From Tetrahymena thermophila SB210 (lineage: Eukaryota > Ciliophora > Oligohymenophorea > Hymenostomatida > Tetrahymenidae), in assembly GCF_000189635.1 (NCBI RefSeq), contig NW_002476355.1:124001-188000 (forward strand): 64,000 bases of DNA, read 5' to 3'. Below are positions 1 to 64,000 of this stretch, piece by piece. The notes beneath the pieces were generated by a model. The model searched no databases and was not told the DNA's origin. It saw only the letters and a list, made by a program, of their open reading frames with translations. Numbering within the stretch: position 1 is the stretch's first letter; each line of letters starts with the position of its first letter. The position numbers and the translations under genes are program-made.

Positions 1-2
1 CT

Positions 3-3000
3 TTTGATTATGATGGTCTGTATGTTTTTCCAACTTATAAAAACCCTTACAGGCTCAATATTAAAAGTTTTTAGAAGTACCCTATTAATTCAGATTCGAT
101 TTTGTTTGATTAATCAGGATAATACATCATTGCCCCCTCTTATTATTAAGGTATACTACTTTATATTTACCAATACTCACCCCTTGATAACAGCAAATAA
201 TAATAAGAGATATCACCTTTCAATATGAAGTTAATACGTGCCGATAGTTACAATAATTAATTCTACTCTATAAATATGGCATTTGGTGTTGATAAGAAAT
301 TTGCTGCTCAAGCAGTTTAAAAAGAAATTATTACTTATAACACAACAGATATACTAAATATTGAGATTTTATCTGTTTGGTCAAAACCTGATTTTTTACT
401 AGGTGATATATATGATCTTTGTATTACATTAGACAATAGATGGATTATTGGTGTTACTTAAGGCTAAGGTTATTTTATATTAAATATTTCTGACAAAAAT
501 AATCCTATCTTAGCAAATCATCAAACTTTTTAAGGTGGCTTTGCTATTGTTACTTCAGCTTATTATAATTTCGCTTATATTGGAGAAGGTACAAAAGGTT
601 TTGCTATTTTAGATACATCTGCTCTTCCATAAATCAAGTTTGCTTCCAGGATAAGCCTAACTGGGTTCACCTTTATGGTATTACCAATTTAAAAAGAAGA
701 TTACATTATTGTAACTTAAAGTGATAAAGGTACGCTAACTCTTATAGATACGAGAGACAAGTACAATCCATTAATAATATATTAATAACTTTATTTTAAT
801 CAGTAAGCTTAAGGTGTTTGCTTATTCAATACTCTAAATTATCTTTTTGTTACAGTTTCTAATGGCATCTTAACAATGCCATATTAAAATGAAATTCAAA
901 TACACACAGAAGTTTCTGTAATAAAAGCATTTTCAAATACATAATAATAATAAAAACTCAAGTACAGCAAATAAAGTTTGGTTGAATCAACTAATAATCC
1001 TAGAATTAATAATGAATATATATTTTAAATTGGTTAAACTGTTGTTTTAAATTTTAAAATTATCTATCCATAAAATTTAAATATGAAAATTTCTAATATT
1101 TACATTTTATAAAATGGTAATATAGAGACACTTCCACAATAATTTAACTTCGATTCTAAAAATTAAAATCTTTAATTTTAAGTTACAACTGATTTATTAG
1201 ACAAAAACTATATGATTTCAAATTTAATCATAATATTAATTAAAACTTTAATACCAATAGATAAAATATCATTTTTTTACTCTTAAGAGGATTCTTAAGA
1301 TTTAGCTGTAACAAATTTGACCTAATCTGCTCTGATTTTCTAAAGTCTTACAGACCAAAATATTATAAATTTAGATGGTATTTTAAATCAAAACTTTGAT
1401 GTTTAGAAAAAGTTAGTTTTAGATGCCTAACTTTAGAAATAACTGGTAGAAACTTCTAATATTTAAGATAGTTTATATTAAAATTTTATATCTTAGATAA
1501 CACAAAAGGTAAGCGTAACGCTGAAGAAATCATATTCATTCAATCCCTTTAAATTCTACATAATTTCATCCTTAAAATTTGATAACAACAATAGATTTCA
1601 TTACATTTCAACTAATTCTCTACAGATTATTCAAGTTATTTTAAAGGTGAATAGCAACACTGGTAAACTGATTCATAAAAATCAAGACAGTGTTACATTT
1701 TAATTATCAGATTCATAAGATTAGCTTCAAATTGAAGGCTCTTTAGAAAATGTAAACAAGGTATTGCAATAGTATATTATATTTGCTAATGCAAGTGAAA
1801 TTAGTTAACACATCTAATAGTCTATTCAAATTATTATTAATGACAATGTAAATAATCCTCTAAAAACTTCTATAAATATTTTTGAATGTTCATTTATAAT
1901 CCTGAAAAAGCAACTAATTGTTAATAAACAACTAAATTTATAAACATAACTTGATTAATAATTTAAAGATGGTGTTATTGATATAGAATCAAATATTGCA
2001 ATCTCTTTTTCCTCCTAAACATTTTTAGTTTAAGATACAAGTAAAATTACTTATTAAGCATATCTACAAAATGAAAAAGGTGAATTTGTGCTTATTCCTC
2101 CAAGCTTATGGCTTCAATAGTAAGGTAATGATAAACTTAATTTCAAAGGTGTAACAACTTCAGATTTATATGGTAAGGTTTACAGATTTTAGATATAAGC
2201 GACTGATGGATATACAAAAGCTGTGGATTATTTTACAGTTTAATTATATGGTATATCTTTTGTATATGCCTTGAATCTAATACTAAAAATATTAGGTCCA
2301 TTTTTAGGAGTTTTTGGAATATATTAATAAAGACACTACTTTTATAACATAATATTTTAAAACAGAGTGACCTTCTCATAAGAAGAGGTTGATTGTGGCA
2401 CAAAATACTAATAATAGTTAATAATTATAGGCAACTGTCATGAAGAAGGAATGTACATAGTAAGAAATCTATTTAAAAAGATAATGGAGAATTCTTCGTT
2501 GAAGCTAGATTAAAAATAGCCTAGAGCACATACTCATTCAGTCTCTGATGTTTAATAAAAAAATATGGATAACTTATTTGAATAAAAAAATATTAACAAT
2601 GAGGAATGTGAAAATGAATTTAAAGAATTTTAAAAATTTGAACATTAAAATAATTTTAATTTTAAAAAAAATACAAACAATATCCAAAAAGTATTATTGA
2701 ATTTATAAAAAGCCAAAAAATAAATAACTTAATCAAGTTTAGAAAGAAGATACCTGAATGAAAAAGGGAGTTTGGTAATGTCTCAAGCTATTTAGGATAT
2801 CGTAAAATTTAATATAATACCAAAAACTTATAAATAAAAAACAATGTAGTAATACGTTAATGAATTAGCAGACACTAATTCTGTTTTACAAAGAATTATA
2901 AGAGCCTTAATATCTAGATATTTGCTTAAACTAGATTAAAAAACTCATATAATCTATGAATACATAAAAAATTACTGCTTTTAGAATATCCATCATAACA

Positions 3001-4058
3001 AAAATGATTGGTTTAAAGCTATAATCGATATATAGTATAAGAACAATCCTTTTATAAAAGAAGATGATGAAGAAATCAACATTTTTCCTTCAATAGACTT
3101 CAACTATAAATAGTTATTATTTATATTTTAATAGCTCCATAAGACTGACAATGCACAAAATTTAAAAATACCCAAATCATTTAGCTAGTTTAAGAAATAC
3201 ATTGAAACATACTTTGAAGATGTAAACATTTTTCTTTTAAGGGAAGTAATCTTTGCTGATGTTTTAGGGTTTCCTCAGTATAAACCTTCAAGTTTTTAGC
3301 GTTCGATAGGTAAGTCTATTTATGCTCATTCTTACAATATCAGTTAGATTATAGCTTTTAAGAAAAGAGAAATAAGTAAACACTTCCAACCAATATATAG
3401 ATTCTTTAATATAGAATATGAAAAATACGGTTTTTCTAAAAACATGAGATTACCTTCTTGGCTTCAATTTGATTAAAGAAGCGGAGTTATCTTCCTTCAT
3501 GGAGTACCTTAAAAGTAAGATATAGAAGAAATACAAATAAAAATTTATGACACAAATAGATATGTTATACGATAATTTGTTTTAAAAATTAATTTTAATA
3601 TACAGAGAAATGATAAAAAGTAATAAATTGACTAAATTTATTCATAATAAGATGAGTCTTCATAATTAATTAGCTCAAATTAATAAAAAATATCTTCAAA
3701 ACATGAAATGCCAAAAACATTTTTAAATACATTCTATACGAAATAAGAAGACATTTTTTAAACTAATTCAGATTCTCCCTCTTCAATTTTCAGTAAAAGT
3801 GTTAAATTAAGGAGAGAAATTAATAAATATTAATTATAAGCCACTAATTAAAATTAAATATAAAAGAATAAAACAGAATAAGAAGGAAATATTTTTGAAA
3901 ATTGTCAATCAAATATCAGTGAAGAGCTACAATCATAAGAAGTAAATAGGTTTTAAGAATTCTCAACTCACAGAAATTCAATTTCTGAAAAAGAAGCATA
4001 ATTATATTTGCAAATTATCTCAAATAGGAAATAAGATGAGATTAATGAATTATTATGA
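3..4058 (+). CDS. Large LVIVD-repeat transmembrane protein, 5'-truncated by the window edge
   Basis: The frame is open in ciliate code from base 3 to the TGA at 4056-4058, about 1,351 codons, with no start seen; the gene begins outside the window. Methionines near base 224 and 276 are internal, because the frame upstream still reads as good protein. The first ~270 residues contain LVIVD-type beta-propeller repeats (for example YFILNISDKNNP and GFAILDTSALP, then LTLIDTRDKYNP). A long beta-rich ectodomain follows, with a cadherin/dystroglycan-like stretch near bases 1500-1750. One hydrophobic segment at about 2248-2325 is probably the membrane span. About 580 charged, Gln-rich residues follow, probably cytosolic. 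No intron is needed. LVIVD repeats with a single span form a large family in Tetrahymena; the function is unknown and a surface role is inference. It converges on SKI2 with 240 bases between the stops. Confidence 0.82.
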
Positions 4059-4271
4059 TAAATAAATAAATAACTAATGTAAATATTTATTTATTTTTAT
4101 GTAGTTTATTTTTTAAAAATTGGTAAATATTTAATAAATAAAAAAATTAATTTGCTAAAAATTTATATCAGTTGGAATTTATTTGTGGTTGTATGCATTT
4201 AATAAATATATATTTGGTATATTTATAATTAAATTTTAATAGTATTTTTTAAATAAATAAATAAATTATTT

Positions 4272-4291
4272 TGTGTGTGTGTGTGTGTGTG
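4272..4291. repeat. (GT)n microsatellite
   Basis: About ten GT units lie just past the SKI2 stop codon, in the short convergent interval between the LVIVD gene and SKI2, probably within a 3' UTR. Confidence 0.9.
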
Positions 4292-4298
4292 AGTTCGT

Positions 4299-7200
4299 TC
4301 AATGATCGTCTTAGTCTAAATACAAACTTTTAGAAAAAATTATATCTTTCTTGAGCATTTCCATGCATCTGTCTAGTTTAACTCCCATTGCATAATTTCC
4401 CATAATAATATAACCATTTCTTACATTTTTGAGTAAATTTTCAAGTCTAAGGAAGCTTCTTACTATAGCACCTTCTTATATAGATGTCATTTCGCAAATA
4501 TTTTAGAAATCCATTCCATTCATCCATTAGTATACAACTTCAATTAAGTCTCTTATATAAACTTGATCAAACATATAGTCATCTTCATTACCACATTGAA
4601 TAACCTAAAATAAAATTAAATATGTTAAGAAACTTACTCTTTATTTATTTATTTATAATTTACTCCGAATTAACATTCGTAAGAGATAACAGCCTTGACA
4701 GATTATATAATTTCTAGATAAGATTCCATAAAATTATCATAATTAGGATAGAAAGGGCTAAAGTCATCTATTGGGTCATATTTAACTGCACTTTTAGATT
4801 TAGCTTAACATACAAAACCACTTAGAAGAGCTGCTATGTCACATTCTTCTAAAGATTCAAGAGATTCTTAGAATATTACCTCTGTGACATAAATATTTTG
4901 TATTTCTTTAGCTATACGAGCCTTAAAAGTAGGTTTGTTAACTAAATCAACATAACCAAATCTTTTCAAAATCTTCAATTTACTAATTGCAAAATAATTA
5001 TTTTAAACTTTCAAAATAAATAATAAAAGTAAAAATAAAATCTACCTTTCAAAACTTGTTCTTTGATTTAAGTCATTTTCATCTACTTTTTTAATAAGTT
5101 CTTCTAGATCAGTTTTAATTTACTTTCTTTCGAAGACTTGGCTAATATGCAAATCTTTGATATCACATTAATGACAAAGTGAAGTTTATATTGAGTCTAA
5201 ATTATTATTTAGTGCAGATTTTGATATGTCAGTTGTGTTTTAGAATTTCATATCCAAGAATTTTTTCCTCTTCATTTTTTTCTAAACAAAATTAAAATAA
5301 AGAAATAAATAAATAAATTAAAGATATTTGAACAAATTTACAGATGAGATTTCTTCAGATAGAAAAACCTCTTTAAATTAATTTTTTTTAGAAATAAGCA
5401 ACTTAACGCATGATTAAACATATTCTTAATCTTCTAATTCTCCATCTTCAATTCCAGGGTCATCTTCGTATATCTTACAAATGCAAGAAACGGGCAGCTT
5501 AAATATTTTGTAAGTATATTCTTTGTAGTCGTTAGATTCATCACAGTAATGGTGATTTTCGACAACATGTGAGTGGAATGCATCTTCTTGGAAATTAAAA
5601 ATAGGTCCTTGTTGGACATCAATACTATCTACATATAAAACATATAGGAATCTGTCTTCGTATTTATCTTTAAGATTGATATAAATAATCATCCCAAAAT
5701 AGAATTTGTAAACGTCATCGTACATGACACAGTAAGAAGGAAGCTCCATCTTTTCTACCATGTATGTTTTTACTTGTTAGAAATAGTTTTTATTTAATTA
5801 TCTCATAATTTAAGAACTTTATATGTATTTCTCAATAGGAAGTTCATCGATTCCTGGAGGTTGTAATTTGCATTTCATATTCTTTAATTCTAAATATTTT
5901 AATTTAAGTTCTTTTATTTTCTTGATATTGTTTGGTAACTAAGCATATTTGTGATTCTCTTAATAACTTTTCTTCATCATATCAATTACATTAAGTACAT
6001 TAGAATTAAGCAAGTTGATGATTGTTTCATATGTGATTTTAAATTTAGATTCCAAATATTATCCCTATAAAAAATATTATTTAAATTTAATATTAATCGA
6101 ATACTAATTATTTATTTATTTACCTTAGTGTCCATTATGATATTTAAGTCATTTTTAGATGGAAGCTACTCAATTGAATTAACAAAAATTATAACATTTC
6201 CCTTTACATCTAAACCTCTTCTACCTGCTCTACCACTCATTTAAGTAAATTCTGATGAATTCAGCAGTCTTTCACCAGAAGAGTCAAACTTTTTAAGAGA
6301 GTGGAAAATAACTTTTAATTAAAATTAACAAATATTTTTAGTTATTTTTTAAATTTGAATTTTTTTTTCAATCCATCCAAAATTTAAAGAAAAAAAATAT
6401 TTAGCAAAACATAAAACAAATAAATTTATTTAATCTGAAATTATTTATTCACTTACAATTTGATCTTAAAATATGAAAATAAAAAATATTTCTTTGAATA
6501 ACAAAAAAATTGATATTAAACTTTTTTTCTGAGTTTATTTATTTTAAAAATTAATCCAGTTTTAAGAAAATAAAATGAAATTTTTAAATTAAAAAAATAA
6601 ATAAATTTTGAAATGAAGTTAGTAAAGTCTTTACCTGTTTTTGTAGGCATATTAATACCCATAGCAAATGTTTCTGTAGCAATTAGAACTTTTATAAGGC
6701 TTTGTGAGAAAAGAATTTCAACAACTTCTTTCATGAAAGGAATAACATCACCATGATGGATACCTATACCTCTAAGAAGTAAATCTTTAATGGTTTGTAT
6801 TTAAGGCACATTTAAATCTCTTGACTTAATCTTTCTGGAACACTACCTGAAATAATATTCTATTCTTACCTTTAATTATTTTTATATAAAATAATCTAAA
6901 AAAGTTGCTTTAAATTAATTGATATTTATTTACAGTTTCCTCATAATCACAAAAGTTAAGTTATTTAATTTAATTTGCTATTTCGTCTATTTTCCTTTTA
7001 GAAAAGCAGAAAATAACACAGGGTAGTAAGTTTTCATTTTAGCATTTAATTAGGAGTTACATCAAATTAAATCCTTCGTTTGTACTGCTTGAAGAATTGT
7101 AATCGTCTTCATCAGTGGATTTAATGAATTTTTCAGTGATTGCTTTCATTGTTCTTTTGTTTCTCATCGATGTATTTGTATTTTTTAGAATTCCTTTTTG

Positions 7201-9434
7201 ATACTTTTCAAGCTTTAATGATTTCTTTTATGCAGTTAATTAATTCTTCTGATTCATGTATGTTTTTATAATTCTGTTCTTAAATTAGTCATAATCAGTG
7301 GCATTAAAACGATTGTCTCCTTGCTTAATTACTTCTATTGAGCCATTTAAATAAATAGAATGTTCTAAGGGAACAGGTCTAAAATCAGTTTTTTATACAT
7401 AAATTTTTCTTTTTTTAGTTCTTCCTACCCAATTAGCGAATTCCATGTAATTCGGAACTGTTGCACTGAGCATTACAAAACCGACTGTCTCAGGAAGCAT
7501 AATAATTGTTTCTTCCCAAACCAGACCTCTCTCAGGATTATTTAAATAATGAACTTCATCAAATATAACCCTATAAAATATAAAAATATAATTATTAGCT
7601 AACTAAATTTAATGAAATAATGACAGTGTTTTGTAAATAAACAATGAAAACATAACGTTTAAGAAAAATAAATAAATTGTTTACCATTCAATATCTCTAA
7701 TTATATCGTTGTTTCTGTAGAGCATATTTCTCAAAATTTCTGTTGTTACAATTAAACAATTTGCATTGGGGTTGAGTTACACATCACCAGTAACTAGACC
7801 TACATCATCACCGTATTTTTACTTAAAATCTCTATACTTTTGGTTTGATAAAGCTTTAATAGGAGAAGTATAAATTGCTTTTCTATTAAGCTTTTTAGAA
7901 ATAGCTATTGCGTATTCAGCAACTACTGTTTTACCTGCAGATGTATGAGCACAAACAAAAACACTTTCTTTTCTTTCTATTCTGTAAACTGACCTCTTTT
8001 GGAAAGCATCGAGCTCAAAAGGATATTATTACGCCATTTTTTCTTTGGGTACTTCCTCATAAAATTTAGCTAAATTAAACTGATCTTCGACTGCCCAATC
8101 GTAAGATGAAGACAATTATAATTTTTTTTCATTGATTTCTTAAGTATCCACCAATCTATTTTTAAAATATTTCATTTAAATTTGCATTTAAATAAATCTT
8201 ATTTTTTAATTTAATGAAAATGAAAAAAATATTTTATAGATTTTACTTAATTTTATTAAATTATTCCATTTTATTTTGCTATCCTAGAGAATAAATTTGG
8301 TCTTCTTGCATCTCGAAGCTTTGAGATTTTAATTCTTCCTACATCTTTTTGACCTTTTCAAGTAGTTGCTATTCCTCAAATTGTATTTTTTCTTCTACTT
8401 TGTCTATCATAACATCAAAATCTAAATTTGCTAAAATTTACAGCTCATAAGATTATTTTAATTCTTCCTCTTCTTTTTATTCTTCTACCCACTCACTTTT
8501 TAATTGTTTGAAAATCTCTTCTGGGTCCATGTCTACAGTAGATTTTTAAATAACTTTGTGCTTTTTTGCTTCTTTTTAACCTGCTTTTTAGAAAATAGAA
8601 AGGACTCTGCTAAATTTATTCACTTTAATGAGATCTTCTAGTGAAAGCTAAGGAATATTAATTCTATTTTTAATGCTTTGCTATTTTTATCTTAGTTCAG
8701 CTAAGTATTATTCTACCTGATTTCCCAAGACTTAAAAGTCCTCAACTATATTATTTTGCGATTAATAACCTTAAACTTATTAAGCATTTATTTCTTAGCT
8801 TGCATTACCTTGATTGTAATATTCGTTTAATAATTACTAGCCTTTTTATTGTTGTTGTGTATTATCTTAAGATTGATCTGTTGAATAATTCTTAAATGAA
8901 TTATTCTACACCATTTAGTCTTAAAATCCTGTAAATTCGTTATCCATATAATCATAGCTAAAAGTTGTTGTAAAAGGATTTTTTAAGTGTAAATCTACTT
9001 CATCTAATGCGCGCTTATAGCCTATATCTAACATTTCAGATTCAACTTAATTTTAATCGAATTAAAAACCCATTAAATCTACATCATGCTCATAAATATC
9101 TTTTAAAATTCTTCGTTCTAATTACCCTTTCTATAAAAAAATATTGAACATTTAACATTAAATTTTGATAAATTGAATAAATTACTTTAATATATTTTAA
9201 ATCTGCAAAAGATTCTTCATAGTGAACGCTAGTGAAATGATTATTGAGATATAATTATGTATTTTATCTTTCTGGATTATTAATCACAACCTAAAAATGA
9301 CTAGGGAGAGCTTGGTCTTTCACATCGAACTAAAATAACTGTTATTCAAAATCTAATATTTTTGGAATTCTGCTTTAGTTAGCATATATTAACCAGTCAA
9401 ATGCCTAAAGTAGTTAATCTTCTTATCCATTCAT
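4299..9434 (-). CDS. SKI2: SKI2 RNA helicase (Ski complex, cytosolic exosome cofactor)
   Basis: Ten exons, about 1,415 residues. Exons: 9434-9186, 9130-8247, 8155-7685 (or from 8197), 7570-6934, 6869-6635, 6311-6124, 6064-5342, 5281-5046, 4982-4664, 4604-4299. All junction phases agree. The 5' splice of exon 4 and the acceptor at 6870 are the least certain. An in-frame TGA lies just upstream of the ATG at 9434. Exons 1-2 are the Gln-rich N-terminal arm. The helicase core then shows PFELDAFQ, Walker A AHTSAGKT (about residue 446), the DEVH box (about 540), SATVP, the HHGD motif and [12 protein letters not shown]. The DSHCT domain ends [15 protein letters not shown] before [11 protein letters not shown] and the DSHCT sequence fit SKI2 better than MTR4. 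The Ski complex feeds mRNA to the cytoplasmic exosome for 3'-5' decay. Confidence 0.93.
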
Positions 9435-11189
9435 TATTCAAAATCTATCAAAAAATTTAATAAAGATTTATTAATTTAAACTTATGTCTATCTTTCTATC
9501 TATCTATCTATCAATCAATCTATCTATCAAATTTTTGATATCTTTTTTTTTATCTTTTATGAACTCTCAAATAAATTATTTTTATTCCAATCACAAATTT
9601 TTCGATATTCATTTAAATACATTTAATAGAATATTTAAAGAATATAATCTTTTTTAAAATAAAAGAATAATAAAGAAAGATTTTTACTTTGAAATTAAAA
9701 AGTTTTATTTCGTTTTTATTTTTAGCTAATCAAATTGCAAGCTATTAATTGGATAAATTTCTTCATTCTTAAAAAAAAAAATCTTAATTAAGAGAAGATA
9801 AAATAAAACCTTTACTAATTTTATAAATAAAATAATTAATTAACTCAATCAAAATATTAAAAATAATAATTCTTTTTTATTTTATTTGAAAATTTTATTT
9901 AAAATAAGTAAGTATGTAATAAGTAAATTTATCTAATTCAAATCTATTTTTATTTTTTACTTTAATATTTGATATTTTTAGCTATTGTTAGATTTTAATT
10001 AAATTAAATTATTTTAAATAAAATAAAATATTTCTTTTATATTAAATTAAATTAGAATTAATTAGGTCTTCTATTACTCCAAGGTAGCTTTGTATAGTGA
10101 CTTTTTATATTTTTTGCTAGCCACCTTAAATTATTTTATTTTTTTTGTAAATGATTTCAATAGCACCCTAATTAAAATTTGATATGGTCAATTTATTTTT
10201 TTATTAATATTTTAATCTATCAAATATCATATAAATTTTTATAATTTTTTTTAACTTATTTTTTTAGCTAGGTTAAAATAAAATTAAAATAAATCTTTCA
10301 AAAGTTTTACAAGCATTTATTTCCAAAAAATAAATTAATAACCATTAAATTACTTTCTTTATATTTCTAAAAAATATCTAGCTTTTATTTTCTAATAAAT
10401 TAAATTATTTTTATCTATATAAGATTATAGATATCAGAATATAATTATGATTATTCAATATAAGAAGAGAAATAATTTAAAATGAAATTGAATTTATTTA
10501 AATGAAAAAGTTAAATTTACTTAAAAACAAAATATTATTAATTATGAAAATAGATTTTTTAATTTTACATAAATTTGGCTGTAGAAGAATAAATATTCAA
10601 AATGAAATTCATCGAATTAAAAATTTAGAATTAAATTTATCGAATTACAAATATTAGATTTGGTTTTGTAAAATACAACTGTAAATAATTAGAAGGTTAA
10701 TAAATTTGATTTTTGGTTACAAATATTTCAAAGAAATTAAAATTTATTTAAAAGTGAAACTTTTTCGAATAATTGTATTTATTCTTTGCGAGATTTAATA
10801 AAAGTTTCTCCTTGAACATTTTGATTTCATATGGTATTAAATATTACGTTAGACTATAAATGTCTCACTTTTAATATACTTTTTTGTCAAAATTCATTAA
10901 ATTAATCTCTTCCTTATTTATTACAAATTATAAAATAGAGTATTTTTGAAATTAATTGTTTTTAGATTTTAAAAAATAAATAGAAGAAACAAGCTATTAA
11001 ATCTAAAATCTACAAATTTATTTAATAATTATGCCAATTATCTCTCGTATTTCCAGCTAATTTCGCATAATTACAATTTTTAGTTTAAAACGATTAATAG
11101 TTTTGATGATTATATTTATTTGATATTTTAATTAATTATTAGAGATATTGATTGATAGATAGATAGATAATATTTTGTTTAAAATCATT
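9435..11189. other. Intergenic, no gene seen
   Basis: Divergent interval between the 5' ends of SKI2 and the LRR gene. It is extremely AT-rich with a tetranucleotide tract at 9487-9529 (ATCT/ATCA units). I see no open frame with coding character and no tRNA-like element. It should hold both promoters, but no motif is recognisable. Confidence 0.7.
9487..9529. repeat. (ATCT)n / (ATCA)n tetranucleotide repeat
   Basis: Imperfect run of CTAT/CAAT tetranucleotides about 55 bases upstream of the SKI2 start. A matching short GATA run lies at 11152-11170, upstream of the divergent LRR gene. Confidence 0.85.
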
Positions 11190-13412
11190 ATGAACACCAA
11201 ACATTAAAAATAATTTAAAAATTTAGTAGGAGACGATATTTACATCAAAAAGGATGTATAGACAAATAGGTATTACTTGTAAGAAGTATATTTTCCTTAG
11301 GAAAGTGTAGAAAGATTAGCAGTAAATTGCAAAAACTGGCCTGATGTCTCTGATAAAGAGTTTGAGCATATTTGCAGTGAATTAGAAGAATCTTCTGCTA
11401 AATCTATATAAATTTCTATGAGAGGACTCAATAAAATTAGTGAAGAAGGCTTCTAAAATCTTTAATAGGCTATCAGTTTAAATAGCCATTGCAAAGAGTT
11501 TATTTTGGATTTCGATAAATGTGAAAAACTTAAAAACAGTAATCTTTAGTAGATCAGTTAAGGACTTTCAATAAATGAATAGCTACAAATATTATAATTG
11601 AGCTTTAGATACTGCAGCCTCATAACTGATGAAGGAGTTTATTATATAAGCTAACTTTTAAATAGAAAGAAAGAGAAGTTAATAGATTTGAATTTGAATT
11701 TTGAGTATTCCTTTAATCTAACTGACGAAAGTGTTATGCATATTTGCGAATCTATTTAAGACAGTAACTCACTGCAAAGCTTTATGCTTAACCTAAATTC
11801 TTGCTCTGTTACAGATGTTGGGTTATAAACTCTTCAAAGAACAATTAGCTCCTGCTCCAAATTAAAATTCTTTACTTTGAAGCTTGAGCTTTGTGATAAA
11901 ATATCAGATGTAGGATTGGCCGTCTTATCATAATGTCTGAATCAAAATAGCTCTTTGAAAGAGTTTAATCTAATTCTAAACTCGAATCATGAAATAACGA
12001 ATAAAGGGATTAAGAAAGTAATTTAATAGCTTAGTTAATTAGCATGTAATTTATAATTAATTAATTTATCTTTGGAAAACATTCCTTAAATCACAGGAAA
12101 AGTGCTGAAATACATTAAAAATATTCAAATTCCAAATGGAAAAAAGCTCGAAAAATTGGTTTTAACTGTCAAGCAATGCAGTCAATTTAAGGAGTAAGCT
12201 TTTGAAAATCTTCAAACTCTACTTAAAGAAAAATAAATCTCTGTTGAATAAATTGTTCTCGATTTTAAAAATCAGAATTTCTTTTCTTCAGATTCTGATA
12301 ATTTATCAAGCTATAGAAAAATAATTGATGAAGGAATATCCACTCAAAATAAAGTCCAAATACTTTTTGGTAACTCTCAGCAATTCAATGCAAATGATAC
12401 TCTCCACATCCAATCTGCTTTAGAAGAGCTGAATCTGTCTAAAAAAATAGCTTTAACTTATTCTGAATCTGTAAAACAACCTATCTTAAGTGATAGTTAT
12501 ATTTTTTTGAGCTCTACAAACTCATTTGGACTAGAAACTACTCCTTGTAAAGAAAATTAATATTATTATCTTCAATTCAATGAAGATAAAGAGAATAAGG
12601 AGCTATAAGTATCTAAATTGAAATCAATAGTAAATACTAATCTAAACTAAAATATCAACAATGTTTCTTAGGAGATTTTCTAAACCAGATTAAATTTAGA
12701 AAGATGCAATTAGCTAAACATCTTAAAAGATGTTTACACTTGTGCAAGAATTTCATCTAAAAATTACACCAAATTTGATATAGAAATACATAAAAATGAG
12801 GTTAATGAAGAGTACTTTGAAAATTCTAATGAAACTGGAGAAAGTGAAATTTCCTAAAAATGCTCACATGCTAAAGATTTATTAGATTAAATAAATTTCT
12901 CCAGCTTCTTTTATTCAATTGTAAACTCCCTTTCATACAATTCTGTCAATATTAATATTTCTTATGGACTTATTAACGATAAAATAATATAAAGTATGTC
13001 TAAATCAATTAAATCCAATTAAAGTGTAAAAGATTGGTAATTTTATTTTGGAGAATGCAACCAAATTACAGATGAGAGCTTAACAATTTTCTTTGAAGAC
13101 CTACAAGAAGCAAGCTAGAATATTAATTCTTTGATCATTTAATTTTTGAATTGCACAAATATATCTGATAAATCATTATAAAAATTAAATAATTTCATTG
13201 CAAATAATAAGAATACTTTAAAAATTGAGTTCATTTTCTCTAAATCGAACTTTATCTCTGACAAAAGCTTAAGTTAATTACTTGATACAATTTAAAATGA
13301 TAAAGTTCAAAAAAGAACATTTCTCATTTCGTTCCTCTCCTGCTAAAAGCTTTCTCTTAAATAAATGGTATTGCTTGACAAAGCAATTAAAAAGAAAAAT
13401 GGAGAAATATGA
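11190..13412 (+). CDS. Leucine-rich-repeat protein
   Basis: A single exon in ciliate code, 740 residues, ATG at 11190 and TGA at 13410-13412. Residues ~55-330 form successive LRRs of the cysteine-containing/AMN1 type: a strand such as LKFFTLKLELCDKISDVGL, then a short helix, repeating every 35-40 residues with conserved Leu/Cys and (I/L)xDxxL. A less regular middle part follows, then about four more LRRs from ~550 to 720 (for example CNQITDESL and CTNISDKSL). No kinase, F-box, membrane span or signal peptide is visible. LRRs of this type usually bind proteins; the partner and pathway are not evident. The start is the first in-frame ATG after an AT-rich leader. Neighbours are unrelated. Confidence 0.87.
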
Positions 13413-15077
13413 AAGTTATGATATAGTAATATAAATTTATTTTTTATGTCAATATCTCAGATAAAACTTTATTTTGCAACCAATATTAAATAATTTATTA
13501 AATTTTGATAAACTAATAATGAATTTTATACTTTATGTTTTTACACTCACTATTCAATATAATTTTAATTTCTTCAATAACTAGTTAATTAAAAAAAGAT
13601 CTGAAAGAATTCATTCATTCAATCATATTCATCTTAGTATGGATTTATTTCTTTTCCTTCTGATTATTTTTCAAGTATATATAAAATTTTCTATCATCTG
13701 AAAACACAAATTGTTGAATTCAAATTTGAAAACAGATTAAAAAAATAGTTCTTTAGGTTTCATCTGAAAATTTTTGAATTAAAAAATGTAATAATGCAAT
13801 AACAATTCTTCTTATTTTTAACTAAGTTTATAATTCTTAAATTTAGATAAAAAATTTTTCTCTTCGAAATCGTTTCAATTAACCATAATTATTTGAAAAA
13901 ACTTTGAGTGGGGAGGGGAGTAAAGCTAATTATTAGGATTTTAGACTATCTAGTACTATTTTTTATTATCTTTTACGCATATTTTATTCTATATATTTTT
14001 CTGCTTATTTAAACAACTAAAACTAAATTAAATTCATAAACTACTTAGCTTTAAAATAAAAAAAAATACTATTTATATTAATATGCTATACAAATAATTA
14101 ATAAATTTTTATTAAATAGTATTTTTTTATGAATAATTAAAACTAAATTAGTAATATTATACATACATACATGATTGATTGATTGATTCTCTAAATTCCT
14201 TTATTTAAATTAATAATAATCTATGGTAATTGATTTCACCTAATCGCTTTTTTGATATAGAATGCGGATATACCTTGAAGTCAAGATATTTTAATTAAAC
14301 TTAGCTAAAAAATATTGTTAAATTAAATAATCTTAAAATCAAATTCTCATTTTTAAAAATAAAAAAATGTTATACTAAATATTATATATTTTTAACAACT
14401 TTGAACTTTATATGTTTCATCAATTTTTTATTTTTGGATAAAAGTAAATTAAAAAGTTTGAATGATCATTATTGAGATATTTTGATTAATAAAATAATAA
14501 AATATACTAATAATTATTAAGGCTAAGAAGCTTTAATTTTCCAAATAAAATAATTAAAATATACAAATATCAAACACCTACCTAAATTTTAAAAGTATTT
14601 CTTATTTTAATTTATTTAATTATATTACTTCAAATTCTTAACAATAAAATCTGATAATCTACTAAAAACTGAAAGATGTTAGTAGATAGATAATGGAAAT
14701 TTTTGGAAACTTTAATTAGTTTTTTTATGATTTTGCAAGATTTAATTTAATATCTAATACAATTAATATAAATTAAACGTTGATTAAAAACTTTTCTTAT
14801 TTAAGTAATCTAAAAGTTTATTACTAAACAAACAAAATAAAAAACAACCAAATAACAAAAAAAGTTAAAGAAATAAAAATTTATTCTTTTTTCAACCATT
14901 CATTTATTAATTTACTATCTTATTAAGATTCAATTAATTTTTTATTGAGAATAAAAGGATAATTTGCTTATTTAAAATCTCAAAAGATTAAGTTCAATTA
15001 GTCATCAAAAATAAATTAAAAAAAAAATAATAATTTATCTAAAACATTTAAAGAAAAATCTATAAGGTTAAAAGAAA
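13413..15077. other. Intergenic, no gene seen
   Basis: AT-rich spacer between the LRR gene and the NACHT-WD40 gene. It contains a GATT tetranucleotide run near 14172-14187 and a short G-rich island at 13907-13920 that stands out from its surroundings. No convincing coding frame. Confidence 0.7.
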
Positions 15078-18000
15078 ATGCTTTGCGCACAAACATAGGT
15101 AATATATTCAGACTTTCTTTTAAAATATTTACATTTTTACTTATTTATATCTTTTTTAGTCAGAAATTACTAGATTTCAAGTAAGAAAAACTTTTCAGAA
15201 GCACTCAAATTCCTTTGAAAAAATAGCTAATCCTTTTGATTTAAAAGATTTGAATATGTCTGGTAAGTAAACTAAACAAAAATACTCATTTTATGAGGGT
15301 TTGTCTTAAACTAAAAAATAGATACTGATAAACTCCTGGAGATAAAAAGGTTCCAAATATGTTTTAGATAAAATAGAGAAGTTAAAACAAACTAATTGCT
15401 TTAGGAGATAAGATCTTTTGAAAGGAGGTGGTAATTGCTGCAGTAATTAGAATTAATCTTTAGATAAATATAGCATTTACTAAGCTATTGATGAAGCAAA
15501 ATTTTAAGAGACAGAAAATAATCATGGTATTGATGAGAATTTTAAAAGGTCATACAATAAAGTGAGAAAAAATACATAGTTTAAACAGATGGAGTAAATT
15601 TAAGGAAATGGAGAATAATCTGATGAAATAAAAAACATTTTGCAGAGATTGCTCCTGTGCAATAAAGATAAAATTACAACTAAAGTAAACACTTATAGAT
15701 TTTATACTATTGAAATGTTTAATTTATGCATGAGTTATAGCTTAAGTGGAGTTGATTGCATACGCTTAGTTGATAATAGACAAATAATAGATTTGTTGGA
15801 CAGCTTAGTAAGTCACTTTAAAAAAAATCTTGAACTATTCCCTTGTTTAGACTTATAGTTTATTTTTTCCTTTTTGTATGCTCTAAATGAAGAGGATTTT
15901 GACAAAAGGACTGATAAATATGATGAAATTTAATTGATCTCTGAATTTACAAAAATGGAAATGGTAGGTAAAATGAAGTCATTAATCCATTTAAAAAATA
16001 TAGCAAATGATTAAATTGATGAAGAATAAGTCATTTCAAAGCTGAAAGAAGGAGCTTTTAATAGATAAAACTAACAATTAGAGAGTCCTTGGGAGATAGT
16101 TTAAAGGATTAGAGATAAGATCCTGTTTAGCAAAGATATCGTTGTAAGATAAATAGGAGTTATTTAGATAGAGAAAAAGCATAGTAAATAAGATGAGCTC
16201 TCTTTTTACATAAATAAATTTATTGAGTTAACTGAAATGTCTTCGAGTTCTTAGCTGAGTTACACAATCACTTATTTAATGATTTAGATTAGCTTCATTT
16301 TAGAAAGATTTATCGTGTTAGAAAATTAATAGGCAGGAACGTAGACTGCTCAATTGAGAAGTAAGGTTGGTGACAAAAGTTATGAAAAACTTATTTAAAT
16401 ACTTAAATAATTTTTCAAAAGCACTTAAGTATAGCAGCAAAGCTTTTTAAAATTTTCAGTTTAAGATATCTACTTTAGGTTTTTGTCAGTTAAAATTTTA
16501 CTACAATTTTATGTCCTTAACTTTTAATAAGATGATCTCTTCATTCATCTTTTGTTTTGCTATTTGACAGAGAAAGACACTTAGATAAAGATTGTGTTTT
16601 AAAATAGTAAATAGTTTTGTCATGATTTAAAAGTAAAATTAGAATCGAAGGAAAAAGATAATTTAATTTAGCAAGTTATTCAATACTAGCAAGATAGATT
16701 AAAGAACCTCGAATCAAATAAAATTAGTAAAAGCGAAATTCAAAATATTGTTGATGAAATAAAGAGTGTGGATGATTTTATTTACAAAATTTCTCTCAGT
16801 TTGATCGAAAAATGGGAATTGGAGGCGAGATAGAGACTTGAAGCAGATATTGCTGACAAAAATGACATCCTACTTGAAGTTTAAGATCTTTATATAGATT
16901 AAAATATCTAATTTTTAGAAGGAAAAGACATTTTCGAAGAAAAAAATAAACTTGAAAGTATAAATGCTATTAATTTGATTAGAGAGTTCTTTTTAATTCC
17001 AAAGCAAAAGGATAGTGACTAACAGTGTAAAATACTAACAATCCTAGCAGAAGGAGGTACAGGAAAATCTATGTTAATCAAAAAATTAGAAACTGCCTTA
17101 ATGAGGGAAAGAAGTAGCAGCAATCAATAGGAAAAAGAAAAAGGTAGTCATGAATTATTGAATAAAGATTATTCTTCAAAGAAAAAAGTGAATTTTATTC
17201 CTTTTATGGTGAAATGCAACTGTTTAACTGCTGATAATCCTTCATTAGAGGAATATTTCAAGTAACAAGGCTTGAGTATGAATGAAATTGAGTAGCTCTA
17301 GAAAATGGAAATACATAAGCTCATTTTGTTAGATGGGTATGATGAATTTACTGGAGATTACTTTAAAATTTACTAAAAACTGTAACTAAATAACTGGAAG
17401 AATACACTTTTTATTGTTTCATCAAGAATGGAAAAAATAACTTAGAATGATGCAAAAGTCTACTTTAGCGCCTATGACTAATAAGGAAATAGGGAAGAGT
17501 CATCTTATTGCATTGTTAAATTAAAAGAATTTGAAAAAAAAGATATTCTAGAATATTGTAATAAATTTTCTAACAAATTTTACTTACAACAAAAGCAAGT
17601 GGATACTTAGGATTAACAAGATCACATGAAGCTAAATAATGATGAAGATATTTCAGAATAATAAAAACAGTTTTATGATATTATGGAATAGTGCTTGAAG
17701 AATAACTAGCTAGAGAATCTTTTGTTCTTGCCAATTAACCTTTACTTGTTTACTAGACTAATTATTGGGAAGAGCTCCGAAGAAATTAAAGAAATGATAA
17801 AAAATATATCCGATCAGATTCAAATTTAGGACATTTTCTTCAAAGAGCAATTTAAAAGAGAAGCTATTGATTTTATTAACTAAAACGGACTAGATATTAG
17901 AAATTAATAGCTTCAAAATGAAATTTGCAATTCGTATTTCCTTTATTTCCAAACAATTGCGATGCAAATGTTCCAAAATAAAGGCAAGTAATCTAATTTC

Positions 18001-21000
18001 TTACAATTGTATAAGAATGAAATTAATTTTGAACTTTAGTAAATCCAGTTCTAATCTCTAAATTAAAAATATATCGAACCCTTAAAATATAAAATTTAGA
18101 ACTACGTTAATACAAAGATCATAACAAGAGTCAAGGATGTTGAGATTGATTAGGATTTGTACTAGCAGGAAAAAGATTAAAACATGCAAATTATAGAATT
18201 TAAGCATAAATCTCTATATGAGTATTTTGCGGCTAGGGCTATGAAACATGACTTTGACCAACATAAAGAAGATATTTATAAATTAGATATGTCTAAGCTT
18301 AGTCAATTTAATATTAATAAAAGAATAATTATGACTACTCAAAAGAATGCCTCAGAGCAATAGATTCTTTTAAAATTATACAAAATCATCAAATCAGATA
18401 TAGACTCAGAATCTTTTAAGTAAAATTATTTCTAAGAGGATATTGCTTTAACGAATAGATACATTCAGTATTTGAAAAAGTCTTAGATTTCTTAACCAAG
18501 CGAAAAAAGCTAGATAGATGTTGGATCTTCTAACTTATTATCAGCTCTCTTTTTGTCAAAGTTTTCTTTCCCTTCGTTAGAATTTTCCAAATGCTCCTTC
18601 TCTTAAGCTTATTTGCCAGGTCACTCTCGTAAGTGTGCAAATTTTTAAGATTGCAATCTAGAAAATTCCTTCTTAGAAAACTAATATTTTGAAAGGTTTG
18701 AAACATCTAACACCAAACACTCAGTAACAAGCTCAATTTAAAAGATATTTGCTTATGAAGATGTTTATACATTTTCAAATGCAATTTTTTACAAAGACAC
18801 AATAATATCTATCACAAAAACAGGATATATTAATTAATTCTAGTTTATCTCAGACAAAGATTCATCTATTCATAAGAAACTTAGATCGAATTAAATTACA
18901 AGTACTTGTTTGAAATAAATTTATTTTGTGAGTAGCGAAGACATATTCCTAACTAGGACAGAAAAATCTCTTTTTGAGATTGATTGCAATTCTTTTGAAA
19001 AATTGAGAACCTTCTAATTTTCAGATAAGATAATTAACTTATAAATAAATAATTCAAATTATATTGTAACTTTAGCTAATGAATTAAACTATTTTGGTAA
19101 TATCAAGGATGGCTTTAAATAATTAGATTAAATCCAAGGGTGTGTTTATCAATTTATAAACGACACAATTATCACGACTTAAAACAATATAATTTATTTT
19201 TACAATATTAAAAATCAGTAATTAATTAAATCTAGAGATTTTAATGACAGTAGTTTAAATATTTCTGCTATCTCTGCAGATGGAAAATATCTTGCAACAG
19301 TAAATCCAGATGGTTTATCATGTAATATCTACGATTTAAAGGAATTCGATTTAATAAAAATAATTGATGGCTATTCTCAGTAGATTACTTCAATAGCTTT
19401 TTCTAAAGATGGAAATCATTTTGCGAGTGGTTCTTTAGATTAAAATTGTAAAGTTTTTAATGTATAGAAATAGTTTGAGCTAGCTCACATATTTTAAGAA
19501 AACCCATCTGCAATATCTTCAGTTAGTTTTTCTCTAGATAACAAATATCTCTTATTGACTTATGAGTAGTCTTTGTGTGTATAGAGTGTAAAAAACAAAT
19601 TTTTAAACTTAAAAAGAATAGAAGCTCATACTTAAATAATGAAAAGTATGGCTCTTTCGTCTGATGGGAAGTATCTTGCAACATGCTCTTTCGATAAAAC
19701 CTGCATCATTTGGGATATGTAAAATGAATTTAATATGGTGCATTAAATTTAAGCGCATACTGAAAGTGTTAACTACATTACCTTTTCTCCTGATGGAAAA
19801 TATTTAGCAACAATTTCATAAGATAAAACATGTAAAATTTGGGATGTTGATAACAAATTTTAGCTTTTCGATAAAATATAAGGTGATTAAATTAATATAG
19901 ACTCTATTGCATTTTCAGCTGATGGAAAGTATTTAGCAGCAACCAACCTTGATAAAACTTTCAAAATTATGAAATTTGAAAAAGGATTTTAAACTATAAA
20001 AAAAATAGAAAATTAAAGCGCTTATGATTTTTACAGTAAAATAAAATTTTCTAGAGATATGAAATATTTGGGTGTAATTAAAGGCTCATATATATGTGAA
20101 ATTTATGATGTGAGTAAAGGATTTGAATTAGTCAAAGAAATTTTGAATGTAAGCACATTTGCTTTCTCTCCTAATGGAAATTATTTAGCTACTGGTTGCT
20201 GGGAAAAATCTTGTAGGATCTATAGTGTTGAAAGAAACTTTGAATAAATTGCGATAACAGAAGAGCACAGTAAAGACATTACATCTATAGATTTTTCATA
20301 AGATGGTAAATATCTTGTAACTGGTTCCTCAGATACTACATGCAAAATATGGAGTATTGAAAAAGACTTTTAACTTATAAACACAACTTTTGGACATACT
20401 TAAAATATTTATTAAGTTGCATTTTCTGTCGATTCAAAATATTTAGTTTCACTCTCTGGCGATCAAACTTTTAAAATCTGGGGTCTTGATAAATAATTTG
20501 AGTACATAAAATCCCTAAAAGGACATGCTAATGCAATCACCTCAGCAATTTTTTCTCCAAGCTGCAAATATCTTATCACAAGCTCAGATGATTCAACTTG
20601 CAGAGTTTATGATACAGAAAAAGGGTTCGAAGTTATTAGTACAATTAATTAGCATGCATAAAAAGTTACTTCTGTTGACTTTTCCCCAGATGGTAAATAT
20701 TTAGCAACAGTTTCGTGGGATTAAACATGCAAAATCTTTAATGCACTAAAGGAATTTGAGCTAGTTATTTCTATTTAAGCTCATGACTTCTTTATTTCTT
20801 ATTGTAAATTTTCATAAGATGGAAAGTATCTAGCAACGTGTTCATGGGATTAATCTTGCAAAATATGGGACGTAAATAATGAATTCCAGTTATTACACAC
20901 AATACGGGGACATTCACTAGAAATAATTTAAGTTACTTTTTCTTATGATGGCAAGTATCTTGCAACATGTTCTTTGGATGAAACTTGCAAGATTTGGAAT

Positions 21001-21738
21001 GCTCAAAAAGAATTTGAAATCATTACCACAATTCAAGGGCACACATAAGGAGTTACTTCTGTTGCTTTTTCTAAAAATGGTAAATATTTTGTAACAGGAT
21101 CTCTAGATAATTCTTTTAAAATATGGGAAGTATAGAATTAATTTTAACTCATAAAAACTATTGAACAACACACTCATACTGTATCTTCTATTTGTTTTTC
21201 ATTAGATGATAAATTTCTTGCAACTGGCTCTGAAGATAAAACTTGTAAAATTTGGGATGTAGAAAATTAATTTGAGCTTACTTGCATAGTTGAAGGACAC
21301 AGTAAGGATATTCTTCATATAAGCTTTTCTCCTGATGGAAGGTATCTCACCACTTCCTCTCAAGACATTTCAAGCAAAATTTGGACTACAAAAAAATTAT
21401 CCTAATAAAAAAATTAAGATAATATAACTGCTTTAGCATATTCGACTGATGGAAAGTATATTGCAAGTTGCTCTGGAAATAATTAATGGAAAATTTGGGA
21501 ATAATCTACCAACATGAATTTGAAAATTAGTAACCTAAAACCTTGCAATTCCTAATCAAACAATTAAATTGAATTCATCATAAATTCTGGTGTTAATAAT
21601 AAGCATGAAAAGGCTGACAATGTAGCTTTAGGAAGTTTAAAAGAAGAAAAAATTAAATTCAATTTAATCTAACAAATTTAAAATTCCAAAAACTCCAACT
21701 TAAATAAAATAAGTTATTAATAATTATATGAATTATGA
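15078..21738 (+). CDS. STAND NTPase: NACHT domain plus 18 WD40 repeats
   Basis: Two exons: 15078-15098 (7 codons), intron 15099-15159, then 15160-21738; about 2,199 residues with no TGA. If the tiny first exon is wrong, the next in-frame ATG is near 15255. Residues 1-600 are helical and Gln-rich and unrecognised. The NACHT-type NTPase follows: Walker A AEGGTGKS with Lys643, and Walker [11 protein letters not shown] with Asp732 and the paired Asp735/Glu736 typical of NACHT. A helical winged-helix-like part (to ~1100) includes [15 protein letters not shown], like the conserved end of NACHT modules. From ~1370 to 2115 there are 18 WD40 repeats ([21 protein letters not shown] consensus), enough for two or three propellers. 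By family analogy (NWD1, TEP1, Apaf-1-like proteins) it would be a ligand-gated, nucleotide-switched scaffold; the ligand and output are unknown. Confidence 0.92.
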
Positions 21739-22995
21739 TAAAATTAATTTCAGAATTTTTTTTCATATTTTATCTGTCTATTTTTGTTGAAATTTTTACA
21801 TAAAAATATTTTTTAACAAGTTTTTATTTTTTAGTAATAATTTTGCAAATAATTTACATGAATTTTGTATTAATAAGTTTTGTTTTAGAATGTTAAAAAC
21901 ACTCTATATTATATAGTGTTTTATAAAAAGACGTGGAAGTTATTGATAATAAATTATTATTTACTTTTAAAATACACCTTTCTTCTTAGAGATTTTATTA
22001 AACTTTTTATTATATAGAGTAAAACAAAAATCTATTAACTTAGAAAAATATTAATTAATTGATTGATTATTCTGTATTTCAAATGTAATAAAATTGTAGA
22101 ATATTTAATTATAAAGACGGACTATTTAATTAAGGTTATGATTTGCTTAACATCATTTTTAAATTATTCTAAAGAATTTATAGATAAAATATAAATAAAG
22201 AAAATACATATGATAAATTATTTATTTTTACCACAGCCTTATTTAAACCTAATTTTAATGATGTAATAATTAAAAACAAGCCACCTTTTATATTTTTATG
22301 CTTTAAGAAATATACTAGGTAAATTAATTACATTTTGTTTGAAGATACAATGAATTAATGTCAAATCTAAGTAATTTATAAATATATCAAAAATAATTAA
22401 TTAGGAGTAGAAAAAAATTGCCTTTGATTGAAAATTGACTGTTTAATATTTTGTTTAAAAAGCGTTTAAAGGAGTAAAAAATATATTTATTTTACATTTT
22501 AAAAAAATTTTTACAATAAAAAAGTAAACTTTGAGGCATTTCATAGCTTAAATTTATAAATTGCTATTTTATTGCAAGAATGTAATCTATGATTAAAAGA
22601 TATTGAAATATGATGAATAATTAAATATCTATTACACACACTTTTACAAAATATTTGAATATAGAGTCGCTTTAATAAGGTGATGTATTATTGTATTATT
22701 AAAGTAAAAATAATGTGACGGTAATTACTAATTAGAACTAAACACAGCTTAATCTTCAATCATATAGATAAAATCCAATCAAAAAGTATAAAAATATATT
22801 AATAATGATAAAATTGATATTTTGTTCTATTACTTTATTAATTAATTGCGATTAAAAATTACTTTTAATTAAAAAGCTGAAATACTAATATTTTATTCGT
22901 TTGTTTTTATACTAGGAATCTATCAAATTAAATAATAATAATTTATTAATTGATAAAAAAATACTTAAAATCAAAAGAAATTATTAAAAATTAAG
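21739..22995. other. Intergenic, no gene seen
   Basis: Very AT-rich spacer. I see no coding frame, repeat array or RNA gene. It should contain the promoter of the small secreted Cys-rich gene. Confidence 0.7.
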
Positions 22996-23541
22996 ATGAA
23001 ACTCTAAATTCTTGCTTTCGTTGCTATTGCTACTGTTTTGGCAATTTATTCAATCAAATTATAAGGAAAACATCTTTAAGAAAATGTTCTTTATGATTAA
23101 TTCAGTACAAACGACAAATGCAAAAAAATGTAAGCTAAATTAAGTGATCAATGCAAGTAAACAGCTCCTGCAAGTGAATTCTATCCTTGTTTAGAAAAAC
23201 TTATGAGTGAAAATCGCTGTGATATTTTAGTTGAATATAAGTAAGTTATTGACTAAGACAAATATTGTGATTCAATTAAGAAGAGTGGTGAAGAAAAATG
23301 CAAAGACAGTAAAGATTATCAGAATTGCTTGGTTGATTACTTCAATACAGTTGAAAACGACTGTATTAGCTTAGTTCCAGTCAAATAATATGCTTTTGAT
23401 AATGATGAATATTGCAATTCCTTAAAATCTAATATGGAAGAAGGATGTAAAAAAGAAGACTTACCTATCTAATGCTTATTTGATTTCTTGAAAATGAACG
23501 ATTGTGTATCCGAAGTGCCATTAGATCCTAAAAATAATTGA
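22996..23541 (+). CDS. Small secreted cysteine-rich protein with three 4-Cys repeats
   Basis: A single exon, 181 residues. The first ~20 residues are a signal peptide (MKLQ followed by a hydrophobic run to about residue 20). The mature part has exactly 12 cysteines in three modules: Cys 42/53/65/75, Cys 91/102/111/123 and Cys 140/151/160/170. Each follows C-x10-C-x8-11-C-x9-11-C, and a conserved CL or CK follows several of them. Modules 2 and 3 share (Y)C(D/N)S(I/L)K and EE(K/G)CK. There are no extra transmembrane spans. The even Cys count and export signal suggest disulfide-bonded repeats in a secreted or granule protein. I do not recognise the family and assign no function. Confidence 0.86.
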
Positions 23542-24875
23542 AATATATAAATAAAACCTTAACTTATTTAAATTAAAAAATAAATATTTAAAGACTAAAT
23601 AAAAATCATCCTTATGAAATTATTTTTTTTAAAAAATTAAATTTGAAAGGATATTTTATGATTACTTCACTCTAAAAAATCATTTTATATATTATATATA
23701 AACTTTGTATTAAACTTAGCTTTAAAGCTCAACATTAAATAGTTATTTTGAAAATTTAATCATTAAACAACTACTAAAATTTAGGATAAGCTATTTTTTA
23801 ATTAAAATAATACAAATCATTATTATAAAAGAATTTAAAAAGATATTTTAAAGAATGCAGAAATATCATATTTAGCATTTATTTTTAGTAAGGAATTTTC
23901 AATTTTTATCAATCAAAAAATAGGTCAAAAAATTAAATAAAAATACTTTTTTTTTATTATTTAATAGTAATCAAACCACTCAAATTATTAATATCAAATC
24001 ATTTCTAACTAAAGTCACGTGTAGGAATATTATTCTTAACATTATAAATTTGTTTTATTATTACTAAAATATTACTCATTTAAAAAATCAACTATATTGT
24101 TTGCTTATATGTATAGCCATTACTAAATCAATTTGTATATTAAATGTAATATATTTAATAAATATAAAATTGTGAAATGAAATTAAATGAGTTTTATTAT
24201 GATACATTTTCTTAAACTTATATTTTTTTTTAAGCAATTTTTGAAAATCCTAAATTATATTAATTCCTTTAAGCAATATTTAGTTTTAAATGAAAAAATT
24301 TACAGATAACCAAAAATTTTACTTAAAGATTGATAATGATAAATTTTTAAATTAAATAAACATACATTTATATAACTACATAAAACATGTATATACTTAG
24401 AAATTAATTAGTGATCAAATATATCCTTAAATAATTTATATTTGGAGAAATTCATCTTTTTTCTTTTTGAACTCTATAAATGAAGTGTTTTTTATTATTA
24501 AGAATGGTTCTGTTTTGATTATTTTTAGGTTTTCTCTATGATAGGAGACAAACTAAAATTAAATAACAGATATTTAATTCTTTAAAATAAATTTATTCGG
24601 TTAATTATTTTATTATTTAATGATCATTAAATATATTTGTTTGTTTATTGTTTGTTTAATTATTTTAAAATTTGAATAATATGGTTTCCAAAATATAAAA
24701 AAAATTAATGTACTTTATTATATTACTCGTTAAAATTAATTCAAGATAATAGAAATCGTTTTTAAAGATACATAAGCAAAATTTAATAATTTATTAAATA
24801 TTTCAAAACACAATTAAATAATTAATTAAAATACTACTGATTTATTGGTTGATTGATAATTAGATAGATAGATAA
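23542..24875. other. Intergenic, no gene seen
   Basis: AT-rich spacer with short TTTG and GATA runs near 24640-24870. No coding frame or RNA gene recognised. Confidence 0.7.
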
Positions 24876-27432
24876 ATGATTAACTTACAATTCCATTCAA
24901 TTGAATTTAAAATTCCTTTAAAAGATAGCAAGAATCTTTCTATCATTGTTTAAGTAGGCAAATTATATTAATGATTGAAAAAATTATATTGTTGTTTCTT
25001 AAAAAAGTTTCCAAATCATGTCAAAAAGTCCACTTAACCTTTTTATTATGATGCTTCTAAAAACTATGGATTAATAAATCAGCTATTAAAATGCGATGAA
25101 ATTATTTTAAATAGTGAAGAGGATCTTGCAACTCTTGAGATTGATGAAGAAGAAGGAGATGATATTATTATGCCTAAAAAGCAAAGGTTATTGGGAAAAC
25201 AACTTATAAAACTAAAAAATGTAAAATCAATATACAGATAAGTAGAAATCATAAATTTAAGTGCAATAATTTAATATATCTTTAAAGGTTTAGCAAGGCA
25301 CCTATTAGCTTACACTCAATTAAAATTTAGCAAAGATTAAATACTCATGCTCCTTTGGGTTGTCTAGAAATTCTTCAATCACATAAATTCCAACAAATAA
25401 GAGTAAAATAAAATACAAAACAATAAATTTTTAATATTTTAAAGCTAAAACATAATTGAAATTTTTATTAATTTTTTTATAAAAACTTTTTTATATATTT
25501 TTTTTAATTACTTCAGAAAAGTATATGACAGAGGAGGAAGACATAACTACATCAGATTAAAATGATATATTAAGTCTTAACAGGAATTTGGCAAGTATTC
25601 ATGATAGAAAAAATTTAATTTAAGTGCAAAAGAAGAATCTAAACTAAATTGATGATGAGTACATCTTCGATGAATCAATGATAGATAAAAGTAAAAGAGA
25701 TGTATCTATTTTAAGGATTAACACATCTGTATCAACTGATTATGGGTAGAATAATAGCATAAATCCCATAAATTAAAATAAAAATAAAGCTTTAATGTAT
25801 CAATAAACATAATACTAGACTGCTCCTTTATCACCAATTGCTTCCTCAAGAGATCTTCAAAGCATTAAGTAAGCTAAGTAATAAAGAGTATTATAAAATA
25901 TTGATTTCTTTATTTGAAAATGAAAAGGTAAAGCAATTAATTTTAAGAATTAGAAACTAGTTATTAGTATGTACCTTAAAAAGAGCAGTTAGCATAGAAT
26001 ACAATATTATTTACCAATTATGCCAAGATTTTGATTTCTTTAATATAGTAAGCTATTTTATAATTATCGTTAACTTAAAGCAACTTAATTATTTTAAAAT
26101 TAAAAAGCTTTGTTTTTATAAATAACAAAACCTAATCGATTTAAAAATTAAAAAAAAATTTTATTTTGTTTGTTTGTTTGAATTTTTCAATCCTTATAAT
26201 TTATCTTTTAAATAGATTTGAGATTAAAATTTTTATTAAATTTTAAGTTTGAAAACATATTTATTTAATGAGAGTATGAATTTTAATAAATGTTTAAATT
26301 AATTTTTAAATAGATTTTTGAAGTAAGTTTACTCTTGGGATAATGCCATTTTGAGTGTAGGATATGGTGTTGGAGTGACAATGTTTTTAACTTATTACAA
26401 TATGTCACTAATTATCAGTTTTGTTTTAATCTATAAATTTCCTTAAATAATTGAATAGTAGCTCTACTATAAAAACAATGAGTGTCCAGAAGAAGATTTG
26501 TATAACTGGAATAAATTTTGTGAAGATTTTGCTAAATACATGCAAAATATAAAAGAAAATATCAATTCAAATTAATCAAGAGAAACTCTTTTTACAGCTT
26601 TCATTTACATTTTGGTTTTAGTAATTATGAATTCAATATTTAGTGTTTCAAAGATGTTTATCCTTCTTTTCTGGATTCATCTCTTTTCATACAACTACAA
26701 TGGATATAAAATATGTAAAGTATTTCACTATGAAATATTTGGGCCTGTCATAGACTAAGCTTATTAACTTATTTCTAAAAGAGCTAACCTGGAATCTGAT
26801 GAAATCCCAGATGAAAACGTTTAAAATCACCATCCTGAAGTCTACAAGCCATTTATCAACAATAAACCGTACTTTACATAACAAAATATAAGCTATTAAA
26901 TTTGAAAATTAATTAGATGTTGAAATTTAATTGATCTTCTTATGTGGCTTATCAATTTTTAATTCCTTTTTTTTAATATTCTTGAATTCAAAATAAATAT
27001 TAAGTTTAATTTTGTATATCAAAATTCTTTTAATATGCTTAAATTTAGAGAAGACATTCAATTATATGAGGTTTACGAAAACCAAAGAATAGTTTCTGGT
27101 TTAAGTTGGTAACCTTGCTAGTCTAATGGTAATAATTTTCTAATTAATAAAAATAATATATATTAACTATTTTAAAAGAGAGATTCCCTTGGAGTAATGA
27201 AGATGGAAGACAATAGCTTTCTAAGAACAGCACATAGATGCTCAACGAAAGATAGAAATGGTTGGAAAGTGAGTGGTAAATAGATATAAATGAGTTTACT
27301 GATGTTTACGGCTGGGAATATGCAAAAAGTTTTAATGAAGGGGTTTATTAAAAGACTTTTAAGTCAGAACATTAAGTTCGTCGTAGGAGATGGATTAGGA
27401 AAGCTATTTACTCAAGCAAGACTTAGTTATGA
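24876..27432 (+). CDS. Pex30-like membrane protein with dysferlin (DysF) domain
   Basis: Eight exons, about 588 residues: 24876-24953, 25008-25220, 25288-25402, 25517-25868, 25928-26047, 26314-26868, 27049-27128, 27179-27432. All phases match; no single frame is open across. The acidic N-terminal part (exons 1-3) may be a small beta domain, possibly C2-like. The middle shows the Pex24/Pex30-type motif YSWDNAILSVG (~299-309), followed by a hydrophobic hairpin (~305-335) and a second hydrophobic block (~395-440). The C-terminus (from ~478) is a DysF domain: YENQR, W-rich PWSNEDG, WEYAKSF and the basic RRRRWIRK. In yeast, this architecture shapes the ER and controls peroxisome and lipid-droplet formation; that role is inferred by homology. 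Exon 2-4 joins are the least certain because several frames are locally open. Confidence 0.78.
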
Positions 27433-28221
27433 TAAATTAAAAACAAAAATAAATACCTTAATTTCTTAATTAATATTCTATTAGAATTCATTGCTTAAAA
27501 CATTAATTATAGCTTTAAAATCTTTAAAGATTAGAATTTTCAATTAATTAGTTTGGTCCTATCTCTCTCTTAATAGACTACTTAATTACTTACTTACTTA
27601 CATTACAAGAAAAATATATTTAAATTTAGATATCAAATAAGTAGTTCAATATTTTTAATTATAATTTAAGCAAATAAATAATTAAGTATTCTTACTTCTT
27701 ATAATTATATATGTCTAATTGCTTTAATTTTGTTAATAGATTAAAAACTAAGCCAAAAATAAATTGATTGTTAATAATTTAATCATAAAATATGAAATAA
27801 AAAATAGATTTTTCAATTAATTTTCATTCATTAATTGGTTGTCTTTCAAATAAATTTCTGATAATAGATAAGTGGTGAAAGAATGCTGAATAAATAGGCC
27901 ACATTTTTAATAAATTCATTTAATAAGGAGCATTTTATTTATTTTTTTGTTTATTTATAATAAAAAATCAGCCCAATGTAATTTCTTTCTTTAAAGCGTC
28001 TACTTGAAACTTTTATTATAGACTCAATAGGAGCTCTTCGGCAAATATCAATATTGTTTAGATTATTCATATTATTAACGCGAGTTATTATCATTAATCA
28101 TGTATAAATAATAATTAAATAACCAATTTTTATTAAATTAGAACCAAGATATTTGAAAAAAAAATCTTTAGTGCAAAAATATTAAAAGAAGAAGAAATTT
28201 GTTTATTTTGAAATAGCAAAA
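27433..28221. other. Intergenic, no gene seen
   Basis: AT-rich spacer between two same-strand genes. Nothing recognised beyond short homopolymer and tetranucleotide runs. Confidence 0.7.
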
Positions 28222-29361
28222 ATGGGAGACAATAGAATGATGGAGACTAGTATGAATTCTTCTCAAGGTCCTAGAAAAATTCATCCAAGAAGAAAACCAA
28301 CTGAAGCTGAAAAGCTATTTAAATGCTAATGCGGAAAATCTTATTTAAGTAATGAAAGTTTATACACTCATCGTAAAACAAAGCATCCTGATGAAATAGC
28401 CAAACCATATTAAGTTCCTCAAACTGGCGATGTAAACATAAACAATTTGGAGAGAGATGATAATGTTAAGAGAGTTATTGTGAATAACGACACTTTTAAC
28501 ATGCTAACAAAAAGTGCCTTTTTGAATTTTTTTAAAGAAATGAAAGAATTTGCTGACTCAGAGAAAGAAATACTTAAGCTCTTCCATTCAGAAAAAAAGG
28601 GATACACTCTTCTAAATATGCAATTTTTGGAATAAGGCAACTAGAAGTATTTAAATTATTTGATAAAGGCTTTGCGTTTAAATGAAAATATACCAGATAT
28701 TAGAGATATCAGGCTCTTGAATGGCAAAGAAAATTAATGGTTTAATATAAATATTATAACTTCCTCATTAGCGGGAAGGACTAGCAACTTTGCTGGCTTG
28801 GGTAAGTAAGATAGTTTTGATTTGGGTATGAACCCTTCTTTAGGGATTGGTAATTTCATAGGAGGAACAGGCATGACTGAAAGTTACAACGGCGTATAAA
28901 ACATTGATTTAGGCTTAGATACTTCAATCAAAGACCCAAACTTTTTAAATATGAGTGAATGGGGCTAATAAGATTAGCGTTAAAACAATTTAACAATGAT
29001 TTCTTCAGACAATAATCCCAACAAAATGTAGTAAGTGAAATTAGAAGACATTCCAGAATACTATCGTGATTTTTACACCATCGCAAAAGAAATTATAAAG
29101 CCGATGACTGAAAAGTTTGCAATGGAAATGTGTTATTTATTTGATAAGTTGATTGAAATGAGTTCATAATAATTAAATGCTAAAATGCAAGAATACAAGG
29201 AAAAAAATTAAGTCATTCTTTTGCAACTCATATAATCAGAACAAAACTTATTCCCTAAATTCAATGGTCTTTCCAAAGTTAATAGAGAGTCTTTAATTGA
29301 AAAATTCTTATTTAATCTTGCCCATCTCTTCTAAACAAGTGAGCCTGCTCCTAATCAATGA
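28222..29361 (+). CDS. Single C2H2-type zinc-finger protein
   Basis: A single exon, 379 residues, ATG at 28222 and TGA at 29359-29361. One zinc finger lies near the N-terminus: Cys35, Cys37, His50, His55 (FKCQCGKSYLS, then HRKTKH), with the shorter C-x1-C spacing rather than C-x2-C. It is preceded by a basic patch (RKIHPRRK). A predicted helical middle follows (residues ~95-170), then a Gly/Asn-rich linker (~190-260) and a helical C-terminal domain with a heptad-like Gln-rich stretch (~290-345). Nucleic-acid binding is suggested by the finger but not shown; one finger alone is a weak predictor. No close named orthologue is recognised. Confidence 0.9.
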
Positions 29362-30031
29362 TATAAAAACATAAAAAAATACAAAATAATTTATTTATTC
29401 ATAAAATGCTAATAACAAGCAAACAAACAAACAAACAAAATATAGTATTTATTAGAGTAATCCTTATTTCAATATTCTTTAATCTCAATGTTTTTACTTT
29501 TATATATTAATTTCTTTACTTTTAAATGAGTATTTATTTCTCAAATTAATTATTTTATTTGTCAAAAACTTAAAAAAATTTATTGTAAAAAATTCATTTT
29601 TTTAATAAATAAAATATTGGTGTTAATTAATTTTTTCAATTTTTGATAAAATTAATAGCTTTTTTTTTCAAAACACGGTAAAAAGTATTTTAATTTTCTT
29701 TATGTTTGCAAAAGAATTGTTTTATAAAAAAAGGAGTTTGCTTTGTATTTTTATTTTATTATTGCTGATTTGTTTTATTTATTAAAAGTTGTAATCATTT
29801 TTATAAATTGCTTTAAATTTGTCATTGTTTATTTGCTTATTTTATTGTTGCAGACATAGTTAGTTGCTTTCTTTAATGAATGAAAAATCTTTAAATATAA
29901 ATTATAGATTTGAAATAAAATCATCTAAATTTGGCAATTAATTTATTTAAAATAAAAAGTAGTAGTTTGTTAATTTATTAAAAAGAAGATAGTTTGTTTT
30001 TTTTCATTTAAAAACGAATAGAAAGGAGAAA
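29362..30031. other. Intergenic, no gene seen
   Basis: AT-rich spacer containing a (CAAA)n tract at 29420-29440. No coding frame recognised. Confidence 0.7.
29420..29440. repeat. (CAAA)n tetranucleotide repeat
   Basis: About five CAAA units in the spacer downstream of the zinc-finger gene. Confidence 0.85.
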
Positions 30032-30724
30032 ATGGAAAAGTAATTTGACGTTTTGATAAAAAGATTAAATAACCTTGAGACAATTTTAGGAGAAAATTTG
30101 AATATTCAAAACGAGCAAAATGGGGGAGAAATTATTAATCCACTTGTAGATAAATTAAATAAGGCAGAAATAAAATTAAAAGATATAATTAGCAATGTCA
30201 TAAATGGCGCAACATTTGTTTAAGGATAGAATACAGAGATTAGCAAATCAAGTAAATTAATATGAAAATGAAAAACAAACATAAAAAAATGATTAATTAA
30301 AAATTAAATAGTTCAAAGCATAAATGAGTTTTTAAGAAACAGCGAAATGAAATATGCAACAGCAATTATTGGAAGCAAAAATAGAGCAGATTTGTTATTA
30401 AGATAAGAATAAGAAATTCTTTAGGTAATTGAATTATTAGAGTAAATAGAAAAAAATAGAAAAATGATTTCTTTCGATCCCATCCTACAAGTAGAAGAAA
30501 AGAAAAAAATGGTAGAAGCTTTTGAGTTTATGAGTGAAATTTCAAGTTAAGGAGGTCCATTAAAAGTAAACAAAACTAGTGACTAAACAATAGCAGAGAC
30601 TTATATATAGCAAAATGAAGATATAGAACAGCTAATTAAAGATTAGGCAGATATTATAGATACAATTAATAAAAAATTCCTTTATTTTGATGCAGTCTTG
30701 ACTCAATTAGAAAACAAAAAATGA
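30032..30724 (+). CDS. Coiled-coil protein resembling dynactin p24 (DCTN3)
   Basis: Two exons, 30032-30251 and 30312-30724, intron 30252-30311 (60 bases, phase 1), giving 210 residues. The protein is almost wholly helical. It opens with a leucine/asparagine coiled coil (LIKRLNNLETILG) and contains RQEQEILQVIELLEQ. It ends with IQQNEDIEQLIKD and a tail in which an aromatic-Asp motif (LYFDAVLTQLE) closes the chain. Size, position of these blocks and the final (W/F)D-x2-L-x-QLE pattern fit dynactin p24, a shoulder subunit of the dynein activator. Short coiled coils converge easily, so the family call is moderate while the gene itself is well supported by the intron phase. Confidence 0.68.
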
Positions 30725-32033
30725 ATTTAAATTTTATATCTCATTGTTTAGTGTTTATTTGATAAATAAAAACTATTTTAATTATTTCTAGGAAAATATT
30801 TCTTTCTCAAAAAAAAGCAGCAGTAAAAATAATAATTTAAGAATCATTTACAGATTCATTTTTTTTATTTTACTTTAATTGATACATACATGATTAGAGT
30901 AAGAAATACTCACATCAGGACAAATGATAAAGTAGAAGATTCTATTAATTCTGTGATTGATACAATCAAATTCTAGTTTAAAACAATTTTAAAAAGCTTA
31001 ATAAAATTATCATTTAAATATTAAGCTTATGTTATAATGGAATAATGATAAAAATTAAAAATCCTAAAGAAATAAAAAACCTTATTATTTTTAATTTTTT
31101 TGAAATTTAATCAATTTATAATTTTTAAAATAAAAAACGAGTTTTCCATTTTTAATAATTTTAATATTAGGAAACTAAATTCTAAAATATACATTTTTGT
31201 TTATAAGGGTAAATAGAATTTAAATTAAATAGGTAATTAATTAGATTATCTACTAATTCACATTTTTGGGAGATGTAGAAAAAAAAGGAGTTTTGAAAAG
31301 AAAAGAAACTTATTATAGAAATATAGAAAATTATTATAAAAAGCAAAACAAAAATTAATTAATTAATTAATTATTAAAAGATAAACAGGAGATAATTTCT
31401 GTTTTATTTTGTTTTTTTGATTGACTGATTGATTAATACATACATATATCTTAAAATATAAGCATCAAAATAAAGTAAAGTCTAAAAATTAAAAAATATC
31501 AATTATATAATTTTTTGTATATAAAATAAATGCGAAAATTAGCAAATATTTTGTTTATTTTTCTATGATTGCAAATTAGTTTGTACTACAGCGGTGACAT
31601 TTCGAAGCAAATATTAAATAGTACTAATAATACAACTAGCTATTTTAATTAATTTATTTCAATAAACTACTATTTATTTTCTAATTGTTTTATGTATGTA
31701 TGAATGTATGAATGCATATAGTATATATAGGTAAATACATGGATTTAAATGGAAAATCAATTAAATGAAAAGGAAATTGTTGGGAGGGATACCAATTATA
31801 ATAATAATAATCCCAATTATAAAAATAACAACTAATTCTAAATTATATTGATAGATTAATTAAATAATAAATTAACCAAATCAACTATTTATTTAATTAA
31901 GAAGAAAGAAAGATTGTTTGTTTGTTTCTTGAGTGCAAAAAGGAACGAGCTTTTATATACTCATTGATTCAATAAGAAACAAGCGTATTTAGTAAATAAA
32001 TATAAAATCAAAAGGAAACTAACTAACTCTTTA
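30725..32033. other. Intergenic, at most a doubtful 52-codon ORF
   Basis: AT-rich spacer. A 52-codon ciliate-code frame at 30890-31048 has slightly higher GC but no family resemblance, and I do not call it. There are TTAA/TTGA and TATG repeat runs (about 31356-31436 and 31691-31718). Confidence 0.65.
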
Positions 32034-35000
32034 ATGTCTTTAAAAGATTTTTAAATAGTCTAAAAGCTAGGTAAAGATAAATCAAAACAATTTAATAGAT
32101 TTTACAATTGACTTCCATAATTAAAAATAAGGCGAGGGAGCTTATAGCAGCGTTTATAAAGTAAAGAGGTATGGTGATGGCCAAGAATATGCTCTCAAAA
32201 AGGTGAAACTATAAAATTTAAGTGAAAAAGAAAAATAAAATGCCTTAAATGAAGTTAGAATACTTGCCTCAATTCGCGCAAATAATATTGTTGGATATAA
32301 AGAGGCCTTTTTAGACGAAATGTCTAATTCTCTATGGTAAACACTTAAACCTCTTTCATCATGATCTATATTTTTAATAAACATTATCTTTTAAATGCTC
32401 TGCAGATATTTAAATAATCAATTTTATAAACTCATAAAATGAGCTATTGTCATAGCTTGAAAGTTATTCAAGATTAACTGCAAAGAATTTTTTAGGATGA
32501 GTATATGTTTAGAATTTAAGAATTACTTTTTGTATTAATAGTATCATTATGGAATATGCTAATAATGGCGATCTTTTTCAAAAAATAGTTGACCATTAAA
32601 AGAAAGGCCAGCTATTCCCTGAGTAGGAGATATGGAACATCTTTATACAAGTATTAAAACGTTATTTAAAAAAAAAGACTTTCAATCAATATATTAATTT
32701 TCATTTATTTAAAAGATGGTGAAGGGCATCAAATCTTTACATGATTTGAAAATTTTTCACCGTGATCTGAAGGTAATTTATTAATTAATTAATGCTCATA
32801 TTTAAGATTTGATCCAAATTATCATAACTCCTTTCAAATCAATTTATCAGAATAATTAAATTATTGGTGATGCATATAATTAATACTGACTTGCTTGTTT
32901 CTTACCAAAATCTAATTATAGATAGCAAAAAAATAATAAATTTAATAAAAAGCAACTTCCATCTATCATTTATTTTTTTATTTATTTGCTTATCCTGCTA
33001 AACTGATAAATCAATCAGCTATTAAAATATTTAATTTATCTTAAGTTATTTCATATGTTTTATTTTATAAAATTAAGAGTGCCAATGTGTTTTTGAATAA
33101 AGATGGCACAGTCAAATTAGGTGACATGAATGTTTCAAAAGTTGCCAAAAAGGGTTTACTCTATACTCAAACAGGAACACCTTACTATGCAAGGTATTTC
33201 ATTTAAAATTAAAAAGAAATCTTTATTTATATATCTAATAAAGTCCAGAAGTATGGAAAGATTAGCCCTATGATGCAAAATCTGATATTTGGTCACTCGG
33301 TTGTGTCTTATACGAGATGACTACACTCAAACCACCCTTTAGAGCAGAAGATATGGAGGGTTTATACAAAAAAGTTATAAGAGGATACTATCCTAGAATT
33401 CCTCCTCATTTCTCATAAGACCTTGCTAATGTTATCAGAGCACTGCTTTAAGTAGCTCCTCACTTAAGGCCATCAGCAGGTATTTTAAACCATAATTAAT
33501 TCATATTTGTATACTCATAGATCATCAAAAATAAAAAAAATATTTTTTGTCATTTTTATTAAACAAAATAACATTTTTCAAAGAGAAAATATTTAAAATA
33601 ATAATAAATTTTTGAAAAAGTTTAGATAAGCAATTTTTGGCCAGTTAAATTTTAAAAAATAAAGATTTTCAATTAATTAATTACAAGTTTTTAATAGAAA
33701 TATTTAATAAACTGATTAGACGATTAATTTTATCAATTAAACTAATTATATTTATTTTTAAATGATTTTAGACAAGATACTTTAGTTACCAGCTGTCATC
33801 AAAAGAGTAAATGATAGCCACCTCCTTGAAGTTGATGAAGGAGTTCCCTTCTTGTTGACAACAATCAGAGTTCCTAAAAATTTACATTACCTTACGGATA
33901 GGCTTCCTAAACCTAACTATGCCCCATTAAAAATGAAAAAAATTGAAAAGTAAAGGTTTTTATAAACCTTAGCTGGTTACAGAGGTGAAAGAAACGCCAG
34001 TCCAATGGATGACGATGAATAATCTTAAGCTAGTTAAATCATAACTTAAACTCAAACACAGTAATAAGAAAAAGGTTAGCAGTAAATACTTCATCTTCCC
34101 AAAATAAATCCTAAGGTACAAAAGAATCTACCTTCTGCTTAGGCAGCTCCAACGTAGGATACTGGGTCACATAACAATAGCCAGCTTATAAGTAATAACA
34201 ATAATAATGGTAGCAGTAACTATATAGGTTCAAACCATAAAGATAAGGATAGTGATGCTAATTCGATTAACCAGTCAATAATTAACGATCACAATAGCAT
34301 CAAAAAGAAGAAAAAGAAATAACCTGAATACGATTAAAATTCTTCTGTAGTTAGTGCTACAAACATTAATAAAGATATAAGTTTACTAATTTCTTCACCA
34401 TAAAATGCAGGAGCAAACCAATAAAACAAACCATAAAAGAAGGATTACAATGATAAAGTAAATTAATTTATTATTATTTTTATAAAACAAATATAAAAAT
34501 CTTATTTAATTAATTTAGTAAAAGTATGAAGTCCTTGAAGTTATAAGACAAATAAAATACTATGATTATCCATAGTAAGGAGCCCCAAAAGGATCAAAAT
34601 AGTACCAATAAAGCTCTTAAGGCTCCATATAAAGTTTGGCACAAGTTCAAGGTTAAAGTGTACATCAACATCAAGCACAATATGATTCCCTTTCCCCAAA
34701 CAGAAGAAAAAAGAATGATAACTTAAATCTTTTAGACATAGAAGGTGAGTCAAAACCCCTCTTAAAAAAGAATCGTAAAAATCCTTCAATCCACAATTCT
34801 CCAAATAATAAATATGATGATATTTCTGTGAGGTAATCTTAATAAAAAAATATAAAAATTAAAATTTATAAATTGATATTTAAAAAAAAAATGATTCTAA
34901 TTAATTTAATTATAAAAAGCTCAAAAAATCCAGTTTTAGAAGAAAGTAATAAATTACCATCAATTGGCATTACAAAACTTCCAAAGATATAAGGATTAGC

Positions 35001-35307
35001 CGGTAATCAAGGAATTGATAGTAAATTATTAGCAATATAGTAACCTAAAATTGTAAATGACAAAGAAAACTAGAAGATAAGAGAGATTTCTAGAGCTTAT
35101 AAAGTGAATATAAATTAACTAGATGATATAAAAGACAGGTACAGATCTATTAAAAGAATGGAGTAATCTAAGAGTAAACAATATGTGTTGAAGAATTCTA
35201 GTCTTCCTAGCAGTAATTAATAATAATTAGAAATAGGAGGTAACTAAAAATACTATAATTATTCTCTCGTTGATCCCTCAAGTGGATAACATTCAAAAAA
35301 CAAGTGA
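32034..35307 (+). CDS. NIMA-related (NEK) serine/threonine kinase
   Basis: Nine exons, about 715 residues: 32034-32070, 32132-32336, 32542-32650, 32716-32772, 33078-33193, 33244-33479, 33772-34457, 34519-34832, 34920-35307; all phases agree. The kinase domain is N-terminal: glycine loop GEGAYSSV (13-20), ATP lysine Lys35 (YALKKV), catalytic HRDLK (132-136) with Asn139, and the metal-binding Asp152. The last sits in DMN rather than DFG. The activation segment TGTPYYASPEVW (Glu177) and WSLGCVLYEM are typical NEK. A ~440-residue Gln/Asn-rich tail carries basic patches. NEKs are greatly expanded in ciliates and act mainly on cilia length and basal bodies; that role is inference here. Intron 34833-34919 is 87 bases, a multiple of three with no TGA, so its retention would not break the frame. 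Confidence 0.94.
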
Positions 35308-36376
35308 GTTATAAAAGAATTAAATAAATAAATAAAAAACAAACAAACAATCAATCAAAAAGAATGCTATCTATGAATAAATATCCTCTAACATTTTTCG
35401 TTAAAACAAGTTAAAAGCAAGCTTTAAATAAATTAATATATAAAATCCATACTTAATTTGAGTTTTTCTTCATACTTTAAAATTATTTATAAATTGTAGT
35501 CTTTCTGTCTGAAATTAGTAATATGAAAATAGAATTAACTAACAATAACAACTCATTTGCCAATTTCATTTAGCATTTAGTGTAAGTACAAGTAAATAAT
35601 TAACAAGTGCTAGCTAGACCATTAATTATAATTTATTATAAATTAATTATTCTTATTTATACAAAATAATTAAAATCTCTTTGTGCTATTCATTCCAAGT
35701 TAGAATTACAATGTTCTATTTTTGTTATTAAATTTGTGTGTGGTTTAAGCAAACAAAACATTTGCTAATTTTATTTTGCTTCTTAAATTTGTTTTATATT
35801 TGATATTCTAAATTTTATTTATGGAATTTAATTCTGATATTTCATTTAAAAATAAAACACGTAGTAAATAAATATGCCAAAATAGAATCTGAGCTAAAAA
35901 AACTCAATAAATATTTGCCAATATTTTGATGATGATGTAATTTATTTTTGATTATTAACTTTTCTTCAGAAATAATTATTTTTTATTTTAGCTACTTAAA
36001 ATAATTGATAAATATTTTTGTTAGAGATACAAATTATAATAAAGATTTTATTTATTTAAATCTGTGTAAGGTTATTAAAAAATTTTAATATTTATATCGG
36101 ATTGTATTTTAAGCTAAATTATCTTCTTATCAGCAATTATTGGTGCATCAGATATAGAGTGATTGTGATGAATAAATTAATAAAATAAAGATTTATGATT
36201 TATTATTAATATTAATTATTAGAAATTGCCAACTTGACTTATAATTAAGAAATAAACTATATAAATTTAATACTAATAAAAAACAATCAATTCTTTATTT
36301 TTATATTCTAAATACACCGTAAATACCATTTAAGATTTCAAAGCAACTCAAAAGATAATAAGGAAAGTTAATAGAT
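35308..36376. other. Intergenic, no gene seen
   Basis: AT-rich spacer between NEK and the VPS50-like gene, with a short CAAA/CAAT run just after the NEK stop. No coding frame recognised. Confidence 0.7.
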
Positions 36377-39300
36377 ATGCTAAATTTTTTGAAAGACTAG
36401 TTTAATGACCTAGCATCTAAATATATTGATAAGTAATAGCATTAGTATGTCACATTAGATATGGTCAGAGCAGCTTTAAGCAAATAAGATTAAGCATCAC
36501 TAAATAAAGTTTTTTTCGATTTAAGTAAATTGGAGATTAATTTTTACTAGAAAGCAATTATGATATTTCCAAAACAGCAAATGAAATTATTTTTTATTAA
36601 TAGTCGATGAGGAGGAAATTAAAACTCTAGAAAAACTTGAAAAAGACAATATTTAGGCAGATGGAAACCCAAAAAGCGAATAAGAATTTGGTGAGAAATC
36701 CCTTAAAATATTTCAGTAAAGTAAATTGAGAATGTCGAAAGAGTAATAGGAAGAGAAATTTAAGGAGGAATAAGAAAAATAATTAAAAGAAGCTTTACGT
36801 TCAATAGATAAAGCGTATGTTTTGGAAAAAACCAAGGAAGAGGAAATTATGAAATTAGAGTTTAACAAATTTCCAAAGATTTTACCATTAGAAGAAGTGG
36901 AAAAGAGAGAGTAAGTTTTAAATAATTGGAGCAATATAATAGGTGTAAAGCTAAATGAAAACTGTATGAAACACTACGATAATATAGAATAGGGATTCAA
37001 ATTAATAGATTAAATATATAAAGTTAATTCAAATCAAATTTAGTCCATTTAAAACACAAGAAAAACACTTCAATCTACTAAATAGCATTTGGTTACATCT
37101 ACAAATCACATTATATCTCTTAAGAAGCGCATTTAGAGGACTAAAGTAAATTATTGATCTTAAAAAGTATTGCTTTTACCATCAACATAAGATACTTTAT
37201 TAGATTTATTTATATAATTATTTATTTTTAATCTTTTATGTTAATTCATTTAGGAAGTTCTTGATTAACTGAATCTCATGTAGAAATAATTTGGTGAGCT
37301 GAATAATAAAATAAAAGATATAGAAAATGAAGATTGTCTGCAGGATGCTCATACTGTCATTCCAAAACTGAATCAAGCAAAGCAACAAATAATGGAGGAT
37401 AAAAATAATGATAATGATGAAAATAACTTGCTTAAAAAGTATAAATGTTTGTAAAATATAGAGTAGTTTATAGAAGACAAAATAGAGCTATTTAAAAAAT
37501 GCATTTAATCAAGCGCTGAAAAAATTATCTTCAACTATACACCAAGCAAATATTTTACAATTATGCACAGCTACTTTTATTTATAAAAACACTTTTGTGA
37601 CGAGATCAAGCCCTACTCTTTACTCTTTACATCTAACATTCATTTATACGTTGATTAAATTGTAAATATTTATGATTTATTTTAGCTTAAATTTCGAACA
37701 AAATTTATTTTTATTTAGGTTAGATATGCCTTTGATTAGTTTAAAGAAGATGTAGGCTTTTATGTTTCAGAATACGACGAAAGAAGATTTAACATTTCTT
37801 ATTTATTGCCTTCAATATAAAAAGATCAATTTTTAACATTTTGTCGCATTCTCTTGCACAAATACTGTGATTTTATGAGCTGTTACTCCAATTGTTTAGC
37901 ATTCCACTTGCAGCTTAACCCCGATTAAAATCAAGATTTTATAAATAAAGTAGATAACGAAGAGAAATAGGAATTCCTAGAATTTTTAGAATAAGTTAAA
38001 AATTTGTATATTAAAAATAAAGAAGTTTATTGGATTGAAATATAAAGAAAAATAGGTTTAATAATACAACCATCCAGCTAAATCTAGTCCTTTTCTCATT
38101 AAATGATTAGATAATTTCTAGAGTATATTAATATCTTTTTAGGTATTGGAGAGAGCTTTTCAAATTCTCCTTCACACTAGTAATTTTATTGTTTAATAAC
38201 TTTTTTAATTTACTTTTATACTAATACTTAAAAACAATTATTTTAAGAGTCATTTATCAAAAAAGGATCAAAATCATTTTTAAATTATTTAATTGTCTAT
38301 TAGTATTGTTTCAAGGTTTTTTTTTATAAACTAACAATAAAATAAATTTAAACACTTGCAAAATTAAACATAAATTAATGCATAAATTTTAAAAAGATTA
38401 GCTCAAATAATGAATTTATCTTTATGATTAAATATAATAAAGTAAAATTTAATAGTTTGATGTAAAATTGTATTATTTTTCATTAGTTTTTGATAAATTT
38501 TAGTAAACAAATTAATTTTTATTGTGAAAAAGCCACTTTTTTAGTTTAAATTAAGGGAATAATTTAAAAGGATTTTAAAAAATAATTTTTAAATAAATTA
38601 GATTATAAAATTTTATTTCTGATAAATGTGAGGCTTACATTGATCATTATCATCATATTGCTTAAGTTGCTGTTATATCTACATTACAGAGCGAAAATTG
38701 GAAGAGACTTCCTATTACACAAGGAGTAAATTACTCATTTATTGATAAAGGTGAAGTGAAAAGCATTCACAGAATATTAAGAGTAATGAAAAATTATTCA
38801 TTTAAACCTCTTGATTTAAATGATAATGTGAAGGATGTTTTTGAATATAACTTGAATACGTTTAAAACTGATAATCCTTTCTAAGTCGAGATTAAAAAGG
38901 AGACTGATGTTTCCAATAAATAAAGATCGGCTTCATATTTCAGAAAGTTTAACAAAAAATATAATATAATGAACCATAGCAGGGAAAATGGTGAAGAAAG
39001 TTAGATTAAGAGCAACTCTAATATTATTTAAAATTAAGAAGGTGCATGCAATTTTGATATGAAATAAATCTTTGAATAGAAGCAATATCCTAAATAACAA
39101 ATTGTAATTTCAAGTAGTTCTCAAAAATTAATGAACTCATTTGAAGAATACTTAGAATTAATTGATACTGTCAGGCCAGCTACTCCTCAAATAATTAAAT
39201 GCATCAAATAAAACTTAAATTTTTATATTTATTATATTGTAAATTCTTTTCTTGACAATAGCATCCAAGCTTAGCTCATGGAAAAATTAGCACTACAAGG

Positions 39301-40419
39301 TGTGCATAAGCTGGATGATCCAAATTAATTAGAAAACAATATCAGCAAATTCTCTCAAGTAAATAACTCACTAAAACTATAAAAAAAACATAAAAATTTA
39401 GCTAAAGTATACCTTGAAAACAATGTATCTTGTTATCAAACAATAAAGAAATTAATACCTCCATCATAATTATAATCTAAGCAATTCAAAGGAATATCAG
39501 AAAGAATAATAGCGATAGAATCATTTGACTATTTGCTATTTATTTACAGAAGCCTTATTCCGATAATTTAAGTAAAAATAATTATACTCCCAAAATATTA
39601 ACTGTTTCTTATTAAATTAGTATATGTATGACAAAACTTTTGATTAGTTTGAAGTGGATTATTACGAAAGCATATATAATGAATTGAAAAGTTTGATATT
39701 TGTTGATTATGCTCCTCAATTTGCTAGATCTGATCAAATTTTCTCAGCTATACCTAATAGCAAATGGGAACTTTCTAGTTAAGAAGTGGGGCAAACAAGC
39801 AATTATGTAGAGCGTTTCTGCCAAATTATAGTTGACTATAAAGAGCAACTTAGAAGCACTGGAGGTGGTTCTGTCCCTGAATAAGTTTAAGAAGAAATTT
39901 TTTGTTTATTAATTGACTTCTGCTATAAGGAATTAATAGAAGCCTATTCTAAAATAAAGAAAGTAAGTTCTTTTTATTTTAAGTTGAACAATTTCTTAAT
40001 GTTAGTTTTCTATATATAAATAAAGATAAATGAATTTGGAAGACTACAGATGTAGAGAGACTTTTAGATGATATAAAAGAAAGTTTAATCCTTATCAAAA
40101 AATTAAACCAGAGAGCAATTATAGCGAGCTTTTGTAGAAGCTTATTTAAAAATATGTCAATCTCAAGACATAGAAGAAGTCTAAACATTTATAAATACAA
40201 ATAAGGTAAATTCGTTTTAATTTTTCGAATTTTTATTAAATTAATAAAATTAAATATTTTTAGGAAAGATATTCTTTAGAAGCACTAATAGGATTAATTA
40301 GAATTAGTGCTGCAGGCTCAAATATTGTTGTGAAAACTAAATAAAAAGATTAAATTTTAACTATTTTAAACGACTACAAAAAATATTTCCTAGAAAACAA
40401 CATAGATGTTCCTTTTTGA
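36377..40419 (+). CDS. VPS50/syndetin-like subunit of an endosomal tethering complex
   Basis: Eight exons, about 1,068 residues: 36377-36524, 36604-37145, 37254-37661, 37719-38179, 38602-39571, 39621-39962, 40026-40205, 40264-40419. Phases match throughout, including the 422-base intron 38180-38601. The N-terminal half is a long coiled coil (to ~300) as in Vps51-family subunits. The middle has FLGIGESFSNSPSHQ then the YIDHYHHI / SENWKRLPI block, which in VPS50 appears as a Tyr-His helix followed by E-x-W-x3-P. The C-terminus has FVEAYLKI and a final Tyr-Ser helix. In other eukaryotes VPS50 joins VPS51-53 to form EARP, which recycles cargo from endosomes. The call rests on the order of motifs; VPS54 is the main alternative. 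Confidence 0.8.
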
Positions 40420-41573
40420 TATTCTTAAAACATTTGAATTAAAATCTTAATTATTTATTTATCTATAAAAATAATACAAATAAATATAATAAATTTAACA
40501 TTCTTTCTTTGCCTTATTGTATGTATAATAAATCCTCAATTTATATCTCCTAAAAATTAAAATTTCTTTAAAAATTGTAAAAATTTATTCTAATATATTA
40601 AGATATGTACTAATATTTTAGAATATATACCATACAAATTCTATCTTATAATCATTTATAGTTCTATTTAAGCCTAAAAATGCTTTTTATTCTTAAAAAA
40701 ATAAATAAATAATTAAGTTTATTTTTAAAACAAAGATTGAAAATAGTAAAATAATTTTAAATAATGTGATTATTGTATTCCAGCGAATCATTTTATTTCA
40801 ATTTATATTTTGTTAATACTTTTAAGAGTTTAAATTCTTCAGCTCTTTTTTAATTTGATAATTAAATAATAAATTTTTTTATTTTCATGAAGAATATAAA
40901 GCTTAAAAATTAATCTTTGAAAATAAAAATTTTTTCTGAGAAAATATTTTTGAATTAAATAAAATTATTAATTGATTTATCAATTTTAAACAATGAAATA
41001 TTTTTTTTTAAATAAAATTAAAAATTAATTATATTTTATTTTATCAATTTGGAAATAAAAGTAAGAATAACGATAGTTTTGAGCTTAAATACTACCTTTG
41101 ATGGTAGAAATAAATAAATAATTATTTTTTAAAAGATGAAATGAATGAAAATAATATTTTTATTATTAATAGATTGGTCGCTCGCTGTCAGTCATTCTAT
41201 CTATCAATCTATAAATTTTCTACTTGTAAAATTGGGTTAAAATTAAGAAATAAATGAAATACATATAGAGCAAATTAAGATAAGATAAAATAAATGGAAC
41301 AAATTAAAAGAAAATCATTCAATTAGAAAGAGTTTATTGAATTCACTTTTGATCAATATTTAACAAATAACAAGGCTCTTTCTTTGTTATTTTGCTAGTT
41401 TGTTTCTTTATTAATTTATTTTTTGTTTATCTCTCTACTTAATTTAATTAAGATACAATTTCAAACAAGCAAGAAGCAAACGATATTAATACAATTAACT
41501 AATAAGATAAAAATTTTTCTATTTATATTATTAGAAATATATTCATTAATTACTAGTTTTTGAACAAGCAAAG
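40420..41573. other. Intergenic, no gene seen
   Basis: AT-rich spacer. Near 41170-41215 there is a slightly GC-richer patch with CTAT/CAAT units. No coding frame recognised; it should contain the PES1 promoter. Confidence 0.7.
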
Positions 41574-43687
41574 ATGGTCAAGAAAGTTATGAAAAATACT
41601 AGGGGCGAGGCCACCAAGTATATATCCAGAGCTAAAGCTATCAAGAAGTTATAGGTTAGTTTGAAGGACTTCAGAAGATTATGCATCTTGAAGGGTGTTT
41701 ATCCCAGAGAACCTCCCAAAAAGTTGTAAAAGTAAAACAAGACCTACTACCATTTGAAGGATATCAACTACTTGATGCATGAAAAGATTCTTAACAAGTT
41801 CAGAGAATTGAAAACTCACATGAAAAAGGTCATGAAACTCAAGGCTAAGGGTGATAAGACTAGACTTAGATTACTTTAGAAATAAAAGCCCACTTACTCC
41901 TTGAATCATCTTGTTAAAGAAAGGTAATCCTACTTTCCTCAATTTAAAATTAATAAATCAGAGTGATTGCAAAATCAGCAAAGTGTTTGTGAGTTTATAT
42001 CATTTTTATGTCAATGCAAGATGATATAAATGTTCACCAAACAATTAAGATAAAAAATGCTAATTTTTTTGTTAATTTCATTTAAAAATGATAAATTATT
42101 AATTAAAAACATAGATATCCTACTTTCATAGATGCCTTAAGAGATTTAGATGATCCTTTGTGCTTAGTTAATTTATTCGCAAGTTTCCCTGCCCATAAGG
42201 CTCTCGGTGTTCCTAGAGACAGCATCACCAAGTGCATTAAGCTTATGAGAGAATTCAATCTCTTCGTTATTAAGAGCAAGAGTTTAAGAAAGGTCTTTAT
42301 TTCAATTAAAGGTATCTACTACCAAGCTGAAATTGAAGGACAAAAGATCACCTGGATCGCTCCTTTCTAACTCCCTGCCGAATTACCTGCTGAAGTTGAC
42401 TATAAAGTTATGTTAACTTTCTTGGAATTCTATGAAACTTTAATCAAGTTCGTTAACTTCAAGCTCTTTAATTCTATCAACGTCAAGTACCCATTAGAAA
42501 TAAACAAATCTATTGAAGATTAGAGTTACTTCTCTTATTCTTCCTTTGTTCTCAAGCACAAGGATAGCCAATAAACTATTGAAAATGCTGAAGAAGAAAA
42601 CGAAAAATACGCTATTGATGACAAGTTTAAAAAAGACTAATAAATTTAAAAAATGACTAATGACAACAGCACCTCTTCTTTATTTAAGAACTGTGTTTTC
42701 TACCTCTCTTCAGAAGTTCCCAGACTTTCAATCGAATTTATAGTCCTCGCTTTCTCTGGTAAAGTTCACTGGGCTGGTGACGACTCTGAAGTCTAATGGA
42801 ATGACCCTTCCATCACTCACTTTGTTACTGATAGAGATCCTAAGACTCTCTAAATTATTAAAAATAGGTAAAAAATAAATAAATTTATTAAACAAATTTT
42901 GTGAATAAAAAAGATTCTTTCTTCTACTTAATTACTTACTTACTTATAAATAGATTTAAATTAATTAAAATTTAATAAAAATAGAGAATATATTCAACCC
43001 TAATGGATTTATGATAGCATTAATTCTGGAATTCTTTTACCTGTTGGTGAATATGCTCCTGGTAAGAGTTTACCTCCTCATTTATCTCCTTTCGTTGAAT
43101 ACAACGAAACTGAATACAAGCCTGAAAGACAAAAACAATTAGATTTACTTAAGGGTGTTGAGGCCGAATTAAATGAAGAAGATGAAGAAGATGTTGAAAT
43201 ATCTGAAGACGAAGATGAAGAAGAAGAATAAGTTGAAGAGGAAAATGAAGACGAAGATGAAGAAGAAATCGAAGCTGAAGAAAATGTTGAAGAAGATGAA
43301 GAAGAAGATATTGATGAGGAAGAAGAAGATGATGATGAAGAAGAAGAAGAAGTTGACGGTGAAGAAGAATTAGAAGAAGATGATGATGACGAAGAAGACG
43401 AAGAAGAAGAAATTAACTATGATGAAGAAAGTGACGTTGAAGACATTAAAAAGTAAGATGTTGAAGAATCAGAAAATGAATATGATCATGAAAAAGAATA
43501 ATAAAAGAAGGCTAAAAAGTAAATAAAAGAAACAAAAGAATAAAAGGAATTAGCTAAGGCTCTTATGACAAGAAAGAATAAAAAAATGTACGAATTGATA
43601 TAAAAATCTAAGCAAGATAAGTTATAAAAAGTAAAGGAATTACAAAAGAAGGCTGCCAAACTTAAAAATAAGGCCAAGAAAAACTGA
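41574..43687 (+). CDS. PES1: Pescadillo (PES1), 60S ribosome assembly factor
   Basis: Three exons, 601 residues: 41574-41923, 42115-42867, 42985-43687 (introns of 191 and 117 bases). The N-terminal pescadillo domain spans residues ~1-290: basic start [13 protein letters not shown], then [11 protein letters not shown], and [18 protein letters not shown] domain lies at ~307-400 ([11 protein letters not shown], then QWIYDS, whose Trp is the BRCT signature residue). An almost pure Glu/Asp run covers ~428-525 (bases 43165-43455), followed by a basic Lys-rich tail that keeps the family's [10 protein letters not shown] block. With BOP1 and WDR12, PES1 forms the nucleolar PeBoW complex needed for 27S/32S pre-rRNA processing. 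Codon use is stronger in G/C than in most neighbours, as expected of a highly expressed gene. Intron 1 is odd (see findings). Confidence 0.97.
43165..43455 (+). repeat. Acidic low-complexity coding repeat (GAA/GAT) in PES1
   Basis: Dense GAA, GAT and GAG codons encode an almost unbroken Glu/Asp tract of about 97 residues between the BRCT domain and the basic tail. Confidence 0.9.
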
Positions 43688-45421
43688 AATCTCTGACTTA
43701 TAAAAAATTTTGGTTAAATTAACAATAAATCCAAGAAAAAAAAATCAATCAATCAATTTATTTACTCAAACAATTATAAAATCAATTTAGTAACTTAAAA
43801 TACCATCAATCAATCGTTTTTAAAAGAGATGTTCCTTTAATAAGATAAAAACTAAAGGAAAAATCAATCAATAAATAAATGTGTTTCCGTGTTTGCTTTA
43901 AATGTATATTTGTATTATTAATTATCTTTTAAAAATGCTTGATTCAATTATTCAAAATGTCCCTTTTGTAAATTTATTAAAAAAAATACAATTCAACATT
44001 TTATTTTTTTAAAAGTATTTGTTAGAATTTTTTAAATACTAGAAATAATTCATTAAAATCCTTTATTTATTTATTTATTTATTTTAGTAAATATGAAAAA
44101 TGATTGAAGGATTTTTAAAAAATTAAATTTAGTTTGCTTATAATATTTTTAAAACCAACTCATTTTTAATTATTAAAGGAATTTATTAAAAGTTTAATTT
44201 AGCTATTTCTAACTCATTGATTTATTTACTTAAATAGATTTATTATAATCAATATTAAATATAATTATTTTTAATATTTCTTTTTATTTTGATGAAATTA
44301 ATTGGTTGTTTAAAACAAAAATAAATATTTAAATATTATTTTAATTGTAAAAAGTCATTTTATAAATATAATTAATTCGATTATTTGCTACATTTTCTTT
44401 GCCTTCTTCATTAGGATATAATATAAGCATTCAAGAAATATTTAATAGAGTTAGCGAATTATTTATTTATAAATATATTTGTCTAAAATTTCTAATTTAA
44501 TGTAAATAATAAATAAATTTATAAAATATTAAACTTTGTAGATTTAAATATTTTATTTATTTAACTAAAATTTCTTAAATTATTTATTAAATTTTTAAGA
44601 AATTAATTGTTTAAATAAAAATAATATTCATTCTTCAAAGTATTTTTTATAAATTTAATAATTTTTTTTGTAATTTTTAGAGAGAATTTATTTGTTTGTT
44701 AATTACTTTTTAAGTAAGAATTCTTAAAATATTTGATAGAGTTTGTGAATTATTTATTAATAAATATTGTGTTTGTAATTTTCAACTCACTGTAAATGAT
44801 AATTATTATTAATAAAAATGTTTAACTTATTTAATTTAAATATTTAAGTTATTTAATCAAATTTATATAATTAATTATTAAAGTAAATAAATTACTGTTT
44901 AATTATATATTTATGAAATTAATTATTTAAAAATAATTATAATTTTTCAAAATTCAATCTGAAAATCCAAAAATAAATTATATTTATTAGCAATTTATTG
45001 AGCCAGTTCAATTCTTTTTTGTTAGCTTTTATTTTGCTAGATAAATAAATGCATATTTGTTTATTAAATAAGGAATTAATATAATTATTCTTGAAGTATT
45101 TTATAAAGTTAGTAAATTATTCATCAATTAATAAAATTGTTTGTTATTTTTAATTTAATGCAAATATAACTTTCTAATTAACAAAACATTTATAATTTGA
45201 GAAAGAACAATCAATTGATTTAGTTCTATTAACTAATTAATTATCTTGATTTATCAAAAACATAATTTTTGTTACTATTTTTATAAATCCTAGTCTTTAA
45301 AAAATAAATTAGTTATTCTTAAATTTTGGAAAGATATTCCTAAAAAGAAATCTATTACAGCGAATTCAAGGGAAAAATAACTTAATTTAAAATAATTACT
45401 TTTTATTTAGAAAAAAAGGCT
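43688..45421. other. Intergenic, no gene seen
   Basis: The most AT-rich spacer of the window, full of TTTATT and AATTAA words with an (ATTT)n run near 44060-44085. No coding frame or RNA gene recognised. Confidence 0.7.
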
Positions 45422-48400
45422 ATGAATAATCATAAATTAGGAATAAATGAAGCTGAGAATAAGCTCTTACTTGAAGGTTTTGAATTTTCTCTATAAGAAT
45501 TAGTATAAAAAATAATGGATTATAAAGATAGATCAAACGTTAATTTATTTACAAAAATGAATTCTGATTATATCATAAGTGTAATGGGTAAAGATTACTT
45601 GCAAGAGTTAGAAAAAAAATTTGTTGATTCAGGTCATAAAACTATGGATATATTATAATTTATTTATACTTTCTTAAGTTTGATTCCTCACAATGAAGAG
45701 GAAACAATTTTTCTTACTTTAGGATTAATAGAGCTTTTTAAAAGTATTTGCGAGAATTTAAATATGGCTCAAGAAGTAAAATTTTCAGATATAACTACTT
45801 CGATATGTGATGTAATTAACTAACTAAATATTTTTAATTTATTCATTTAAGCAAATTTTGAATCGTAGATTTATGTTATCATTTATCAAGCTTTATTTTG
45901 TATAAAATATGTAAAATCCTTTGAAATTTATAATTATAATTATAGAGAGTAGCCATTCAGTTCGAAGATGAATATAAAATAAAAACAAGAAAATATCCTC
46001 CAGAAAGAAGATTTACAGAGCTCGTTGAGGGAAATCACGATAAAGCAAAAAAAATAGATTTTAGACCTCCTTTAGTTTATGAAAATAATCTACATAATTC
46101 ACTAAAAAGACTTCATAAAGGCAAGTTTAAGACTGATTCTACTTTCCACAATAAGCAGTCTATAAATCAGTATTATATAATTCACTTTTAAAAAATATAT
46201 ATTCTTCACAAAATTATTAAAATAATTTTAAATATATTCTTAAATTAAAATGATAGTTTCCATTTATTAATTAAATTTCTAATTATTTTATTAATTAATT
46301 CATATATATTAAATGATCAAAAAAGTGGTGTTTTTGCAAAGGAGATTAAGAAAGTAATAACACTAGATTCTCTTGATGATAAAATAGCAATTTATGATCT
46401 AAATTGTAACTTAGTTAAGCATATAAACTTAAAAAATAAGGAAGATGACTCAAAGTTAGATATAATCATATTTGGTCTTGCTTGGTCAGAGAGATAACAA
46501 AGAGTAATGCATTTATTCACTATCATTTAACAGAAAAATATATCCAGATAGTTCAATTAAAGCTATATTTAAATTACTATCTTATAACATAGATAAAGCA
46601 TATATATGCTCAGATTAATTTTAAGTCTTTTGTTCAATTTTTTTAAAGTAGATAAAAACTAAAGTTTTTGAATTTTATTCTATATTAGAAAATGTATTTA
46701 TTTAGTTATTTGTATTTTAAATTTAAAGATTGGTGCTGTGTTAAAGAATTTTACTATTAGCTTTTGGGATGCAATTGATGACTTTGAATTCGAAAAGAAC
46801 TTTTCAGTACATGGATATACCTAAGATTATTAAAATAATATATGGTATTTAGAAAAGCATGATATGTGGATTACAACAGACTCTAAAAATATGCTTTATT
46901 GCTGGGATATTGGAGAGGAGAGAACTAATTTTTAGCTTTCTACTTCTTTGATTTAAGGAGCAATTTTCTAGGTTCTTGAATTGCCTTAAATTGGATATTG
47001 TGCTGTTGGTTCGATAGATAAATAAGTTACAATATGGGATTTTTATAAATAATTATTGCTTTTTCAAATTGATGTCGGATAGGTAAAATTAATTTTTTGT
47101 GTCTTGTATAACAAATATAATTATATCAATTAAAAAGGTAGGAGTGCATTCGATTGCTTTTTCTAACTCGTTTTAAGTTTTGCTTACTGCTGGCTACGAG
47201 AATAATATTTAACTTTATACAATAGATGATGAATATCTTGATTCCACACTTATAGGTATTGATTGATCTTAATAATATAAATATTTATGGCTCAATTTAA
47301 TTAAATATAGGTAAATTGAGGGGACACAACTCAATGATAAGTTGCATTTAAGTGATTGAAAGTACACCTATGGTGATATCTGCAGATGATTTGGGTGTTG
47401 TTAGATTGTGGGATATTAGAAATTAATCTTGCATTCAGTCTTATGAGTGCAGTAATAGTTTTGCTTTATCAAATAATACAACTAAAAAAATGAATATTTA
47501 GCTGATTTTAGATATGTATTCAGAGGGCATGGTTGCCTTAATTGGAAGCAGGATAAATATAGTCAATTTCGATGAAAAAGAAGAAATCATAAAATCCTTT
47601 AATTAAGTTGAGAATCTTTTTGCTTTTAAAGTTGAAAACAATACAATTAGAGACGAATTGATTGTTTGCACTAGAAAAAACATTTAATTTTATGATATGA
47701 ATAATGGAATTTGTAAGTTTACAATAAATGGTTTGATGGATAACTCTTAAGATGAAATCACTGTTTTTAAATAAGTGTTTCAAGGATAGAAGTTTTTATT
47801 AGGCAATTAAAAAGGATAACTAAGTTTGCATAGCTATTAGCAAAATGGAGAAAGAATAAAATTTTTGAATAATCACACAAACGAAGTAACATAACTTAAA
47901 ATAGATTATGTAAACAAATTACTTATATCAGGTGGATGGGATTCAACCATAAAAATCCAATAGCTAAGTGAAGAAACTGTTGAGTTGAAAAGAAAAATAG
48001 AAAATGTTCACAATGAAAAAGTAATAAATAAATTAATTTTTTTATATAAAATAATTAAATTAAAAATCCATTTTTTAGCATAAAATAAACGAAATACAAT
48101 TAATCGATTTAAATTTTTATATGGATTTAATGAGAAATGACAAAAATTTCTTTGAAATAAGTTTGAATGATTGAAGAAAATTTAAGAATTTGATAAATTG
48201 TTTAATTATTTTTAATTTAGGGAATCAGTTTACTTGAAGTTTCTGTTTATCATAATGTAATATTTTCAGCTACTTAAAATTTGGAATAGATATGTATATA
48301 CGACTATGAATATGGGAGATTGCTTAACTATATAGAATTTAAAAAGAAAACTGAACCTACTGCTCTGAGTGTTATTTAAGGATACCCTATATTGATTGTT

Positions 48401-51400
48401 GCTACAAGTGAAAATAAAATATATTTCATACATTTTCAAAAAAAAGAAAATAAAGTTAAATTTGATTTGCTTGGAGTCATAAACATTGAGGTTTCTGAAT
48501 ACATATTTGATCAGATTGACAAGAATTTAAATATAAATGAAAACGATTTGTTCATTACCAAATAGGCTGATGATGAAAATCAATTCTTAAATCCAACTTC
48601 ATTCCAAATTAAAAATGAGTAATCTTATCACAATACTTCCAAAAGGTTAAATTAATCAATAGCTTAGGTTAATAATAACACTGTATTAACTGATATATTT
48701 AATCCAAATGAAACATAACAAAGAGTGAGTCTTTAACTTGATCAAATCAATAGCATAGAGCATCCTTCTAGTGGTGAGGCGTCTACGAGAACATAAAATG
48801 CCGATAATAAAAATTATAAAAAAATTGTTAAAAACGAAACATTAGAGAAAGAGTAATAAGTTTCAATAACAAAAATTCTGCCAGATTTTTAATTCAATGA
48901 GTAAAACGAATTAGTTGTTGCTAAAATATATTGTGCAAATACTAAGGGACATTTGATAGCATTTGATTTAGAAAGTAAATAAATAAATATTCATTCAGTT
49001 TTAAAATATATTCTGAAATTATTTTTTTATCTGTAGAAATGTTTAAGTATTATGATAATTTACAGTATTAGCCTCATTCTAATACCAGAATGAATTACAA
49101 TCCTCACAGAAATAGCAACGAAGATTTCAAAGCATCTTACAAAAGGTTAAGTAATCCACCTAATAGATTCTCTGAACAGACATAGTTAACAGATTAATTT
49201 TAAAAAACCTAGAAAATTTTAAGCAGTGATCAGCATATTTCATATTTTATTAATAGATTTATTTTTAAGAATATTTAAGCCCACAAAGATGTTATAACTT
49301 CAATAGCTTTTTTAAATGGTGATAAAAATGCTATAATGACTTCAGGTTAAGATTATTATGTAAAGGTTTGGGAAACTTAAACTTTAAATTAGCTTTGCTC
49401 TCTGAATATCAATCATCCTCTTCCAATTTAATGGGATTACAAATGTGATCACAACAAAAAATCTTAGAAAAAAGTTTTGTTTGCGCTAAGAATTATTGAT
49501 CTACTAAACAAGTATGAAAAATATTAACAATTAAAATTAATGTAAAATTTTTAATTTAAAGAAAATATAGCTCTGATTTATCTCGAAAAGAGCAGAACTA
49601 AACGAAAATACTCAATTTTCTAAAGAAGCTCATGGGTATTTAAGGTAGAAAGAGGAGAATGACTAACATGTTTGACTAAAATAATTAAGAAAAAGGTAAT
49701 TAATTAATTAATTACTATTTTTTTTGTATTCTATTTTGACTGAAATTCTATTTACAAGATGGAGTAACGATAGAATAAGAATATGAATTAGAAAAGTAAT
49801 AAGATGAAAAGAAAATGCTTTTGTCTGAATACTATAGCCCAAAAGATATAAAATATGAAGAAATTAAGAATTTTTACAAAAGTGAGTTACTTGGACCTTC
49901 TTTGAAGCGTTTAGAAATAAATAAAAGAGTAGCGATAGCATAACAAATTTGGAAGAAGCCTAAGCTGACAAAAGAGGAAGAAGAAAGGGAAAAAATAAAA
50001 AAAGTACTTGATTTTCACGTTAAAAGCGATGAGAGAGAAACAATAGCTAATTTTTTAGATCCTAACTTCAGATCTTAAGTTATAAAGCAAGGCTTTCATT
50101 TTGAAGAAGACTATTCCCGATTTACTTAAAACCTCCAAAATAAAATAGAATTTTACGAATATAATGCTATAAAGAAAGCAAATAAACAGTTGAAAACTTA
50201 GAATTCAGGAGTCAGTGTGTAGCTCTAAAGCAGTGCAAAACTTCAAGTCCCTTAAAGCGGTAAAAGATAAAATACTTAGAGTTCTTAATAAAATCAAATG
50301 AACCACACTTCGCGACCATCACTTCTAACAGAAAATTCTAATGCTGAACAAAAAATACCATCAGTACTTAATTTAAATACTCAAAAAAGAATGAGTTTTT
50401 TATACAAAAATAGCCAGACTCAGGCATAGCTGTAAATGAAGTATGATGCTAACAAAAGAAAGCAATCATTAATGCTTCAAACAGAAAATCAATAAAAAAC
50501 ATAAATTTAAAATAATAATAATAATAATCCAAGTAATAGTATAAATAATATTAATAACTAGCCTAATAAATTTGGGTAAAATGTGGTTGTACAAGCATTG
50601 TCACCTATTGTGAAAGAACCCACTAACTTCGACAATATTTTGCATAAATATACAAATTCTCCATAAGTTGTTTAAAAGAAAAATATCTTTATTTTTCCAG
50701 TAAATAAAAAAATTATTATTAAAAATTATATTTTTAACTTAAAAAATTGAAAATATTTAGGAAGATTAGGAAACGAAAATAAGAGTTGATGCTTTTCCTT
50801 AAACAGTAGCTAAATTTCAGCACGCTTTTAATTCAAGTGGAAGCGAAGATTATGATCAAAATTTATTAGGAGCATAAACTGCATATCCCCACAATAATAA
50901 GAGTTCATTTGGGCAGAATTCAGACTTGAAAAATAAAAAAAGTTAAGATTTTTATAAATATGCATAGGAAAAATAACTAATTGGAAATAGTAATTTAAGC
51001 ACTCAAGGATAATCAATAAATTCTAACGGAAGTGCTTCTTAAATTGTTTCAGCTTCAACTAATAAATTGCATTAAATACTAAATGGAATTAATTCAAAGC
51101 TTATGAAGTCTAAAAAAATAGGAAACTAAAATAATTATAGTTACGTTCTCTGTACAACAAATAACGATAGACCTTAAAATACAAAATCGTCATTAGACTA
51201 TGAAATGATAAAAAAGACTGAGGAAAATCCTTTTTCTTAGTAGTCATCACAAAGAAGTTTAGCTAAAAAAAATAATATAATTAACAATCTTTTTACAAAA
51301 GCAAATTTAGGAAATAATGTTTCAACTTCGTTAAATGAGCTAAAGAGTTTTAATTTCCAGGGGTCTTTCCACATCGATAAACCATCAACCCATAAAAAAT

Positions 51401-51528
51401 AATAAAATAACAATACTCTATACCCAAGTTAACCAAATTAAGGAATATCTGAAAATTATAGCAGCTTTTAGTTTAACAAGCTGAATAAAAGCAGATAAAG
51501 TTTACCTTCAATAGTCCCAAAAAAGTGA
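45422..51528 (+). CDS. Large WD40-repeat protein with EF-hand-like N-terminus (WDR49/WDR64-like)
   Basis: Eleven exons, about 1,714 residues: 45422-45910, 45946-46169, 46326-46503, 46729-47082, 47138-47255, 47311-48020, 48221-48974, 49037-49511, 49562-49695, 49759-50699, 50761-51528; every junction phase agrees. Residues ~1-230 are helical, with a degenerate EF-hand-like pair and the block TLGLIELFKSICENL. WD40 blades follow in two groups: ~240-700 (for example LTAGYENNIQLY, VVRLWDIRN, LLISGGWDSTIKI) and ~1020-1060 (IMTSGQDYYVKVWET). A charged helical segment (~1150-1260) and a long Asn/Gln/Ser-rich tail close the chain. Order and spacing recall WDR49/WDR64-type proteins found in ciliated organisms; an axonemal role is inference. 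Intron 45911-45945 is only 35 bases. Intron 46170-46325 is a multiple of three without TGA. Confidence 0.87.
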
Positions 51529-52615
51529 TTTTAATTAATATCTGAATTGATAACTACTTATTTATCAATGCATATACAGCATTATAAATTATTTATTTTA
51601 ATTTAAAAAGCATTTATTTGTATTTTAACAAACTAATTTTATTTATTTTTCAAAATTGCAAAAATTATTTTATTTTTTGTATTAAATAAATAATAATTAT
51701 TATTATGATCTTAAACTATTCAAAAAAATTGGTTGTCCTAAGTGATAAATTCAAAAAATTTAATAAATTAAAATTAATTTTAAGATGATTTATTAAAACC
51801 ATTTTGCAGCTGCTGTTTGTTTTTAATCTCTATTTAAAATATAATAAACAAAAATTAGCTCATTTGATCATTTTTGATAATATGAAAACAGGTCGTCAAT
51901 TATAGATATTAAATATAATTTATTTTTAACAACTTTTAAGATAAAAGAGAAGTATTTATTATTTTTTTATTGAATATTTAAAATAGCAATTCAATAAATA
52001 ACAAAGCAAATTTATCTATTAATTTAAATTAGTTTTTGAATAAACTGTAATATTACTTATCTAATGAATTTTATGTAAATTTATCTATCAACTTTAAAAA
52101 CTGTTTATTCAAATTATTTTTTGTATTTAATTTTTTATTAACGATGAAGGTTTTTTGTTATATTTTATCATATAATAAATCTTTATTTATGAATATTGTT
52201 GTACTAATTTTTTTTTTTACATTTATTTGCTTTGTTAAGAGTTAATTAAAAAAATAATTAAAACTAATAAGCTAATTAATAGCTTTCATAACTTATAAAA
52301 TGTAAATTAATGATGAGCTTTTTTACATTTATTTAAAATATATTTCAATCAAAAATTAAATAAAATCAATTTTCATTGTTATTTTCTATTAAATTTTCCT
52401 TTTTATTTTACAAAAATGAAACAAAGGAAGTAACTCTCAATTGATGATGAGATTTTGGTTGATTATAAACTTTTTATTAGTTTGATATAATTAATAATTA
52501 ATTGTTAGGAAATCTTAAAAAAGTTTCAATTATCTTCTTTCTTTAGAAACAATTTCAAGCGGATTAGCACAAAATAACAACAGAAAAAAATATTACAATT
52601 TCTATATTTAAAAAA
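51529..52615. other. Intergenic, no gene seen
   Basis: AT-rich spacer with no coding frame. It should contain the promoter of the zinc-finger/microexon gene. Confidence 0.7.
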
Positions 52616-53416
52616 ATGGGAGACAGAGATTTTAGAAAGCAATGCTTATAATGTAAGCGTATGATTCCTCAATTGCATGTTTGCATAAGTTAATCTTGTG
52701 AGGAGAAGTTTATGACATTGATTTGCGAGTAATGTCATAAAGATATTCATGATCATCAAAAGATCCATGAAAAGAAGGATAACGTGAAGCAAATCAGTCT
52801 AGACGAATTTCTTCTATAGATTGAAGGCATGATAGATAGACAAAACTAAATAGAAAAGGAAGGAAAAAGCGAAGACATTTTAAATCTTGTTAGCTAAATA
52901 AATGATTCAGTTAATACAATTGATGATATTGTTAGCAGATTATAAGGGGTAAAAAGCAATTTGTTAACCATCAAAGAGTAAGTCTCAAATCCCTCTGCAT
53001 AGGCCAAAACAATCCATCAGAATTTACAAATTTAAAGTTCTTCAAGTTATCAATAAATTATTCAAAATTTACAATAATTAAAAGGTTTCGCCTAGTTTGA
53101 GGATAACACATTAGTGTTGAAGGATTTAAAGCAAACAAATATTGTGCATGAAGTTGCTCAAACTTAAACTAGAGTCAACAATATATTATAAATTTTATAA
53201 CAATCCTCTTAGTAGACATAATAACAGTAGCAGTTGACAAAGGATGCACTCAAGTCATAGGCAATCGAAAAGGTTAATCAACATATCAAGCAACTCAACC
53301 TGAATATCTCCGTAAGATAGATAAATAACTTTGATGCTTTAAAAATAATTATTAAAATTAACAAATAGTTTAATTCATTTGTAAGTTTCTTAGAGATTTC
53401 GCATTTAATAAATTGA
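52616..53416 (+). CDS. B-box-like zinc-finger, coiled-coil protein; probably exon 1 of the microexon gene
   Basis: Read as one exon, ATG 52616 to TGA 53416 gives 266 residues. A canonical donor (GTAAGT) at 53381 ends codon 255 in phase 0. The better model therefore stops the exon at 53380 and splices into the microexon array at 53466. Residues 10-51 form a cross-brace zinc module: Cys10/Cys13, Cys23/Cys28, Cys37/Cys40, His45/His47/His51, as in B-box fingers. A Gln-rich coiled coil (~60-240) follows, with heptad-like leucines and a poly-Gln patch near 53220. The layout (finger plus coiled coil) is that of TRIM-like proteins without the RING. The finger is probably a protein-interaction module. 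The C-terminal domain would be encoded by the microexons and a last exon. Start choice: first ATG after the AT-rich leader. Confidence 0.82.
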
Positions 53417-53465
53417 AAAATTCTTAGCTAATTAATTAACTAACATTAATTCACCAATTTAATAG

Positions 53466-55118
53466 GAAAAAATCGTAAAACAATTATTTCTAAATAAACT
53501 AAAATTTGACATAAAATATTTTTTTTTAATTTAGAGAGTAAATTTATTAATAATTTGGGAAAGAAAATGATTGATTGATTTTGTTATTCTTGATAATAAA
53601 AAGATCGTAAGTTTTATTCAAAAGACAAAACTATTTAATTTAATATAAATTATAATAATAAATCAAATCAGCAAGTAAAATCTTATTTAAATAACTTAAA
53701 AATAACTTAATAAAATAATTTAAAACAGTACGTAAATATAGGATTTTTATCAGGAATCAATTAAATTAATTGAGAAAAAATATTAAATAGGACGTAATAA
53801 GTTTTGACATTTTTAGAACAATCTTAGTTAGTTAATCATTTAGATGAAATCGTTTCAAAAACAAACAATCAAACGAGATCTTCTAAAAATTAACAAGCAT
53901 TTAAGCAAATCTTGAAGAGAATTAAAATTATTTTTTTACCATCTTAGTACGTAATAATTAAATAACTTATGTTTTAAAAATGAATAATAAATATTAAAAT
54001 ATTTATTTAATAAATAAATAGTACGTAAGATTAATATAAAAAGTTCATGGCAAAAATTTAGTTTAATTTTTTGCAAATTAAAATAAAAAAGCACGTAATT
54101 AATTAATTAAATGCATTAGAAATATATTGTAAAAATATTTTTGGCTGGCATTCAATATCAAAATAGAGAGTAAAATAATTACAATATTTAAAATTATTTT
54201 TATAATAAATAATCAATTAATTTAAATAGGGAGTAAATTTATTTTGGCTGATGAATATTTATTTATTTAGTGTTTTTAATAATTAATCTGATGAAATAGT
54301 ATGTAAGATTTCACTTTAATTAATAAGTCTAGTTTTTCAATAGTATTTTTATTAAAACTAGTATGTAAAATTTTGTTTGAAGGAAATTTCAATTACAAGA
54401 CAATCTGGTTATATCTCTAAAATAGATCGTAATATAATTATTTTTATTAATTAATTAAAATATATGCATGCATCCAAATAATTTTATAATCAATCATATG
54501 ACTTATTTATTTTTTATAAAAAAGGACGTAATTAAATTATTATTTGAACTGATTCATTCAATGTTTTTATTCTGATTTGTTTGAAATCAACAGGGAGTAA
54601 ATTATATTAGCAATTAATTTTTAAAAAATAAAACTAAAAATATTTGCTAAACACAAAACAGGAAGTAATTTATTTTATAATTTTTATCAATTAGTTTTAT
54701 ATTAATTTTTTTAAAGTACGTAAAATAAATAGATTTGAGATTGAAAATTTAAAATTGAGAAATTTGTTGTTTGTAAACTAAAGATTGTAAGTTTAATTTT
54801 ATTTGATGTCCACAAAGCTCAATAAATCTATGCAAATACTATAAAACTAGGCAGTAATTATTAAAAATTTTAGTTTACATAGGTTGTAAAGTTATTCAAA
54901 TTAATTAAAAAAAAAGTATGTAAATATCTTTTTTGCCAATTAATCATTCAGACATAAATACTCTTACTAAAAAATAGTTCGTAATATTAATTATCTATTC
55001 ATTCTTAACCTTGAAATATATTATTAATATTTTTATAATTAGAGCGTAATTTCCTTTTTTAGTTATGTGCTTTTCTACTTCAACAAACTAATTCTAACTT
55101 TAGGAAAAATATCTTGGA
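53466..55118 (+). other. Array of single-codon (3-nt) microexons separated by ~60-nt introns
   Basis: AG-NNN-GTAA recurs on the + strand about every 65 bases. The first member is a 9-nt exon (53466, GAAAAAATC) and the last opens with GAAAAATATCTTGGA (55104). Triplets between them, by first base: AGA 53535; ATC 53604; CAA 53672; TAC 53729; GAC 53791; TAC 53948; TAC 54022; CAC 54092; AGA 54167; GGA 54230; TAT 54300; TAT 54362; ATC 54426; GAC 54525; GGA 54594; GAA 54662; TAC 54717; ATT 54784; GCA 54851; TAT 54917; TTC 54978; AGC 55043. A GTT at 54883 would create two ~30-base introns and is probably spurious. Acceptors are TAG/CAG/AAG and donors GTAAA/GTAAT/GTAAG, as at the confirmed introns here. 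None is TGA; Tyr is the commonest codon. Splicing itself is inference. Confidence 0.72.
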
Positions 55119-55423
55119 GTAAAATTATTATTATTTCTAGTATCATCAGCTTAATATTTTATTTATCAATCAAGGCTCAAGAACTATATAAATATTGGTT
55201 GCATATTAACTAATAAATAGAACATGCCCAATTCTGGTAATATTTAAGAACCTTTTAAAAATAATATTTATAAAATAATAAAACAAACTATAAAATAGAC
55301 CAAATAATAAACTATAAAACGGAATAACTTGGATTTTTAGAGATACCAGAATATAATATTAATTTTGTAATATTTGTATTTGTATTTTAGTATTTTTTAA
55401 AAATAAATTATACTCTCTTTTAC

Positions 55424-55473
<50 letters not shown>

Positions 55474-55625
55474 GTTTTTCTTATTTTATATAACTTTTTT
55501 TAAATGTCCTACTTCAAATTCTCATTTTGAATTCAGAAATTTTATATTAAAGCCAGATATATTAATTATAGACATCTCAACCATTTATTTTAAAAAGAGA
55601 AAAGGAGAGAGGTTTTTATAAATGA
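55104..55625 (+). CDS. Possible last exon of the microexon gene
   Basis: From GAA at 55104, in the phase set by the microexons, the ciliate-code frame stays open for 173 codons to TGA at 55623-55625. The first ~80 codons look coding: a short hydrophobic run, then NMPNSGNIQEPFKNN and a Lys/Gln/Asn-rich stretch. The last half runs through an (ATTT)n microsatellite and is dubious. Alternatively the 15-nt piece at 55104 is itself an exon with a donor at 55119. In that case a different frame (55141-55236) followed by GTAATA at 55237 could be the next exon. I cannot choose between these from sequence alone. Confidence 0.35.
55424..55471. repeat. (ATTT)n tetranucleotide repeat
   Basis: About twelve ATTT units downstream of the microexon array, ending in a TTTTAG. 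Confidence 0.92.
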
Positions 55626-56615
55626 AGATTTAAAGTAATAAATATTTCATATAAATGATTATTTAGATTCAACATAATTAAATGAAAAATTTAAAGTAAG
55701 ATAATTAATTCAGATTAAATATGCTGGCTTTATGATTAACTAAAACAAAGAGAAATTTAAAAATTGTACTTTAAAGGACAGATATACAAAATACTTGCTT
55801 TATTGGTTAATAAAAAAATATATTTTAAGAATAATTTTTATTTCTCAAATTAAAATTGCATATCTTTTATTGATCTCATTTCAATGCCTGTTTGTTATAT
55901 TTTATGAGTAATCTATAAACTAATTAAAATATTCTATTTAGTTATTTATTTCGAAAACCAAAGATGTAAACCTGCATGTGCACATTCTATAAAATATAAC
56001 GAAATAAATTTTATTATTTTTGAAATAAAAATTTTTTAACAATTCAAGAAGTAAAAATTGTAAATACTTTCATATTATTTGAAAAATATGCAGAATATTT
56101 TAGTTTTGAAATTAGGCATAAAAAAATTCCAAGATACATTTTGAATTTCTTTGGTCTTAACAACTTCAGCAGTTTTTTAATCAAAAGAGAAAATAAATTT
56201 CAAGAAATTTTCAATTACTTTGGATTATTGCTCTTAAGTTATTTGATTTTATAAACTCTAAGATTTAAAGGAATAATTGTTTCCATTTTTAATAATTGGA
56301 AATTCGATTTTATTCTTAAAAAACATGCTTTTTAAATTGTAGAAATTTGATATTAATTACTAAGGTTTTTTTTTTAAATAACCATAAAATATTAATTTAA
56401 ATCAAGTATTTATAATAATAAATGTATATCTAATTATTTAGTAAGAGAGTATTTATTTATTAATTGATGAATGTGAGAATATTTTAATTCAAAAATACAA
56501 AATAAAATATAAATGAAGCTGATAATAAATTAGCAATATATTACAAAAGAAAACTCATTTAATTATTTAAGTTAAAGTATTTTAAAGAATGAAATATAAA
56601 ACAATTATTTATTAA
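55626..56615. other. Uncertain stretch; only weak TGA-free frames
   Basis: A + strand frame is free of TGA from about 55532 to 56078. A second (about 56025-56352) joins it in matching phase if 56051-56093 is an intron. GC is nearer to intergenic than to coding levels, and there is no start codon or family match, so no gene is called. It could hold 3' exons of the microexon gene, or simply be spacer between it and the convergent four-TM gene. Confidence 0.4.
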
Positions 56616-57578
56616 TCACATGGCATTTTAAGCGTTCATTTCAATATCTGTGTTAGGAACCTTTAAGAGATCATTTGACTTATATTCTTAAAGTTTAAGA
56701 TCAGTGGCAGTACCAGTAATCTTAACTCTATTATCATCTTATTCAATATTCCATCTGAAGATGGCATGTAAGAGTATGCTATAAGCCCATACGAAGTTAA
56801 TTATAACTAATGCAACTACTGAATCTCTGTATCTTTAATATATGTTTTTGAAATCAGTGATTTCAGGACAGGCTCTTTTAGCAAGTTCAACTTGAGGTTA
56901 AGCAGCATCTAATTAGTCCTTAGCTTATTTTAATAAAGCTTCTCCGTCAATAAGAGCAACAAGCCTTTAAGATTATTATAATGTGGTTTAATCTGCAAAC
57001 TAAGTATAGTTAGCTGCAAAATCTATATAACCTCTTGCTCCAATATACATGGCTTTATCACCTGATTAAAAGGCTTTTATATATTATTTATTGGCTGGGA
57101 TTTATAAAGCCTAATTATATTAATCACGTTTGGCTTAATAAAGAGCAGTACTGTTTTGATATTAAGCTTCTGCAGAGCAATATAAGTCTAGTTTGGGGCC
57201 AAAAGTTTATTCGTTATAAGTATCTTCTTAGTCAATAGATTAAATACCGCATCCTAAGCTCATTAAAGAGAGGGCGAGAACGATTACGAATAATCCACGA
57301 GAAACATTAGGAGCGTATTCCTTTTTGACAAAAATGACTGCAAAGAAAGAAGCTATGATGAAACCGAGGTTGATGCAATCAACAAAGACCTTCATAGTCA
57401 AATTTCTGAAGGTACCAAAGAGATAGGTGCTTTTTTATTAAGTACAGTTATCTAAATTGAGGTTGTTGCAAACTTCTAATCTCTTCATTAAGTATCTTCC
57501 TTCAGTACCGATATTTGCAGCTGTGAAAGCAAGCAAGAGTACTAAGAAAGCTATTTCTACAGGTCTGTAATTTGCCAT
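56616..57578 (-). CDS. Four-transmembrane, tetraspanin-like protein (copy 1)
   Basis: A single exon on the minus strand, ATG at 57578 to TGA at 56618-56616, 320 residues. Four hydrophobic spans lie at about 7-27, 66-88, 98-118 and 252-272. A ~130-residue loop sits between spans 3 and 4 and holds two cysteines (LYCSAEA, RACPEI) and a helical Gln-rich part. Between spans 1 and 2 is CNNLNLDNC. The short C-terminal tail ends EMNAQNAM. Topology matches tetraspanins, but the diagnostic CCG motif in the big loop is absent, so it may be a ciliate-specific membrane family. It shares the CN(N/D)LNL motif, the FVDC motif and the C-terminal end with the gene at 61099-62097. Codon use is biased towards G/C, suggesting high expression. 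Function unknown. Confidence 0.9.
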
Positions 57579-60500
57579 TTCTTAATTGTTTGTTTGTTTT
57601 TCTATTTTTATTACTTTTAATAAATTTAATTTAAATTATAAGTTCAGATGAAATTCAATTAAAATTTTTAAAGACAAGGATCTAGTAGAATGTTAGTAAA
57701 TTGATCAATAAGTAATTAAGAATGAGTTGGTTAATTATGTGATAAATTAGTAACAAATGACTAGACTATAATCAATGGGCTTGAATGTTTATAAATAAAT
57801 TTGATATCAATTTTTTTTGAAATCGTTCTAATTAATCATATGTCAATTAAATCGCTATGAGGCGATTATCTTTAATAGTGGGGATTAATTTTTTTCCATT
57901 AAATTAATTATCTGAGTACTATTTATATTTCACATTCTCTGACGATTACCTATGACGAAATAATAATTCTGATACAAATTTTGTAAATTAAATGTAATTA
58001 TTTTGATTTTATCTCTATTTTTATCCTCATAAAATTTACTATGAAAGAATTTGCTTAAGTTATAAATCTACTAATTTGCTTCTAGACTAGTTTTGTACGT
58101 AATTTAATAAGGATTGACCATTTCACACGATTTCATTTAGAAAAAAAGAAAAGAACGAATTACTACTCTTTTTTTTAAATCAAAGATAAAAATTAATTGG
58201 AATGAGAAGAAAACATTTTGATTGAAATTAGATTACAGATTAAATATGTTGGATTTAAGAGGAATTTTATAATTATATTTTCTTTAATATAATTTTCATG
58301 ATAATTACGTTTGATTGAATGAGTGAGTGAATGAGTGACCAATTTTCATTTAGAATTTCTTATAAGCTAAATTCAATTTAATTAAGATTATTGGGATAAA
58401 TTCAACTAATTTTTTATCAAATTATCTTTCTAATTAAATGTAATAATTCTTGAGTGACTATTAATCAATAGTCTCAATTCTATAAGAAACACCACCAAAT
58501 TATATTAAAGCTCACTTAGATTGAAAAACTAATAATAGGTCATCCCTTGTTAAGCGATAAATGAAATAATTATTTCCTACAGGTTAAACCTCGGAATTAG
58601 TGAGAAAAATTATCAATCAATCAAAAAGTAATAAGCAGAAAGAACATTTGTTTATTTTTAGCTTGTAGATATTGAAATGAAAGGATAAAATTGTCTTTCA
58701 AGAATTTACCAAAAAGTAAGCAGTTCATGTAAATACAAAATAAAGCGTTTAATATTTAAAATTCTTTTTGCAGATTGGGAAAAAGGATTTTTTAAGCTTT
58801 AAATGCAGCAGAGAAATATGTGGGTTTGTTTTAAAATTAGGATCTGTCGAAAATACTATTCATTCTACGAATTTTAGATTGTAACTACGCAAAGTTGAAT
58901 TTCGTCACGTAGAAGGGCCATTGATTGCATCAGATTAAATATTATAATCATTATTTTATAATATTATCATTTTATAATGCAATATTGATACTTTTCAACC
59001 TTGCTTAATTTTATTTAGCAATTTCAATAGTACTAATTGGTGTAAAAAGCAACTAGTTTCATAGCAAATATTTTTATAGCCATTTTATTACATATAATTT
59101 ATCAAATATCTTAAACTATTCAAGTAAATTTTGTTAAGTAAAAAAATACACAAATAAATAAATTAATGAATGAATTTCCCCAAAAAACATTGAATTTAAT
59201 GTTACACAAAAGAATTTAAATTATATTAACTCAAATAATAGGTAAATTAAATTAATTTGTTGATTATTAATATCTCAGTAAGTTAATGTCTATCAATCAC
59301 ACATCTAATCTAGATTTCTTAAGATTAGAGACGTTTATAAATTAATTTGTTTCTTTATTTGCCTACGTTCTACAAAACAAAGTAAACTAAAAAGACTTCT
59401 CCTTTATTAATGAAATGGTGATTTAAATTTGAAAGAATATTTATTTCTAGTTATAGTTGATTTTTGTTTGTAATAGCAAATACCATTAATTTTATAGAAA
59501 ATTTCTTTATTTTTGGCCAAAGAAAAATAATTATTCGCCAAAAAAATTTTGATGAAAAGTTTTAAGAAAATTCATATGAGCATTTTAAATTATTTAATAA
59601 ATCAAACCAAAATAATTATTTATATAAAATAAATTCGCTTATTTTTAAAACGTTTGAGAAGATTATGATTTCTTAAGTAAAAATAAATTGAACTATGATT
59701 TCAATTAATTATGTTGTAACATAATTAGTATATAAATCGAGAAAAATAGTTAGATAGATCGATCGATTATGTCTTAACTTAAAAGCAATTTCAAAATATC
59801 CAACTGAAGCTGTTAGTTGAGGCTTAAAAAGGTTTTTCTTTAAGGAAAATAAGTTAAATGTTAAAAACTACGCTAAAGATAAAATTAAAAACAGAATTTT
59901 TGTGTAAATAAGTTGAGTTAGCTATATATTACTCATCCCTTTTTTGATAGATCTATCATTTAAATTAAAATTTAACGCATAAGTTAGCTTCATATAGATT
60001 TTTTTAAGTTTTTAATGATTTAATAATTTATAACAAATTTAAATTTTATATAGATTTATATTAATTTATTATATTATTCTTATAAATATAAGTTTAAATA
60101 TTCAAAATATTTCATAATCTTCAACTTTTGTATTTTTTACAAAAGACTTAAAAAAGGTTTTTTCATTTATTATTTTTTTAGCATTTTGTAAAAACGTCCT
60201 TCGATTTAGACTTCAAAAATAAATTTTTATAAATTATAAAATTTAAAATTAGAAAAACAAAAAAATATATTTAAGCTAGTGAAAGTAATTAAAATTTTTA
60301 TCTATTTGTATTTTGAAATATTAATTAACTAGTTGATTTTCTCATAACAAATTATTTAATATCTTTTCCCTCTTTTTATAAATGAACAAAAATTACGCAA
60401 TTTAAAACAAAAATTTTTTCATATTTACTAGAAATTTATTTACATAGTTTTTATGTGTTTTTGTCACTTTATAATTTATTAACAACAATAATTTCAAATC

Positions 60501-61098
60501 AATTTAAATATGTGATTTTATAATTAAATAAAACATTTTAAATGTAGAATTATAATAATTTATAGACATTTTACTTGTTAAGAGTGAAGAAAATTGTAAA
60601 TAAGCTTACTCGGCGTATAAATATTAAGATTACTTAAGATATTTTTTATTTTTTTCATTTTAATTCTTTTATAAATTAATTTACTCTTTTCAATCAAAAA
60701 AATTGAGAGATCAAATGAAATAATTGATTGAAAGAAATATAAAAATGAATGATCTAAACTTTAAACAACAGTTTTAATATTATTTGAAAATGTATTTATT
60801 TATTAATTGATTGGTTATCGTGAGTAGAATTTAGAAAAAACGCAAATAAGGCTGTAAATTTATAATACAAATTGAATGAAAGTAAATAAGAACATTTATT
60901 AGGTCATTTAAGGTGAGATATTTTCTTGATAATAATAATAATAATAGTATAGTTTATAATATAAATGAGAGATTAACTTATTTCAACAGCAATTAGTTTA
61001 TTTTTTTAATAGCTGTTTCAATTAAGGTAAAGTGAATGTATCAAACTGCATATTATAATTAGGTTAACAAATTGTTTAGTTAGTTTAGTTACACTTTC
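57579..61098. other. Long spacer between the two four-TM genes, with one weak exon candidate
   Basis: 3.5 kb, mostly AT-rich. It holds a perfect 6-bp hairpin at 57850-57867 (arms AATCGC/GCGATT), a (GAGT)n run at 58318-58338, and a GC-richer patch at 58650-58945 described separately. No other gene or tRNA recognised. Confidence 0.6.
58677..59169 (+). CDS. Candidate small gene or gene remnant
   Basis: A two-exon reading is possible: ATG 58677-58715, a standard intron 58716-58773 (GTAAGC to TTTGCAG), then an open frame 58774-59169 ending TGA, about 144 residues. The first 55 codons of exon 2 are clearly richer in G/C than the surroundings and read like protein (SFKCSREICGFVLKLG, then VEFRHVEGPLIASD). 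The rest is AT-rich and may not be coding. No family is recognised. It could also be an internal exon of a gene whose other parts I missed, or a decayed copy. Confidence 0.3.
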
Positions 61099-62097
61099 TC
61101 ACATGACATTCTAAGCATTCATTTCAATGTTGCTGGAGGGAGCCTTTTTGAAAGCAACGTTTTCAAGTCCGTTTGTGGTAACAACTTATTCGAGCTTAGC
61201 AATCTCAACTCTGTTAGATTCAGTGGGGAAGGAGAAGATATTAAACATAAAGATCAAAAAGATGGAAACGAAGTTTATTAAAACCAAAGCCATACAAGAA
61301 TTTCTGTAATTTTGGTATTTATCGTGTAATTTTTATAAGCTACTAATAGCGGAAAGGGCTACTGGGAATGCTTATTAACCACTTTATATGGCGCTATTGA
61401 ATTAGCTTATAGCACCTTATACTTAAGCTTGTGCACCCTAGATAGCTGTTAAAGAAGTAAACATAGGATATTAGGTTTTTAATTAAGCAGCTTTTGCTAG
61501 TAAGGCTGTTAAGGTGGCAGTTTCAGTAGGAGTAGCTGTTTATGTAGTTACTTTTTGTTATAATACTCCAATTGTTTAAAATAAGGTTACTGCATCATTA
61601 AGCTAACTTAAAACACCTTAGTACATAGTTACAGATGAATTGGCAGAAGTAACAGCAGCTTCTCCGGTTAATAATTAGATTTAAACAGCAGTTTGTTATT
61701 AGGTAACTTATTAGTCAAGCTTGTCTTCTTCGTCAATAGACTTGATTGTGCAGGCCAAACTCCAAACAGAGAGAGCTAAGAGGATCAAAACTAAACCATG
61801 CTATATTGTTTTGGGGACTTTTTAGTAGGCAAGACTGACTATACCGATAGAAATAAGGTTGATAATTAGAGTGAAGCAGTCAACAAAGAATTTATTGGTA
61901 ATGTTACGATAGCCGTCGAACAAGTAGTCGTGAGTTTTTTGTTAGCAATTACCTAAATTGAGGTCATTACAAGTATTATATCTCTACAACCAAAAAGTAG
62001 CAACAATACCAACCATAGCAGAGCAGAAGGTAATGCTGATTATGAAGAGAATTGCAGTTGTTATTTTGTATTAGGGTGAGTTTAGATAAATTCCCAT
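61099..62097 (-). CDS. Four-transmembrane, tetraspanin-like protein (copy 2)
   Basis: A single exon on the minus strand, ATG at 62097 to TGA at 61101-61099, 332 residues. Same plan as the gene at 56616-57578: spans at about 12-34, 70-92, 100-120 and near 275-295. It has CNDLNLGNC after span 1, FVDC before span 2, SIDEEDK after span 3 (SIDQEDT in copy 1), and a tail ending EMNAQNVM. The loop between spans 3 and 4 is rich in Ala, Thr and Gln and predicted helical, quite unlike copy 1, and it lacks the loop cysteines. The two are therefore old, diverged paralogues with conserved membrane parts and a fast-changing loop. Both lie on the same strand 3.5 kb apart. Function unknown. Confidence 0.9.
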
Positions 62098-63572
62098 TTT
62101 AATATGTTAAGTACCTTTTAAAGCTATTTGTTATTTTTTTGTCTAGTTTGTTATTTTATTATTTAAAATTTTATTAATTATTCTTTTTGTAATTTACAGC
62201 CTGTGCTTGGATTTATAGCTAGCTCATAATATTTAGAAGTAACTTAATTTCAATTTATTTTCTTCATGTCAAAATTTAATTTGTGGCCTAGATCGTCACT
62301 TTCGCAACTAATTACGCAATCGACTTTTTTATAGATTATTAATCAAAATTGAAGTAGTTTGTATGGAAATCTCTAGGATTTAATTGAAGATTCACAACAC
62401 GTCACATAAATTTGATAATTCGTCTTGATTTTACAATTTTTTTATGCATATTCTTAATTATACTTAACAGCCAATGCTCCTCCTTCCTGTATGCATCGAT
62501 CTCACATCTATATTCATTATGCAAACGTCATCAGTCCTTATACATTTTATCTGCTAGTTGATTATTAAACAAGCCATTTAAAACACTTGTTATGTAGATA
62601 AATAAATAAATAAATTTGATACATTTGTAAATGTGGCTTGTCTCTAAATTTAATAAAAATATAGATATTAGAATGCATAGTATTGGCATCTCTAAAAAAA
62701 TAAATTTCAATTTATTTGTAAGGCTAAACAGAATGGTCAGAACAACCACAAATTAATCAAGATTTATGAAACATAGAATTCAAATAATAAATTAGATAAC
62801 TTGATCAAATTAATTAATTCTCGCTTTCATAGCTTTTTTATAATTTTATGATCTGTCTGGTAAATAAATCATCTGTAAATTAAAAATTCTTTTTATTTGT
62901 ATGGCTTTTTAGCATCATTGATTAAAAATTTCATTGTAAATTAATAATTTAGTAGGAAATAATAAAGAAATTCATAGTAAACTAAATAAAGTAAGATTTT
63001 AATTTTATTTTGTATATTAATTACATTGTCTATTTATTTATTTGTTGGGGAATCAATCCATTTATTATATGCAATTTAAATCATAAAATGAAAAAAGGGT
63101 TAAAAATAAATACAATTTAACTCTTTTTGTCTTATTACTAACAAATATAAGTAAACCTTTGATTGATTTTCTAGATAAACAAATTTGATAAAAAATCAGC
63201 AAATCTCAACTCCTACTATTGAAAGACCAATTAAGTATAATTAGATAAGAGAGAGATAGCCTTTTATATTTAATTACAAATAATAATTACTGAAACTCTT
63301 CTACTATTATTTTATCTTTCTTTGTAATTAATTGTTGGGAAAGATGAGTAAAATACTAATTTGTATTTTTTGTTGGGATTTTTTATTTTAATAAGATAAA
63401 TTAATAATTTTGAAATTTATTTACAAATCTTTTATTTTAGTTACTAATTTATAATTTAATCGTCCATCCATTCATTCACTCATTAGCCAATAAATTAGAA
63501 ATTATTCAATTCAAGAGCTAGCCTGTTAAAATATGAACAAATAAATCATAAAAAGAGACAGCTTTATTAAGA
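62098..63572. other. Intergenic, no gene seen
   Basis: AT-rich spacer. A slightly GC-richer stretch near 62470-62540 shows no convincing frame on either strand. Confidence 0.65.
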
Positions 63573-64000
63573 ATGCCCCCTAATTATAGTCAAAAATCTC
63601 CCCACCTACAATTCCAGCTATTCTTAATTCTTTTGATGAAAATAAATTGTTGCTGGGTCTTTCGTAATTTTAGGTTGTTTTATTTTTGTTTGTGCTTTAA
63701 TACTGCTAATCAAGCATTTTATAAAAAAATCCTCTCAAATTGCTATAAAGCTATGAAGTAGATTTTTGAAGAAATTTTTACTTAAAAAAACATAAAAAAA
63801 TTGTTGGTATCAGTTAGTTAATTCTAAACAAGAAAGTTTATCTTTGGAGATGAAAATTTTATGTTACTGATTCTTTTTTTAAATTTTTGCTTTGATATGT
63901 TCATATTTATTTGTTTGCTGCTTACAACATTGTAGTTGAATATTCAAAATAATTTGTAGAACCAATTATTTTATGGATTAAAATAATACCATGACAGGTT
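63573..64000 (+). CDS. Possible start of a gene running off the window
   Basis: From ATG at 63573 the ciliate-code frame is open for 142 codons to the window end. The first ~20 codons are GC-rich for this region (MPPNYSQKSPHLQFQ). A hydrophobic segment follows, then alternating charged and hydrophobic residues. No family is recognised, and an open frame of this length is not rare when TGA is the only stop, so confidence is low. Confidence 0.3.

Follow-up and report, generated by a model that had tools for sequence, protein, structure and literature searches.

Candidate arrays of single-codon exons in genes of the ciliate Tetrahymena thermophila

Can part of a protein be encoded one codon at a time, with each codon forming an exon of its own? 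The question arises from a stretch of about 1.7 kb in T. thermophila, in which the initial annotation had seen about 22 single-codon exons, one every ~65 bases. The stretch belongs to what we will call the window, that is, the 64,000 nucleotides analysed here (C182:124001-188000 of a 101-Mb assembly of 445 contigs). Judged from the sequence, its triplets are probably real single-codon exons, a reading to which we give a probability of roughly 0.85, and the genome appears to contain several genes in which coding sequence is split codon by codon.

The motif array and its gene

Between positions 53381 and 55140 of the window, the motif AG-NNN-GTAA is found 23 times on the + strand, at a spacing of 32-157 (median 67), and the number and the period first noticed are thus closely matched. 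The spacer has a sharply defined length: when the number of bases between AG and GTAA is varied over the same interval, one base gives 3 matches (which by inspection sit within the triplets AGA, AGA and AGC), two bases give 0, three give 23, four to eight give 0 and nine give 2. Well under one chance match had been estimated, and dinucleotide shuffles of the interval (n=3000) contain 0.53 on average and 4 at most. Elsewhere, the motif occurs 26 times in the other 62.2 kb of the + strand and 14 times on the whole - strand. The uniformity of the GTAA donor is in part imposed by the search pattern, which requires it, and GTAT and GTAG donors are also present in other arrays. The triplets read, in order, R I Q Y D Y Y H R G Y Y I D G E Y I A V Y F S, and they are, as had been remarked, rich in tyrosine (7/23) and free of TGA (0/23). 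Linked as a simple chain, the exons are separated by 26 AT-rich introns of 29-154 nt (median 63); retention of a single intron would break the frame or bring in a TGA in 20/26 cases and keep the frame open in 6/26. Introns of neighbouring genes (32; 12 with GTAA and 9 with GTAT donors) stem from a model with flat splice scores, which is noisy and serves as a rough check only. Downstream of the array, a TTAT tetranucleotide repeat of 11.5 perfect copies is located at 55425-55470.

For the gene around the array (Table 1), we used a dynamic-programming model, for which 1295 codons and 115 array splice sites served as the training set. Doubtful parts of the model were set aside, namely a 123-nt exon (53828-53950), a 9-nt exon (54120-54128) and all that it places beyond 55118. 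The first exon begins with an ATG at 52616 (protein N-terminus MGDRDFRKQC) and encodes a Cys/His-rich stretch, with what we take to be B-box-like spacing, followed by a Gln-rich stretch; a Pfam scan of this exon gave no family above cut-off and no leucine-rich repeat (LRR) family. The ciliate code applies because TAA and TAG are read as sense codons in this exon (15 and 9 times, respectively, within the 255 codons matched). The initial annotation had placed the end of a zinc-finger exon, in phase 0, at the GTAAGT at 53381: the phase 0 boundary stands, whereas the long exon probably ends at 53311 already, at a canonical 57-nt intron of the model, with a 12-nt exon (53369-53380) in between. Because of this intron, the exon series is 696, 12, 9 and then 3 nt. 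The array is in phase 0 throughout and ends, as first described, at a longer piece of 15 nt in the same phase. Beyond 55118, the gene may have further exons, or the frame may run on to a TGA ending at 55625. A search of the genome DNA with the joined exons (165 nt) matched only with their first 60 bases, which are the long exon itself, and no intronless copy was found.

Table 1. Features of the array gene, in window coordinates
Feature	Position	Strand	Basis and remarks
First coding exon, 696 nt, ciliate code 6	52616..53311	+	gene model; open in code 6
Probable intron, 57 nt, GTAAGA...AATAG	53312..53368	+	gene model; C97 gene has an intron at the corresponding place
12-nt exon FNSF	53369..53380	+	gene model, C97 comparison
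9-nt exon EKI (GAAAAAATC), phase 0	53466..53474	+	gene model, C97 comparison
Candidate single-codon exon AGA (R)	53535..53537	+	motif
Candidate single-codon exon ATC (I)	53604..53606	+	motif
Candidate single-codon exon CAA (Q)	53672..53674	+	motif
Candidate single-codon exon TAC (Y)	53729..53731	+	motif
Candidate single-codon exon GAC (D)	53791..53793	+	motif
Candidate single-codon exon TAC (Y)	53948..53950	+	motif; preceding 154-nt gap may hide an exon with another donor
Candidate single-codon exon TAC (Y)	54022..54024	+	motif
Candidate single-codon exon CAC (H)	54092..54094	+	motif
Candidate single-codon exon AGA (R)	54167..54169	+	motif
Candidate single-codon exon GGA (G)	54230..54232	+	motif
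Candidate single-codon exon TAT (Y)	54300..54302	+	motif
Candidate single-codon exon TAT (Y)	54362..54364	+	motif
Candidate single-codon exon ATC (I)	54426..54428	+	motif
Candidate single-codon exon GAC (D)	54525..54527	+	motif
Candidate single-codon exon GGA (G)	54594..54596	+	motif
Candidate single-codon exon GAA (E)	54662..54664	+	motif
Candidate single-codon exon TAC (Y)	54717..54719	+	motif
Candidate single-codon exon ATT (I)	54784..54786	+	motif
Candidate single-codon exon GCA (A)	54851..54853	+	motif
Candidate single-codon exon GTT (V)	54883..54885	+	motif; shortest intron, 29 nt, directly before
Candidate single-codon exon TAT (Y)	54917..54919	+	motif
Candidate single-codon exon TTC (F)	54978..54980	+	motif
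Candidate single-codon exon AGC (S)	55043..55045	+	motif
15-nt piece EKYLG, phase 0, then GTAAAA	55104..55118	+	by sequence

The first exon has a relative on C138 (25% identical, E 1.2e-5). In this gene (C138:227501-231600), a finger-like stretch and a C-terminal domain are encoded in one open frame, with no array, and the C-terminal domain has 26 matches in the genome, itself included. A correspondence between the window array and the C-terminal domain of this family (DGEYIAVYF versus DGDYIIAFAF) was considered and rejected: 604/3000 shuffles reach the HMM score and, in pairwise comparison, 198/1000 do so for the best score and 27/1000 for the mean.

Recurrence in the genome and similar peptides

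The genome-wide search for AG-N3-GTAA arrays that the initial annotation had proposed was positive. Three consecutive units with gaps of 40-70 nt give 1017 overlapping matches (603 + 414), compared to 49 (22 + 27) for the reversed pattern used as a control and 4 for a 4-nt spacer. Since a TTAC microsatellite on C12 accounts for 6 of the 100 three-unit matches listed, the total of 1017 is somewhat inflated; TTAC-type satellites (C11:16793-22854 and C12:435-22962) mimic the reverse complement of the pattern and raise pattern counts. Two units with a 3-nt spacer give 2268 matches versus 1128 in the control, in part from TTAC satellites such as that of C11, and two units with a 6-nt spacer are not enriched (511 versus 853). 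Among the matches listed, and with C12 left out, 35 contigs carry a three-unit match or a junction repeat (see below), with a single junction only for C118 (junction repeat), C167, C266 and C294. Many other loci of this genome carry such arrays, some in another intron phase, in which case TGA triplets need not be stops.

Arrays with unique introns were modelled at nine loci (C4, C10:802k, C13, C97, C138:420k, C182, C209, C262 and C426); a further locus, C10:631k (L038), has no run of four and is outside this set. The C4 and C10 arrays are located close to a contig end (at most about 10 kb away) but do not run into it. By eye, a Cys/His finger-like stretch is present upstream of six of the nine arrays (the window, L067 on C97, L037, L039, L040 on C13 and L069 on C209) and is not seen upstream of L071; at L068 and L070, little upstream sequence was covered. 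In Pfam scans, L069 has a sub-threshold TRAF-type finger (E 5.2e-4; 21.1 bits versus a cut-off of 27), the finger stretches of L067 and L040 give nothing at E 0.1, and no LRR family is found in six and three sequences from other array genes. In phase 0, no stop interrupts the runs on C97, C138 and C262, which comprise 28, 32 and 39 triplets, respectively. Pooled over 15 runs from seven of the nine loci (L039 and L069 gave no qualifying run), phase 0 triplets include TGA in 0/150 cases, with ~3 expected from composition, versus 4/135 in each of the shifted frames; taken alone, the absence of TGA is a modest coding signal.

Peptides spelled through these exons were compared between eight genes (L071 left out; 28 pairs), with the micro-exon order shuffled as reference; they stem from the gene models and include some doubtful exons. 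Two pairs stand out: L069 and L040 (score 48.5; shuffled 23.5±4.6; 0/2000 shuffles as high) and L037 and L039 (34.0; 17.5±3.9; 1/2000), and the other 26 of the 28 pairs have p values of at least 0.0465. In free alignment, the similarity of the window peptide to those of L067 and L070 is not significant (p 0.112 and 0.0745, respectively). The L069 and L040 arrays are flanked by similar ordinary exons (AVDEAN and AVAEAN before, CFSCYE and CYKCYP after), and the L069 array, with exons of 3, 6 and 9 nt, is less finely divided than that of L040, which makes L069 a possible intermediate in intron gain. In both genes, micro-exons encode a small C-terminal Trp/His/Cys motif; a genome search with the L069 C-terminus returned only two pieces of L069 itself, Pfam gave nothing for either C-terminus, and PDB sequences gave one match to that of L069 (E 0.76).

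The window and C97 genes have the exon lengths 12-9-3-3-3-3-3 in common, and these exons spell FNSF/EKI/R/I/Q/Y/D in the window and YNSY/EDI/K/I/F/K/D on C97 (slashes mark exon boundaries). In this fixed exon register, which was picked after the exon lengths had been seen, the first 12 residues score 31 (shuffled mean -11.2; 0/20000), and the agreement weakens with length, with 2/20000 shuffles as high at 16 residues, 32 at 20 and 255 at 30. The intron regions of the two genes have short, scattered, AT-rich matches, which are not collinear.

Contig-end arrays behind kinase exons

A second group of arrays is found at contig ends, and the contigs end inside or near them. In the models of L032-L036, the arrays are located 3' of exons with protein-kinase motifs (5/5 by eye; L035, the one scanned, matches Pfam PF00069 with E 4.5e-35). 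All modelled 3-nt exons of L034 and L035 are in phase 2, with two bases pending, whereas the phase changes within the models of L036, L032 and L033, which are in phase 2 in part; these changes may be model error. For L045, L050 and L072, the models have no kinase-domain anchor and phases were left out. The arrays reach the contig start in C9, C26, C116, C118 and C320 without telomere-like repeats and may therefore break the assembly. A subtelomeric position, which was considered first, is not supported, as no tandem CCCCAA or GGGGTT occurs in the window or the examined loci. Runs of N are present within L047 (575 bases in all) and L048 (503).

In many of these arrays (including L032-L034, L044-L050, L072 and L075), near-identical introns of ~69 nt stand between unrelated triplets, and some arrays are tandem ~72-bp repeats. 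The junction common to this intron family occurs 130 times in the genome; among the 100 matches listed, 97 have a spacer of 3 nt, two of 2 nt and one of 7 nt. At L046 (C320:1-2500), two 2-nt spacers and one apparent 4-nt spacer are seen among 3-nt units, possibly due to decay or assembly error. Among 187 units from 12 loci, which were preselected for introns that diverge by at most 15% from one consensus, the mean pairwise intron difference is 0.9-17% per locus. In the 458 pairs with fully identical introns, 64.5% of triplet bases differ and 45 pairs share the triplet, with ~67% difference expected from composition.

Paralogous genes were compared as well. In the gene pair on C26, 10/749 bases differ in the five kinase exons, 18/131 in the other aligned exons of at least 50 nt, 232/3903 in introns and 44/117 in 3-nt exons; between C7 and C20, the numbers are 41/495 (four kinase exons), 328/2716 and 28/78; and between L033 and L034, they are 133/821 (exons of at least 50 nt), 311/2004 and 41/51, respectively. 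The excess in the triplets is in part due to the alignment of repeat units without true correspondence, and in the collinear part of the C26 pair, between two repeat blocks, 12/75 triplet bases differ (25 triplets).

Contig-end triplets include TGA in 16/436 cases when read in phase 0 and in 2/396 one base later, versus 5.7 in shuffled order (46/1000 as low). This avoidance is suggestive only as a sign of coding, and the coding score in the same reading is equalled in 912/1000 shuffled orders. TGA triplets recur at corresponding places of paralogs, after CTA and between ATA and ATT (L032/L033/L050/L072 and L033/L047/L050, respectively), a recurrence compatible with a phase different from 0.

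Splicing, origin and known systems

The suggestion that a protein segment is assembled codon by codon finds support, at the sequence level, in the frame, in the recurrence of exactly 3 nt across the genome and in similar peptides on different contigs. In the proposed model, the 3' part of the window gene would encode a short segment from 23 one-codon exons; these, and the preceding exons of 696, 12 and 9 nt, share phase 0. The short, AT-rich introns would be recognised individually, by intron definition, and with each excision the growing exon would be extended by a codon that then abuts the next GTAA donor. As the codon is placed before the next donor, the array could be removed stepwise, and both ends of a 3-nt exon would not have to be bound simultaneously. 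We infer splicing itself, its order, the inclusion of the codons and any role of the protein; the stepwise view is adopted because of intron size and site order.

The best surviving alternative shares the single-codon exons with this model and differs on inclusion only: the exons would act as cassettes, skipped in varied combinations at the cost of one residue each, and generate diversity. Exons of 3 nt are symmetrical in any phase, and the contig-end arrays would code for fast-changing tails of kinase genes; residues common to different genes, however, suggest that the product retains some of the codons at least, and we consider variable skipping unlikely. Decidedly less probable still, the whole 1.7 kb could be one intron that is removed via ratchet points (recursive splicing), with the triplets absent from the mRNA. 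At known ratchet points, the acceptor AG directly abuts the donor GT and no exon remains. Repeated acceptor-donor pairs would look alike, and the longest stretch between two of them is 154 nt, but the directly joined form AGGTAA occurs 0 times between 53381 and 55140, versus 23 times for AG-NNN-GTAA; the spacer is exactly one codon, with the phase kept and TGA in 0/150 triplets, and genes on different contigs have peptides that are alike. Hardly credible is a degenerate tandem repeat or satellite, with AG-NNN-GTAA as a repeat feature without coding role, which the ~72-bp repeats, the 2-nt and 7-nt spacers and the uninformative coding score of contig-end arrays might suggest, but TRF detects no tandem repeat of ~65 bp in the unevenly spaced window array, the part common to the units is their splice-like ends, and micro-exon order is informative in two gene pairs and in the window/C97 register.

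If the triplets are single-codon exons, how could such genes arise? Introns may have been gained at codon boundaries, as the possible intermediate L069 and the identical introns at contig ends suggest. The contig-end arrays do not agree with an origin by tandem duplication and later point mutation, which should leave similar triplets next to identical introns; copying of introns, gene conversion restricted to introns or very fast change of the triplets may be at work instead. A tentative and rather doubtful extension is that an active process inserts intron copies at codon boundaries and breaks coding sequence up into single codons; the contig-end kinase arrays, with near-identical introns and unrelated triplets, would be its fresh products and give fast-changing protein tails, and the window array would be an older product, the introns of which have since diverged. 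Introner elements are near-identical introns present at many sites, with signs of transposition such as target-site duplications and terminal repeats. Near-identical introns are seen in the contig-end arrays, among units preselected for low divergence, and no repeat family is seen in the window introns; no empty sites were identified, and we know of no introner that inserts every 3 nt.

Products of the schistosome micro-exon genes (MEGs) are secreted and have a signal peptide. In these genes, as in the arrays described here, many consecutive short symmetrical exons build much of the protein, but their exons are 3-81 bp and their introns up to 5 kbp long, whereas in the long runs of T. thermophila every exon has precisely 3 nt and the introns measure about 60 nt (PMC10526429, in part). 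The closest published structure found is that of the Tetrahymena LRR gene arrays with 90-bp exons, which likewise have tandem exons of one exact length, a single intron phase, repeated sequence in their young copies and species-specific genes; they differ in encoding leucine-rich repeats from 90-bp exons, as opposed to 3 nt in finger-like and kinase genes (PMC6564038, in part). The main text of that article does not mention 3-bp exons, microexons or a short or shortest exon. Isolated tiny exons include a 3-bp exon of Drosophila homothorax (PMC7392893, in part) and a single-nucleotide exon in Arabidopsis (PMC4674806, in part); in the sections available, these are one per gene, compared to 23 in a row in the window gene and 28-39 in each of three further genes. 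Among the matches listed from the open-access literature on Tetrahymena and ciliate microexons and annotation, the available portions contain no report of single-codon exon arrays. In an RNA-seq study of 2012, a junction had to be flanked by 8 bp or more on both sides (PMC3274533, in part), so that such exons could be hidden and their genes missed by standard pipelines, and a short read over an array would presumably cross many junctions.

Should transcripts confirm the arrays, 3-nt exons would not only be rare exceptions, and in several genes the spliceosome would cope with 20-40 of them in a row. This would be relevant to how small an exon can be and still be defined, and it would make stepwise, intron-defined splicing testable in a ciliate, Tetrahymena being a tractable organism. 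The contig-end arrays, in which introns that are copies of each other stand between unrelated triplets, raise the question of intron gain.
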